This document shows positions 1-42,404 of a stretch of 42,404 nt of DNA, in pieces (position 1 is the first letter of the stretch; each line of letters begins with the position of its first letter). The notes below the pieces were generated by a model. The model was given only the letters and a program-made list of their open reading frames with translations, made no database searches and was not told the DNA's origin. Made by a program: the position numbers and the translations under genes. Source of the stretch: Oscillospiraceae bacterium (GTDB lineage: Bacteria; Bacillota; Clostridia; Oscillospirales; Ruminococcaceae); the NCBI GenBank assembly GCA_017465665.1, contig JAFTVU010000070.1:1-42404 (forward strand), in the 5' to 3' direction.

Positions 1-484
1 GAACATTGAACGGAACTCCGCCCAGCACTTCCCTGAATTCTCTTGTATCAAGCGTGAAGCTCTTGTCGTCCACCTTGTAGGTATAGACAAAATCGATATC
101 GCAGTTGAGCGTCACTAACGTATGTATCGTGAACGTCATATCACCGAGTGGCATCCTGTCGATATGAGAAAGACCGAAAACAGCCTTTACCTTTGTTCCC
201 ACACCCACCTCAGAAACGATCTCAAAGCTGCCTCCTGTGTTTTCCGCAGCAGTCTTGAAAAAGGGCACTCCAAGACCTATCTTTCTGGTCTTGCGTGTGG
301 TGTAGAACGGATCGGTAACAGCTTTTACCTGTTCCTCATTCATTCCGCAGCCGTTATCGTTGATGCAGACAGTCAGCCTGTCCGCCGCGCTGTCGATATC
401 CACCGTTATTTCGGTGAGAGCCGCACCCGCACTGATCGAGTTCTGTGCGACATCAAGTATGTTCAGAGATATTTCCGGCAGCAT
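1..484 (-). CDS. HATPase-fold ATP-binding protein, partial (C-terminus beyond window)
   Basis: A continuous minus-strand reading frame starts at ATG 484 and runs off the left edge of the window, so only about 161 codons are visible. The first 105 residues are a GHKL-type ATPase domain: N-box with NSISAGA, G1 box DNGCGM, an FYTT segment and G2 box GLGVPF. The following part is not recognised. The start lies 3 nt beyond the stop of the NuoE-like gene, so the two are translationally linked. Small HATPase proteins of this kind sit between NuoE- and NuoF-like genes in clostridial [FeFe]-hydrogenase operons (established context); the NuoF and catalytic hydrogenase genes would then lie left of the window, which is inference. 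Its role is probably regulatory, as an anti-sigma or serine-kinase-like protein. Confidence 0.8.
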   Translation of the reverse strand, partial: MLPEISLNILDVAQNSISAGAALTEITVDIDSAADRLTVCINDNGCGMNEEQVKAVTDPFYTTRKTRKIGLGVPFFKTAAENTGGSFEIVSEVGVGTKVKAVFGLSHIDRMPLGDMTFTIHTLVTLNCDIDFVYTYKVDDKSFTLDTREFREVLGGVPFNV

Positions 485-486
485 GA

Positions 487-987
487 TCAGTCAGCGTACT
501 TCGCCAGTATATCATCGATATCATCAACAGTGAGCTTACCGTAAACATCGTCATTAACGGTGAGAACGGGAGCCAGACCACACGCACCGATACAACGGCA
601 TGCCTCGAGAGAGAACTTGCCATCGGGAGTGCAGCCGCCGCCTTCGATACCGAGCTTTTCCATAAGCTTGTTGTAAAGGTCGCCGGAGCCCTTAACGTAG
701 CAGGCTGTACCAAGACAGACAGAGATCTTGTACTTGCCCTTAGGATTGAGAGAGAACTGAGCATAGAATGTTACAACACCATAGATCTTCTCCATGGGGA
801 TGCCTGTTGCTTCGGAGATCATGGTCTGAACTTCGATAGGAAGATAGCCATAGATATCCTGTGCCTTCTGCAGGATGGGCATGAGTGCGCCTTCCTGACC
901 TTTGTGCTCTTCGATCATAGCGAGCAGAGCTTCCTTCTGCTCCGCAGTACCATTGAAGGGCACGGATGATGTTTTTGTGGAACCCAT
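487..987 (-). CDS. hydC: NuoE/HydC-like [2Fe-2S] subunit of NAD-linked [FeFe]-hydrogenase
   Basis: This 166-aa protein is a thioredoxin-fold [2Fe-2S] subunit of the 24-kDa NuoE family. The ligand pattern is complete: C91-x4-C96 (CLGTAC) and C132-x3-C136 (CIGAC). An N-terminal helical region precedes it, with the family's YGYLP and YGVVTFYAQF segments. In Clostridia without respiratory complex I, this subunit joins NuoF- and HydA-like subunits in an electron-bifurcating or NADH-dependent hydrogenase that reoxidises NADH and ferredoxin as H2. A strong AAGGAGG site precedes ATG 987. The downstream HATPase gene follows with a 2-nt gap. It is divergent from the putative H2-sensor operon starting at 1421. 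The family call is secure; the hydrogenase assignment depends on context, since NuoF and HydA are not in the window. Confidence 0.88.
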   Translation of the reverse strand: MGSTKTSSVPFNGTAEQKEALLAMIEEHKGQEGALMPILQKAQDIYGYLPIEVQTMISEATGIPMEKIYGVVTFYAQFSLNPKGKYKISVCLGTACYVKGSGDLYNKLMEKLGIEGGGCTPDGKFSLEACRCIGACGLAPVLTVNDDVYGKLTVDDIDDILAKYAD

Positions 988-1420
988 TATAGAACCTCCT
1001 TGTATTAACCGCTGAGTCTACCTTACAGTAAGCGGTATATACATTTAGTATATCATAAATACTATAAAAAAGCTACCCATGATATCACACAAAATATTGT
1101 TTATTTTTTGTCAAATTTCAACAAAATGCCCATTGACTTTCTGTGAAAAGACACACGAAGCTGATAACAGTGCGCTTTGTTGGTTTTGCACAAAAATTTT
1201 GTACATTTTTCAACTTTACTTATTTTTCTGTATATGGTATAATTAACTTGCCTTATACCAAAAGCTGGCGCTTTTGCGGCAAATTAATTGAACGGCTGAC
1301 CTTGCCGTTTTCAACGGCGCTGCTGTCGCAGCCTGCAAACACTTCATGTTTGCGGTCATGGTATAATAATTATTGTATATATGGTATATATAGTAAAATA
1401 CCTACCGAAAGGATGTTTTT
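988..1420. other. 433-bp divergent intergenic region with promoters and hairpins
   Basis: This gap separates the NuoE-like gene (left) from the DRTGG-led operon (right). No credible gene was found in it. It is AT-rich near both genes but has a GC-rich core at about 1262-1352. It holds two extended -10 elements reading TGGTATAAT (-10 hexamers at 1238-1243 and 1362-1367), a third related TGGTATATAT at 1382-1391, and a possible imperfect Rex-like inverted repeat at 1108-1124. Three short perfect stems lie between the first two -10 elements: AACGGC/GCCGTT (1291-1309), GCTGC/GCAGC (1319-1332) and CAAACA/TGTTTG (1336-1352). Confidence 0.6.
1215..1243 (+). promoter_or_regulatory. Putative sigma-A promoter (extended -10) for the H2-sensor operon
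   Basis: TTTACT (1215-1220), a 17-nt spacer and TATAAT (1238-1243), with a TG one base upstream of the -10. It would give a leader of about 170 nt before ATG 1421 that includes the three hairpins. A second extended -10 at 1362-1367 has no good -35. Confidence 0.5.
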
Positions 1421-1771
1421 ATGACTATCAAGGATATCAGTGAAATTCTCCACGCAGAAGTTTTATGCTGTGAGGAAAACACCTCGCATGAAGTACACAC
1501 TGCCTGCGGCTCTGACATGATGAGCGATGTGCTCGCATTTGTAAAGAACCAATCCGTACTGCTGACAGGTCTGTGCAATCCTCAGGTTGTGAGAACAGCC
1601 GAAATGATGGATATTATCTGCATCGTTTTCGTGCGCGGCAAGCAGCCCGATGAAAATATGCTGGAACTCGCAAGAGAAAGAGGCATTCCTCTGCTTTCCA
1701 CAAAGCACCGTATGTTCAATGCCTGCGGTCTGCTTTATGATAACGGTCTGCGCGGAGGTGATCTCAATTGA
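1421..1771 (+). CDS. DRTGG-domain protein (first copy)
   Basis: This 116-aa protein is a compact alpha/beta domain of the DRTGG type: an N-terminal MTIKDISEIL helix, a conserved QSVLLTGLCNPQVVRTAEMM-like middle and a C-terminal alternation IPLLSTKHRMFNACGLL. DRTGG domains occur as regulatory modules with CBS domains, phosphotransacetylases and redox gene clusters; their ligand is generally unknown. The gene opens a five-gene run: DRTGG, HATPase, HydS-like, DRTGG, PHP. Its stop overlaps the next start by 4 nt. The start is ATG 1421, preceded by GAAAGGATG. A second copy of the same domain lies at 3546-3878. The family call is fairly secure; its function is inferred only as part of a redox or H2-responsive regulatory module. 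Confidence 0.75.
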   Translation: MTIKDISEILHAEVLCCEENTSHEVHTACGSDMMSDVLAFVKNQSVLLTGLCNPQVVRTAEMMDIICIVFVRGKQPDENMLELARERGIPLLSTKHRMFNACGLLYDNGLRGGDLN

Positions 1772-2193
1772 GCGATTCTATCGTACTGACATATAATGTA
1801 TCTGACGATGATTTCACAAGGGCAGGCGAAGCCTCCAGCAACGTAAAGAGCAAGCTGAAGATGATGAACGTCCCCCCCGATGTCATCAGAAAAGTAGCCA
1901 TTTCCATGTATGAGGGCGAGATCAACATGGTCATCCATGCAAACGGAGGAGTCATCACTGTTGAGATCAGCACCGACTGCATCACCATGACTCTTGCGGA
2001 CAAGGGTCCCGGTATCAAGAATATCGAGCAGGCAATGCAGGCTGGCTTCTCTACCGCACCCGATAACATCCGTACTCTAGGCTTCGGTGCAGGTATGGGT
2101 CTGCCGAATATGAAAAAATACAGTGACGAAATGGATATCCAGACCGAGATAGGCGTGGGTACCACAGTCACAATGAAAGTATACATAAAATAA
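1768..2193 (+). CDS. RsbW/SpoIIAB-like ATP-binding protein (HATPase)
   Basis: This 141-aa single-domain GHKL ATPase has an N-box region (EGEINMVIHANGG), a G1 box DKGPGI and a G2 stretch GFGAGMGLPNM. The size and motifs match anti-sigma factor/serine kinase proteins of the RsbW/SpoIIAB group, not a full histidine kinase; no dimerisation/phosphoacceptor domain is present. It overlaps the first DRTGG gene by 4 nt and precedes the HydS-like gene by 21 nt. The natural inference is that it transmits the state of the H-cluster protein next to it. No sigma factor or STAS-domain antagonist lies in the same operon, so its partner is unknown. Confidence 0.82.
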   Translation: MSDSIVLTYNVSDDDFTRAGEASSNVKSKLKMMNVPPDVIRKVAISMYEGEINMVIHANGGVITVEISTDCITMTLADKGPGIKNIEQAMQAGFSTAPDNIRTLGFGAGMGLPNMKKYSDEMDIQTEIGVGTTVTMKVYIK

Positions 2194-2214
2194 TCATTAC
2201 GGAGGTGGATCACA

Positions 2215-3528
2215 ATGGAAGAATTCTACCATTCTGTCCATCTTGACAGCGAGCTGTGCAAGGGCTGCATAAACTGTATCAAGCGCTGCCCGACGCAGGC
2301 TATCCGAGTACATAACGGCAAAGCGGTCATCAAAAAGGAATTCTGCATCGACTGCGGCGAGTGTATCAGGATCTGCCCTCATCACGCAAAGAAAGCTACC
2401 TATGACAGCCTTGACGTGCTGAAGAACTACGAATACACTGTGGCTCTCCCCGCGCCCTCGCTTTACGGTCAGTTCAACAACGTGGATGACGCTAACATCA
2501 TCCTCAGAGCCCTTGTAGGAATGGGCTTTGATGATGTGTATGAGGTCAGTGCCGCTGCCGAGATGGTATCCGAAATGTCAAGAAGATATGTGGAAGAGCA
2601 CAGAGAGGATAAGCCGTTCATAAGCACGGCATGTCCCACTGTTGTAAGACTGATCCGCGTGCGCTTCCCTAACCTTATATCGCATCTGCTCCCTATCAAT
2701 GCGCCTGTGGATATCGCAGCATCCATTGCAAGGGAAAGAGCCATGAAGAAAACTGGTCTGCCATCCGAAAAGATCGGCATCATATTCATCTCACCCTGCC
2801 CTGCCAAGGTGACAGCCTGCAAGGATGTCATCGGCAATGACAGATCGGAGGTAGACGCAGTAGTCGCTATCAAGGATGTGTACCCGAAGCTGCTCCCCCA
2901 CATGAGCTATGATGATTTCGAGGTGGATTACGTCCGCTCGGGAAGAATCGGTGTAGGATGGGGCAACAACGGCGGTGAAGCAGGCGGTCTGCTGACTGAC
3001 AGTTACCTTGCTGCAGACGGAATCGAAAACGTCATACGCGTGCTTGAAGACCTTGAGGATCAGAAGTTCACCGATCTCGATTTTATCGAGCTCGGCGCTT
3101 GCAGCGGCGGATGCGTGGGCGGTGTGCTCACTGTAGAGAACCCCTATGTTGCACAGGCAAAGCTCAAGAAGCTGTGTAAATATCTTCCCGTAGCACGAAA
3201 CCACATGAACGGAAAATACCTTGATAACGCATTCTTCCAGAAGCCTATCGAATACCAGCCCGTATTCAAGCTCGGCAACACCTTTGCTGAGAGCTTCAAC
3301 AAGCTACAGCAGGTGGAGGCTCTCAACAACGAGCTTCCCGGACTTGACTGCGGCTCCTGCGGCGCTCCCACGTGCAAAACACTGGCTGAGGATATCGTAA
3401 GAGGTGACGCAGCCATCACAGACTGCATCTTCGTTCTGAAAGAGTATTATAACAACAAGCTGAATCACAGAAAATACGGCAGGGATTACACCGATAACGG
3501 TGAAACCACCGATGACAAAAAAGATTGA
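2215..3528 (+). CDS. HydS-like [FeFe]-hydrogenase-fold iron-sulfur protein, no PAS domain
   Basis: This 437-aa protein has three visible parts. Residues 10-56 form a 2x[4Fe-4S] ferredoxin domain (C15, C18, C21, C25; C44, C47, C50, C54). Residues 65-345 resemble the [FeFe]-hydrogenase large subunit, and all four H-cluster cysteines are in place: C140 (STACP), C195 (SPCPAK), C296 and C300 (ACSGGC). The L1/L2 motifs differ from those of catalytic HydA enzymes (TSCCP, MPCxxKK), as expected for group C/D sensory types. Residues 375-405 form a further cluster domain, Cx2Cx4Cx16C (C379, C382, C387, C404). Sensory HydS proteins usually continue into a PAS domain; this one ends about 33 residues later with a polar tail. 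GGAGG lies upstream of ATG 2215. Inference: an H2 or redox sensor acting through the adjacent HATPase, not a bulk H2 producer. Confidence 0.85.
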   Translation: MEEFYHSVHLDSELCKGCINCIKRCPTQAIRVHNGKAVIKKEFCIDCGECIRICPHHAKKATYDSLDVLKNYEYTVALPAPSLYGQFNNVDDANIILRALVGMGFDDVYEVSAAAEMVSEMSRRYVEEHREDKPFISTACPTVVRLIRVRFPNLISHLLPINAPVDIAASIARERAMKKTGLPSEKIGIIFISPCPAKVTACKDVIGNDRSEVDAVVAIKDVYPKLLPHMSYDDFEVDYVRSGRIGVGWGNNGGEAGGLLTDSYLAADGIENVIRVLEDLEDQKFTDLDFIELGACSGGCVGGVLTVENPYVAQAKLKKLCKYLPVARNHMNGKYLDNAFFQKPIEYQPVFKLGNTFAESFNKLQQVEALNNELPGLDCGSCGAPTCKTLAEDIVRGDAAITDCIFVLKEYYNNKLNHRKYGRDYTDNGETTDDKKD

Positions 3529-3545
3529 TATAGGAGAGAACAGCC

Positions 3546-3878
3546 ATGACTATAAGCGAACTCAAAGAAAAGGCACTGTTCAAGATCATCAACGACGGCG
3601 GCAATGATGACACCGCCATAACCAAGCCCTTTGCCTGCGACCTGCTCAGCTTTGCAATGAGCAGAGCAAGCAGCGGCTGCGTCTGGTTCACGGTAATGGG
3701 AAATGTGAACACCATCGCAGTTTCCGTACTGGCAGACTGCGCCTGCATAGTACTGTGCGAGGGCGCTGAGCTTGACGAGACCGCTCTCGAAAAGGCAAAG
3801 CAGCAGGGGGTTACTGTATTTGCTACAGAGCATCCCATCATAGATGCTGCTATCATGCTCCTTGAATCGGTAAAATGA
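3546..3878 (+). CDS. DRTGG-domain protein (second copy)
   Basis: This 110-aa protein has the same layout as the 1421-1771 product: MTISELKEKA start, a variable middle with a hydrophobic strand, then the C-terminal pattern ELDETALEKAKQQGVTVFAT and HPIIDAAIMLLES. The two are diverged paralogues flanking the HydS-like gene. It begins 17 nt after the HydS-like stop with GGAGAG as ribosome binding site, and overlaps the following PHP gene by 4 nt (ATGA). Having two different DRTGG subunits in one operon suggests a heteromeric assembly or two ligand inputs (inference). Confidence 0.72.
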   Translation: MTISELKEKALFKIINDGGNDDTAITKPFACDLLSFAMSRASSGCVWFTVMGNVNTIAVSVLADCACIVLCEGAELDETALEKAKQQGVTVFATEHPIIDAAIMLLESVK

Positions 3879-4585
3879 AGCTGAGCTACGACCTCCACAT
3901 CCACTCCTGCCTGTCCCCTTGCGGAGATAATGACATGATCCCCTCAAACATAGTGGGTATGGCAATGCTGAAGCAGCTGGATGTGATAGCTGTCACCGAT
4001 CACTGCTCCTGTCTGAACTGCCCTGCTGTGGCAAAGCTTGCCGCGGCATACGGCATCACTGCCTTGTTCGGGATGGAGCTCACCACTGAGGAAGAAGTTC
4101 ATGTGCTCTGCCTGTTCGATGAACTGGAAAAGGCTATGGATTTCGGCAGCTATGTACGCACGCAGTATCTGGACGTCATGAATGTTCCTGAGATATTCGG
4201 CGAGCAGCTTATCATGGATGAGGATGATAACATCATCGGCAAGGAAGAGACCCTGCTTATCAACGCAACGCAGATAGGCTTTGAGCAGGTATTCGGACTT
4301 ACAGAGAAATACGGCGGCGTTATGATACCCGCACATGTGGAAAAAAAGGCAAACAGCCTGCTCGCAAACCTCGGTGCTGTGCCTGAGGACAGCCGCTTCA
4401 CCTGCTTTGAGATGAAGCACATCGGCTACCGAGAGCAGATAAGCGAGGAACACCCGTATTTCAAGAAATGTAGGATGATAACCAATTCAGATGCTCATTA
4501 TCTGGAGAATATCAACGAGCCTGTGAACTTCCTTGAAGCTGATGAAAACACAGCGGCGGCAGTGCTGAGAGCACTGAAAGGCTGA
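3875..4585 (+). CDS. PHP-domain metal-dependent phosphoesterase
   Basis: This 236-aa protein has the PHP histidine/aspartate motifs in order: DLHIHSCLSPCG (residues 6-17), VTDHCSCLNC (about 40-49), IPAHVEKK (about 151-158) and TNSDAH (about 202-207). These are the usual ligands for a trinuclear metal centre hydrolysing phosphoesters. It is close in length to stand-alone PHP proteins. It is the last gene of the HydS-like operon, overlapping the second DRTGG gene by 4 nt and followed by a strong bidirectional terminator. PHP genes accompany sensory [FeFe]-hydrogenase modules in other Clostridia; the substrate is unknown. Confidence 0.85.
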   Translation: MKLSYDLHIHSCLSPCGDNDMIPSNIVGMAMLKQLDVIAVTDHCSCLNCPAVAKLAAAYGITALFGMELTTEEEVHVLCLFDELEKAMDFGSYVRTQYLDVMNVPEIFGEQLIMDEDDNIIGKEETLLINATQIGFEQVFGLTEKYGGVMIPAHVEKKANSLLANLGAVPEDSRFTCFEMKHIGYREQISEEHPYFKKCRMITNSDAHYLENINEPVNFLEADENTAAAVLRALKG

Positions 4586-4602
4586 TACAACAAAAAAAAT
4601 AT

Positions 4603-4640
4603 GCGGCTCACCATTTCACAGGTGAGCCGCTTTCTTATAT
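4603..4640. terminator. Bidirectional rho-independent terminator
   Basis: A perfect 10-bp stem GCGGCTCACC (4603-4612) / GGTGAGCCGC (4621-4630) with an 8-nt loop, flanked by an A-run at 4592-4599 and TTTCTTAT after. It serves both the PHP gene and the convergent SGNH lipoprotein gene. Confidence 0.9.
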
Positions 4641-4644
4641 CCGA

Positions 4645-5952
4645 TCACTCGTTGTAGCCGAATGCAAGAACTCCGAAGTAAGCCTTGCCCTCAACTACGA
4701 TCTCTACCTCGTGCTCCGCGCACTCATCGCCATCAATGATGTACTCGGTAACAGGGTTCTGCCAGCCGTCAGACTGGTTGGAGGATATCGTTCTTGTATA
4801 CTCGCCGTCGATGTAGATCTTTGCGTCGCCGTACATCTTGGAGTTATTTGCCTTGTATACCATAGCCAGCTTCTTGCAGGAAACGGTGAACTTCATGGAA
4901 GCGCCCTCCTCGCCCCTGTACTGCCAGCCGTTCTGGAATCTGCCGTGTACATCGGCCTCAACAAAGCCTGTAAGCTCGGGCTTCAGAGTTGTGTTGTCAA
5001 GGAAGCTCATGTCAGCATAATCGCCGCTGAACACAGGCTCGGGCAGAGCATTATCCACATCGCCCTTGTTTGCTTCTATGTTGGGAATGACCTGCTCATA
5101 ATAGTGGATCACCATATCACGGATCATCTTGCCGCCCTCAACGTGGGGATGAGAGCCGTCACCGGAATAATCACGCCAGGTCATTCTGCCCTCCTGCATC
5201 TCCACCCAGATAGAATCGGGCAGGCTTATCATAGGCAGATCGTAATTCTCACCGATCTTTGTCATGTGAGGCTGGCAGGTGTGGCCGTTCTCAACTATGG
5301 TGAACAGAAGAACGACTGCGATATCTCTCTCATCCATCAGCAGTGTGCGGACAAGGGATTCATAAGCGTTCTTGTAGATAGTCTCACCGCCGTCGTTTAC
5401 AGCGAACTCAACGAACACGATATCGGGATCATAATCTGTAACATCACGGGTAAGGCGTACATTTCCCAGCACAGAGGGAGTTCCGCTGATACCTGCGTTG
5501 ACATAATTGAATGTGGCATTCGGGAACTGCTCCTGCAGATATGTAGTGGACATCTTAGCCCACTTCTGATCCTCCTCCAGAGTAAGACCATCATGGTAGC
5601 CCTCAGTGATAGAGCCGCCGATGTATGCACAGGTGATCTCCTCACCGTTTGCAGCTCTGTCAAGAACATTTGCCATTCTTGTCATGTTTCCTGTGGTGAT
5701 AAGAGAACGGTCGATCATAAGATCATAGATCTCTTCCTCAGTCAGCTTGGAATAATCGATCACCTCATCTGCCTCCTCTGTGGGAGCTGCGGTAGTCGCA
5801 GCGGTCGTAGTTGTGGACTCCGCGCTTTCAACAACAGGTGCGGATGCAGATACATCAGAACCTGTATCGGAGCTGCTCTCCTCGTTCTGAGCACAGCCCG
5901 CAACAGTAACAAGCATGGAAGCGGCAAGCATAGCCGCAAACAATTTCTTCAT
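4645..5952 (-). CDS. SGNH/GDSL-type hydrolase lipoprotein
   Basis: This 435-aa secreted lipoprotein starts with a lipoprotein signal peptide (lipobox VAGC, lipidated C20) and a Ser/Thr/Ala-rich linker to about residue 62. The hydrolase domain follows: block I YIGGSITEG with nucleophile S114, the N of EFAVND (N186), and DGSHPH with catalytic D265 and H268. Residues from about 320 form a beta-rich C-terminal region (HGRFQNGWQYRGEEG, ending VLAFGYNE), probably an accessory beta-sandwich. Enzymes of this type often deacetylate plant or cell-wall polysaccharides; the exact substrate cannot be read. AAGGAGAA precedes ATG 5952. It is probably monocistronic: its own promoter is at 5997-6025 and it shares the terminator at 4603-4640. 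Confidence 0.85.
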   Translation of the reverse strand: MKKLFAAMLAASMLVTVAGCAQNEESSSDTGSDVSASAPVVESAESTTTTAATTAAPTEEADEVIDYSKLTEEEIYDLMIDRSLITTGNMTRMANVLDRAANGEEITCAYIGGSITEGYHDGLTLEEDQKWAKMSTTYLQEQFPNATFNYVNAGISGTPSVLGNVRLTRDVTDYDPDIVFVEFAVNDGGETIYKNAYESLVRTLLMDERDIAVVLLFTIVENGHTCQPHMTKIGENYDLPMISLPDSIWVEMQEGRMTWRDYSGDGSHPHVEGGKMIRDMVIHYYEQVIPNIEANKGDVDNALPEPVFSGDYADMSFLDNTTLKPELTGFVEADVHGRFQNGWQYRGEEGASMKFTVSCKKLAMVYKANNSKMYGDAKIYIDGEYTRTISSNQSDGWQNPVTEYIIDGDECAEHEVEIVVEGKAYFGVLAFGYNE

Positions 5953-5996
5953 AACACTTCTCCTTAACTGATCAAAGTTTGTATTTCGTTAAAAAA

Positions 5997-6025
5997 ATTA
6001 TAACACAAGGCTGATTCAAATTCAA
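5997..6025 (-). promoter_or_regulatory. Sigma-A promoter of the SGNH lipoprotein gene
   Basis: On the minus strand, TTGAAT (6025-6020), a 17-nt spacer and TATAAT (6002-5997), preceded by TGT (extended -10). It lies 45 bp upstream of ATG 5952. Confidence 0.72.
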
Positions 6026-6062
6026 GTAGATATTTTGAAACATCTGCAATTATTGAACATCA

Positions 6063-6980
6063 TCAGCCACGTATCTCTTGTACAGTATATCCGCTATTCT
6101 CCAGAAGAGTGATGATATCATCCTCGAAGAAAAAATGCGCCGCACCTACTATCACAAAAGCATTCCTGCCGTCCTCAAGACATTCTGCTACATATTCAGC
6201 CATGTGCTCCTGTCGGTCAAGATACATAAGCTGCATAAACTCCTCATAACCCTCTGGAGCTTTATCTGCTCCATCATCGTTAAGGCTCTCAAGACCATCT
6301 GTATCGAAATACAGCCAGTCCTCGTACATATCTCGTGTAGCAGTGACCTGCTCCGCGTAATTTTCCTCACCGATGGTATCCAGCAGCGTCTGTACCTGAA
6401 CATCCATAGGGATATCCGCCATCATGGCATACTGCGCGGACAGGCTCTCTATCTCCTCTATCTGCTTGCTCTGCGCTCTGGCTCTCGAAAGCAGGATGCT
6501 CTCTGTGCCGTATTCGGAAGAAAGTCCACAATCATCGGCTATCTGCATAGTAAGCGCACTGCACCAGTAGTACGGGATAAATTCCTCCATTGCCTTTTCG
6601 TAGACATCCTTATCTCTCAGAAACTCCACTGCTTCACCATACTGCTCTCCCAGACATTCCTCAACGGAAGTATCATCGGGCAGGAGCAGCTCACGCGAAG
6701 CCTCAATTATCTCCTGATACGTGCAGGCGTCCACATCCACCTCCACAGCGATGATATCACTGCTGTCGAATGCTCTGGTAACATACTCGGGATATACCAG
6801 ACCCCTTTCTCCCACATGCATAGAGCCCAGCATATAAACCGCCGCACCGTTTTCAGGGTGCTCTGCTATCCAGAAAGGCGGCTGCGCGGTAACAGGCTGT
6901 ATATCCTGCTTTGCAGAGCAACCGCAAGCCATAAGCAGAAGCAATGCAGATACCGCCGCCATCAAGTGACGCAATGTCAT
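6063..6980 (-). CDS. TraB/GumN family lipoprotein
   Basis: This 305-aa protein has an N-terminal hydrophobic signal segment with a cysteine pair (LMACGC) fitting a lipobox, so it is probably membrane-anchored outside the cell. The family motifs are present: GSMHVGERG near residue 51, with an EVD stretch shortly after, and the C-terminal VIVGAAHFFFEDDIITLL plus GYTVQEI. TraB/GumN (PF01963) proteins are thought to be metal-dependent hydrolases or proteases of Tiki type; the bacterial role is poorly defined. Its start overlaps the stop of the 72-aa gene upstream (ATGA), so the two are co-translated. Confidence 0.85.
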   Translation of the reverse strand: MTLRHLMAAVSALLLLMACGCSAKQDIQPVTAQPPFWIAEHPENGAAVYMLGSMHVGERGLVYPEYVTRAFDSSDIIAVEVDVDACTYQEIIEASRELLLPDDTSVEECLGEQYGEAVEFLRDKDVYEKAMEEFIPYYWCSALTMQIADDCGLSSEYGTESILLSRARAQSKQIEEIESLSAQYAMMADIPMDVQVQTLLDTIGEENYAEQVTATRDMYEDWLYFDTDGLESLNDDGADKAPEGYEEFMQLMYLDRQEHMAEYVAECLEDGRNAFVIVGAAHFFFEDDIITLLENSGYTVQEIRG

Positions 6981-7195
6981 CCTGATACCCTCTTGTAAAG
7001 CTCCTCACAAGCCTCGCTCTCGGAAGAGAACTCCATAAGCTCCAGCTTCTCTCCGTCCTCGCAGTAGTATACCAGCCACTTGCCGCCGCTCTCACGCAGG
7101 CATACACGCTGCTCCTCCTCGCCGTCACCAACGGAATACATATAGTGAGGAACTTCCTCATTGAAAAGTCTGATCTTTAACTCTGTGATATTCAT
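6977..7195 (-). CDS. Small hypothetical protein, 72 aa
   Basis: I do not recognise a family. The protein is acidic, soluble and lacks a signal peptide: MNITELKIRLFNEEVP start, a likely beta-hairpin around VCLRESGGKWLVYYCEDG and a C-terminal helix EACEELYKRVSG. ACGGAGGACGTT precedes the start. It lies 12 nt after the histidine phosphatase gene and overlaps the TraB-like gene by 4 nt, so the three form one operon. It is supported as a real gene by the ribosome binding site and the tight overlaps. Confidence 0.7.
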   Translation of the reverse strand: MNITELKIRLFNEEVPHYMYSVGDGEEEQRVCLRESGGKWLVYYCEDGEKLELMEFSSESEACEELYKRVSG

Positions 7196-7207
7196 AACGT
7201 CCTCCGT

Positions 7208-7816
7208 TTAAATTATTCTGCCGCTTATCTCAAATGTCGGGCCTTTCTGCCAAAGAAATGTGGAAAGTATTATCTCGAAGCCCTCGCCCGGTCCGCACAT
7301 GAAATCCGCAGGTCTGCCCTTGGGAAGTCCGTAGCCTGCAAGGAGATTCGTAATAACTCCGCCGTGTGTGATGACCGCCGCACGGGTGACATCCTTAGCC
7401 ATCATATCGCTGAAGATGACATCAAGGCCACTGATGCAGCGCAGAGAGAAATCGCCGTAATTCTCGCCATTAGGCGGACACGCATCAGCGCCGCCCTTTA
7501 TCCACTGTATGTACTCGGGAAGCTCTGCGATATCCTCCTGCTTCTTGCCCTCAAAATCGCCGAAGTCCATCTCTGCTATCTCATCAACTATCATGAGCTG
7601 GCGGTCAGGATATATGATCTCCGCAGTTTCAAGACATCTTTTCAGCGGCGAGCTGTACACCTTTGCAACATTGGGGTACACCTCCATATCGGTGAGGGAA
7701 CGTATCGTGGACGCGCCATCAGGACACAGCGAAAGATCGGTCTGTCCGATGTACTTGCCATCCAGATTTCCCTGAGTTATACCGTGACGGATCAGGTACA
7801 GGTAGTAGTTTTTCAT
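7208..7816 (-). CDS. Histidine phosphatase family protein (phosphoglycerate-mutase-like)
   Basis: This 202-aa protein has the branch-1 histidine phosphatase signature LIRHGITQGN (phospho-accepting H11, R10), YIGQTDLSL, SPLKRCLETA with the second Arg, the acid EMDFGDFEG and the second His in AVITHGGV. Length and motifs fit the cobC/GpmB-like broad-specificity phosphatases; an alpha-ribazole phosphatase role is possible but no cobalamin genes are nearby. CGGAGGT precedes ATG 7816. It is first of a three-gene operon with the 72-aa protein and the TraB-like lipoprotein. The substrate is not identifiable. Confidence 0.87.
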   Translation of the reverse strand: MKNYYLYLIRHGITQGNLDGKYIGQTDLSLCPDGASTIRSLTDMEVYPNVAKVYSSPLKRCLETAEIIYPDRQLMIVDEIAEMDFGDFEGKKQEDIAELPEYIQWIKGGADACPPNGENYGDFSLRCISGLDVIFSDMMAKDVTRAAVITHGGVITNLLAGYGLPKGRPADFMCGPGEGFEIILSTFLWQKGPTFEISGRII

Positions 7817-7896
7817 GCTTTTTTACCTCCGTTTTATGGCTCGCGGGCAGAGAAAATTGTCGATAACAGTGCGATTTTGCCCGTTTTTGCCGAGAA

Positions 7897-7926
7897 ATTA
7901 TGAATTATATCCTAGAGCGCTGTCAA
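7897..7926 (-). promoter_or_regulatory. Possible promoter of the histidine phosphatase operon
   Basis: On the minus strand, TTGACA (7926-7921), an 18-nt spacer and CATAAT (7902-7897). A TATAAT also lies only 11 nt after the TTGACA, too close to pair with it. Confidence 0.45.
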
Positions 7927-7946
7927 TTTTTTGTATATAATGACAC

Positions 7947-7975
7947 TTTACAAATCGACATATTAAAGTTATAAT
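7947..7975 (+). promoter_or_regulatory. Sigma-A promoter of the XRE regulator gene
   Basis: TTTACA (7947-7952), a 17-nt spacer and TATAAT (7970-7975). Confidence 0.68.
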
Positions 7976-8113
7976 ATACAATATGGAATTATGTTGGAGT
8001 AATGTCAGTCACAGTGCCGTTTCAGGGCATTTTTCAGACATTTATTCCGACTTACAGAAAGAAACAGGGGGTCCGCAGCTTCTGCGGATTGACAAAAACT
8101 TAGGAGAAAATAT

Positions 8114-8779
8114 ATGAACAAGGACTTCCCGCGCATTATGACGCTGCTGCGTAAAGAACGCAAGCTGAGCCAGAAGCAGGTCGCTGCTGATCTGGAGGTT
8201 ACCCAGGCGCTTCTGTCCCACTATGAAAACGGAAAGCGTGAATGCGGACTTGATTTTCTGGTACGCGCCGCTGATTATTACAATGTATCGGTGGATTATC
8301 TTCTCGGTCGCTCTCCGATGATAACAGGAACTACAGTTTCTGAACAGGAGCTCCCCGAAAGTAGCGTTGCGGAAAAGTATGACGGTGCTCCGTCAGGCGC
8401 AACCACGTTCTTCCAGAAAAAGCTGCTCACAAATTCTATCGAGATAATCTTCGATCTGCTTATCAAAGCAAAGAATTCCGAGCTTTCCAAGGCTGTGTGC
8501 AATTTCCTTTCCATGGCGGTGTACCGCAGCTTCAGAATGGTGTACAGCTCAGGCAGGAATAACGACGAGAACACTTTCAGCATCCCTGCCGATAAGGTTT
8601 CGGGGCTTGCAGGCGCTGCGATGTCCGTTGAGGATGTAAAAGCAAAGAGCGCTGCCGAAAACGGATCTGATGATGAACGAATCACCACCACAAGACTGGA
8701 GCAGGAATATTCAAAGCAGGCTGCTGCTCTGCTCTCCGTTGTAAAGGCATCCGAAAAGAGCCTTTCCAAGTTCAACTAA
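8114..8779 (+). CDS. XRE-family helix-turn-helix transcriptional regulator
   Basis: This 221-aa protein has a Cro/CI-type HTH at residues 8-62 (LRKERKLSQKQVAADLEVTQ, LLSHYENGKRECGLDFL, YYNVSVDYLLGRS). The remaining 150 residues are mostly helical with no recognised domain and may mediate dimerisation or sensing. The start is ATG 8114 with TTAGGAG upstream. It has its own promoter and long leader, and is followed by two terminators. It is divergent from the phosphatase operon, which it may regulate (inference). Confidence 0.85.
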   Translation: MNKDFPRIMTLLRKERKLSQKQVAADLEVTQALLSHYENGKRECGLDFLVRAADYYNVSVDYLLGRSPMITGTTVSEQELPESSVAEKYDGAPSGATTFFQKKLLTNSIEIIFDLLIKAKNSELSKAVCNFLSMAVYRSFRMVYSSGRNNDENTFSIPADKVSGLAGAAMSVEDVKAKSAAENGSDDERITTTRLEQEYSKQAAALLSVVKASEKSLSKFN

Positions 8780-8788
8780 GTATATCAG

Positions 8789-8817
8789 AGGCGATCCTTG
8801 TGGGTCGCCTTTTTGTT
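8789..8817 (+). terminator. Rho-independent terminator after XRE gene
   Basis: Stem AGGCGATCC (8789-8797) / GGGTCGCCT (8802-8810), 9 bp with one G-T pair, a 4-nt loop, then TTTTGTTT. Confidence 0.88.
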
Positions 8818-8827
8818 TAAGATACCC

Positions 8828-8849
8828 GCGGCATTATGCCGCTTTTTTT
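8828..8849 (+). terminator. Second tandem terminator
   Basis: The 15-base palindrome 8828-8842 (GCGGCAT/ATGCCGC) is followed by an uninterrupted T-run at 8843-8849. The T-run reaches the stop codon of the convergent flippase gene, so this backs up the first terminator against antisense read-in. Confidence 0.75.
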
Positions 8850-10269
8850 ATGCGCTGTTATCTCCGCCGCGTTTCTTGTTGAGGAACAGCTTTACAGCGT
8901 CCAGAGCCGCACGGAAGTTGATGGCAACGATCACGATAAACAGGATACAGTTGATGAGATTCTGCCAAAGACCGTACTCCATGAACATTACCGAAACACC
9001 CATTGCAGCGATCAGTGCAAGGTTTATCAGAGTTTTACGGTAATCTATCTTCATGTAGAGATATTTCTTCGTATCGATCACCCTGTATATAAAAACGATA
9101 ATGTAGCTTGCAAGCGTTGCAATAGCGGCGCCTATGACTCCGATGGTGTTCAGAAGTATCAGGTTCAGTATGATATTAGTCACCGCACCGATAAGTGATG
9201 ACGCAAAGCTGTGAGTTGTCTTGTTACTTGCCTCATAGATACTTCCCATGAAGTTTGACGAGCACTGGAACAGCACCGCACCAAGCAGACACGGAACATA
9301 GAAATACGCGAACTCAAAGCCCTCACTGCCGAAGAACGGCATGATTATCGGACGCAGCACCAGCATGATTCCCGCTACTGCAATGAACATCACAGTCTGC
9401 ATCATGCTGAATACATTGGAGTAGAAGTTGGATATAGTACGCGAGTTTCGCTCTGTTATTGCAGACATATGCCATGCCTGCAGGAATATTCCTACAACAA
9501 TGGAAGCAAGATTAGGGAATTTATACGCAAACGAGTATACGCCATTCGCGTCACTGCCGTAGATGGCTGTTACCATAAAGGTATCGGATACATTGATTAT
9601 CCACCACATTATAGTGGTCGGCATGAGCGGTATGCTGTATCTCAGCATAGCAGAGCGCAGCATCTTGTCGTTTCCGAGAGGACGATAGTCCTTGTACAGC
9701 TTTGCAGTAAAGCTAAGGAACACGATAGAAACAAGATCGGCAAGTGATACGGACAGCACATATCCCAGCACTCCCATCTCAAACACGCCCAGGAACAGCA
9801 GATTGAGCAGAACATTGGATACGGTAGTGATAATGCCATCTATGGCATACAGCTTTACCCTGCCCTGAGAGCGCACATAAATACTGCAGACGCCCTTGAT
9901 ACTGCCCGTGCAGACATACATGAACATCAGCCACTGATAGCCCTCAAGCATCTCAATGAAGCCTATCAGCGGTACAAATGCCGCGAACACCACCAGACCT
10001 ATTACCGCGATATTTATACCTATCGAAAAAACATGCTTTCGGTTATTTCCCTTGTCCAGACCATAGCGAAGCACGCCCTCGCTGATGGAGAGCGTTACCA
10101 CCGATATAAGCAATGCCGAGGCATTGATGATGTTATTCACATCACCGAAGCCTGCTGTACCAAGCATGCTCGTGTAGAATTTCAGCATGAAATACACTAG
10201 CAGCTTGGAGCCGAACTGACCTATCGCAAGGACGATAGTGTTGCTCGCCAGTTTCTGGTACTTGTTCAT
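8848..10269 (-). CDS. Oligosaccharide/polysaccharide flippase (MOP superfamily, Wzx-like)
   Basis: This 473-aa integral membrane protein has about 12-14 hydrophobic segments and opens with KLASNTIVLAIGQFGSKLLV, typical of polysaccharide transporter (PST/Wzx) members of the MOP superfamily; the C-terminal half has SNFMGSIYEASNKT. Such proteins flip lipid-linked oligosaccharides across the membrane for capsule or wall polymer assembly. It is last in the minus-strand run rlmB, pseudo-P-type ATPase, tadA, flippase, starting 26 nt after tadA. No glycosyltransferases are adjacent, so the substrate is unknown. Confidence 0.85.
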   Translation of the reverse strand: MNKYQKLASNTIVLAIGQFGSKLLVYFMLKFYTSMLGTAGFGDVNNIINASALLISVVTLSISEGVLRYGLDKGNNRKHVFSIGINIAVIGLVVFAAFVPLIGFIEMLEGYQWLMFMYVCTGSIKGVCSIYVRSQGRVKLYAIDGIITTVSNVLLNLLFLGVFEMGVLGYVLSVSLADLVSIVFLSFTAKLYKDYRPLGNDKMLRSAMLRYSIPLMPTTIMWWIINVSDTFMVTAIYGSDANGVYSFAYKFPNLASIVVGIFLQAWHMSAITERNSRTISNFYSNVFSMMQTVMFIAVAGIMLVLRPIIMPFFGSEGFEFAYFYVPCLLGAVLFQCSSNFMGSIYEASNKTTHSFASSLIGAVTNIILNLILLNTIGVIGAAIATLASYIIVFIYRVIDTKKYLYMKIDYRKTLINLALIAAMGVSVMFMEYGLWQNLINCILFIVIVAINFRAALDAVKLFLNKKRGGDNSA

Positions 10270-10295
10270 ATTGTCTGTTATCTTCTTTTTCTTGT

Positions 10296-10751
10296 TTATT
10301 TGTCGCGCAGCTCACTGAAGAACTGTGTCAGTATCCCGCCGCAGCGCTCCTGCATAACACGGCTTCTGATAAACGGGATATGTGTGAATTTCTCATCAAA
10401 AAGGCAGGTTACGGACGCGCACGCGCCGTTCTTGTCGTCAAATGCGCCGTACACCACTCTTTTCAAGCGGGAGTTCATTATCGCCCCCGCACACATAGGA
10501 CATGGCTCAAGCGTAACGTACAGTGTGCACCCTGTGAGCCTCCACTGCCCCAGCCGCCTTGCAGCCTGCTCAATTGCAAGCACCTCGGCATGTGCAGTTG
10601 GAGAGCCCAGCAGCTCACGCTGATTGTAGCCCTCACCGATTATCTCACCCTCGGGCGATACAACTATCGCACCAACAGGTATCTCACCCAGAGCATACGC
10701 CTTTTCGGCGAGCTCCAGAGCCTTCAGCATATATTCCTCGTCCAGTGTCAT
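10296..10751 (-). CDS. tadA: tRNA-specific adenosine deaminase TadA
   Basis: This 151-aa enzyme deaminates A34 to inosine in tRNA-Arg(ACG). The zinc deaminase motifs are complete: HAE (H54, catalytic E56) and PCPMC (C84, C87), with the family segments GEIPVGAIVV, NQRELLGSPTAHAE and GAFDDKNGA. The length is standard. ATG 10751 overlaps the stop of the 1068-aa gene by 4 nt, so it is translationally coupled to that unusual membrane protein. Confidence 0.95.
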   Translation of the reverse strand: MTLDEEYMLKALELAEKAYALGEIPVGAIVVSPEGEIIGEGYNQRELLGSPTAHAEVLAIEQAARRLGQWRLTGCTLYVTLEPCPMCAGAIMNSRLKRVVYGAFDDKNGACASVTCLFDEKFTHIPFIRSRVMQERCGGILTQFFSELRDK

Positions 10752-13700
10752 GGTCTGATACGCTTTATCGACTGTACGATAACTGTCAGAGCCAGCCAGC
10801 CGAGATTATATACCGCAATATAGAATGCATTCAGCATATCGAAATAATTGAATCCGCCTGTGCTGAAATACGGTGATACAGTTGAATTGGGATCATAGGT
10901 GCCTGCGATGCTGTAGTTACCAAAGAACGCAAAGATGAACACCAGCAGTATTCCCAGCGCAACTCCTGCTATCTGCATAGCGCAGCCAAGCTTGATCTTC
11001 TTGTAAAGATCCTTGGAACCGTTTATCGCTGCCGCAAAGGAAGAAAACGTACCATCGCAGGATACAGCCGCACTGCCCTTGGATACATACTTAGTGCGCT
11101 CATCGAACTCATCATGAGCTTCGTAGGGGATAACGCGCACGCTCTCGCTGCCGATATCGAACAGCTCACCTATAACACCCTCGGTTATCATACCGTCAAC
11201 AGTCTTGATAATAAGGCTGACACCGTTCCTTGCAAGCTTTGAAACATGCTGCTTCACCTGATTGTTAGCTGTAAGCTGTACAAAGAACAGCATACATACC
11301 TCGCCGCCCACAGCAAGATATACCACCTCATCGTGATTCTTATTTACGGCAGCCTCTTTCTTTGCTTCAGGAACTGCCACACCGTGGGATTTCATGTGAT
11401 CGCGGTTTCCGAGCAGAACTCGTCTGCTGCCTATCCAGCCCATCACACCGAGATTGCTCTCGTAAACGCAGTTGCTTACTTTCTTAAGCAGAGCCGCCTT
11501 ATAGTTCAGCATATTGAAGAACGCGTCAGCAAGCACGCTGTCAGCGCTTACCGCAAGGCTCGCAGCGTAGATGATAGCGTCGTCTATCTGGATGTGCTGT
11601 GTGCCCTTGGAGCCGTTCTTGTTGTAATCCCAGATGTTGTTCACCTTTACAGAGTTCACAGGGAAAAGCGACTTCGCTTCAACCAGTATAGCGGAAGTCT
11701 CATTGACATCCTCAACAGCGCTGTAGCCCAGCACGGAAGCATTCTTGCCCGTAAGCACTCTGGAGGCTGTAAGCATGGGAAGCATAACTATCAGCGAGCC
11801 GCTGAACGTAGCGCCTACCGCAAACACAGCAGTAGCAGTCGTGAAGCCGAGCGCAACATTCTCCATGGTATAAGAGCTTACCGACATAAAATATGTCATA
11901 AGTCCGCCGCCTATTCCTGCCGCAAGAACAACAGGAGTCATAACTCTGGCAATGCGGTCAGAGATATCCTCACAATAAGTGGAGATTATAAAGTCGCACA
12001 GCAGCTCGGTCTTTCTCATGGATGCCACCACGGGAATACCGATGCCCGTGCCTCTTGCCAGCTTATCTGCACCCTCGTCATTCAGGCACTCGATGAAATA
12101 CTTTCCTCTGTCACCCGAAACAAACGCAAAATTATTCTGCGCCGCCTTAACTGTACACAGCTTTGCAACCGTGTTGAAGCAAAGAACGCCGAGAGAAACG
12201 ATAAGATAAAGATGTGCATTATCGGTTACCAGCATAGAGGGCTGGAACAGATATATCACATTTGCAACTATAGCTCCGCAGTGAGCAAAAGCACACAGGG
12301 TATCTCCGTCGGGCTTCAGCTTTGTGAGCCTTGAGAGTCCGTTGGTGATAACGCTTGAGCACGCGCCGAAGCTGAGTATACCGATAGTGAGATTTACTAT
12401 CAGGAACTTTTCTACATTGAACTTGTTGCAGAAGCTTGAAAGCAGCGGTATACCCTCCGCATTAAGACGGAATGTAACACCCGCAGCAAGAGCAGCCAGA
12501 AGCAAAACAACCAGCAGCATTAGCCTGCCGAAAAGACCCTTGGAAGCACGTCTGAGTCGATCTACGATAACGTTCTCATCATCGAGATCGATGACCTCTT
12601 CTTCCTCGTAAAGCTCCTCTTCCTCACCTGCGGATTCCACCTCATCATCGATGTCCTCCAGCATGAAGTTTGCTATCTTTCTCTTCTTTCGTGCTGCAAG
12701 CTCGTCCGCCTCGCGGATCGCCTGCACGGGATCGCGCTTTGCAATAACGCCTGTATCTATAAGCTGCTTTTCATAGTCAATATTGAGCGCATGGGGCGGC
12801 AGACTTGCAGGATCGGATATATTTGTAAGCGTGACCGTACGCTCTGCTTCAATGCTCTTTTCACGCTGCTCCTTGAGCTTCTTGTTGAGAGATGCCACCA
12901 GCGCATCATTGCTGCGGCTCTCCTTTACTGTGGAGTATTCCTTTACTATCTCATCTGCGTCAGCAGGTGCAGCTGGCTGCTGCAGCACGCTATCTACGCC
13001 AACGCCCCTGTTCTTTTTGCGTGTGGTAACGGGAGCGTATTCCTTGACGTGTTCCTCCGCACCCGAAAGCTGCTTCAGATCGTTTCCTGCAACTGCAAGG
13101 GTATCCCCCGAAACGTTTTCAGCGCTCTTTATCTCCTCCGCTGCCTTTGCACGGGATTCCATAGGATTTATGGAATCCAGCAGCTCATCAGGACTCTCGG
13201 CAGCCATATCAGCTTCAAGCAGGGCGCGGTTGATCTCATCGATGCGCTGCTGCTTGCGTATCTGCTGTGTATTAGTTGTAACAAGGTCTCCCCTTGTGTG
13301 GAAGATGATATCATCATCCTCACCTGCAACCGCAGGCTTTACAAAAGGCTGGACATACTCGCTCTCAGGCTGTACTACCTCCTGCTCCTGTGTCTGAAAA
13401 AGCAGTGCAGCCTCCTCGGGAGATGCAAGCTCCGCAGTGAAGCCGCTGTGATCCAGCTCCTCTTCCATTTCATCCTCAGGGGGAAGCTCCATGATCTCTT
13501 CTTCGATCTTCTGAGCAGCCTCTTCAAGCTTACGCAGACGCTCTTCCTCTGCGGCACGCTCAGCTTCTATGCGGCGGCGCTCAGCCTCCTCCGCAGCTTT
13601 CTGAGCTTCTTTTTCACGGCGGCGCGCTTCGGCTTCAGCTTTCATGCGCTCCTGCTCTTCGCGGCGGCGCTGAGCCTCAGCCTGCTTCATAGCAGCCTTG

Positions 13701-13954
13701 TGCTTCTTCTGCTCCGCAGCATAAGCTATCTGCTCCGCCCTGCGCTGAGCGGCTTCCTGCTCGTCACGCTCCTCAGCCTCTATCTCGGCTTCGGTACGGC
13801 GCGGCTTTGCGCCTGAGCTTCTCATAGCCTGCTCCAGCTCATTTCCGCCGATTATCTCGGTTATACTGACGGAACTATCAGATCTCGGAGCTTCACCCGA
13901 ATCCCTTTTCCGATCGATCTCCGCCAGGATATCATCAATATTGTAATCAGACAT
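10748..13954 (-). CDS. Coiled-coil protein fused to a degenerate P-type ATPase-like membrane module
   Basis: This 1068-aa protein opens with MSDYNIDDILAEIDRKR, then a long charged Glu/Arg/Ala coiled coil (about 50-155) and an acidic, low-complexity cytosolic region to about 465. Membrane helices begin near 475. The C-terminal 600 residues follow a P-type ATPase outline: ISDRIARVMTPVVLAAGI (about 664-681) before a membrane pair, a PML turn (P726), a soluble domain with RRVLLGNRDHMKSHGV (about 844-859, like the nucleotide-domain VGN motif), an HAD-like DELAxNGV region (LARNGVSLIIKT) and CDGTFSSF where GDGxNDxP is expected. The phosphorylated DKTGT motif is replaced: AKSLF (A760) falls at the aligned place. 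It is therefore probably not a pump. It sits between rlmB (15 nt gap) and tadA (4-nt overlap). The function is unknown; a scaffold or sensor role is inference. Confidence 0.7.
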   Translation of the reverse strand: MSDYNIDDILAEIDRKRDSGEAPRSDSSVSITEIIGGNELEQAMRSSGAKPRRTEAEIEAEERDEQEAAQRRAEQIAYAAEQKKHKAAMKQAEAQRRREEQERMKAEAEARRREKEAQKAAEEAERRRIEAERAAEEERLRKLEEAAQKIEEEIMELPPEDEMEEELDHSGFTAELASPEEAALLFQTQEQEVVQPESEYVQPFVKPAVAGEDDDIIFHTRGDLVTTNTQQIRKQQRIDEINRALLEADMAAESPDELLDSINPMESRAKAAEEIKSAENVSGDTLAVAGNDLKQLSGAEEHVKEYAPVTTRKKNRGVGVDSVLQQPAAPADADEIVKEYSTVKESRSNDALVASLNKKLKEQREKSIEAERTVTLTNISDPASLPPHALNIDYEKQLIDTGVIAKRDPVQAIREADELAARKKRKIANFMLEDIDDEVESAGEEEELYEEEEVIDLDDENVIVDRLRRASKGLFGRLMLLVVLLLAALAAGVTFRLNAEGIPLLSSFCNKFNVEKFLIVNLTIGILSFGACSSVITNGLSRLTKLKPDGDTLCAFAHCGAIVANVIYLFQPSMLVTDNAHLYLIVSLGVLCFNTVAKLCTVKAAQNNFAFVSGDRGKYFIECLNDEGADKLARGTGIGIPVVASMRKTELLCDFIISTYCEDISDRIARVMTPVVLAAGIGGGLMTYFMSVSSYTMENVALGFTTATAVFAVGATFSGSLIVMLPMLTASRVLTGKNASVLGYSAVEDVNETSAILVEAKSLFPVNSVKVNNIWDYNKNGSKGTQHIQIDDAIIYAASLAVSADSVLADAFFNMLNYKAALLKKVSNCVYESNLGVMGWIGSRRVLLGNRDHMKSHGVAVPEAKKEAAVNKNHDEVVYLAVGGEVCMLFFVQLTANNQVKQHVSKLARNGVSLIIKTVDGMITEGVIGELFDIGSESVRVIPYEAHDEFDERTKYVSKGSAAVSCDGTFSSFAAAINGSKDLYKKIKLGCAMQIAGVALGILLVFIFAFFGNYSIAGTYDPNSTVSPYFSTGGFNYFDMLNAFYIAVYNLGWLALTVIVQSIKRIRP

Positions 13955-13969
13955 TTTCGCTCTCCTATA

Positions 13970-14704
13970 TCAGTTACGATGCTTTACGACTTCATACATA
14001 AGTATTCCAGCTGAAACAGACGCGTTCAGCGAGTTTATCCTGCCATTCATCGGCAGCGAAAGGATCATATCACAGTTCTCACGGACAAGTCTGCCCAGCC
14101 CGAAGCCTTCCGAGCCGATAACCAGAGCCACTCCGCCTGTAAGATCTGCCTTATCATAAGGAGTTCCGTCGGCCTCCATGCCAAACACCCATATATTCTC
14201 CTTTTTGAGCTGCTTTATGGTATCAACAAGATTTGATACTCTTGCCACCTTCATCCACGCCGCTGCACCAGCCGAGGTCTTGAACACTGTTGCGTTCAAC
14301 GACGCACTGCGCCTTTTGGGGATTATCACTCCGTCAGCGCCTGCAGCCTCTGCGGTACGGATGATCGCACCAAGATTATGAGGATCCTCTATCTCATCTG
14401 CAATGATTATGAACGGGGGCTTGCCCTTTTCCTTAGATACAGCCAGTATCTCCTCAACAGTAGAGTAGGAAGCCGCCGCAAGATACGCCGCAACGCCTCC
14501 GTGCTTCTGTGTTCCCACCATAGAAGTGAGCTTTTCATCGCTTACTTCCTTGATGACAATGCCGCTCTGCTTAGCAAGCGGAATTATCTTTCCAAGGGAT
14601 ATCACTTTTTGTACATATAATGTATCAAGCTCCGCACCGGAGGTCAGCGCCTCGATAACGGAATTCTTGCCGTAAATAAGCTTTACTTCGGTTTCTTTTT
14701 CCAT
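13970..14704 (-). CDS. rlmB: 23S rRNA (guanosine-2'-O)-methyltransferase RlmB-like (TrmH/SpoU family)
   Basis: This 244-aa protein has a SpoU substrate-binding N-terminal domain (LIYGKNSVIEAL, VQKVISLGK) and the knotted SPOUT methyltransferase motifs DPHNLGAIIRTAEAAGADGV, LVIGSEGFGLGRLV and LPMNGRINSLNASVSAGI. The family 2'-O-methylates G2251 of 23S rRNA (E. coli numbering) using SAM. It is first gene of the minus-strand run at 14704-8848. Related TrmH members modify other sites, so the exact nucleotide is inferred. Confidence 0.92.
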   Translation of the reverse strand: MEKETEVKLIYGKNSVIEALTSGAELDTLYVQKVISLGKIIPLAKQSGIVIKEVSDEKLTSMVGTQKHGGVAAYLAAASYSTVEEILAVSKEKGKPPFIIIADEIEDPHNLGAIIRTAEAAGADGVIIPKRRSASLNATVFKTSAGAAAWMKVARVSNLVDTIKQLKKENIWVFGMEADGTPYDKADLTGGVALVIGSEGFGLGRLVRENCDMILSLPMNGRINSLNASVSAGILMYEVVKHRN

Positions 14705-14857
14705 AACATTTCCCTTTTTATATTATTAATTATAGTAATAGCAGACATTCATATTCCATTTTAGTATATCATATTTTCTCAGATAATGCAATACATTGTT
14801 ACCGTATTATTCTAAAATTCCTGTGATATTTTCTCAGCACAGGCATAAAACCAACAG

Positions 14858-14902
14858 CTCCTTAATATTGTGTAGCAAACAAATTAAGGAGGAACAGACA
14901 TG
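14858..14902 (+). promoter_or_regulatory. Inverted repeat masking the ribosome binding site
   Basis: A perfect 9-bp inverted repeat: CTCCTTAAT (14858-14866) and ATTAAGGAG (14883-14891), with a 16-nt loop. The right arm contains most of the AAGGAGG ribosome binding site (14886-14892) of the gene starting at ATG 14900. If the transcript starts upstream of 14858, the hairpin would hide the site. Confidence 0.6.
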
Positions 14903-15154
14903 CTGTCTATAAAAAGAAAGCTCAGCCCATACAAGAAAGAACAGCAGCGCTTTTCACGGGAATATGCACTGCTCGCCGAAAGGCTGACAGACATACGCTC
15001 GGATTTCGATCAGGTGACGGATGAGGACGTTATAGACGCGCTCATCTACGAAGAAAACGCAGTGCTCGCAAGACTGGCTCAGTTATATAAGGACGCAAAA
15101 GCTGCAGGTATTTCACTTGAGCCCCACGAACACACCGATTTCTACGAATCGTAA
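14900..15154 (+). CDS. DUF2508 (YaaL)-like small protein
   Basis: This 84-aa charged, helical protein has the pattern of DUF2508/YaaL proteins: a helix with REYALLAERL, then TDEDVIDALIYEENAVLARL and a final helix ending KAAGIS. Family members are about 70-85 aa and have no known function; in other Firmicutes they sit near recR or the sigma-K/pro-sigma-K processing genes, which is not the case here. It has a strong but possibly hairpin-masked AAGGAGG site. It stands alone between rlmB (divergent) and tRNA-Leu. The family assignment is moderate. Confidence 0.6.
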   Translation: MLSIKRKLSPYKKEQQRFSREYALLAERLTDIRSDFDQVTDEDVIDALIYEENAVLARLAQLYKDAKAAGISLEPHEHTDFYES

Positions 15155-15182
15155 AAAAAATTAAATTTTTTGAAAAAAGTGC

Positions 15183-15211
15183 TTGACAAACCAAAACGCT
15201 TGTGATATAAT
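15183..15211 (+). promoter_or_regulatory. Perfect consensus promoter of tRNA-Leu
   Basis: TTGACA (15183-15188), 17-nt spacer, TATAAT (15206-15211): exact consensus, 41 bp before the tRNA. Confidence 0.93.
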
Positions 15212-15252
15212 AAACTAGTCGTCAAGGCAAGGTACTGAAAACGACACAATAT

Positions 15253-15339
15253 GCGAGTGTGCTGGAATAGGCAGACAGGCTAGCTTGAGGTGCTAGTGTC
15301 AGATCTGACGTGTGGGTTCAAGTCCCGTCACTCGCACCA
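15253..15339 (+). tRNA. tRNA-Leu (GAG anticodon)
   Basis: The acceptor stem GCGAGTG pairs with CACTCGC, with discriminator A and an encoded CCA (to 15339). The anticodon stem-loop is CTAGC-TTGAGGT-GCTAG, giving anticodon GAG for CUC/CUU codons. A long variable arm (GTCAGATCTGAC) confirms a class II tRNA. The T arm has GTGGGTTCAAGTCCCGT-type geometry. It is a single gene between a consensus promoter and a terminator. Confidence 0.95.
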
Positions 15340-15340
15340 T

Positions 15341-15378
15341 ATTTAAAAATCCCACTCAAATGAGTGGGATTTTTAAAT
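15341..15378 (+). terminator. Terminator of tRNA-Leu
   Basis: A perfect 18-bp inverted repeat (15341-15358 with 15361-15378) around AA; the core CCCACTCA/TGAGTGGG is flanked by A and T runs, so it can act in both directions. Confidence 0.9.
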
Positions 15379-15658
15379 GGCAAACGCTAAACTTCGGCTT
15401 TCCCTTATGGAAAAACGATTTCGCTTTGCGAAAACCGCTCACGTACGCAGAGTGGCTGCATGATTGTTCTTTGATCTTTATTTCATCAAGTTTCAACTGA
15501 AAAAACACTGTAAAAATGTCATATCAGATAAAAGGATTCTGTCGTACCGTAAGGTATCGGCGGAATTTTTCTGTTTTAGGGCAAAAATAAGATATCTGAC
15601 AAAAACATCATAAAAATATCACTTTTTAGTCATAATTATAACACTAAAGGAGAACTAT
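15379..15658. other. Intergenic region between tRNA-Leu and the MATE gene
   Basis: No convincing gene is seen. A 28-codon basic frame (15377-15463, MANAKLRLSL...) lacks a ribosome binding site. It contains a TTTCGC/GCGAAA hairpin near 15419-15433, a TACC-GTAA-GGTA stem near 15545-15556, and a long-range pair TCAGATA (15524-15530) / TATCTGA (15593-15599) bracketing about 60 nt upstream of the MATE start. The last two could form one leader structure; I do not recognise it as a known riboswitch. Confidence 0.4.
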
Positions 15659-17023
15659 ATGGCAAAAACTTACGACCTCACCGAGGGCAAGGTATCAAAA
15701 CTGATACTCACCTTTTATTTCCCGATGCTGTTTGCAAACCTGCTGCAGCAGGTGTATAACCTTGCCGATACCGCGATAGTCGGAAAAGGTCTGGGTGATA
15801 ATGCACTTGCCGCTGTGGGCAACATGGGATCGCTGACATTTCTTATCATAGGCTTTTCCGTGGGACTTACCAACGGATTCTCTGTGTCAATCGCACAAAG
15901 CTACGGCGCAAAGGATTTTGACCGTCTCAGAAAGAGCATAGCATCCTCTATAACGCTTGCCGCTGTGATCACGCTGCTGCTTACGATAATCAGTATCATA
16001 TTTCTGAAAAGCGTTCTGATACTGCTGGATACCGATCCCGTCATCATCTCAGACAGCCTGCTTTATGGCTACATAATATTCGGCGGACTTATCACCACCA
16101 TCGCATATAACCTCTGCTCTGCAGTACTGAGAGCACTCGGCGACAGCAAAACACCACTGATAGCCATTATCGTTTCATCTGTTGTGAATGTCGGTCTCAA
16201 CTGCCTGACAGTATTTGTGATGAAAACGGGAGTTGAGGGGCCTGCCGCCGCAACTCTGATAGCACAGGCGGTATCAGCCGTGATATGCTTTGCAAAGCTG
16301 AGAAAGATAGAATTCCTCCGACTTTCTGCCTCCGATTTCAAGGCAGATATCGAAATGTACGGCAACCTCATGAAAAACGGCATTGCCATGGCGCTTATGA
16401 ACTCCATCACAGCAGTCGGAGCAATGGTGGTACAGTACTATGTAAACGGCCTTGGACTTGCCTACACCACCGCATACTCCGCCTGCATGAAATACCTTAA
16501 TCTTTTCATGGATCCTGCCTGCACCGCAGGATTTACGATGTCCTCCTTTGCTAGCCAGAACTTCGGTGCAAAGAAGTATTCACGCATAATGGAGGGACTC
16601 AAGGTCTGCCTGTCCATTGCTCTTGTAACGTATCTCCTGTTCGGCTCGGTAATGGTGTTTGCACCACGCACCATCGCAGGCTTTATGCTCAACGGCGCTG
16701 ACACTATCGAGATCGCCGCACAGTACCTCCCTGTATGCGGTGTGATGATATTCGCCGTAGACTTCCTGTTCGTGTTCAGAAGCGGTGTTCAGGGCATGGG
16801 TTATCCGTTCATACCAATGTGCTCAGGAATAGCAGAAATGGTCATGCGAGTTGGCGTTATCATCCTTTTCATCGGTCAGTTCGGATTTCTTGCCACAGCC
16901 TACGCAAGCATTTCTGCGTGGATAGCGGCTCTGCTGCTCAACGGAATAGCATTCTTTGTGATACTCGGCAAAAAGATGAAAGAGGAAAAATACGCAGATA
17001 CAGCAAATTCATGGCTTCCATAA
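15659..17023 (+). CDS. MATE family efflux transporter
   Basis: This 454-aa membrane protein has about 12 hydrophobic segments. It begins MAKTYDLTEGKVSKLILTFY and continues FANLLQQVYNLADTAIVGK, the characteristic start of DinF/NorM-like MATE exporters in Clostridia; VLRALGDSKTPL (about 157-168) and FRSGVQGMGYPFIPM (about 370-384) are the paired motifs of the two six-helix halves. MATE proteins export cationic drugs or metabolites using Na+ or H+ gradients. AAGGAG precedes ATG 15659. Probably monocistronic; the 5' leader may be structured. Confidence 0.92.
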   Translation: MAKTYDLTEGKVSKLILTFYFPMLFANLLQQVYNLADTAIVGKGLGDNALAAVGNMGSLTFLIIGFSVGLTNGFSVSIAQSYGAKDFDRLRKSIASSITLAAVITLLLTIISIIFLKSVLILLDTDPVIISDSLLYGYIIFGGLITTIAYNLCSAVLRALGDSKTPLIAIIVSSVVNVGLNCLTVFVMKTGVEGPAAATLIAQAVSAVICFAKLRKIEFLRLSASDFKADIEMYGNLMKNGIAMALMNSITAVGAMVVQYYVNGLGLAYTTAYSACMKYLNLFMDPACTAGFTMSSFASQNFGAKKYSRIMEGLKVCLSIALVTYLLFGSVMVFAPRTIAGFMLNGADTIEIAAQYLPVCGVMIFAVDFLFVFRSGVQGMGYPFIPMCSGIAEMVMRVGVIILFIGQFGFLATAYASISAWIAALLLNGIAFFVILGKKMKEEKYADTANSWLP

Positions 17024-17028
17024 ACAAG

Positions 17029-17057
17029 ACCGCCGTACCCAAAAAAGGTGCGGCGGT
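17029..17057 (+). terminator. Probable terminator of the MATE gene
   Basis: Stem ACCGCCG-T-ACC (17029-17039) / GGT-G-CGGCGGT (17047-17057) with one mismatch and an A-rich loop; the following T-tract is weak (TTATTGATTT). Confidence 0.55.
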
Positions 17058-17059
17058 TA

Positions 17060-17088
17060 TTGATTTACAGAACAAATTATGGTATTAT
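17060..17088 (+). promoter_or_regulatory. Promoter of the acyltransferase-CapA gene
   Basis: TTGATT (17060-17065), 17-nt spacer, TATTAT (17083-17088) with TG one base upstream of the -10. Confidence 0.58.
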
Positions 17089-17127
17089 ATACATATATAC
17101 GACAGATTCCCCACAAGGAGGTCTATT

Positions 17128-19386
17128 ATGGGTAACACAAACAGCAGAAGCTGTTATTGGGATAACATAAAAGGAATCATGATGATACTTACGGTATTCG
17201 CGCATATCATCCTGCCGTTTCAGCATATCGACATTTTTGATAACATTTTCGATTACATATACATGTTCCACATGCCCGTATTCGTGTTTATATCGGGATT
17301 CTTCGGAAAGAGCGAGCGCTCGCGCGGCTTCAGTTCGATACTCAAGCTTGCTGTACTGTACTTCATCTTCAACAGCGTCATCGGCTTTCTGTGGGGCTTT
17401 GAGCTGCGGCTTCAGCCATTATATTCCTACTGGTATCTTCTCGCGCTGATATTCTGGAGACTTACTGCGCACCATATCGCAAAGCTGCCGCACATTACAC
17501 TGCTGCTTTTCGGAATATCCTTTTTTGCAGGCTTTTATCTCAACATAGACAACACCTTTGCGATTGCAAGGATAATCAGCTTCTATCCTTTCTACATGAT
17601 GGGATATCTGCTTTCAAAGGATGACAGCGAATCGCTCGTCGGATCGAAATATTCAAGCAGAGCGCTTAAGGGTATATTGCTTGCAGTGCTATGTGCTCTG
17701 GTGATGTTCCTTGGGGATATGGTATTCTCATACACAGATAATTCCCTGCAGATGTTCTCCTACGGTTACCCTGTGGAGGCATACGGAAGAATAGTGCTCT
17801 TCATCATAGCCGCAATTGCGGTGGCTGTGTTCAGAAACATCACTCCCGACAAAAAACTGCCGCTTATCACCGCCTGGGGACGTAATTCCCTGCCGATATT
17901 CATACTTCACCGCCCGTTCACTCTGCTGATAAGTGACCACCTCCCCGGAAACAACACAGTAATCATAATGCTCGCAGCTTTCATCGGAACTATACTGATA
18001 TGCCTGCTTACAGGTAACGATATCGCTGGAAAGCTGATGAACGCCATGTGTGACGGAGCAGCAGAGCTATTTTCGGGAAAGGGCAAAAAGGTTACCGCTG
18101 TTCGGATCATGGTGATCATTGTTGCTCTGGCTTATGCTGTAACCGCAATAACAGGGCTGTATTCGGATGTCCTCTCTCAGCCCGGATCAGATACTACCGC
18201 TGATAACGATAATTCATCTGCAGAAAACACAGATGTTCTGTTTAATGTTATGAGCGAAGAAAAGCAGTATGAATTTGACAATGCATTCAGACTCACCTTT
18301 GCAGGCGATCTGATACTGCTTGAAGATCAGGTAAAACGTGCCCGTACGGAAGACGGATACGATTTCGCTCCTGTTTTTGAATATGCAGAGCCGTACATCT
18401 CCTCTGCGGACCTCGCGATAGGTGTATTTGAAGGCCCAATGGCAGGAGCCGAAGCAGGATATACAGGCAGCAACTACGGCGACGGAAAAGAGCTGTATCT
18501 CAACTTCCCCGATGAATTTGCAGCAGCGGTAAAGGATGCGGGCTTTGACCTCGTCACCACCGCTAACAATCACGTTCTGGACAAGGGCGTTGACGGCGCG
18601 ATGAGAACACTGGATATTCTGGACAGCATCGGTCTTGAGCATACGGGCTCATACCGCAACGAGGAAGAAAAGCAGAATTCCCGTGTGAAGCTCATAGAAG
18701 CAGACGGAATAAAGCTGGCTGTACTCTCATATACCTACGGCAGCAATTACTATAACACCGCCGATCTTGCAGAGGGCGGTCTTTCGTACATAACCTCGGT
18801 TATTTCGGGAACGGAGGGTGAGCTCTTTGAAAAGCTTCGTACACAGGTAGAACAAGACTTCGCACTGGCAAAGAGTCTTGAGCCTGACCTTATCGTAGTG
18901 CTTCCTCATATCGGTACGCAGTTCATGAACAGCCCCGACGCAGAGCAGGAAGCATGGTTTGAGATATTCAAGGAAAACGGCGCAGACATCATACTTGGTG
19001 ATCATTCACACAGCGTTCAGCCTGCTGTTATTGAGGAGCATGACGGCAGGAACGTTTTCACTGCCTATTGCCCCGGTAACTTCGCAAATATCTACCGCGA
19101 AAACCAGGGAGATACAAGCATGCTTGTGGATGTGTATATCGACCGCTCCACAAAGGAAGTCATTGGCGGCAGCATCGTCCCTCTTTATACACAAGCGCCT
19201 GCGGATGGAAACTTCCGCGCACTTCCCATATATGAGATACAGAATAACACTGAGCTCAGAAAGCAGCTCAGTACGGATGATATCGCCCGCGCCTCAAACG
19301 CGCACAGTATCGTGACCGCTGTGGTATTCGGCTACGGAATGGATATCTCGGCAGTAACCGAGCGTTATTATTTTGATGAAAGCTGA
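17128..19386 (+). CDS. Acyltransferase-3 / CapA-like two-domain envelope protein
   Basis: The start is ATG 17128, chosen for its AAGGAGG site; upstream in-frame codons overlap the MATE gene and are a shadow. The product is 752 aa. Residues 1-about 355 form a multi-pass acyltransferase-3 domain (DNIKGIMMILTVFAHIILPF, HMPVFVFISGFFGKS, WGRNSLPIFILHRP), the fold that moves acetyl groups across the membrane in OatA-like enzymes. After another helix and an acidic linker comes a CapA/PgsA-type metallophosphoesterase-like domain: LTFAGDL (D394), TANNHVLDKG (N481, H482), LPHIGTQ and GDHSHS (D625, H626, H628). The SGNH hydrolase frame follows in the same reading frame, two codons after this TGA. The fusion suggests modification of an anionic wall or capsule polymer; the substrate is unknown. 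Confidence 0.85.
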   Translation: MGNTNSRSCYWDNIKGIMMILTVFAHIILPFQHIDIFDNIFDYIYMFHMPVFVFISGFFGKSERSRGFSSILKLAVLYFIFNSVIGFLWGFELRLQPLYSYWYLLALIFWRLTAHHIAKLPHITLLLFGISFFAGFYLNIDNTFAIARIISFYPFYMMGYLLSKDDSESLVGSKYSSRALKGILLAVLCALVMFLGDMVFSYTDNSLQMFSYGYPVEAYGRIVLFIIAAIAVAVFRNITPDKKLPLITAWGRNSLPIFILHRPFTLLISDHLPGNNTVIIMLAAFIGTILICLLTGNDIAGKLMNAMCDGAAELFSGKGKKVTAVRIMVIIVALAYAVTAITGLYSDVLSQPGSDTTADNDNSSAENTDVLFNVMSEEKQYEFDNAFRLTFAGDLILLEDQVKRARTEDGYDFAPVFEYAEPYISSADLAIGVFEGPMAGAEAGYTGSNYGDGKELYLNFPDEFAAAVKDAGFDLVTTANNHVLDKGVDGAMRTLDILDSIGLEHTGSYRNEEEKQNSRVKLIEADGIKLAVLSYTYGSNYYNTADLAEGGLSYITSVISGTEGELFEKLRTQVEQDFALAKSLEPDLIVVLPHIGTQFMNSPDAEQEAWFEIFKENGADIILGDHSHSVQPAVIEEHDGRNVFTAYCPGNFANIYRENQGDTSMLVDVYIDRSTKEVIGGSIVPLYTQAPADGNFRALPIYEIQNNTELRKQLSTDDIARASNAHSIVTAVVFGYGMDISAVTERYYFDES

Positions 19387-19389
19387 TTT

Positions 19390-20040
19390 TTGCGTGTTCC
19401 GAACGATGAGCTTGTGATATCCGATGATATGGCCAACGGAAAATTATATACTGCAATTACTGCGGCTGAATCCGTGTGCTTCCTCGGTGATAGCCTCACA
19501 GAGGGCACCAAAAACGGCGGCTGCCCGTGGTACGAGCCGATAGCCTCGCATTTCAGCGATAAGGAGATATACGATTTCTCAAAGGGCGGATGCACTATTT
19601 CTTATCTTATCGACAATGCGGATAGCATTCCTGCCGCACAGCTTTATGTTATCGCAATAGGAACGAATGATGTTCGTTACCGCAATGAGACCACCTGTGC
19701 CATGAGCGCACAGGATTTCGTTCAGCGTGCCGATGAGCTTAAAAACAGGCTCAGCGCCGTATCTCCGAATGCGGAATTCATTTTCATAGCGCCTTGGTAC
19801 AGTGTGGACGGAGACCCATACACACCGCTGAGCTTCTCTCAGAAAACAGCACTGAACGAAGAGTTTTCCTCTGCGCTTGAAGCGTATTGCAGCAGTAATG
19901 AGATCGGCTTTATCAACGCAAATCCGTATCTCAGCAAGGTGCTTTCAACAGAGATGCACAGCAGATATCTTCTCGACCACATCCATCCCAATTGCGGCGA
20001 TGGTGTTATATTGTACAGCGAAGCAGTACTTTTGGCATAA
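19390..20040 (+). CDS. SGNH hydrolase domain, in frame after a single TGA; possibly split from upstream gene
   Basis: About 216 codons from TTG 19390 (or 203 aa from ATG 19429). Complete SGNH motifs: CFLGDSLTEG (nucleophile Ser), YDFSKGG, IAIGTNDVR and LLDHIHPN (Asp/His pair). It is in the same frame as the acyltransferase-CapA gene, whose TGA at 19384-19386 is followed by TTT and then this TTG. There is no ribosome binding site before the TTG and only weak purine runs before the ATG, and no signal peptide, although its partner domains act outside the membrane. OatA-type enzymes join acyltransferase-3 to an extracytoplasmic SGNH domain. The simplest reading is one ancestral three-domain protein cut by a nonsense change or sequencing error; independent re-initiation remains possible. 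Confidence 0.7.
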   Translation: MRVPNDELVISDDMANGKLYTAITAAESVCFLGDSLTEGTKNGGCPWYEPIASHFSDKEIYDFSKGGCTISYLIDNADSIPAAQLYVIAIGTNDVRYRNETTCAMSAQDFVQRADELKNRLSAVSPNAEFIFIAPWYSVDGDPYTPLSFSQKTALNEEFSSALEAYCSSNEIGFINANPYLSKVLSTEMHSRYLLDHIHPNCGDGVILYSEAVLLA

Positions 20041-20050
20041 GCAACACAAA

Positions 20051-20079
20051 AGGGCAGTCACTATCGACTGCCCTAATTT
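20051..20079. terminator. Bidirectional terminator
   Basis: Stem AGGGCAGTC (20051-20059) / GACTGCCCT (20066-20074), 6-nt loop, then AATTTTT; the minus strand reads the stem followed by TTTTGTG. It separates the SGNH gene from the convergent ECF-partner gene. Confidence 0.9.
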
Positions 20080-21312
20080 TTATGCCAGCTCGTAAACCAC
20101 ACCGTTTACGGATATAGCTGTTACCGTGCTGATATCCACTGCGATGCGCTCATCCTTGCCATCAACGTATTTAAAGAAAAATTTCTGTGTATTTCCTGCG
20201 CCTGTTCCCAGCTCAAATTCTGCTCTGATCTCCTTGCCGCTGTCTGTCAGCAGTAGGATATCGTACTGATCAAATTCGCTGCAGATCTTGTCCTCGTTGT
20301 ACAGCGCTTCATAAGCAGGATCGCGGTCGTACTCGATAAAGCCACCTGTGCCAGATACCTCGATATTCTTCACGGTACACTCTATCTCGGAAGCGTCCAG
20401 CATATCGCTCTCGTCCCATACAGTAACAGGCTCCATGTAGGTCTGTGAAACGTCTGCGACAGTGAGCGTCTGCAAAGCGCTCTCGCTGGGAGTATAAACG
20501 AACTCCACGCCCCAGTCAAGCTCGAAATAGCTGATACTGCTCAGATCGATATCAGTGCGCTTGTTGCCGTCATCTCCGTAAAGCGCGGTGTCACACGCAA
20601 GTGTGCTGACATCCTGAACGTTATATATCATCTGACCATCTGCATCCACAAAGTGCTCCCACACGTTATTTTCCTCTCTGAAAAGGATAAGCTCCCTTTC
20701 ATCAAAGAGATCACTGCCCATAATACGCACCGTGCATTCGTCCACGGGAATAGAATATGTCACAGAAAGCATTACGGTAAGATCGCCCTCGTCGTTGACT
20801 ACAACGGAGTAATCATCCAGACCACCGCCAAAGCTCTGCGTATGATCCGTTATCAAATTCAAATCCATAGCCGTTACAAGCTCTTTACCGCTGCCGTTTC
20901 GCAGCATGAAGTTCTTTACAGGCTGTCCGTCTGCTCTTTCAATATCGAAAGAAACACAGATGTTGCTTGCTGTGCCTGTCACACCATTTGGAACAATAAC
21001 GTAATCAGAATCGGATACCTCATATCTGAAATCTGTTATCTCTGAAACGAGATTTCCGCCAACAGTATCGTCCTCAGCGCTGATAAGTCCTCCGAATATC
21101 TTATTGAAGTCTATAAGTCCTGTTGTTGCAGCTGCGGTAACTCCCACCGAGAGAGCCGCAACTGCCGCCGCAGCCACCATCACAGGTCTTGCATTGTATT
21201 TTTTCTTGTTGTTCTCCATATTTTCCGCCTTTCTGAGCACTTTTTCAAGAAACTCTCCGTCACTCGCCGCAGGAGCGACCCTGTCAAAAAAAGCGTTGTA
21301 CCTCTGCTTCAT
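20080..21312 (-). CDS. Membrane-anchored partner (putative anti-sigma) of ECF sigma factor 1
   Basis: This 410-aa single-pass protein has a short cytosolic N-terminus (MKQRYNAFFDRVAP... LEKVLRKAENMENNKKK), one membrane helix at about 46-66 and a large extracytoplasmic beta-rich region of about 340 residues, without a recognised enzyme motif. The sequence just after the helix (TTGLIDFNKIFGG) resembles ESGLINIAGILG in the 26974-28095 protein, so the two are probably paralogues. ATG 21312 overlaps the sigma gene's stop by 4 nt. Gene order and topology support an anti-sigma or regulatory partner (DUF4179-like); a zinc-binding anti-sigma HxxxCxxC motif is not seen. Confidence 0.68.
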   Translation of the reverse strand: MKQRYNAFFDRVAPAASDGEFLEKVLRKAENMENNKKKYNARPVMVAAAAVAALSVGVTAAATTGLIDFNKIFGGLISAEDDTVGGNLVSEITDFRYEVSDSDYVIVPNGVTGTASNICVSFDIERADGQPVKNFMLRNGSGKELVTAMDLNLITDHTQSFGGGLDDYSVVVNDEGDLTVMLSVTYSIPVDECTVRIMGSDLFDERELILFREENNVWEHFVDADGQMIYNVQDVSTLACDTALYGDDGNKRTDIDLSSISYFELDWGVEFVYTPSESALQTLTVADVSQTYMEPVTVWDESDMLDASEIECTVKNIEVSGTGGFIEYDRDPAYEALYNEDKICSEFDQYDILLLTDSGKEIRAEFELGTGAGNTQKFFFKYVDGKDERIAVDISTVTAISVNGVVYELA

Positions 21313-21779
21313 ATCTGATCCTCCTTAAGCAGCATTTCCCTGAGCCGTTCGCGGCCGCGGCAAAGCCTCGTCCTGACCGCAGCAGATGTAAGCCCGCAGA
21401 GCTTTGCTATCTCCTTTACGGAATATCCCTCGTAATAGAACAGGTATATCACGCCTGAATATTCGGGCTTCAACTGCTTTATGCAGTCATACAGACCTGT
21501 ATCTGTGATATCCTCGCTCGGAATATCCATTGTCAGCTCCGCATCTCCCCTGCGCCGACTCTTTTTCAGCAGGTTTTTTGAAAGGTTTATCGCAACACGG
21601 ATGAGCCATGCCTTGACATTCTCATCCGCCGCAAAGCTGTCATCGCAGGTATACAGCTTCACGAAAGCATCCTGCGAGATATCCTCGGCGTCCTCGTAAT
21701 TCTTCACATAATTGAGAGCCACCCTGAATACCGTCAGGCGGTACAGCGAGATATATCGCTCAAGCTCCTGTGTGCTCAC
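21309..21779 (-). CDS. ECF RNA polymerase sigma factor 1
   Basis: 156 aa from GTG 21779, which follows GGGAGGTGA at proper spacing; an in-frame codon at 21833 has no such site. Region 2: YRLTVFRVALNYVKNYEDAE and DISQDAFVKLY (about 11-41). Region 4: YYEGYSVKEIAKLCGLTSAA and RTRLCRGRERLREML. Region 3 is missing, as in ECF (SigW/SigV-like) factors. It is followed at once by its membrane partner. Upstream, GTAACA-N16-TGTCTT matches the signature before the other two ECF operons, which suggests autoregulation. Confidence 0.92.
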   Translation of the reverse strand: MSTQELERYISLYRLTVFRVALNYVKNYEDAEDISQDAFVKLYTCDDSFAADENVKAWLIRVAINLSKNLLKKSRRRGDAELTMDIPSEDITDTGLYDCIKQLKPEYSGVIYLFYYEGYSVKEIAKLCGLTSAAVRTRLCRGRERLREMLLKEDQI

Positions 21780-21819
21780 CCTGTCACCTCCCTTTCCTTT
21801 TCTGAAGCACTTCACTATT

Positions 21820-21847
21820 AAGACAATCCACAATGGCGGAATGTTAC
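21820..21847 (-). promoter_or_regulatory. Putative ECF-type autoregulatory promoter 1
   Basis: On the minus strand GTAACA (21847-21842), exactly 16 nt, TGTCTT (21825-21820), 41 bp before the sigma start. It matches the other two sites at GnAAC/TGT and in spacing, with two differences in the -35 region. Confidence 0.55.
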
Positions 21848-21936
21848 CGTGATGATATCACATTTTCAGAAAAAACGCAACTTTCAGCCTTAAAAACGTT
21901 TTTATCCGAAAATCGACAAAATTTCCTGACAATTTC

Positions 21937-21965
21937 TTGACATATCCTCTTTAATAGTATATAAT
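21937..21965 (+). promoter_or_regulatory. Perfect consensus promoter of the aconitase operon
   Basis: TTGACA (21937-21942), 17-nt spacer, TATAAT (21960-21965): exact consensus, 38 bp upstream of ATG 22004; AAAGGAG serves as ribosome binding site. It predicts strong expression. Confidence 0.92.
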
Positions 21966-22003
21966 AAAAAAGTATCAATTTTTCTATAAAGGAGCAAAAG
22001 ATA

Positions 22004-23932
22004 ATGGGACTTACTTTAACCGAAAAGATCATCAAGGCTCACATCGTTGACGGCGAGATGATAAAGGGTCAGGAGATCGGTCTGAAGATCGACCAGACCC
22101 TCACACAGGACGCTACAGGTACAATGGCATACCTCCAGTTCGAGGCTATGGGCGTTGACCGCGTAAAGACAGAGCGTTCTGTTGCGTATATCGACCACAA
22201 CACTCTCCAGAGCGGCTTCGAGAATGCGGATGACCACCGTTTCATCGGCTCTATCGCAAAGAAGCACGGCATCTGGTTCTCCAGACCCGGTAACGGCATC
22301 TGCCATCAGGTACATCTGGAGCGCTTCGGCAAGCCCGGCAAGACACTCATCGGCTCTGACAGCCATACTCCCACAGGCGGCGGTATCGGTATGCTGGCTA
22401 TGGGCGCAGGCGGTCTGGACGTTGCAGTTGCAATGGGCGGCGGCGCTTACTACATAACAATGCCCAAGGTAGTAAAGATCAACCTCACAGGCAAGCTGAA
22501 TGACTGGGTCTCCGCTAAGGACGTTATCCTTGAAGTTCTGCGTATCCTCTCCGTTAAGGGCGGCGTAGGCAAGGTAATGGAGTACTGCGGCGACGGCGTT
22601 GCAAGCCTCTCCGTTCCCGAGCGTGCTACTATCACAAACATGGGTGCAGAGCTGGGTGCTACAACATCCATCTTCCCCTCTGACGAAACTACACTCCGCT
22701 TCCTGAAGGCTCAGGGTCGTGAGGAGGACTATGTTCCCCTTTCCGCCGACCCCGACGCTGTATATGACGAGGAAGTAAATATCGATCTTTCCAAGCTCGT
22801 TCCTCTGGCAGCTTGTCCTCACTCTCCCGATAATATCAAGACTATCGAGGAGATAGGCGCTATCAAGGTCGATCAGGTATGTATCGGCTCCTGCACAAAC
22901 TCCTCTCTTCAGGATCTTCTGAAAGTAGCTCACATCCTGAAGGGCAAGACAGTTCACCCTGACGTTTCTCTTGCTATCGCTCCCGGCTCCAAGCAGGTGT
23001 TCAACATGATGGCTGAGTGCGGCGCTCTGAGCGATCTTATCGACGCAGGCGCACGTATCCTCGAGAGCGCATGCGGTCCCTGCATCGGCATGGGTCAGTC
23101 TCCCAACTCCAAGGGTATCTCCCTGAGAACATTCAACCGTAACTTTGAAGGCAGAAGCGGTACAAAGGACGGTCAGATCTACCTTGTATCTCCTGAGACT
23201 GCAGCTATCTCCGCTATCACAGGCGTGTTCACAGATCCCAGAACCATCGGCGCTATGCCTCCCTACATCATGCCCGAGAAGTTCCTCATCAACGATAACA
23301 TGGTTACTGCTCCCGCATCCGTTGAGGAAGCTCCCTCCGTTGAGATACTCCGCGGTCCGAACATCAAGCCTTTCCCCGTAAACAGCCCTCTCGCAGAGTC
23401 CATCGAGTGCGATGTTACTCTTAAGGTTGGCGACAACATCACAACAGACCACATCATGCCCGCAGGCGCAAAGATACTTCCCCTGCGCTCCAACATTCCT
23501 GCTATCTCCGAGTACTGCTTCACAGTATGCGACGAGACTTTCCCCAAGAGAGCAAAGGAAGCAGGCAAGGGCATCATCGTTGGCGGTGTGAACTACGGTC
23601 AGGGCTCTTCCAGAGAGCACGCAGCGCTTGCTCCTCTTTACCTCGGTGTAAAGGCTATCATCTGCAAGAGCTTTGCTCGTATCCACAGACAGAACCTCAT
23701 CAACAACGGTATACTGCCTCTCGAATTCGTAAATGAGGCTGATTACGAGAAGATCGCTCAGGGCGATTCCCTCGCTATCGCTGATATCCGCAAGATCGTT
23801 GAAACCGATGGCAAGATCATCGTAGAGAACAAGACCAAGGGCGAGAGCTACGAGGTCAAGTGTGAGCTTTCCGAGCGCGGCAAGGGTATGATCCTTGCAG
23901 GCGGTCTGCTCAATATGACCAAGAACGGTTAA
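22004..23932 (+). CDS. acn: Aconitate hydratase
   Basis: This 642-aa [4Fe-4S] enzyme isomerises citrate to isocitrate. The cluster ligands are C297 (IGSCTNSS), C357 and C360 (SACGPCIGMG). Other family motifs: LIGSDSHTPTGGGIGML near 115, RTFNRNFEGRSG near 377, NITTDHIMPAG, and the swivel-domain NYGQGSSREHAALAPLYLGV near 530. The length (about 640 aa) matches the mitochondrial-like aconitase of anaerobic Firmicutes, not the ~900-aa AcnA/IRP form. It heads acn, unknown, icd, rex under a consensus promoter. With icd it makes 2-oxoglutarate for glutamate synthesis in an incomplete TCA pathway; citrate synthase is not in the window. Confidence 0.95.
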   Translation: MGLTLTEKIIKAHIVDGEMIKGQEIGLKIDQTLTQDATGTMAYLQFEAMGVDRVKTERSVAYIDHNTLQSGFENADDHRFIGSIAKKHGIWFSRPGNGICHQVHLERFGKPGKTLIGSDSHTPTGGGIGMLAMGAGGLDVAVAMGGGAYYITMPKVVKINLTGKLNDWVSAKDVILEVLRILSVKGGVGKVMEYCGDGVASLSVPERATITNMGAELGATTSIFPSDETTLRFLKAQGREEDYVPLSADPDAVYDEEVNIDLSKLVPLAACPHSPDNIKTIEEIGAIKVDQVCIGSCTNSSLQDLLKVAHILKGKTVHPDVSLAIAPGSKQVFNMMAECGALSDLIDAGARILESACGPCIGMGQSPNSKGISLRTFNRNFEGRSGTKDGQIYLVSPETAAISAITGVFTDPRTIGAMPPYIMPEKFLINDNMVTAPASVEEAPSVEILRGPNIKPFPVNSPLAESIECDVTLKVGDNITTDHIMPAGAKILPLRSNIPAISEYCFTVCDETFPKRAKEAGKGIIVGGVNYGQGSSREHAALAPLYLGVKAIICKSFARIHRQNLINNGILPLEFVNEADYEKIAQGDSLAIADIRKIVETDGKIIVENKTKGESYEVKCELSERGKGMILAGGLLNMTKNG

Positions 23933-23946
23933 AGAGGTAAAATATA

Positions 23947-24540
23947 ATGGGATTTTTTTCAAAGCTGTTCGGCAGCAAAGAAAAAAGCAAATTCACATTT
24001 ATAAAGGATATCGCCGCCATAATCTGCGGCGGCGATACCAACGTACTCAAAGCTATAGACGATATGCTCTCCAACCCTAAAAAATATTTTAAGCGTAATT
24101 CGGATCGCTATGATGACCGTGGCATAGACGCTGAAGAAATTCAGGATATCATGGCAGACGGCGACGCGGATGAACAGGCAGAATTATTCTGGCTGGGTAT
24201 GGTGGATGAGCTTATCGAGGGCGGCTATGTGGCAGAATTGGATTATAAATGCTCAAAGGATGAGCTTTTGAATGCTCTTTCAGAGCTGAACTATCCAACG
24301 CTGAAAAACACAGTTGGCAGTACTGATATGCTGAGCAGTGCCGCAGATGATATCAGCACTCTCTGCAATGAGATTTCAAAGCTGATGGCAGGCACAGCGA
24401 AGATAGGCTATATAGATATCGACAGCGACAGCTATCCACTGTTTATCCTCACTGCCGCTAAGGGCAAAAGCCCCGATGAGCTGCTCGATCAATTGACCAC
24501 CATCGCAGGCGATAATCTTTTTAATATCACTACCCCTTAA
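23947..24540 (+). CDS. Hypothetical protein between aconitase and isocitrate dehydrogenase
   Basis: This 197-aa soluble acidic protein starts MGFFSKLFGSKEKSKF, then FIKDIAAIICGGDTNVLKAI, DGDADEQAELFWLGMVDELIEGGYVAELDYKCSKDE, and a C-terminal YPLFILTAAKGKSPDELLDQL. The WLGMVDEL...AELDYK pattern is reminiscent of DUF6630, but this is a weak recollection. No enzyme motif or membrane segment is seen. AGAGGTAAAATATA precedes ATG 23947, 14 nt after acn; icd begins 28 nt later, so it belongs to the operon. Codon choice appears less biased than in acn and icd, which fits a lower-expressed or later-inserted gene (visual impression). Confidence 0.75.
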   Translation: MGFFSKLFGSKEKSKFTFIKDIAAIICGGDTNVLKAIDDMLSNPKKYFKRNSDRYDDRGIDAEEIQDIMADGDADEQAELFWLGMVDELIEGGYVAELDYKCSKDELLNALSELNYPTLKNTVGSTDMLSSAADDISTLCNEISKLMAGTAKIGYIDIDSDSYPLFILTAAKGKSPDELLDQLTTIAGDNLFNITTP

Positions 24541-24568
24541 ATAATATATGATCGAAAGGAATACTAAA

Positions 24569-25783
24569 ATGGCTGAAAAGATTCAGATGACCACCCCTCT
24601 CGTTGAGATGGACGGCGACGAAATGACCAGAATCATCTGGAAGATGATCAAGGATATCCTCATCAACCCTTATGTTGACCTCAAGACAGAGTACTACGAT
24701 CTCGGTCTGGTACACAGAAATGAGACTGACGATCAGGTAACCATCGACTCCGCTAACGCTACAAAGAAGTACGGTGTTGCAGTTAAGTGCGCTACCATCA
24801 CCCCCAACGCTCAGCGTATGACAGAGTATGATCTCAAGGAGATGTGGAAATCCCCCAACGGTACTATCCGTGCTATCCTCGATGGCACAGTTTTCCGTGC
24901 TCCCATCATCTGCAAGGGTATCAATTCCCTCATCCCCACATGGACAAAGCCCATCACCATCGCACGTCACGCTTACGGTGATGTTTATAAGAACAGTGAG
25001 ATGAAGGTAGCTGACGGCTCCAAGTGCGAGCTCATCGTAACAGATAAGGACGGCAACGAGACACGCCAGCTCATCCACACATTCAAGGGATCTGACGGTA
25101 TCATTCAGGGTCTGCACAACATCAACGGCTCTATCGCTTCCTTTGCAAGAGCATGCTTCAACTTTGCTCTCGATACAAAGCAGGATCTCTGGTTCGCTAC
25201 AAAGGATACCATCTCCAAGCAGTATGACCACACATTCAAGGATATCTTCGCTGATATCTACGAGACTGAATACAAGGCAAAGTTCGAGGCGGCAGGCATC
25301 GAATACTTCTACACACTCATTGATGACGCTGTTGCTAGAGTGGTTCGCTCTGAGGGCGGCTACATCTGGGCTTGCAAGAACTACGACGGCGACGTTATGT
25401 CCGACATGGTCGCTACAGCATTCGGCTCTCTCGGTATGATGACCTCCGTTCTGGTATCTCCCGATGGCGTATACGAATACGAGGCTGCCCACGGCACAGT
25501 AACACGTCACTACTACAAGCACCTCAAGGGCGAGGAGACCTCCACAAACTCCGTTGCAACCATCTTCGCATGGACAGGCGCTCTCAAGAAGAGAGGCGAG
25601 CTGGATAACATCCCTGCTCTGTCCGAGTTCGCAGAGAAGCTGGAAAAGGCTACCGTACAGACTATCGAAGAGGGCGTAATGACAGGCGATCTGTACGTGC
25701 TCTCCACACTGGAAAACAAGCGCAAGGTAAATACTCAGGACTTCCTCACAGAGATCAATGCCAGACTTCAGGCAATGATGTAA
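24569..25783 (+). CDS. icd: NADP-dependent isocitrate dehydrogenase
   Basis: 404 aa from ATG 24569, chosen because GAAAGGAA precedes it and the family starts near [21 protein letters not shown]; a codon at 24548 lies too far upstream. This is the eukaryote-like homodimeric ICDH subfamily: [83 protein letters not shown] and the coenzyme segment [14 protein letters not shown]. It decarboxylates isocitrate to 2-oxoglutarate, making NADPH. It is third gene of the acn operon. Confidence 0.95.
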
Positions 25784-25801
25784 TTTTCTTGAGAAAGATG
25801 G

Positions 25802-26458
25802 ATGAAAATGCAGAAGAACAACATATCAAACTCCGTAATACGCAGACTTCCTCGCTACTACCGCTTTCTCGGCGGACTACAGCGCCAGAACATCGCTAAG
25901 ATATCCTCGCGCGAGCTTTCTGAAATGATGCGTCTTACCGCTTCTCAGATAAGGCAGGATCTCAACTGCTTCGGCGGCTTTGGACAGCAGGGCTATGGCT
26001 ACAATGTAGCAGAGCTCCGCAAGGAGATAGCACATATCCTCGGACTTGATGTATCGCAGAAGATAATTCTGATAGGTGCAGGAAATCTGGGCCGCGCTAT
26101 CACCATGCATGTGGATTTCGAGAAATACGGTTATGAGCTGGCTGGCATTTTTGACAGCAGCATAGCTATGGAGAACATCGAAATAGCAGGTATTAAGATA
26201 ATGCATACAAATCGTCTGGAAGAGTTCTGCAAAAAGGAAAAACCATCTATGGCAGTGCTCTGCATCCCCAGAACAGGCGCAAAGGAGACCGTAGAGAAGC
26301 TCATGGAGCTTGGTATCAATGCATTCTGGAACTTCTCCCATTATGATATCAACTACGATTTTCCCGATGTACACGTTGAAAACGTACACCTTACAGACAG
26401 CCTGATGACTCTCTCCTACGCAGCTAAAGGCACAAATGAGCCAATAGGCGAAGAATGA
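25802..26458 (+). CDS. rex: Redox-sensing transcriptional repressor Rex
   Basis: This 218-aa protein has an N-terminal winged helix (residues 10-75: VIRRLPRYYRFL, ISSRELSEMMRLTASQIRQD, FGGFGQQGYGYNV) and a Rossmann NAD(H)-binding domain with GAGNLG (92-97) and a C-terminal swapped helix region. Rex senses the NADH/NAD+ ratio and represses fermentation and hydrogenase genes in Clostridia. Translation may start at ATG 25802 or 25808; neither has a strong ribosome binding site. It closes the acn operon, coupling 2-oxoglutarate synthesis to a redox regulator; likely targets include the hydrogenase locus at the left of this window (inference). Confidence 0.94.
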   Translation: MKMQKNNISNSVIRRLPRYYRFLGGLQRQNIAKISSRELSEMMRLTASQIRQDLNCFGGFGQQGYGYNVAELRKEIAHILGLDVSQKIILIGAGNLGRAITMHVDFEKYGYELAGIFDSSIAMENIEIAGIKIMHTNRLEEFCKKEKPSMAVLCIPRTGAKETVEKLMELGINAFWNFSHYDINYDFPDVHVENVHLTDSLMTLSYAAKGTNEPIGEE

Positions 26459-26467
26459 TAGTGAAGC

Positions 26468-26500
26468 GCACCCCCGACAATAGATCGGGGGTGCTGTTTT
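26468..26500 (+). terminator. Terminator of the acn-icd-rex operon
   Basis: Stem GCACCCCCGA (26468-26477) / TCGGGGGTGC (26485-26494) with a 7-nt loop, then TGTTTT. Confidence 0.9.
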
Positions 26501-26547
26501 ATAGCGTATAGGGCATCTTGCTATGCATAATATAGCGTAAAATCCGA

Positions 26548-26575
26548 ATAATCGACCTATCCCCCGCATAATAAT
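26548..26575 (+). promoter_or_regulatory. Putative sigma-E (or sigma-G) type promoter of spoIIID
   Basis: GAATA (ATA at 26548-26550), 16 nt, then CATAATAAT (26567-26575). This resembles the sporulation sigma-E pattern ATA-N16-CATACAnT, which drives spoIIID in Bacillus; sigma-G promoters are similar, so the factor cannot be fixed by reading. Confidence 0.45.
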
Positions 26576-26625
26576 GTGAAAAAAGGAAACGTCCAAAACG
26601 GCATTTAATTGGGGGTGCAGACAGA

Positions 26626-26922
26626 TTGAAGACAAAACAGGTATCCATTGAGGATTCTACGGAAGAAAGATGTGTCATACTCGGACACTACATAGTCGAA
26701 AACAAAGCCACCGTGCGAAGCACAGCAAAAAAATTCGGAATAAGCAAAAGCACGGTGCATCAGGATATCACAGCAAAGCTTCTGCAGGTAAACAGGCAGC
26801 TTCACGATGAGGTGAAGCAGGTGCTTGACAAGAATAAGCAGGAGCGACATCTGAGAGGTGGTCAGGCTACAAAAGAAAAATATGCCGCTATCTCCGTCAC
26901 CAAGCAAAAGCGCAGTATATAA
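26626..26922 (+). CDS. spoIIID: Sporulation transcriptional regulator SpoIIID
   Basis: This 98-aa protein starts at TTG 26626, preceded by GGGGGTG. It contains the SpoIIID signature: RCVILGHYIVENKATVRSTA, KKFGISKSTVHQDITAKL as the HTH (about 34-51), HLRGGQATKEKY at the C-terminal basic region. In Bacillus and Clostridium SpoIIID tunes mother-cell gene expression under sigma-E. Its presence, with a sigma-E-like promoter, suggests that the organism keeps at least part of the sporulation programme. Monocistronic, with its own terminator. Confidence 0.95.
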   Translation: MKTKQVSIEDSTEERCVILGHYIVENKATVRSTAKKFGISKSTVHQDITAKLLQVNRQLHDEVKQVLDKNKQERHLRGGQATKEKYAAISVTKQKRSI

Positions 26923-26928
26923 AAGCTG

Positions 26929-26967
26929 CAACACCCTGCCGTGAGCTGACACTACGGCAGGGTGTTG
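26929..26967. terminator. Terminator of spoIIID, probably bidirectional
   Basis: A 14-bp perfect stem (CAACACCCTGCCGT 26929-26942 / 26954-26967) with an 11-nt loop, followed by TTGTTATTATTT. On the minus strand it lies just past the stop of the 26974-28095 gene and is followed by CAGCTTTTATA. Confidence 0.85.
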
Positions 26968-26973
26968 TTGTTA

Positions 26974-28095
26974 TTATTTGACTGTTACAATGTCTGTTGT
27001 ACCATCGGGAGCTGCGATCTCAATGATAACACTTTCGGCTTCGTCAATATCCACAGGCTCAAAGCTAAGCTCGCAGATAAAATGATTCGACAGAATAAAT
27101 TCATCATCTTGGCTTGCATTTCTGTTCATTAGCTCCACCGCTCTGAAATCTGCGGAGTAGGGGATCTCGTTGCCATCTACGATAAGCTTTACGGGTGAAG
27201 AAGCCTCGGGTTCCTCGCAAGCGAGTGTAAGATCAAGTCCCAGCGCATTCCTGCCGTATAAAACTCCGCTGTACCAGATAAAATCTTTTCCGCCGTTTTC
27301 CTCGATCATGCTTTCGGGTACATAATATTCCAGATATACTCTTGAGCGGTAATCGCCGCCGCAGAATCTGTCAACATTATATTCCAGTCCGTTACGGAGA
27401 AGTGTTTTTTCCAGCTTTATGGTGTTTTCATCGCTTATAACATCACTTTGCGGTTTGAAATCCAATCTGATGTCCGTATTGATCCTTTCGGTAGTACCGT
27501 TTATATCAAAAGAAGCATTTACAATACGCAGTGATACCAAGCCATCATTGTCTGCTGCGGCATTCGGCCAATGCGCAGGCAGCTTTGCTTTTACAAAATG
27601 TACCGTACTTCCGTCATCCAATGTATGCCGAACACCCGAATATTGTTCGATCGCATAGCTGCTGATATCCTCAGTATTCTCATCGACAACAACCACGCCG
27701 AGAGAAACGCCGCTGCAATCGGAATATTCTTCAGATGTCCTGACCTCAAGCAGCGCGAAATAATCGTATGTGTCGCCAAGAAAAGCAGTTAACCCAACAG
27801 ATATCACATCATCATCCGCAAAAACAGACGGTGTCTGATACTCTCCGCTCTCGACCTTTGATTCCGATATCTTATCACCGAAGCCGATACCAAGAATACC
27901 TGCTATGTTTATCAATCCGCTTTCAGCAGCAACTGTTACGGCACAGACCGAGCATATTGCAGCTGCAGCGATCATAATAGCTGTTCTGCCAATAGTGCGT
28001 CCGTGCCTTGCAGTGCTTCCTATGTTATCATACAGCCTGCTTTTCCACTCATGCGGTGTCTTTGTTTTTGCAAACAGTTCGTATAATTCCTTCAT
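26974..28095 (-). CDS. Membrane-anchored partner (putative anti-sigma) of ECF sigma factor 2
   Basis: This 373-aa protein has a cytosolic N-terminus (MKELYELFAKTKTPHEWKSR), one membrane helix (about 37-56, IMIAAAAICSVCAVTVAAES) and a beta-rich extracytoplasmic part of about 310 residues with immunoglobulin-like character. The region after the helix, SGLINIAGILGIGFGDKI, parallels that of the 20080-21312 protein; both resemble DUF4179-type partners. It overlaps the sigma gene by 4 nt. A role in holding the sigma factor inactive at the membrane is inferred from order and topology. Confidence 0.68.
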   Translation of the reverse strand: MKELYELFAKTKTPHEWKSRLYDNIGSTARHGRTIGRTAIMIAAAAICSVCAVTVAAESGLINIAGILGIGFGDKISESKVESGEYQTPSVFADDDVISVGLTAFLGDTYDYFALLEVRTSEEYSDCSGVSLGVVVVDENTEDISSYAIEQYSGVRHTLDDGSTVHFVKAKLPAHWPNAAADNDGLVSLRIVNASFDINGTTERINTDIRLDFKPQSDVISDENTIKLEKTLLRNGLEYNVDRFCGGDYRSRVYLEYYVPESMIEENGGKDFIWYSGVLYGRNALGLDLTLACEEPEASSPVKLIVDGNEIPYSADFRAVELMNRNASQDDEFILSNHFICELSFEPVDIDEAESVIIEIAAPDGTTDIVTVK

Positions 28096-28580
28096 AACCG
28101 ATCCTCCTCTGAAAGTAATTCCTTTAACATATCCCTGCCGCGCTTCAGCCTGCTTTTAACAGTATTCTGCGTTACCTTAAGCAGACATGATAATTCTTTC
28201 ACGGAATAGCCTGTGTAATAATGCAGATATATTACCTCACGGTATAGAGGCGGAAGCTCCATCACACGGGATATAAGACTGCGATCATGCTCGTCCTCGT
28301 AAAAAGACGTTACAGATTCCAGAGATTCTGTCTGATGACGGCTTCGAAAGCGATAGTGGTTTTTACATTCATTGATCGCTACTCGGATAAGCCACGCTTT
28401 GAGATGTTCACCATCGTTTTCAAGCAGCCGCCTATTTTTATATAGCTTCAGAAAAACGTTCTGGTAACAGTCCTCGGCGTCCTGTCTGTTACCGAGGCGT
28501 ACCAGACAAAGACCTGTCACCATATCCGAATATTTTTCCACAGCCTGTGAAAACAGGCGTTCTGTATCTTCAACCGACAT
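28092..28580 (-). CDS. ECF RNA polymerase sigma factor 2
   Basis: This 162-aa protein has region 2 (YSDMVTGLCLVRLGNRQDAE, DCYQNVFLKLYKN) and region 4 (LPPLYREVIYLHYYTGYSVK, ELSCLLKVTQNTVKSRLKRG). It is of the same clade as factor 1 by eye (YxGYSVKE in both). ATG 28580 follows GAGAGGAG. Co-transcribed with the 373-aa membrane partner. GCAACC-N16-TGTATT lies 25 bp upstream of the start. Confidence 0.93.
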   Translation of the reverse strand: MSVEDTERLFSQAVEKYSDMVTGLCLVRLGNRQDAEDCYQNVFLKLYKNRRLLENDGEHLKAWLIRVAINECKNHYRFRSRHQTESLESVTSFYEDEHDRSLISRVMELPPLYREVIYLHYYTGYSVKELSCLLKVTQNTVKSRLKRGRDMLKELLSEEDRL

Positions 28581-28604
28581 TTCATCAACTCCTCTCTGTT
28601 AAGC

Positions 28605-28632
28605 AATACACCGCAGAGGATCAAAAGGTTGC
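28605..28632 (-). promoter_or_regulatory. Putative ECF-type autoregulatory promoter 2
   Basis: On the minus strand GCAACC (28632-28627) followed by TTTT, total spacer 16 nt, TGTATT (28610-28605). GCAACCTTTT-like -35 elements are typical of ECF promoters. It starts directly after the terminator at 28645-28673. Confidence 0.65.
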
Positions 28633-28644
28633 ATATTTCCGCAC

Positions 28645-28673
28645 AAAAAAAACAGCCCCCTTATCGGGGGCTG
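28645..28673 (-). terminator. Terminator of the surface-protein gene
   Basis: On the minus strand, stem CAGCCCCC/GGGGGCTG (28673-28666 / 28660-28653), 5-nt loop, then eight Ts (28652-28645). Confidence 0.93.
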
Positions 28674-28694
28674 CCTGATCGAGCAATTATAAAA

Positions 28695-29438
28695 TTACTT
28701 TCTCTTCTTGGAAACCAGCATAGCGCCGCCAGCGAGAACAGCGAGACCAGCAACAGCTGCAACGCCCTCTACGCCTGTTTCAGGAGACTGCTTGTCGCCT
28801 GTTGTGGGAGCTGTAACATCTACAGCAGCATCGGAGCCTGCATCAGCAGAACCAAGACCCTCAACTGTGAAAGCAACAGCGATGGAATCTGTGGGGTATG
28901 CACCGGAGTATGTAGGAACATCTGTATTCCAGATGTTGATAGCGTTGATCTTGATGTACTCATCGCCCTCTACTGCAGGGTTAGCGATAGTAGCTGTTAC
29001 ATTACCGTCAACGATGATGTCGAGGGATGTGATAGTAGCAGCACCTGCGGGAATGTCTGTGGAAACGCCCAGTGTGTTGAATGCGGAAGCGCCGTCAACA
29101 GACCAGTCAAAGCCGTCCATAGCAACTGTATATGTACCGTCGCCGTCAACAGTAGCGTCTGTGTACTCAACAGGCAGTGTGTAGCCGTTGATATCCCAGT
29201 CAAAGTTGTCAGCGTACTCGGGGAATGTCTCCTCGGGAGCATCGCCGCTGCCCCATACGATAGCGTAATCAAAGTAAGGTGTAGCTGCACCGTAGGATGC
29301 CTCTGTCCAGTCATTACGGAAAGAGTAGGGTGTTGTCTGCCACTGGATGTAAGCATTGTAAGCGCTTGCGGTAGCAGCGAGTGTAGCAGAAACTGCTGCA
29401 GCTGCTGTTACAGCAGCAAGGATCTTAGAAACCTTCAT
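28695..29438 (-). CDS. Secreted cell-wall-anchored surface protein (SPETG sorting signal)
   Basis: 247 aa from ATG 29438, preceded by GGAGG. Residues 1-26 are a signal peptide (MKVSKILAAVTAAAAVSATL, cleavage likely after ATASA). The mature part (27-200) is acidic, rich in Asp, Thr, Gly and aromatic residues and probably beta-sandwich; no catalytic motif is recognised. A PTTGDKQ linker leads to SPETG (218-222), a hydrophobic helix and KKRK, the complete sortase-type anchor layout. It may bind carbohydrate or act as a coat protein; neither is proven. It has a near-consensus promoter with a GTGCAC inverted repeat in the early transcript and a strong terminator, so it is likely abundant and monocistronic. 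Confidence 0.85.
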   Translation of the reverse strand: MKVSKILAAVTAAAAVSATLAATASAYNAYIQWQTTPYSFRNDWTEASYGAATPYFDYAIVWGSGDAPEETFPEYADNFDWDINGYTLPVEYTDATVDGDGTYTVAMDGFDWSVDGASAFNTLGVSTDIPAGAATITSLDIIVDGNVTATIANPAVEGDEYIKINAINIWNTDVPTYSGAYPTDSIAVAFTVEGLGSADAGSDAAVDVTAPTTGDKQSPETGVEGVAAVAGLAVLAGGAMLVSKKRK

Positions 29439-29469
29439 TGTAAAAACCTCCATAAATTTAAATCGTACC

Positions 29470-29487
29470 GTGCACATATCTGTGCAC
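29470..29487 (-). promoter_or_regulatory. GTGCAC inverted repeat in the surface-protein leader
   Basis: GTGCAC (29470-29475), six bases, GTGCAC (29482-29487), about 7-24 nt after the expected transcription start. Because each half is itself a palindrome, it may be a repressor site or an RNA hairpin at the 5' end of the mRNA. Confidence 0.4.
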
Positions 29488-29500
29488 TATTACATCTATA

Positions 29501-29529
29501 ATTATATAACAATTTCCATCCTATTTCAA
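29501..29529 (-). promoter_or_regulatory. Sigma-A promoter of the surface-protein gene
   Basis: On the minus strand TTGAAA (29529-29524), 17-nt spacer, TATAAT (29506-29501). Confidence 0.8.
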
Positions 29530-29726
29530 GGTGCAATTATAGACAAATCGCCTAAATGATTTCTGTATAAATTGCACTCAATATTTTAAAACAAAAACCG
29601 TTAGTCACCACCGCGCAAAGCCGCTCTGCAAAAGGCTGCAGAGCATTTTCAAGCCTGTTACATCCTGTTTACACAGATCGTTAGCAATTATAAATGTAAT
29701 CGTTTCATTTTGTCATATTATGCATA
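29530..29726. other. Intergenic region between surface-protein promoter and the 1307-aa gene
   Basis: No gene seen. It contains a perfect 8-bp hairpin GCTCTGCA (29623-29630) / TGCAGAGC (29637-29644), which may end transcripts of the 29727-33650 gene, but no clear T-run follows on the minus strand. Confidence 0.35.
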
Positions 29727-32700
29727 TCAGCTCAGATATCTCGATCTGATACAATAGGTATCGCCCTCCTTCCATATCAGCCAGCCGAGACCGTTATATG
29801 CCGAGATATCCGTCCAGCCGAAGCCGCCTGTATCCCCCATCATGCCCGTGTATCTCACAAGGGCGCTGATATCCGCTATCCAAGCCTCGCCCAGAGCTCT
29901 TTCCTCGGCGGTGACATTACGCGAAGCATCTGCTTCCGCTATCGGCGTAAGGCTGACCTCCACATCCTTGTACTGGAACATATTGAATGTACGCTGTCCG
30001 TCATAGCCGCAGAGATCGGACAGCATATCTGCTGCCATTCTTTCGGCATATACCTCAACATCATCCTCACCGACAATTTTCAGCGCAAGTTGCAGCCGTG
30101 AGCCCGTGGGAACGGTATACGCGCTGTCATCATAGCCGAACAGCTCGCTGTGCAGCGCGGCATACTCATTCGTAGTAAGACGCTCGAAATCCGTGCTCTC
30201 ATCCCAGCCGTATCGGCGGAAATCGGGCATACCGTTCACAAGCTCAAGATACTGACCGCGTGAGCAGATGTAATCAATATAGTAACCCTCTGTTTCATCG
30301 TGCTTTATCGCGGCAGTTATCTCGGCTGTGCAGTTATCGGTGGCAACAGGATATTCATACAGCCAGCATCCGCCGTCATAGTCGCTGTAATCCATTCCGA
30401 AACCTGTATGCACGCCATGATAATCAAAGGAAGTAGGCATGATCTCCGCCTTTTCAAGCCACTCGTCACACAGCTCCTGCTGACGTATCCAGTAGCCGTG
30501 TACCTCCTCAAAGAAGTAGAAGCTGTAGCCGATATGCACCATCTTCTCCTCTGTGCCATCATTGTCAAAGTCATTATAATAGATTTTGCCGCTCATGCCA
30601 GGATCAAAAATATCATAATTACAGCATTTGTGCTCATACTCGTCATCAGTACCATACGGCACATCTCCCACAACATATCTTCCGCCGTCAATGTTGCCGC
30701 CGTCAGGCTCGCCCTCCTGCACGAATTCCACCATCACGAGCGTTGCATCCTCAGGCTCTCCGTTTACAAAGAACCAGCCCTTTCTGTCACCCTCCACATA
30801 CAGATGTGCGTCTATCGTTTCCAGCCCGTTCAGGCGCACATCCGTTATCTCATCAGCATAATGCGCGTCGTTTCCGATGTACTCATACACATGTATACTG
30901 CGTTCCTCGCCCTTTCCTGCCAGCAGGAGCAGCTCCTCCGCTCCGTCAAGGTCAAGATCGTGATCTGTGTGGCTTATCAGCGTGTAGCCCTGAGGCTCTA
31001 AAAAATCACGCTCGATTATATCAACGGATGTCTGCGGCTTGTTCAACAGACCCTCAAAGTTCCTTTTGTACTCGTTTCCGAGATGAGCCCTGATCTGAGT
31101 TATCAGCCACACGCCCTCAAAGCATTCAAGCCTCATTACGGAATGCTCATAGATATAGCCACCCATTCCGTCATGGCAGGCGGTACACAGCAGATAATCC
31201 ACATATTCTCCCTCCTCGTAATCCAGCACGCCCACAAGGTCTGTCCATGCAGCGGCGCTCTCATCGCTTCCGTCAGACAGTGCATAGGTCTTTCCATCAT
31301 GATAACGCAGGCGGCTTTCGATATGCTCCTTTAAGGTAATATCGTCATGATAGCTGCCGTCCAGCCACGGTGCTTCCTCAGGGTCTTCTGCCGCAAAGTA
31401 CACATACTCGCCATCCTCATAAGCATACACATCCTGTGCAAAGGTATAATCGTAAAGGTCAGAAATGCTGTCATGCATGCTATGTTTTGTCGTGAAATAT
31501 CTTTTATCAAGGGCAATGTAGTTCTCATCGTATCTGTCGCTCTCATCTCCCTCGGGCACCTTATGCATTATCTGATGCAGCATGACCGCCGCATTGAACC
31601 GCATCTGTCCCAGCCAGAGCAGGTCCTCGTTAGTCAGATCGACCTCCTCGTGACCGTGATCGCCTGTGCAGTAGGGATATTTTATTGCCGTGCCGTCAAC
31701 CATACTACCATAGCCGAAGCCTGTGGAATCCGTGGAGATAAGCTCACCGTTTTCAAGCACGTAGATATCTTCGCGATACAGCCATTGTCCTGCCTTTTCG
31801 GAATACGAGCCATAGCATGCCGTTGCTGTCAGCCGTTCTCCGCTTCCTCTGGGCACGATCCCCATCAGGGCGATCTCCTCCGTACCTGCCATTACCTTAT
31901 CAGGCACGGAAAGCAGCGTTTCCCTGCTGCCGTCAGGCTGCAGCCTATGGATATATCCCTCGGCGCTTGAGATATACAATGCCGTTCCGTCGCAGCAATC
32001 GTTCAGATTTCCGCAGTCACTCAGTGAGTACAGCAGTCTGAAGCCGCTTTCATCGCGGTAGTAATATTCAAAATACTGAGCATCCAGCGCCATTTTTATC
32101 CTGTACCATTTAACCCAGTATTCACCGCCGTCATCCGTCTGTACATACAGTGACCAGTCAGTGCAGATATCAAGTCCGCCCTCGTCTATCGCCTGCTGTG
32201 CGGCTTCGCGGTAGCTTTCATCCTCAGCGTTTTCCAGTGCATTCCGCTGCACCTGCTCCTGATACTCCAGCGCACCCGCACTTATCTCATCGATAAAAGC
32301 AAGCACCTCAGGCTCGTCGCCTGTATAATGCTTCATGCGCTCCCATTCATCGTCAGTTACAACTTCGGCGCTCTCCTCTACCTCATTGAGCGAGCTCTTG
32401 TAGCAGATCTGTCCGTCAAGATCGGCCAGGATATGCTCATTGTCATAAAGATACAGCAAGCCCTCCAGAAGCTCAGCCATGCTGCCCTTCATGCCTGACA
32501 GCTTGTATTCATAGCGCGCACCGCTTGCAATATCCTGACAGAACACTGTATCAGTGCCATCGGAATTTCTCCTGTACCACACTACACGCTCCCCGTCATA
32601 GTCTGTCAGATTGAAGCGAAATACATCGCAGTGCGTAGCTATCCTGTCAAGACCGCCCATCGCACCCTTTACGCGTATAACAGCCTTACCATCCACATCT

Positions 32701-33650
32701 GTCGCATGGCAGTCGCCTGTCGTGAAAGTGGTTATTATCACAGTATCCGTTACTATATCACGCACACTCAGCTCACCGCCGTTGTCATGGTCAAGCGCAA
32801 GTATCGTCATGTTGCCGTTATCATCTGTATAGGTGATCTCGTTAGTTCCCGTAACGACAGGTACACTTGCAGGGGCGTTCAGAGCTCTCGGGGCAAACTC
32901 AAGCACGAAAGTATTATCCATACCGTATGCATTGATATCCATAGCCATGAAGAAGCCCTCATCCTCCGTATACAAGTACCAGATGATGTAATCCTCCGTC
33001 AGCACAGGCTCTGTATTAAATATGAGCTGCTCACCGTTCAGCGAAAACTCGCCCACGGATATCATATACTCCCCGTCACCTGTATAGCGGTAGACCTCAT
33101 ATCGCGTGCAGGATGTGGTCATCACATCATGAGCATATATAAAGTACCACTCATCCTCGCCGCGAAGCGTAAAGCACGGAGTTATTACTGTGGAATCAAG
33201 CGCTGCTTTCTGCTCATCTGTAAGATAAGACAGCTCCTCCGCGTCAATAGGCAGCTCAGGCGGAACAGGCTCTTCAAAATACGATTCCTCCACCCTGCCA
33301 TTCTCGCCGAGAGGTCTTTCTGCAAATCGCGATATCATGATGCACTCTGCCTGCTCTGTGCTCTCTCCGCTCTCGGAGGTAGCCTCCACGGTAACGGTAT
33401 CCGCAGGCAGCAGGATATCTCCACGAACAAAGAACGCTCCGCCTATGCACAGAACAAGCGCAGCAGCAGCCGCACCTATACCAAGCCACATACCCGATTT
33501 GCTTCGCTCGGGCTCGTCAGACGGAGTATATTCCGTGAAATCACTCTCAGTAAGCGATGTTGGAGAATGCTTTGAAAAGCATTCTGCCGCTTCGTTTGTG
33601 TACTTATCGTCTATTCCGTCAGTAACATTCCTCCAGAATTGCTCGTTCAT
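29727..33650 (-). CDS. Giant single-pass membrane protein paired with ECF sigma factor 3
   Basis: This 1307-aa protein has a short cytosolic N-terminus (residues 1-52, MNEQFWRNVTDGIDDKYTNE), one membrane helix (about 53-75) and some 1230 extracytoplasmic residues. The first half has many repeating short strand segments with YR, GD and DG turns (for example RYTGDGEYMISVGEF, YRDESGFRLLYSLSDC), as in beta-propellers of DUF5050 type. The second half has VRFNAAVMLHQI-like helical and mixed stretches with D-rich turns (HTDHDLDLDGAEELLLLAGK, NDFDNDGTEEKMV is similar) that look like FG-GAP/VCBS or calcium-binding loops. It overlaps the sigma gene by 4 nt, in the position of an anti-sigma. It is far larger than usual; a ligand-binding surface sensor is inferred. 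Confidence 0.68.
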   Translation of the reverse strand: MNEQFWRNVTDGIDDKYTNEAAECFSKHSPTSLTESDFTEYTPSDEPERSKSGMWLGIGAAAAALVLCIGGAFFVRGDILLPADTVTVEATSESGESTEQAECIMISRFAERPLGENGRVEESYFEEPVPPELPIDAEELSYLTDEQKAALDSTVITPCFTLRGEDEWYFIYAHDVMTTSCTRYEVYRYTGDGEYMISVGEFSLNGEQLIFNTEPVLTEDYIIWYLYTEDEGFFMAMDINAYGMDNTFVLEFAPRALNAPASVPVVTGTNEITYTDDNGNMTILALDHDNGGELSVRDIVTDTVIITTFTTGDCHATDVDGKAVIRVKGAMGGLDRIATHCDVFRFNLTDYDGERVVWYRRNSDGTDTVFCQDIASGARYEYKLSGMKGSMAELLEGLLYLYDNEHILADLDGQICYKSSLNEVEESAEVVTDDEWERMKHYTGDEPEVLAFIDEISAGALEYQEQVQRNALENAEDESYREAAQQAIDEGGLDICTDWSLYVQTDDGGEYWVKWYRIKMALDAQYFEYYYRDESGFRLLYSLSDCGNLNDCCDGTALYISSAEGYIHRLQPDGSRETLLSVPDKVMAGTEEIALMGIVPRGSGERLTATACYGSYSEKAGQWLYREDIYVLENGELISTDSTGFGYGSMVDGTAIKYPYCTGDHGHEEVDLTNEDLLWLGQMRFNAAVMLHQIMHKVPEGDESDRYDENYIALDKRYFTTKHSMHDSISDLYDYTFAQDVYAYEDGEYVYFAAEDPEEAPWLDGSYHDDITLKEHIESRLRYHDGKTYALSDGSDESAAAWTDLVGVLDYEEGEYVDYLLCTACHDGMGGYIYEHSVMRLECFEGVWLITQIRAHLGNEYKRNFEGLLNKPQTSVDIIERDFLEPQGYTLISHTDHDLDLDGAEELLLLAGKGEERSIHVYEYIGNDAHYADEITDVRLNGLETIDAHLYVEGDRKGWFFVNGEPEDATLVMVEFVQEGEPDGGNIDGGRYVVGDVPYGTDDEYEHKCCNYDIFDPGMSGKIYYNDFDNDGTEEKMVHIGYSFYFFEEVHGYWIRQQELCDEWLEKAEIMPTSFDYHGVHTGFGMDYSDYDGGCWLYEYPVATDNCTAEITAAIKHDETEGYYIDYICSRGQYLELVNGMPDFRRYGWDESTDFERLTTNEYAALHSELFGYDDSAYTVPTGSRLQLALKIVGEDDVEVYAERMAADMLSDLCGYDGQRTFNMFQYKDVEVSLTPIAEADASRNVTAEERALGEAWIADISALVRYTGMMGDTGGFGWTDISAYNGLGWLIWKEGDTYCIRSRYLS

Positions 33651-34192
33651 ACCTCCACCCCCTTTTCTTCAAGAAAGCTTTTAAGAGCCTTGCGGCTGCG
33701 GAGCAGACTACTCTTCACCGCCGATACGCTCATACCCGTATTGTCCGCAATGTCATTCACGCTCATATTGTAGAAATACCGCGCTGTGAACACTATCCTG
33801 TTCTTTCTTTTACAGCTGCCGAGAAACTCGTTGATGAGCGCCGAGATACGCCCACTATCATAACGCTGCTCCACTGTTTCCTTGTCTGAAAACAGCTCGG
33901 AAAGCTCCTCCGCCTGCTCATGTGCCGAGCGGCGGCGCACCGCGTCATAGGCATTCAGCGCGGTATTTCGTACTATCCTGCAAAGGTATCCGCATAGCGA
34001 TTCGGGACGCTTTGGCGGTATCGCGTTCCACAGCTTTATGTAGGAGCTGCTGACGCATTCCTCCGCGTCCTCCCTGTTACTGAGTATGCCATAGGCTATC
34101 CTGCCACATAGTGCGCCATACTTCCGCTCCACCTCGGCAAGCCCCTCCTCAGAGCGCGAAAAGAACAGCTCTATTATCTTTGTATCTTCCAT
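33647..34192 (-). CDS. ECF RNA polymerase sigma factor 3
   Basis: This 181-aa protein has region 2 (YGALCGRIAYGILSNREDAE, ECVSSSYIKLWNAIPPKRPE) and region 4 (RKNRIVFTARYFYNMSVNDI, ADNTGMSVSAVKSSLLRSRK). It differs from factors 1 and 2 in sequence but shares the upstream GCAACC-N16-TGTTAT element. It starts the operon with the 1307-aa membrane partner, 4-nt overlap. Confidence 0.92.
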   Translation of the reverse strand: MEDTKIIELFFSRSEEGLAEVERKYGALCGRIAYGILSNREDAEECVSSSYIKLWNAIPPKRPESLCGYLCRIVRNTALNAYDAVRRRSAHEQAEELSELFSDKETVEQRYDSGRISALINEFLGSCKRKNRIVFTARYFYNMSVNDIADNTGMSVSAVKSSLLRSRKALKSFLEEKGVEV

Positions 34193-34238
34193 ATATCCGA
34201 CCCCCGTTCATGAGAGGAATTTATGTCCCTCATTAAGT

Positions 34239-34266
34239 ATAACAGATTACGGAACAGGATGGTTGC
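34239..34266 (-). promoter_or_regulatory. Putative ECF-type autoregulatory promoter 3
   Basis: On the minus strand GCAACC (34266-34261), 16-nt spacer, TGTTAT (34244-34239), 47 bp before the sigma start and just after the terminator at 34274-34314. Confidence 0.62.
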
Positions 34267-34273
34267 TTTTTCC

Positions 34274-34314
34274 GAAAAATATTTCAGCCGCATCGGCTGC
34301 ACCCGATACGGCTG
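34274..34314 (-). terminator. Terminator of the DUF4173 operon
   Basis: A 12-bp stem with one wobble pair (34303-34314 / 34285-34296), 6-nt loop, then on the minus strand AAATATTTTTC (34284-34274). Confidence 0.8.
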
Positions 34315-34317
34315 TTG

Positions 34318-34716
34318 TTATCTGTTACAGTTTTTTCTGAGCAAAGCTGCCGCTACCATCGAAACGGCAAGTATCACAGCCGCCGCAGGCAGCCACACAA
34401 ATGCCAGACCGAAGCAATCCCCCATATTTGGTCCGCCAAATTCTCTTACATAAGCGCGGTTGAACAATGTGAACACCTGCATAAATCCGCCCTCCATCCC
34501 GAGCACGCAAAACAGGACAGCACTCAGCACAGATGATATACCCCTCGCCGCAAAATGCCTGCCCTCTCGTGCGTACAGCAGCAGTGTGACCAACACCGCC
34601 GCAGGAAGTGCCGCAGCCAGCCACAGATACACCTCTCCCCAGCCGAAACCGACCGCCGCATATGCTATCGGCAAAAAGCCTGCAACGATGCCGAATATGA
34701 TATCAACAACGATCAT
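34318..34716 (-). CDS. Small multi-pass membrane protein, unknown function
   Basis: 132 aa from ATG 34716, which overlaps the preceding stop as TGATG and has AAGGG 7 nt upstream; a GTG at 34722 is an alternative. It has about four hydrophobic segments (IIFGIVAGFLPIAYAAVGFG, LWLAAALPAAVLVTLLLY, ISSVLSAVLFCVLG, FVWLPAAAVILAVSMVAAAL) and a short basic C-terminus. No family is recognised. It is the third gene of the operon DUF4173, 119-aa protein, this protein, and the operon ends in a terminator immediately after it. Confidence 0.7.
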   Translation of the reverse strand: MIVVDIIFGIVAGFLPIAYAAVGFGWGEVYLWLAAALPAAVLVTLLLYAREGRHFAARGISSVLSAVLFCVLGMEGGFMQVFTLFNRAYVREFGGPNMGDCFGLAFVWLPAAAVILAVSMVAAALLRKNCNR

Positions 34717-35075
34717 CAGCACACCCTTACTAAGACTATCTCCGAGCGAAGCTCGCTGTTTGCTCCTCTTGCTTCGACAATCACCTCATAGTCGCCTGCC
34801 GTACCGCCGAAATGCACAGACTGTCCGTCCTCGCTCACGGTGACCTTATTAAAGATGTTTTCGGCAGTCGGACGGATGTAAGCCTGAGTTGCCCTTTCGA
34901 TGACCGCAAGCTCATTTATGCCGAGCGTTTCGCCGACCGATACGCTTACTCCCTCACGCGGCGCGATAACAGGCGTCTTTTTGAGGAATGCGACAAGCTC
35001 TATTCCAAGAACTATTGCAACTAACACACAAAGCGCCGCCACAACGGATACCGATATGATTACTGCTTTTTTCAT
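34716..35075 (-). CDS. Signal-anchored extracytoplasmic protein, 119 aa
   Basis: The N-terminus MKKAVIISVSVVAALCVLVA is an uncleaved or cleavable signal/anchor helix. The remaining 85 residues look like a single beta-sandwich domain (VSVSVGETLGINELAVIERA, VTVSEDGQSVHFGGTAGDYE, ending EIVLVRVC), similar in feel to small Ig-like domains but not recognised. AGAGGAG precedes ATG 35075, which overlaps the DUF4173 stop by 4 nt; its own stop overlaps the next start. Probably a partner of the two membrane proteins around it. Confidence 0.72.
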   Translation of the reverse strand: MKKAVIISVSVVAALCVLVAIVLGIELVAFLKKTPVIAPREGVSVSVGETLGINELAVIERATQAYIRPTAENIFNKVTVSEDGQSVHFGGTAGDYEVIVEARGANSELRSEIVLVRVC

Positions 35076-36688
35076 GATAAACTCCTCTGATCATTAGTAT
35101 AGAGCTCTGTATTCTGTTTGAGAAGAGCCTCTGCTCTCGCTCTGGGTAAGCTGAAATATGCTGCATAACGCTCAGGCTTTGCCACACGATCATATTCAAG
35201 CTCTCCCGCAAGGAAAGTGAGAGCCTTTTCAGCCGCTTCAGGCTCGGCCTCTGCCGCATCGATCATAGCAGGCACTGCCGCATATTCAAGACTTCTGAGC
35301 AGGCTCATATCTACCTCGGAAAGAGCGCCGCTGTGGTATGCTTCCACATTGTAGCGTGCGATAAAGCCGTCTGTATTGCTGAAGCACAGTACTGCGAACA
35401 TCACTGTGAACGCCGCAAACACTGTCCTCCACAGCGGAAGCTTGACAAACTGCCACAGGATGATGATAACAAAGAATATAGCCAGCAGCGCCATGAACCA
35501 TGTGGTATAAACGCGAAGAGGAGTCATGCCATACTCGCCGATATAGATGAACATCTTACATACCGCCGTAACAATAAGCAGCAATGTAAATACAGATATC
35601 ATCACCGTATAGACAGTAAGCGCTCCTGGGCGGCGATCGTTCTCTCTGCGTACTGTGAAAGCCTGCATCAGCAGTATCACCACAAGGTTTATCGAAGCCA
35701 CCACGCACAGCTCGAAGAATCCGTCACGGGCAAAATCGGAGTAGCTCACACCCTCGGGAAGAGAGCCGCCGAAAGCCGCTGTAAGATATCTAAGCTGGAT
35801 GATGAGATATGCAAGGTAAAACACGCATATCGGAGTTACTGCAGTTAGCGTTGCAGCAAGAGGGATAAAACGGAACTTTGGTGCTTCGTCAGAGCGCTCT
35901 GTACGCTTTTCCGCAGAAAACAGTATTCCGCCTAGGAACATCGCCACAAAAACGCCCCAGAACATATCACCTATAAGCGAGAATGAAAGCCGAGGCAGCT
36001 TGTCTAAGATATCAGCCATGAAATCCTCGAACATTGCATCAGAGCTTATCAGCAGAGCAGCTACAACGATCGTCAGCGGCACGGCTATCAGCAGACCCAC
36101 GAAAACATACAGCAGGCTCTTGCCCGACTTCATACGTCCCAGCAGACCAAATGCTGCTTTGGGGCATTCGCCGTAGCTTGCAAACGGGCGCGCGAACACG
36201 GAGCACAGCATATCTCCCACAAAGCGCTCACCAAACAGCTTTGCGCCGCTCAGAGAAAGACCGAGATAACAGTAAAGACCGAACACGAAGAACGCAGCAA
36301 GAGTATTTATAACCATATTTGCACTGAACAGCGGTACGAAGCAGAACAGCTCTGCAACAACAAAAACTATAACGTGTCCCTTTGTGACAGGGAGCTTCTT
36401 CAGCTTTGCGAACACAGCACCGATAACTCCGAATAGTGCCCAGAAAGCTCCTGTGAAGATGCCACCCACATAGCTCAGGCAGTAGTGCATAAACAGAAAT
36501 CCCATCACAAAGCACACAACAGCAATAATGCCCTCAAAAACAGTGTAGGTACGCTTTTTTATCGGCTGGGCGGTAGGCAGATCCGGGATACCGTAGGGCT
36601 GCTGATATTCACCGTTGAATATGGTGGACGGCTGTGGACAGCCACCATCCTGAGACGGTATATTTGGAGTGTTCTGCAAATTATCCAT
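35072..36688 (-). CDS. DUF4173-domain multi-pass membrane protein
   Basis: 538 aa from ATG 36688, preceded by GAAAGGAAC; an upstream in-frame codon at 36724 lacks a site. The cytosolic N-terminus of about 45 residues is Pro/Gln-rich (MDNLQNTPNIPSQDGGCPQP), followed by about 12 membrane helices. The end has the DUF4173 pattern: GFIARYNVEAYHSGALSEVD then a helical tail with LLRSLEYAAVPAMIDAAE. Proteins of this family have no assigned function but often lie beside regulators or two-component systems. First gene of a three-gene operon on the minus strand. Confidence 0.82.
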   Translation of the reverse strand: MDNLQNTPNIPSQDGGCPQPSTIFNGEYQQPYGIPDLPTAQPIKKRTYTVFEGIIAVVCFVMGFLFMHYCLSYVGGIFTGAFWALFGVIGAVFAKLKKLPVTKGHVIVFVVAELFCFVPLFSANMVINTLAAFFVFGLYCYLGLSLSGAKLFGERFVGDMLCSVFARPFASYGECPKAAFGLLGRMKSGKSLLYVFVGLLIAVPLTIVVAALLISSDAMFEDFMADILDKLPRLSFSLIGDMFWGVFVAMFLGGILFSAEKRTERSDEAPKFRFIPLAATLTAVTPICVFYLAYLIIQLRYLTAAFGGSLPEGVSYSDFARDGFFELCVVASINLVVILLMQAFTVRRENDRRPGALTVYTVMISVFTLLLIVTAVCKMFIYIGEYGMTPLRVYTTWFMALLAIFFVIIILWQFVKLPLWRTVFAAFTVMFAVLCFSNTDGFIARYNVEAYHSGALSEVDMSLLRSLEYAAVPAMIDAAEAEPEAAEKALTFLAGELEYDRVAKPERYAAYFSLPRARAEALLKQNTELYTNDQRSLS

Positions 36689-36733
36689 AATACAGTTCCT
36701 TTCATTTATGTAAAAATATAACATTCAGAGGGT

Positions 36734-36770
36734 GCAGGAGGACGTGGAGGATAAAACTCTGTCCTCCTGC
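36734..36770 (-). terminator. Hairpin after the XRE/DUF2975 operon, possible terminator
   Basis: A 10-bp perfect inverted repeat GCAGGAGGAC (36734-36743) / GTCCTCCTGC (36761-36770) with a 17-nt loop. No adjacent T-run follows on the minus strand, only TTATATTTTT some 15 nt on, so termination is uncertain. Confidence 0.4.
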
Positions 36771-36791
36771 TTATTAAGGGAATGTGTGGTA

Positions 36792-37118
36792 TCAGAATAT
36801 ATCACGCAGCCATTCTATAACCCATGCGTGCAGGAACAGCAGCGGAATGAACGAAAGAAGAACAACAGGTATCTCTGTTAGCCAGTATTTTGGCTTCGGC
36901 TTTTTCAGCGCAAGACCTATATGCAGCATAAACAGCGCAACGCATACCGCAAGACAGGCAAGCCCTGTAACGATGGCAAACGGCGTATACCGTGGATATC
37001 TCGTCCATGAGAGAAGCCCGAACCACCAGTCAAGAAAGAACCAGAATCCAAGGCTTCCGAAAACGGAATAGCCTAGCCCTATCAGCAGATGGAGCACAAG
37101 GCCGCGTTTGTTGCTCAC
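36792..37118 (-). CDS. Small membrane protein in DUF2975/XRE operon
   Basis: 108 aa from GTG 37118, chosen because GGGAGG lies 7 nt upstream and GTGA overlaps the XRE stop. It has three hydrophobic segments (LVLHLLIGLGYSVFGSLGFW, AIVTGLACLAVCVALFMLHI, WLTEIPVVLLSFIPLLFLHA). No family is recognised. It is last in the operon DUF2975, XRE, this gene. Confidence 0.72.
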   Translation of the reverse strand: MSNKRGLVLHLLIGLGYSVFGSLGFWFFLDWWFGLLSWTRYPRYTPFAIVTGLACLAVCVALFMLHIGLALKKPKPKYWLTEIPVVLLSFIPLLFLHAWVIEWLRDIF

Positions 37119-37330
37119 GGCTTTTCCTCCCGCTTGAATTCCAGGATATCTCCCGGCTGGCAATCCAGCACCTCGCACAGCTTTTCCAATGTAGAGAACC
37201 TCACCGCCTTTGCCTTGCCCGTTTTCAGAACGGAAAGGTTTGCGGGAGTTATTCCCACCTTATCGGCAAGATCGTTGGAGGATATCTTCCGCCTTGCCAT
37301 CATAACATCAAGATTTATTTCGATCGGCAT
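37115..37330 (-). CDS. YozG-like XRE/Cro transcriptional regulator, 71 aa
   Basis: A minimal Cro/CI helix-turn-helix protein: INLDVMMARRKISSNDLADK, VGITPANLSVLKTGKAKAVR, FSTLEKLCEVLDCQPGDILE. YozG-type regulators regularly pair with DUF2975 membrane proteins in Firmicutes. It starts 12 nt after the DUF2975 gene. It probably autoregulates the operon; the three 21-bp repeats that overlap the operon's -35 are candidate operators (inference). Confidence 0.9.
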   Translation of the reverse strand: MPIEINLDVMMARRKISSNDLADKVGITPANLSVLKTGKAKAVRFSTLEKLCEVLDCQPGDILEFKREEKP

Positions 37331-37342
37331 AGCTACCGCCTT

Positions 37343-37798
37343 TCATATCGTATAGTCATTCTCTTCGCGGATGATGACTGCCTGCTGGAACACGTTCTTC
37401 ACAACTCTCAGGATAAGACCCACGAAAGCAAAGCCGATCACCACAAGGAATGAAAAATGCTTGATAAAGCTGAAATATACAAACACGACAGCTTCTACAT
37501 AGCAGCACCATGAAATGATACGCAGAAACTTGACGCTGCTTTCGGTAAACGGCTCGCCCCTGCGGACGTTGCCCAGCAGCTTATCAAGGCATACCAGCGC
37601 GACCACTGCGGCAGGGACAGCGCAATACAATGTTACAAGCAGCGGCACGAACACCGATGGCATACCGTTGGCCTCGTTCACTATCTCGTCATAATATCTT
37701 GCAAGCCAGGGTGCTATTATACAGCATACTGCCAGAAGCACATAGCATATCCGCACTATTATAAGCGAAAGCAGTGCGGAGCGGTCATTATTCCACAT
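37343..37798 (-). CDS. DUF2975 membrane protein
   Basis: 151 aa from ATG 37798, which lies 7 nt after AAGGAG; an ATG at 37804 is too close to that site. It has four hydrophobic segments, and between the second and third the DUF2975 stretch LGNVRRGEPFTESSVKFLRI, followed by ISWCCYVEAVVFVYF. The function is unknown; the family is coupled to YozG-like regulators as here. Transcribed from the promoter at 37842-37870. Confidence 0.85.
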   Translation of the reverse strand: MWNNDRSALLSLIIVRICYVLLAVCCIIAPWLARYYDEIVNEANGMPSVFVPLLVTLYCAVPAAVVALVCLDKLLGNVRRGEPFTESSVKFLRIISWCCYVEAVVFVYFSFIKHFSFLVVIGFAFVGLILRVVKNVFQQAVIIREENDYTI

Positions 37799-37841
37799 AC
37801 ACATTCTCCTTAACGGTGGTATTTACCTTTTCCATGACCTT

Positions 37842-37870
37842 ATAATACCACGTTTTTTATCATTTGTCAA
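37842..37870 (-). promoter_or_regulatory. Sigma-A promoter of the DUF2975/XRE operon
   Basis: On the minus strand TTGACA (37870-37865), 17-nt spacer, TATTAT (37847-37842). The -35 lies inside the first of three 21-bp repeats. Confidence 0.75.
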
Positions 37871-37916
37871 TAGATTTTTATCGTTTTTCAATAATTTTTT
37901 ATTGTTTTTGGATTTT
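37854..37916. repeat. Three tandem imperfect 21-bp repeats
   Basis: Units at 37854-37874, 37875-37895 and 37896-37916, each exactly 21 bp and starting TTTTTAT(C/T). Units 1 and 2 share 17 of 21 bases, including TCAATA; units 2 and 3 share 16 of 21. A 21-bp period is two helical turns, so proteins bound to each unit would face the same side. The array overlaps the -35 of the DUF2975 promoter and lies 40 bp upstream of the beta-glucosidase -35. Confidence 0.65.
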
Positions 37917-37955
37917 AGCCGTTTTTCGCTTGATATAAAAGACATATTTCTGTTA

Positions 37956-37984
37956 TTGACTACCAAGGCATATTACGTTATAAT
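37956..37984 (+). promoter_or_regulatory. Sigma-A promoter of the beta-glucosidase gene
   Basis: TTGACT (37956-37961), 17-nt spacer, TATAAT (37979-37984), 43 bp before ATG 38028. Confidence 0.82.
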
Positions 37985-38027
37985 TATATTAATATATGTC
38001 CTGTACGGACAGAAACGGAGAAATACT

Positions 38028-40778
38028 ATGGAAAGACGTATCCTTGACTGGAACAAATACTGCGATACCGCCGCCGAAGCAGTGGCTGAGGGTATCGTAA
38101 TGCTGAAGAACGACAACGTGCTTCCTCTTGCCAAGAACGATGAGGTCGCTGTTTTCGGACGTATCCAGCTGCATTATTATAAGAGCGGTACAGGCTCAGG
38201 CGGCATGGTAAACGTTGCCCATGTGGTGGATATCCCAGAGGGTCTGCGTGACGCTGGCGTTAAGCTCAACGAGGAGCTGTTCGGCATCTATGACGAATGG
38301 GACTCAAGACATCCCTTTGATTTCGGCGAGGGCTGGAGCAGCGAGCCCTGGTCGCAGGAGGAGATGCCTCTCACAGACGAGATCGTACAGAACGCCGCTA
38401 AGACCTCAAAGACAGCCATAGTCATCATCGGACGCACCGCAGGCGAGGAGATGGACAACTCCATGAAGCAGGGCGCATTCCTGCTGACAGAGCTTGAAGA
38501 GGATATGCTCCGCAGAGTACGTGCAGCTTTTGATAGGATGGTAGTTCTGCTGAATGTTCCTGCGCTGTTCGATATGGGCTTTATGGACAGATATTCCCCC
38601 GAAGCGGTGCTGTATGTATGGCAGGGCGGTATGATGGGCGGAACAGGCACCGCAAAGGTGCTTACAGGCGAGCTCTCCCCCAGCGGTAAGCTTTCCGATA
38701 CCATCGCATACAATATTTCAGATTACCCCTCCGATTCGTACTTCGGCTCTGACATGGAGGATATCTACGTTGAGGATATCTATGTCGGCTACCGTTATTT
38801 CGAGACATTCGCAAAGGACAAGGTGCGCTATCCGTTCGGCTTCGGCCTGAGCTACACCACCTTTGATATCCGCTGCGAATCCGTAACAGGTCGCGCTCCT
38901 GCCGATCAGACCGCAACACTGTCGGTACGCGTGAAGAACACAGGCAGCTATGCGGGCAAGGAGGTCGTGCAGGTATATCTCGAAGCTCCTCAGGGTAAGC
39001 TCGGTAAGCCTGCAAAAGTTCTCTGCGGCTTTGAAAAGACAAAGACCCTCGCTCCAGATGAGGAGCAGGTACTGGATATAACCATCGACCTCAAGGACTT
39101 CGCAAGCTACGATGACAGCGGTGTAACAGGACATCCTTTCTGCCGCATCCTTGAAGCAGGAAGATATAACTTCTATGTAGGCAGCGATGTCCGCAGTGCA
39201 AAGTGCATCTGGAGCAAGGATATTGCAGAGGATATCGTAGTGGAGCAGCTCAGGCAGGCGCTCGCCCCCGTAACTCCGTTCAAGCGCATGGTAAACGACA
39301 ACGGCACCGTTGCTTTTGACTATGTTACACTGGAGCAGGAGGACGAATTCACACGCCGCGCCGCAAACCTCCCTACCGAGATAGCTCCCACAGGAGACCG
39401 TGGCTACAAGCTGGCAGATGTGGTAAACGGCAAGTGTACACTGGATGAGTTCGTGGCTCAGCTTTCAGATAACGACCTTGCTTGCCTTGTCCGCGGCGAG
39501 GGCATGGGCAGCCCCAAGGTAACGGCAGGTACTGCATCTGCTTTCGGCGGCGTATCCAAGGGATTGAAAGAGTTCGGTGTCCCCTGCGGCTGCTGCTCTG
39601 ACGGACCCTCGGGAATGCGTCTCGACTGTGGCACATTTGCTTTCAGCCTGCCGGGCGGAACTCTCCTTGCATGTACATTCAACAAGGAGCTGCTGACGGA
39701 GCTGTTCTCCATGACAGGTCTAGAGATGACCGCAAACAAGGTAGACTGTCTGCTCGGCCCAGGTATGAACATACACAGACATCCCCTCAACGGACGAAAC
39801 TTTGAATACTTCTCCGAAGACCCGTATCTTACAGGTATGATGGCTGCGGCAGAGCTTAAGGGTCTGCACACGGCAGGAGTAACAGGTACGATCAAGCACT
39901 TCTGCGGCAACAACCGTGAGACCCATCGTCACTTCCTGAACTCAGTGGTATCCGAGCGTGCTCTCAGAGAGATATATCTGCGCGGATTTGAGATAGCCGT
40001 AAAGCAGGGCAAGGCATCGACCGTAATGACTACATACGGCAAGATAAACGGCGTATGGACAGCGGGAAGATATGATCTCACCACCACTATCCTGCGTGAG
40101 GAATGGGGCTTCAAAGGCTTTGCCATGACCGACTGGTGGGCACACATCAACCGCAGAGGCGGCGAAGCCGACAAGGATGATTTCGCGATCATGGTAATGG
40201 CGCAGAACGATACCTACATGGTCTGTGCTGACGGCGAAAATCACACCGATAACGTGCTTGCATCCCTCGAAAAGGGCGAGCTCACCCGCGGAGAGCTCCA
40301 GCGCACCGCAAAGAACATCCTCGGTATGCTGATGACCACTCATGCAATGAAGCGTGAAATGGGCATAGACGATGCGGCTGAAATAATCAACCGTTCTGTT
40401 CAGGAATACGGCGACGACGGAGATGCACCGTTCTATTATGTGGATGATGTGTTTGAGCTTGACCTCAGCGATGTTGAAGTAAGAAAGGGTGAAAGCCACC
40501 GCTTTGCACTTGATTTCAAGCGCGAGGGTATATACAAGGTTACGCTGACAGCATCCTCCGAGCTTTCCGAGCTCGCCCAGACAACGGTTACTCTGTTCAG
40601 CCTCGGCAGCGTATGCGGTACATATACATGGAACGGCACAGGCGGCAAGCCTGTTGAGATCACCAAGGAGGTCAATGTATTCTCTCGCTTCACGAGCGTG
40701 CGCCTGCACTTTGCATCCAACGGTCTGAAGCTGTACAAGCTCAGATACGAGCGTATTGGTGATCCTTATAAACTGTAA
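38028..40778 (+). CDS. GH3 beta-glucosidase with reversed domain order
   Basis: 916 aa from ATG 38028 (ACGGAG upstream; in-frame codons back to 37902 overlap the promoter and are ignored). No signal peptide, so probably cytosolic. Domain order is opposite to most GH3 enzymes: residues about 10-270 form the alpha/beta-sandwich (EGIVMLKNDNVLPL, VAVFGR, IIGRTAGEEMDN, SGKLSDTIAY, RYPFGFGLSYT-like), about 300-390 the fibronectin-III-like domain (VKNTGSYAGKEVVQVYL), and about 500-800 the TIM barrel (GPGMNIHRHPLNGRNFEYFSEDP, GTIKHFCGNN, GFAMTDWW with nucleophile D702). The same reversed layout is known for beta-glucosidases of Ruminococcus albus and Butyrivibrio. It likely hydrolyses cello-oligosaccharides or other beta-glucosides imported into the cell. 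Followed 18 nt later by the deformylase gene. Confidence 0.93.
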   Translation: MERRILDWNKYCDTAAEAVAEGIVMLKNDNVLPLAKNDEVAVFGRIQLHYYKSGTGSGGMVNVAHVVDIPEGLRDAGVKLNEELFGIYDEWDSRHPFDFGEGWSSEPWSQEEMPLTDEIVQNAAKTSKTAIVIIGRTAGEEMDNSMKQGAFLLTELEEDMLRRVRAAFDRMVVLLNVPALFDMGFMDRYSPEAVLYVWQGGMMGGTGTAKVLTGELSPSGKLSDTIAYNISDYPSDSYFGSDMEDIYVEDIYVGYRYFETFAKDKVRYPFGFGLSYTTFDIRCESVTGRAPADQTATLSVRVKNTGSYAGKEVVQVYLEAPQGKLGKPAKVLCGFEKTKTLAPDEEQVLDITIDLKDFASYDDSGVTGHPFCRILEAGRYNFYVGSDVRSAKCIWSKDIAEDIVVEQLRQALAPVTPFKRMVNDNGTVAFDYVTLEQEDEFTRRAANLPTEIAPTGDRGYKLADVVNGKCTLDEFVAQLSDNDLACLVRGEGMGSPKVTAGTASAFGGVSKGLKEFGVPCGCCSDGPSGMRLDCGTFAFSLPGGTLLACTFNKELLTELFSMTGLEMTANKVDCLLGPGMNIHRHPLNGRNFEYFSEDPYLTGMMAAAELKGLHTAGVTGTIKHFCGNNRETHRHFLNSVVSERALREIYLRGFEIAVKQGKASTVMTTYGKINGVWTAGRYDLTTTILREEWGFKGFAMTDWWAHINRRGGEADKDDFAIMVMAQNDTYMVCADGENHTDNVLASLEKGELTRGELQRTAKNILGMLMTTHAMKREMGIDDAAEIINRSVQEYGDDGDAPFYYVDDVFELDLSDVEVRKGESHRFALDFKREGIYKVTLTASSELSELAQTTVTLFSLGSVCGTYTWNGTGGKPVEITKEVNVFSRFTSVRLHFASNGLKLYKLRYERIGDPYKL

Positions 40779-40796
40779 TAATCACAAGGAGATATC

Positions 40797-41210
40797 ATGA
40801 TAAGACCCATCTGCAAGGATAACTTCCTGCTTGCTATGAAGTCCGCACCTGCAACGGCAGAGGATCTCGCCACAGCGCAGGATCTTCTGGATACCGTCAC
40901 CTCCCATGCACATGAGTGCGTGGGAATGGCGGCAAATATGATCGGCGTGCTAAAGCGCATCATTGTTTTTCAGGACAGCATGAAATTTACTGTTATGCTC
41001 AATCCTGAAATAAAGTGGCGCTCCCCCAAGACCTTTGACACGGAGGAGGGCTGCCTTTCCCATACAGGGACAAAGCCCATCACACGTCACGAAAGTATTG
41101 AGGTGGAATTTCTCGATATGAAGCTGAAAAAGCAGCGCAGAAAATATAGCGGCTTTACAGCACAGATAATCCAGCATGAATGCGACCATCTTGACGGCAT
41201 ATTAATTTGA
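40797..41210 (+). CDS. def: Peptide deformylase-like protein (atypical motif 1)
   Basis: This 137-aa protein has two of the three metal-site motifs intact: EGCLS (ligand C86) and QHECDHLDG (H127, catalytic E128, H131). Motif 1, normally GxGLAAPQIG, reads CVGMAANMIG: the Pro-Gln that helps bind the formyl group is replaced by Asn-Met. It is also shorter than typical deformylases (about 150-190 aa). It may be a secondary deformylase of the kind found in many gut Clostridia, with reduced or different specificity. AAGGAGATATC precedes ATG 40797; it is probably co-transcribed with the GH3 gene. Confidence 0.85.
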   Translation: MIRPICKDNFLLAMKSAPATAEDLATAQDLLDTVTSHAHECVGMAANMIGVLKRIIVFQDSMKFTVMLNPEIKWRSPKTFDTEEGCLSHTGTKPITRHESIEVEFLDMKLKKQRRKYSGFTAQIIQHECDHLDGILI

Positions 41211-41219
41211 CGAAACCTC

Positions 41220-41248
41220 TTGATTTTTCGATTATTTCATGATACAAT
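41220..41248 (+). promoter_or_regulatory. Promoter of the 54-aa membrane protein gene
   Basis: TTGATT (41220-41225), 17-nt spacer, TACAAT (41243-41248), 35 bp before ATG 41284. Confidence 0.62.
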
Positions 41249-41283
41249 ATGTATGTAAATTAATTTATACAGGAGGTCTCATT

Positions 41284-41448
41284 ATGTCCAAGAAGTTTGC
41301 TATCATCGCAGGTATCATTTCCATCGCTGCACTTTGTGCAGGTGTCGTTGCATTCCTGCTGCTGAGGAATAAGGATATCGCTGAGTGTCTGGAGGAGGAC
41401 CTCGACGATCTCGACGCAATAGACGACGAGGATATTTACGTATTCTAA
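41284..41448 (+). CDS. Small single-pass membrane protein with acidic tail, 54 aa
   Basis: The start is ATG 41284, behind a strong AGGAGG. The protein begins MSKKFAIIAGIISIAALCAG and continues through a membrane helix to LLLRNK, then has a highly acidic tail rich in Glu/Asp (ECLEEDLDDLDAIDDEDIYV). The topology resembles small membrane proteins of unknown role with an exposed acidic end. Own promoter and terminator make it a genuine stand-alone gene. Confidence 0.72.
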   Translation: MSKKFAIIAGIISIAALCAGVVAFLLLRNKDIAECLEEDLDDLDAIDDEDIYVF

Positions 41449-41456
41449 AACAAACA

Positions 41457-41490
41457 ACTCCCTGCCTCACCGCAGGGAGTAAATTTTATA
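41457..41490 (+). terminator. Terminator of the 54-aa gene
   Basis: Stem ACTCCCTGC (41457-41465) / GCAGGGAGT (41472-41480), 6-nt loop, then AAATTTTATA. The T-run is offset by three A residues. Confidence 0.78.
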
Positions 41491-41504
41491 AAAAAGAGGT
41501 AAGT

Positions 41505-41990
41505 ATGGCAAAGGAAAAGGAGATCAAAACGAATGCAATGCGCATTCTGGACAAGCTGAAGATAGACTACAAGGTGAATTTCTACGAATGTGAGGAGTTC
41601 ATTGACGGAGTACATATTGCAGACAAGCTCGGTCAGAGCTATGACAGCAGCTTTAAAACGCTGGTACTCTGCGGCAAAAGCAAAGCATATTATGTTTTTG
41701 CACTGCCCGTGGACAAGGAGCTGGATATGAAAAAGGCTGCCCGCACGGTGGGCGAGAAATCCCTTGAGATGGTGCATGTCAAGGATATAAATGCGGTTAC
41801 AGGATATATCCGTGGCGGATGTACACCGATAGGCATGAAAAAGCAGTACCGCACAGTAATTCACGAGACCGCACAGCTTTTCGACAAGATAATAGTCAGC
41901 GGCGGAAAGCTGGGAACACAGCTTGAGCTTGCGCCCAACGATCTGGCAAAGGCTTGCAGCGGCGAGTTTGCAGATATTATAATGGATTAA
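41505..41990 (+). CDS. ybaK: YbaK/EbsC-type Cys-tRNA(Pro) deacylase
   Basis: 161 aa from ATG 41505, preceded by AGAGG; upstream in-frame codons run through the terminator and are ignored. Family features: TNAMRILDKLKIDYKV start, SSFKTLVLCGK containing the catalytic Lys of the FKTL motif, VFALPVDKELDMKKAA, GYIRGGCTPIGMKKQYRTVI and FDKIIVSGGKLGTQLEL. The enzyme hydrolyses Cys mischarged onto tRNA-Pro. Length and motifs are typical. It converges on gap with a shared terminator. Confidence 0.93.
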   Translation: MAKEKEIKTNAMRILDKLKIDYKVNFYECEEFIDGVHIADKLGQSYDSSFKTLVLCGKSKAYYVFALPVDKELDMKKAARTVGEKSLEMVHVKDINAVTGYIRGGCTPIGMKKQYRTVIHETAQLFDKIIVSGGKLGTQLELAPNDLAKACSGEFADIIMD

Positions 41991-41993
41991 AAA

Positions 41994-42019
41994 AACTCCC
42001 TCACAAACGTGAGGGAGTT
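41994..42019. terminator. Bidirectional terminator between ybaK and gap
   Basis: Perfect 11-bp stem AACTCCCTCAC (41994-42004) / GTGAGGGAGTT (42009-42019) with a 4-nt loop; the A-run before it is a T-run for the minus strand. Its CTCCCT core resembles the terminator at 41457. Confidence 0.88.
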
Positions 42020-42040
42020 CGTTATTAATTCAGTTAAGAA

Positions 42041-42404
42041 TTAAAGCTCAGCAAAGTACTTGATTGTTCTTACCATCTGGGATGTGTAAGAGTTCTCGTT
42101 GTCGTACCAGGAAACTACCTGTACCTCGTAGAGGTCGTCAGCGATCTTAGCAACCATTGTCTGAGTAGAGTCGAACAGAGAACCGAATGTCATACCGATA
42201 ACGTCGGAAGAAACGATCTGATCCTCGTTGTAGCCGTAGGAAGCAGAAGCAGCAGCCTTCATAGCAGCGTTGATGCCTTCCTTAGTTACGTCTGTACCCT
42301 TAACAACAGCTGTCAGGATTGTTGTGGAGCCTGTGGGAACAGGAACACGCTGAGCAGAACCGATCAGCTTGCCGTTCAGCTCGGGAATTACAAGACCGAT
42401 AGCC
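42041..42404 (-). CDS. gap: Glyceraldehyde-3-phosphate dehydrogenase, C-terminal part only
   Basis: The last 120 codons of a minus-strand gene that continues past the right edge. The visible part starts [20 protein letters not shown] and ends [11 protein letters not shown], with [30 protein letters not shown] and [18 protein letters not shown], the conserved catalytic-domain strands of type I GAPDH. The active-site Cys (SCTTN) lies outside the window. It is a glycolytic enzyme: G3P + NAD+ + Pi to 1,3-bisphosphoglycerate. Codon use is strongly biased, as expected for a highly expressed gene. Confidence 0.96.

Follow-up and report, generated by a model that had tools for sequence, protein, structure and literature searches.

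Three ECF sigma operons with probable self-activated promoters in an Oscillospiraceae genome, and a palindrome close to the predicted +1 in one sigma clade

Introduction

In the parts of the literature cited here, group IV sigma operons are described with promoters that carry AAC in the -35 element and GT in the -10 element (PMC8103513, PMC3817407), and ECF subgroups are described as showing little cross-talk, with some where promoters are alike (Rhodius et al. 2013, PMC3817407). Two described Gram-positive systems offer closer comparisons. Sigma-P of B. thuringiensis (ECF265) is reported to have a -35 consensus of AACA and a variable -10 element with a conserved TA, and its regulon to include penicillin-binding proteins and beta-lactamases (PMC8791391); the DUF4179 domain is named for RsiV (PMC8844934), the partner in the Sigma-V/RsiV system of B. 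subtilis. Among palindromic elements, the cre-var sites of CcpA are described with a variable spacer and a TGTAAA/TTTACA core (PMC5263246).

The window (the whole stretch of DNA analysed, 42,404 nt of an Oscillospiraceae bacterium) contains three operons, here ECF1, ECF2 and ECF3. As in the published outline of autoregulated ECF/anti-sigma operons, each combines a sigma2-sigma4 protein, an overlapping downstream membrane protein and an own-type promoter. They differ from that outline in that all three -10 boxes read TGT rather than CGT, that the partner proteins have no Pfam domain above cut-off, and that one clade has a palindrome near the predicted +1. The likeness to Sigma-P lies in a -35 AACA and comes from the promoter and regulon descriptions, the sigma proteins themselves being set aside.

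Results and Discussion

Sigma genes and their partners

All three sigma genes lie on the minus strand: ECF1 at 21309..21779 (GTG start at 21779, 156 aa), ECF2 at 28092..28580 (ATG start at 28580, 162 aa) and ECF3 at 33647..34192 (ATG start at 34192, 181 aa). Each of these proteins of 156-181 aa matched Sigma70_r2, Sigma70_r4_2 and TIGR02937 above cut-off, with ECF1, scanned as a longer frame, scoring 84.6 bits against a TIGR02937 cut-off of 42.9, and each contains regions 2 and 4 only, as an ECF sigma factor should. A longer ECF1 frame could begin at TTG 21833, a start that would overlap the ECF1 promoter. The sigma proteins share 39% (ECF1 and ECF2), 23% (ECF1 and ECF3) and 22% (ECF2 and ECF3) identity.

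Downstream, and overlapping the sigma gene by 4 nt in each case, are minus-strand genes for a putative anti-sigma membrane protein of 410 aa (ECF1 partner, 20080..21312), another of 373 aa (ECF2 partner, 26974..28095) and a large membrane protein of 1307 aa (ECF3 partner, 29727..33650). All three have an N-terminal hydrophobic segment. The arrangement is common in the sigma genes analysed, where 96 of 102 were followed by a downstream ORF, 71 of them overlapping, and all 96 ORFs encoded a hydrophobic segment within the first 130 residues. The partners are putative anti-sigma factors. A Pfam scan found no domain above cut-off in the partners of ECF1, ECF2 or ECF3, and the 1307-aa protein matched no Pfam or NCBIfam family. 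In the ECF1 partner, DUF4179 scored 17.0 bits (E 0.0082), below the Pfam gathering score of 30.1, and the scan returned no other domain for this protein. That weak match, below the curated cut-off, is what likens ECF1 to Sigma-V/RsiV. RsiV also has a lysozyme-binding domain.

Promoter sites in the window and in relatives

The original prediction placed one promoter signature with a constant 16-nt spacer ahead of each sigma gene, and on reading the minus strand we found all three sites and all three spacers as proposed. ECF1 is preceded by GTAACA-N16-TGTCTT at 21847-21820 (-35-like box 21842..21847, -10-like box 21820..21825), ECF2 by GCAACC-N16-TGTATT at 28632-28605 (boxes 28627..28632 and 28605..28610), and ECF3 by GCAACC-N16-TGTTAT at 34266-34239 (boxes 34261..34266 and 34239..34244). 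The gaps to the start codons are 40, 24 and 46 nt, respectively (25-47 bp in the original prediction). Sites 2 and 3 do lie just behind terminator-like hairpins on the same strand (28676-28650 and 34314-34285). In the predicted ECF3 leader, an imperfect inverted repeat, ATGAGGGA...TCCTCTCAT (34210..34233, minus strand), was read by eye.

Conservation of an own-type promoter is clear for ECF1, across its clade, and for ECF2, in one orthologue, and partial for ECF3. L122, the closest relative of ECF1, has the same GTAACA box, and the ECF1 clade as a whole shows G-N-R-A-C at that position. An ECF2 orthologue (L092, 75% identity) retains both boxes in an intact GCAACC-N16-TGTATT. Eleven of the 12 relatives of ECF3 with >=54% identity were inspected (G007:C6, 59% identity, was left out); six of the 11 keep the site, reading GTAACC at the -35-like box, with an N15 or N16 spacer and with variation in spacing and in TGT. 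These relatives suggest a -10 core of GT(T/C)(A/T)TA, one base downstream of the TGTTAT reading.

A set of 113 upstream regions was assigned by best score to ECF1 (52), ECF2 (27) or ECF3 (34), and rows were dropped from it before counting. In the ECF1 clade, an N16 spacer was present upstream of 36 of 48 genes, against a mean of 0.6 in mononucleotide shuffles, with none at N15 or N17, eight at N18 and four at N21. The ECF2-like genes gave a modest N16 peak (6 of 24, with three at N15), and the ECF3-like genes (n=34) gave no N16 peak, with six at N12, four at N13, six at N15 and three at N16.

Motif counts in the window and genome

Within the window, G(C/T)AAC(C/A)-N16-TGTnnT matched four times against 0.26 expected, a count reached in none of 100 shuffles; the fourth match (30697-30670) sits inside the gene for the 1307-aa protein. 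Because the pattern was derived from the three sites, this enrichment figure is circular on its own. Leaving the window sites aside, G-N-R-A-C-N-N16-(C/T)GT occurs upstream of 9 of the 15 other ECF genes in the genome, compared with a mean of 0.19 and a largest value of 2 in 200 mononucleotide shuffles; the 18-gene own-genome set for the spacer test includes L045, which has an internal stop. When 17 ECF genes were scored, the window's three included and L045 and lower scorers (e.g. L040, L042 and L050) left outside, 15 carried such a promoter. The three operons belong to a larger family in this genome and are no special trio.

Over the whole 2.87-Mb draft, the window pattern had 38 exact matches, above the 17 found for its reversed form. 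Of the 37 placed, 30 overlap a frame open for at least 90 codons on either strand by crude gene calling, 7 are uncovered, and 5 lie in ECF upstream regions. A motif this weak cannot define a regulon, and the genome-wide scan proposed for that purpose, although its matches exceed the control, returned mostly noise; we rejected it as a regulon definition. Two of the frame-overlapping matches still face a start, at an ECF gene (L002) and at a lipoprotein-like gene (L018), and the 38th match, on contig C111, is identical in sequence to the site on C48. In a 442-kb sample, GCAACC promoters also precede two non-sigma genes, one for a D,D-carboxypeptidase of the VanY type and the other for a lipoprotein-like protein with a VWA domain.

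These counts bear on whether the sites are chance matches, the operons being served by other promoters such as those of sigma-70. The pattern was made after the fact from three sites, most placed genome matches fall in open frames, and the ECF3 site survives in only six of the inspected relatives; a sigma-70 scan also returned a 9/12 match ahead of ECF1 (21990-21961) and a 10/12 match ahead of ECF2 (28714-28686). That scan, however, was at chance level overall (23 found, 19.9 expected), its ECF2 match precedes the terminator, and for the 200 nt ahead of ECF3 it listed no match. Given the independent N16 peak and the preservation of the whole ECF2 site in L092, we regard an accidental origin of the sites as highly improbable.

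Promoter letters track sigma sequence

For the covariation analysis, a score >60 and a length of at least 120 aa gave 102 sigma genes, of which 70 were assigned a promoter; the regular expression used for this presupposes G-N-R-A-C and N-GT and favours N16. Promoter letters correlated with sigma sequence over these 70 ECFs (Mantel r 0.41) and over 39 ECF1-group members (r 0.65); none of 1000 permutations reached either value. Over the 688 ECF1-group pairs below 60% identity r was 0.59. These tests take no account of shared ancestry, which explains part of the covariation.

Each operon is very probably a sigma/membrane anti-sigma pair expressed from a promoter that its own ECF sigma recognises. 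For ECF1 and ECF2, conservation in relatives and covariation give good support to self-activation as originally proposed; for ECF3 the support is weaker. The promoters match the textbook self-activated ECF type and are ordinary for this protein family. The boxes, their spacing, the gene overlap, the hydrophobic segment and the promoter-sigma covariation can be read directly from sequence; that each sigma uses its own promoter is what we infer. In such a circuit, the partner would hold the sigma at the membrane and keep the operon nearly silent; an envelope signal would free the sigma to bind G(C/T)AAC(A/C)-N16-TGT, and expression of the sigma's operon, along with a few target genes, would then be amplified. 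The proposed envelope-stress role is suggested by the partners' hydrophobic segments and by the VanY-type gene elsewhere with a similar promoter, and the releasing signal is presumed to come from the envelope. The self-activation rule would hold in an Oscillospiraceae genome rich in ECF sigmas, giving each sigma a testable promoter reading; the three-site motif itself, as this case illustrates, is too weak for regulon definition.

The same data address the suggestion of a cross-regulated trio, in which each sigma would also act at the promoters of the other two to give a single linked response to envelope signals. The promoters do share core letters, and GCAACC is the -35 box of both ECF2 and ECF3, whose boxes differ at just 2 of 12 positions. 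Yet that core is generic to ECF promoters, recurring at 15 of the 17 scored ECFs of the genome; the sigmas are just 22-39% identical, and promoter letters diverge as the sigmas do. The evidence leans against cross-talk among ECF1, ECF2 and ECF3, and we consider a linked trio unlikely; ECF2 and ECF3 are the clearest remaining candidate pair.

A palindrome close to the predicted +1

Beside its probable self-activated promoter, ECF1 carries the near-palindrome TGAAGTGCTTCA (21803..21814, minus strand), which lies 5 nt past the -10 box and near the predicted transcription start; L122 carries a perfect 12-bp version, TGAAGCGCTTCA. In 33 of 35 promoters of the ECF1 clade, a palindrome of 12-16 bp has its left end 4-7 nt past the -10 box, a placement count made on the real sequences only and leaving out 7 of 42 rows with no regular-expression promoter. 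Among those 42 ECF1-group rows (score >110), reduced to 39 by removal of near-duplicates, 25 had a perfect palindrome of at least 10 bp, against 3.2 in dinucleotide shuffles; the window's own near-palindrome is not one of the 25. Similar placement was seen in several distant Bacillota (80 named loci, less 3 dropped as same-genus or taken for it; mononucleotide shuffles), although several of the 16 hits look accidental (e.g. L242 and L264). A loose inverted pattern was uninformative, with 674 matches against 702 for its control.

We rate it as slightly less likely than not that many ECF operons of this clade, and scattered ones elsewhere in Bacillota, have in common a second control element joined to the autoregulatory promoter, in the form of a self-complementary stretch of 12-16 bp. 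Such an element would start at about the transcription start and would keep its symmetry while its letters change. If real, it would be a control layer common to sigmas whose -35 and -10 boxes have diverged and, if functional, a common switch for sigmas that in other respects seem insulated from one another, a new part that a specialist would not expect. Two roles are possible for the ECF1-clade palindrome, a sequence-specific operator or a structure at the mRNA 5' end.

In the operator reading, a dimeric protein, such as a LacI-type repressor, would sit on the palindrome and block initiation at many ECF operons simultaneously. The palindromes are even, with CG as the innermost pair in 24 of 32, and the genome has three LacI-type genes above cut-off. 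An identical 13-mer, TGAAAGCGCTTTT, occurs six times in the 2.87-Mb draft, each time at an ECF sigma gene, and these six paralogues differ in their -35 and -10 boxes. There were 12 copies with one mismatch, while the reversed pattern, with up to one mismatch allowed, had 2; each of the 12 copies overlaps a frame that stays open beyond 150 codons, and two of them represent the gene shared by C48 and C111. The 442-kb sample gave six strand counts of the 10-mer core AAAGCGCTTT, at three places (0 for the reversed form, 0-2 in Markov sequences), and this core is not confined to ECF genes. Like CcpA cre and cre-var sites, these are palindromes near Gram-positive promoters. In the 442-kb sample, a loose cre form matched slightly more often than its controls (14, against 6 reversed and 4-12 Markov) and the half-site TGTAAA was over-represented (361 copies, 204 in the reversed control), which leaves room for a CcpA-like regulator. 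In contrast, a strict cre consensus was not enriched in that sample (2, reversed 1, Markov 0-3), the core here is TGAAAG/CTTTCA rather than the TGTAAA/TTTACA of cre-var, and, in a further difference from cre, the exact 13-mer is found only at ECF genes. Against an operator, other palindromes of this genome differ in their middle letters (GATC, GTAC and GTGC), lengths vary from 12 to 16 bp, and the ECF1 operon in the window, with two genes, contains no regulator gene. An operator is possible, though we lean towards doubting it.

The other role places the palindrome in RNA, as a short self-pairing segment at the very start of the sigma mRNA with an effect on stability or translation. Its left end keeps to 4-7 nt past the -10 box in nearly all the promoters despite variable length, and like placement recurs in several distant Bacillota. 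Among 23 distinct palindromes, departures from pairing were more often of the G-T type (11) than of the A-C type (4), an excess that fits what RNA pairing tolerates; it is nonetheless small, takes no account of shared ancestry, and is absent from the distant set, which is even (7 G-T, 7 A-C). The innermost letters, which could not pair in a hairpin, are also self-complementary, and predicted single-strand folding is weak, at 0 to -3.4 kcal/mol, which weakens the case for a stable hairpin. An RNA-level role seems to us improbable.

Perfect palindromes of at least 10 bp also occurred upstream of 8 of 23 ECF2-like genes (dinucleotide-shuffle mean 2.4, largest 7) and 7 of 32 ECF3-like genes (mean 2.9, largest 8). 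Several of these, however, are A/T tracts, and few are of the GAA...TTC type.

Predicted promoter sites of the three ECF sigma operons

All three -35/-10 box pairs of the original prediction were confirmed on the minus strand at the coordinates it claimed: GTAACA-N16-TGTCTT (21847-21820), GCAACC-N16-TGTATT (28632-28605) and GCAACC-N16-TGTTAT (34266-34239), N16 being a 16-nt spacer. Profile matches place the genes behind them in the ECF family (ECF1, 21309..21779; ECF2, 28092..28580; ECF3, 33647..34192), with gaps of 40, 24 and 46 nt, respectively, from -10 box to start codon. Sites 2 and 3 are, as also claimed, preceded by terminator-like hairpins. In each operon the sigma gene overlaps its partner gene by 4 nt, and every partner protein has a hydrophobic segment close to its N-terminus; the 1307-aa ECF3 partner (29727-33650) had no match in Pfam or NCBIfam. 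The source genome is a draft of 2.87 Mb in 155 contigs (completeness 97.9%, contamination 8.8%).

Several neighboring features were noted. Divergent from ECF1 is a sigma-70 promoter, TTGACA-N17-TATAAT (21937-21965), matching the consensus at 12 of 12 positions and facing a gene at 22004 that we take, from the look of its protein, to be aconitase-like. The gene directly upstream of ECF2, sharing its strand, encodes an NPXTG-anchored surface protein (NF033846; 28695-29477), and by eye the ECF2 orthologue at L092 also appears to follow the end of a similar surface-protein gene. The partner frames of ECF3 relatives are likewise long, reaching the locus end. The predicted ECF3 leader contains an imperfect inverted repeat (34210-34233), and hairpin-like arms, with AGGGA/TCCCT and AGAGA/TCTCT variants, also follow the -10 region at L078, L079 and L082 (all by eye).

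Spacing of the boxes in related sigma genes

The window holds four matches to the predicted pattern against 0.26 expected, a count that is circular because three of the four were the source of the pattern. The genome-wide scan proposed for defining the regulon returned 38 matches against 17 with the reversed pattern, and 30 of the 37 that were placed overlap open frames of at least 90 codons. We also compared spacer lengths between G-N-R-A-C-N and (C/T)GT upstream of ECF genes, a test independent of the three sites. Among genes assigned by best score to ECF1 genus-wide (the ECF1 group), 36 of 48 had N16, against a shuffle mean of 0.6; N15 and N17 were absent, and N18 and N21 occurred in 8 and 4 genes. 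In the same genome, excluding the window's three, N16 was found at 9 of 15 ECF genes (shuffle mean 0.19). The site is intact at L092, the sole close ECF2 orthologue, and ECF2-like genes as a group had N16 in 6 of 24.

The claim of an invariant 16-nt spacer followed by TGT held at the three window sites but not throughout the ECF3 lineage. We inspected 11 of the 12 ECF3 relatives with at least 54% identity: GTAACC is kept in six (L011, L063, L064, L065, L069 and L071), with a spacer of 15 or 16 and TGTTAT, AGTTAT, AGTCAT, TGTCTT or TGTCAT as -10, and is absent from five (L062, L066, L067, L068 and L070). The 34 ECF3-like genes showed no N16 peak (N12, 6; N13, 4; N15, 6; N16, 3). Neither TGT nor the 16-nt spacing is therefore fixed in this lineage, and the case for ECF3 is weaker than for ECF1 and ECF2.

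Probable autoregulation, possible cross-talk and candidate targets

Over-represented motifs upstream of ECF genes are described as an established route to their promoters (PMC3817407), and the hallmarks reported in PMC8103513 are AAC at -35, CGT at -10, a co-transcribed anti-sigma gene and positive autoregulation. The three sites fit this known class. A 2020 start-site study of C. difficile described the consensus sequences of its three ECF sigmas as still to be identified (PMC7438776). Promoters of this form precede 15 of the 17 ECF genes scored in the genome, the window's three among them; the trio thus represents a larger family.

Sigma sequence and promoter letters covary (Mantel r 0.41 for 70 genes and 0.65 for 39 ECF1-group genes, neither reached in 1000 permutations; 0.59 for pairs below 60% identity). 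Such covariation would follow from recognition by every sigma of the promoter of its own operon, as the predicted self-activation would have it, although shared ancestry contributes to it. Pairwise, the window's sigmas are 39% (1-2), 23% (1-3) and 22% (2-3) identical in the aligned part, and their promoters differ at 3, 4 and 2 of 12 box positions, respectively; the suggested cross-talk may therefore occur between ECF2 and ECF3.

A relaxed motif gave 169 matches in a 442-kb sample (20 stretches plus the window), seven of which are intergenic by a crude gene calling and point toward a start no more than 150 nt away. Three of the seven belong to the window's own ECF genes. Two GCAACC-N16 promoters stand ahead of a VanY-type D,D-carboxypeptidase gene (L290:7458-7485, C47; E 1.9e-36) and a gene for a protein with a lipoprotein-like N-terminus and a VWA domain (L291:9756-9783, C48; E 1.9e-9); both genes are candidates, no more, for an envelope regulon. 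The other two matches (L299 and window 7128-7101) have poorer boxes.

A palindrome downstream of the -10 box

Downstream of its -10 box, ECF1 carries a near-palindrome, TGAAGTGCTTCA (21814-21803, minus strand), with one T-G pair at its center; its closest relative has the perfect version, TGAAGCGCTTCA. Perfect palindromes of at least 10 bp occur in 25 of 39 ECF1-group upstream regions, against 3.2 in dinucleotide shuffles (maximum 9 in 300). Picking the best center in a 26-nt stretch, without a shuffle control, placed the start of a near-palindrome of 12-16 bp 4-7 nt past the -10 box in 33 of 35 ECF1-group promoters, and exactly 5 nt past it in 21 of 34 scored. At ECF promoters the transcription start usually lies some 7 nt beyond the -10 box; if so here, the palindrome begins at about +1. 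Searches of open-licence PMC papers turned up no description of the palindrome.

Exact TGAAAGCGCTTTT occurs six times in the genome, each time directly upstream of an ECF1-group sigma gene and in the same orientation, and these six genes differ in their -35/-10 boxes. The shorter core AAAGCGCTTT occurs at three further places in the 442-kb sample. In other members the symmetry is kept despite letter changes, with ACGT, GATC, GTAC, GGCC or CGCG as the middle; L124, L131, L137 and L159 are examples of ECF1-group upstream regions with a 12-16 bp palindrome close to the predicted transcription start.

A DNA site for a dimeric binding protein would account for the symmetry, for the prevalence of CG at the center (24 of 32) and for the identical copies of TGAAAGCGCTTTT, and three LacI-type genes score above the cut-off in the genome; variable middles and lengths argue against such a site. 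The palindrome may in particular be a catabolite (cre) site: in 442 kb the strict consensus is no commoner than chance (2 matches), and a loose form slightly exceeds chance (14 matches, with 6 for the reversed pattern and 4-12 under Markov models). Action in RNA would instead explain the fixed left end, the variable length and the departures from pairing, which are more often of the G-T than the A-C type (11 vs 4). However, predicted hairpins are weak, the innermost letters are also symmetric, and the G-T and A-C tally is even in distant relatives.

A near-palindrome follows a -10-like hexamer at a distance of 4-8 nt in 16 of 77 named relatives (shuffles 4.5, largest 11 in 100 shuffles), and part of the 16 look accidental. 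The left end is GAA in 8 of these 16, against 31 of 460 in shuffles. TGAA...TTCA palindromes with differing middles were also seen shortly past -10-like sequences upstream of distant Bacillota ECF genes (L194, L210, L211, L223, L250 and L251).
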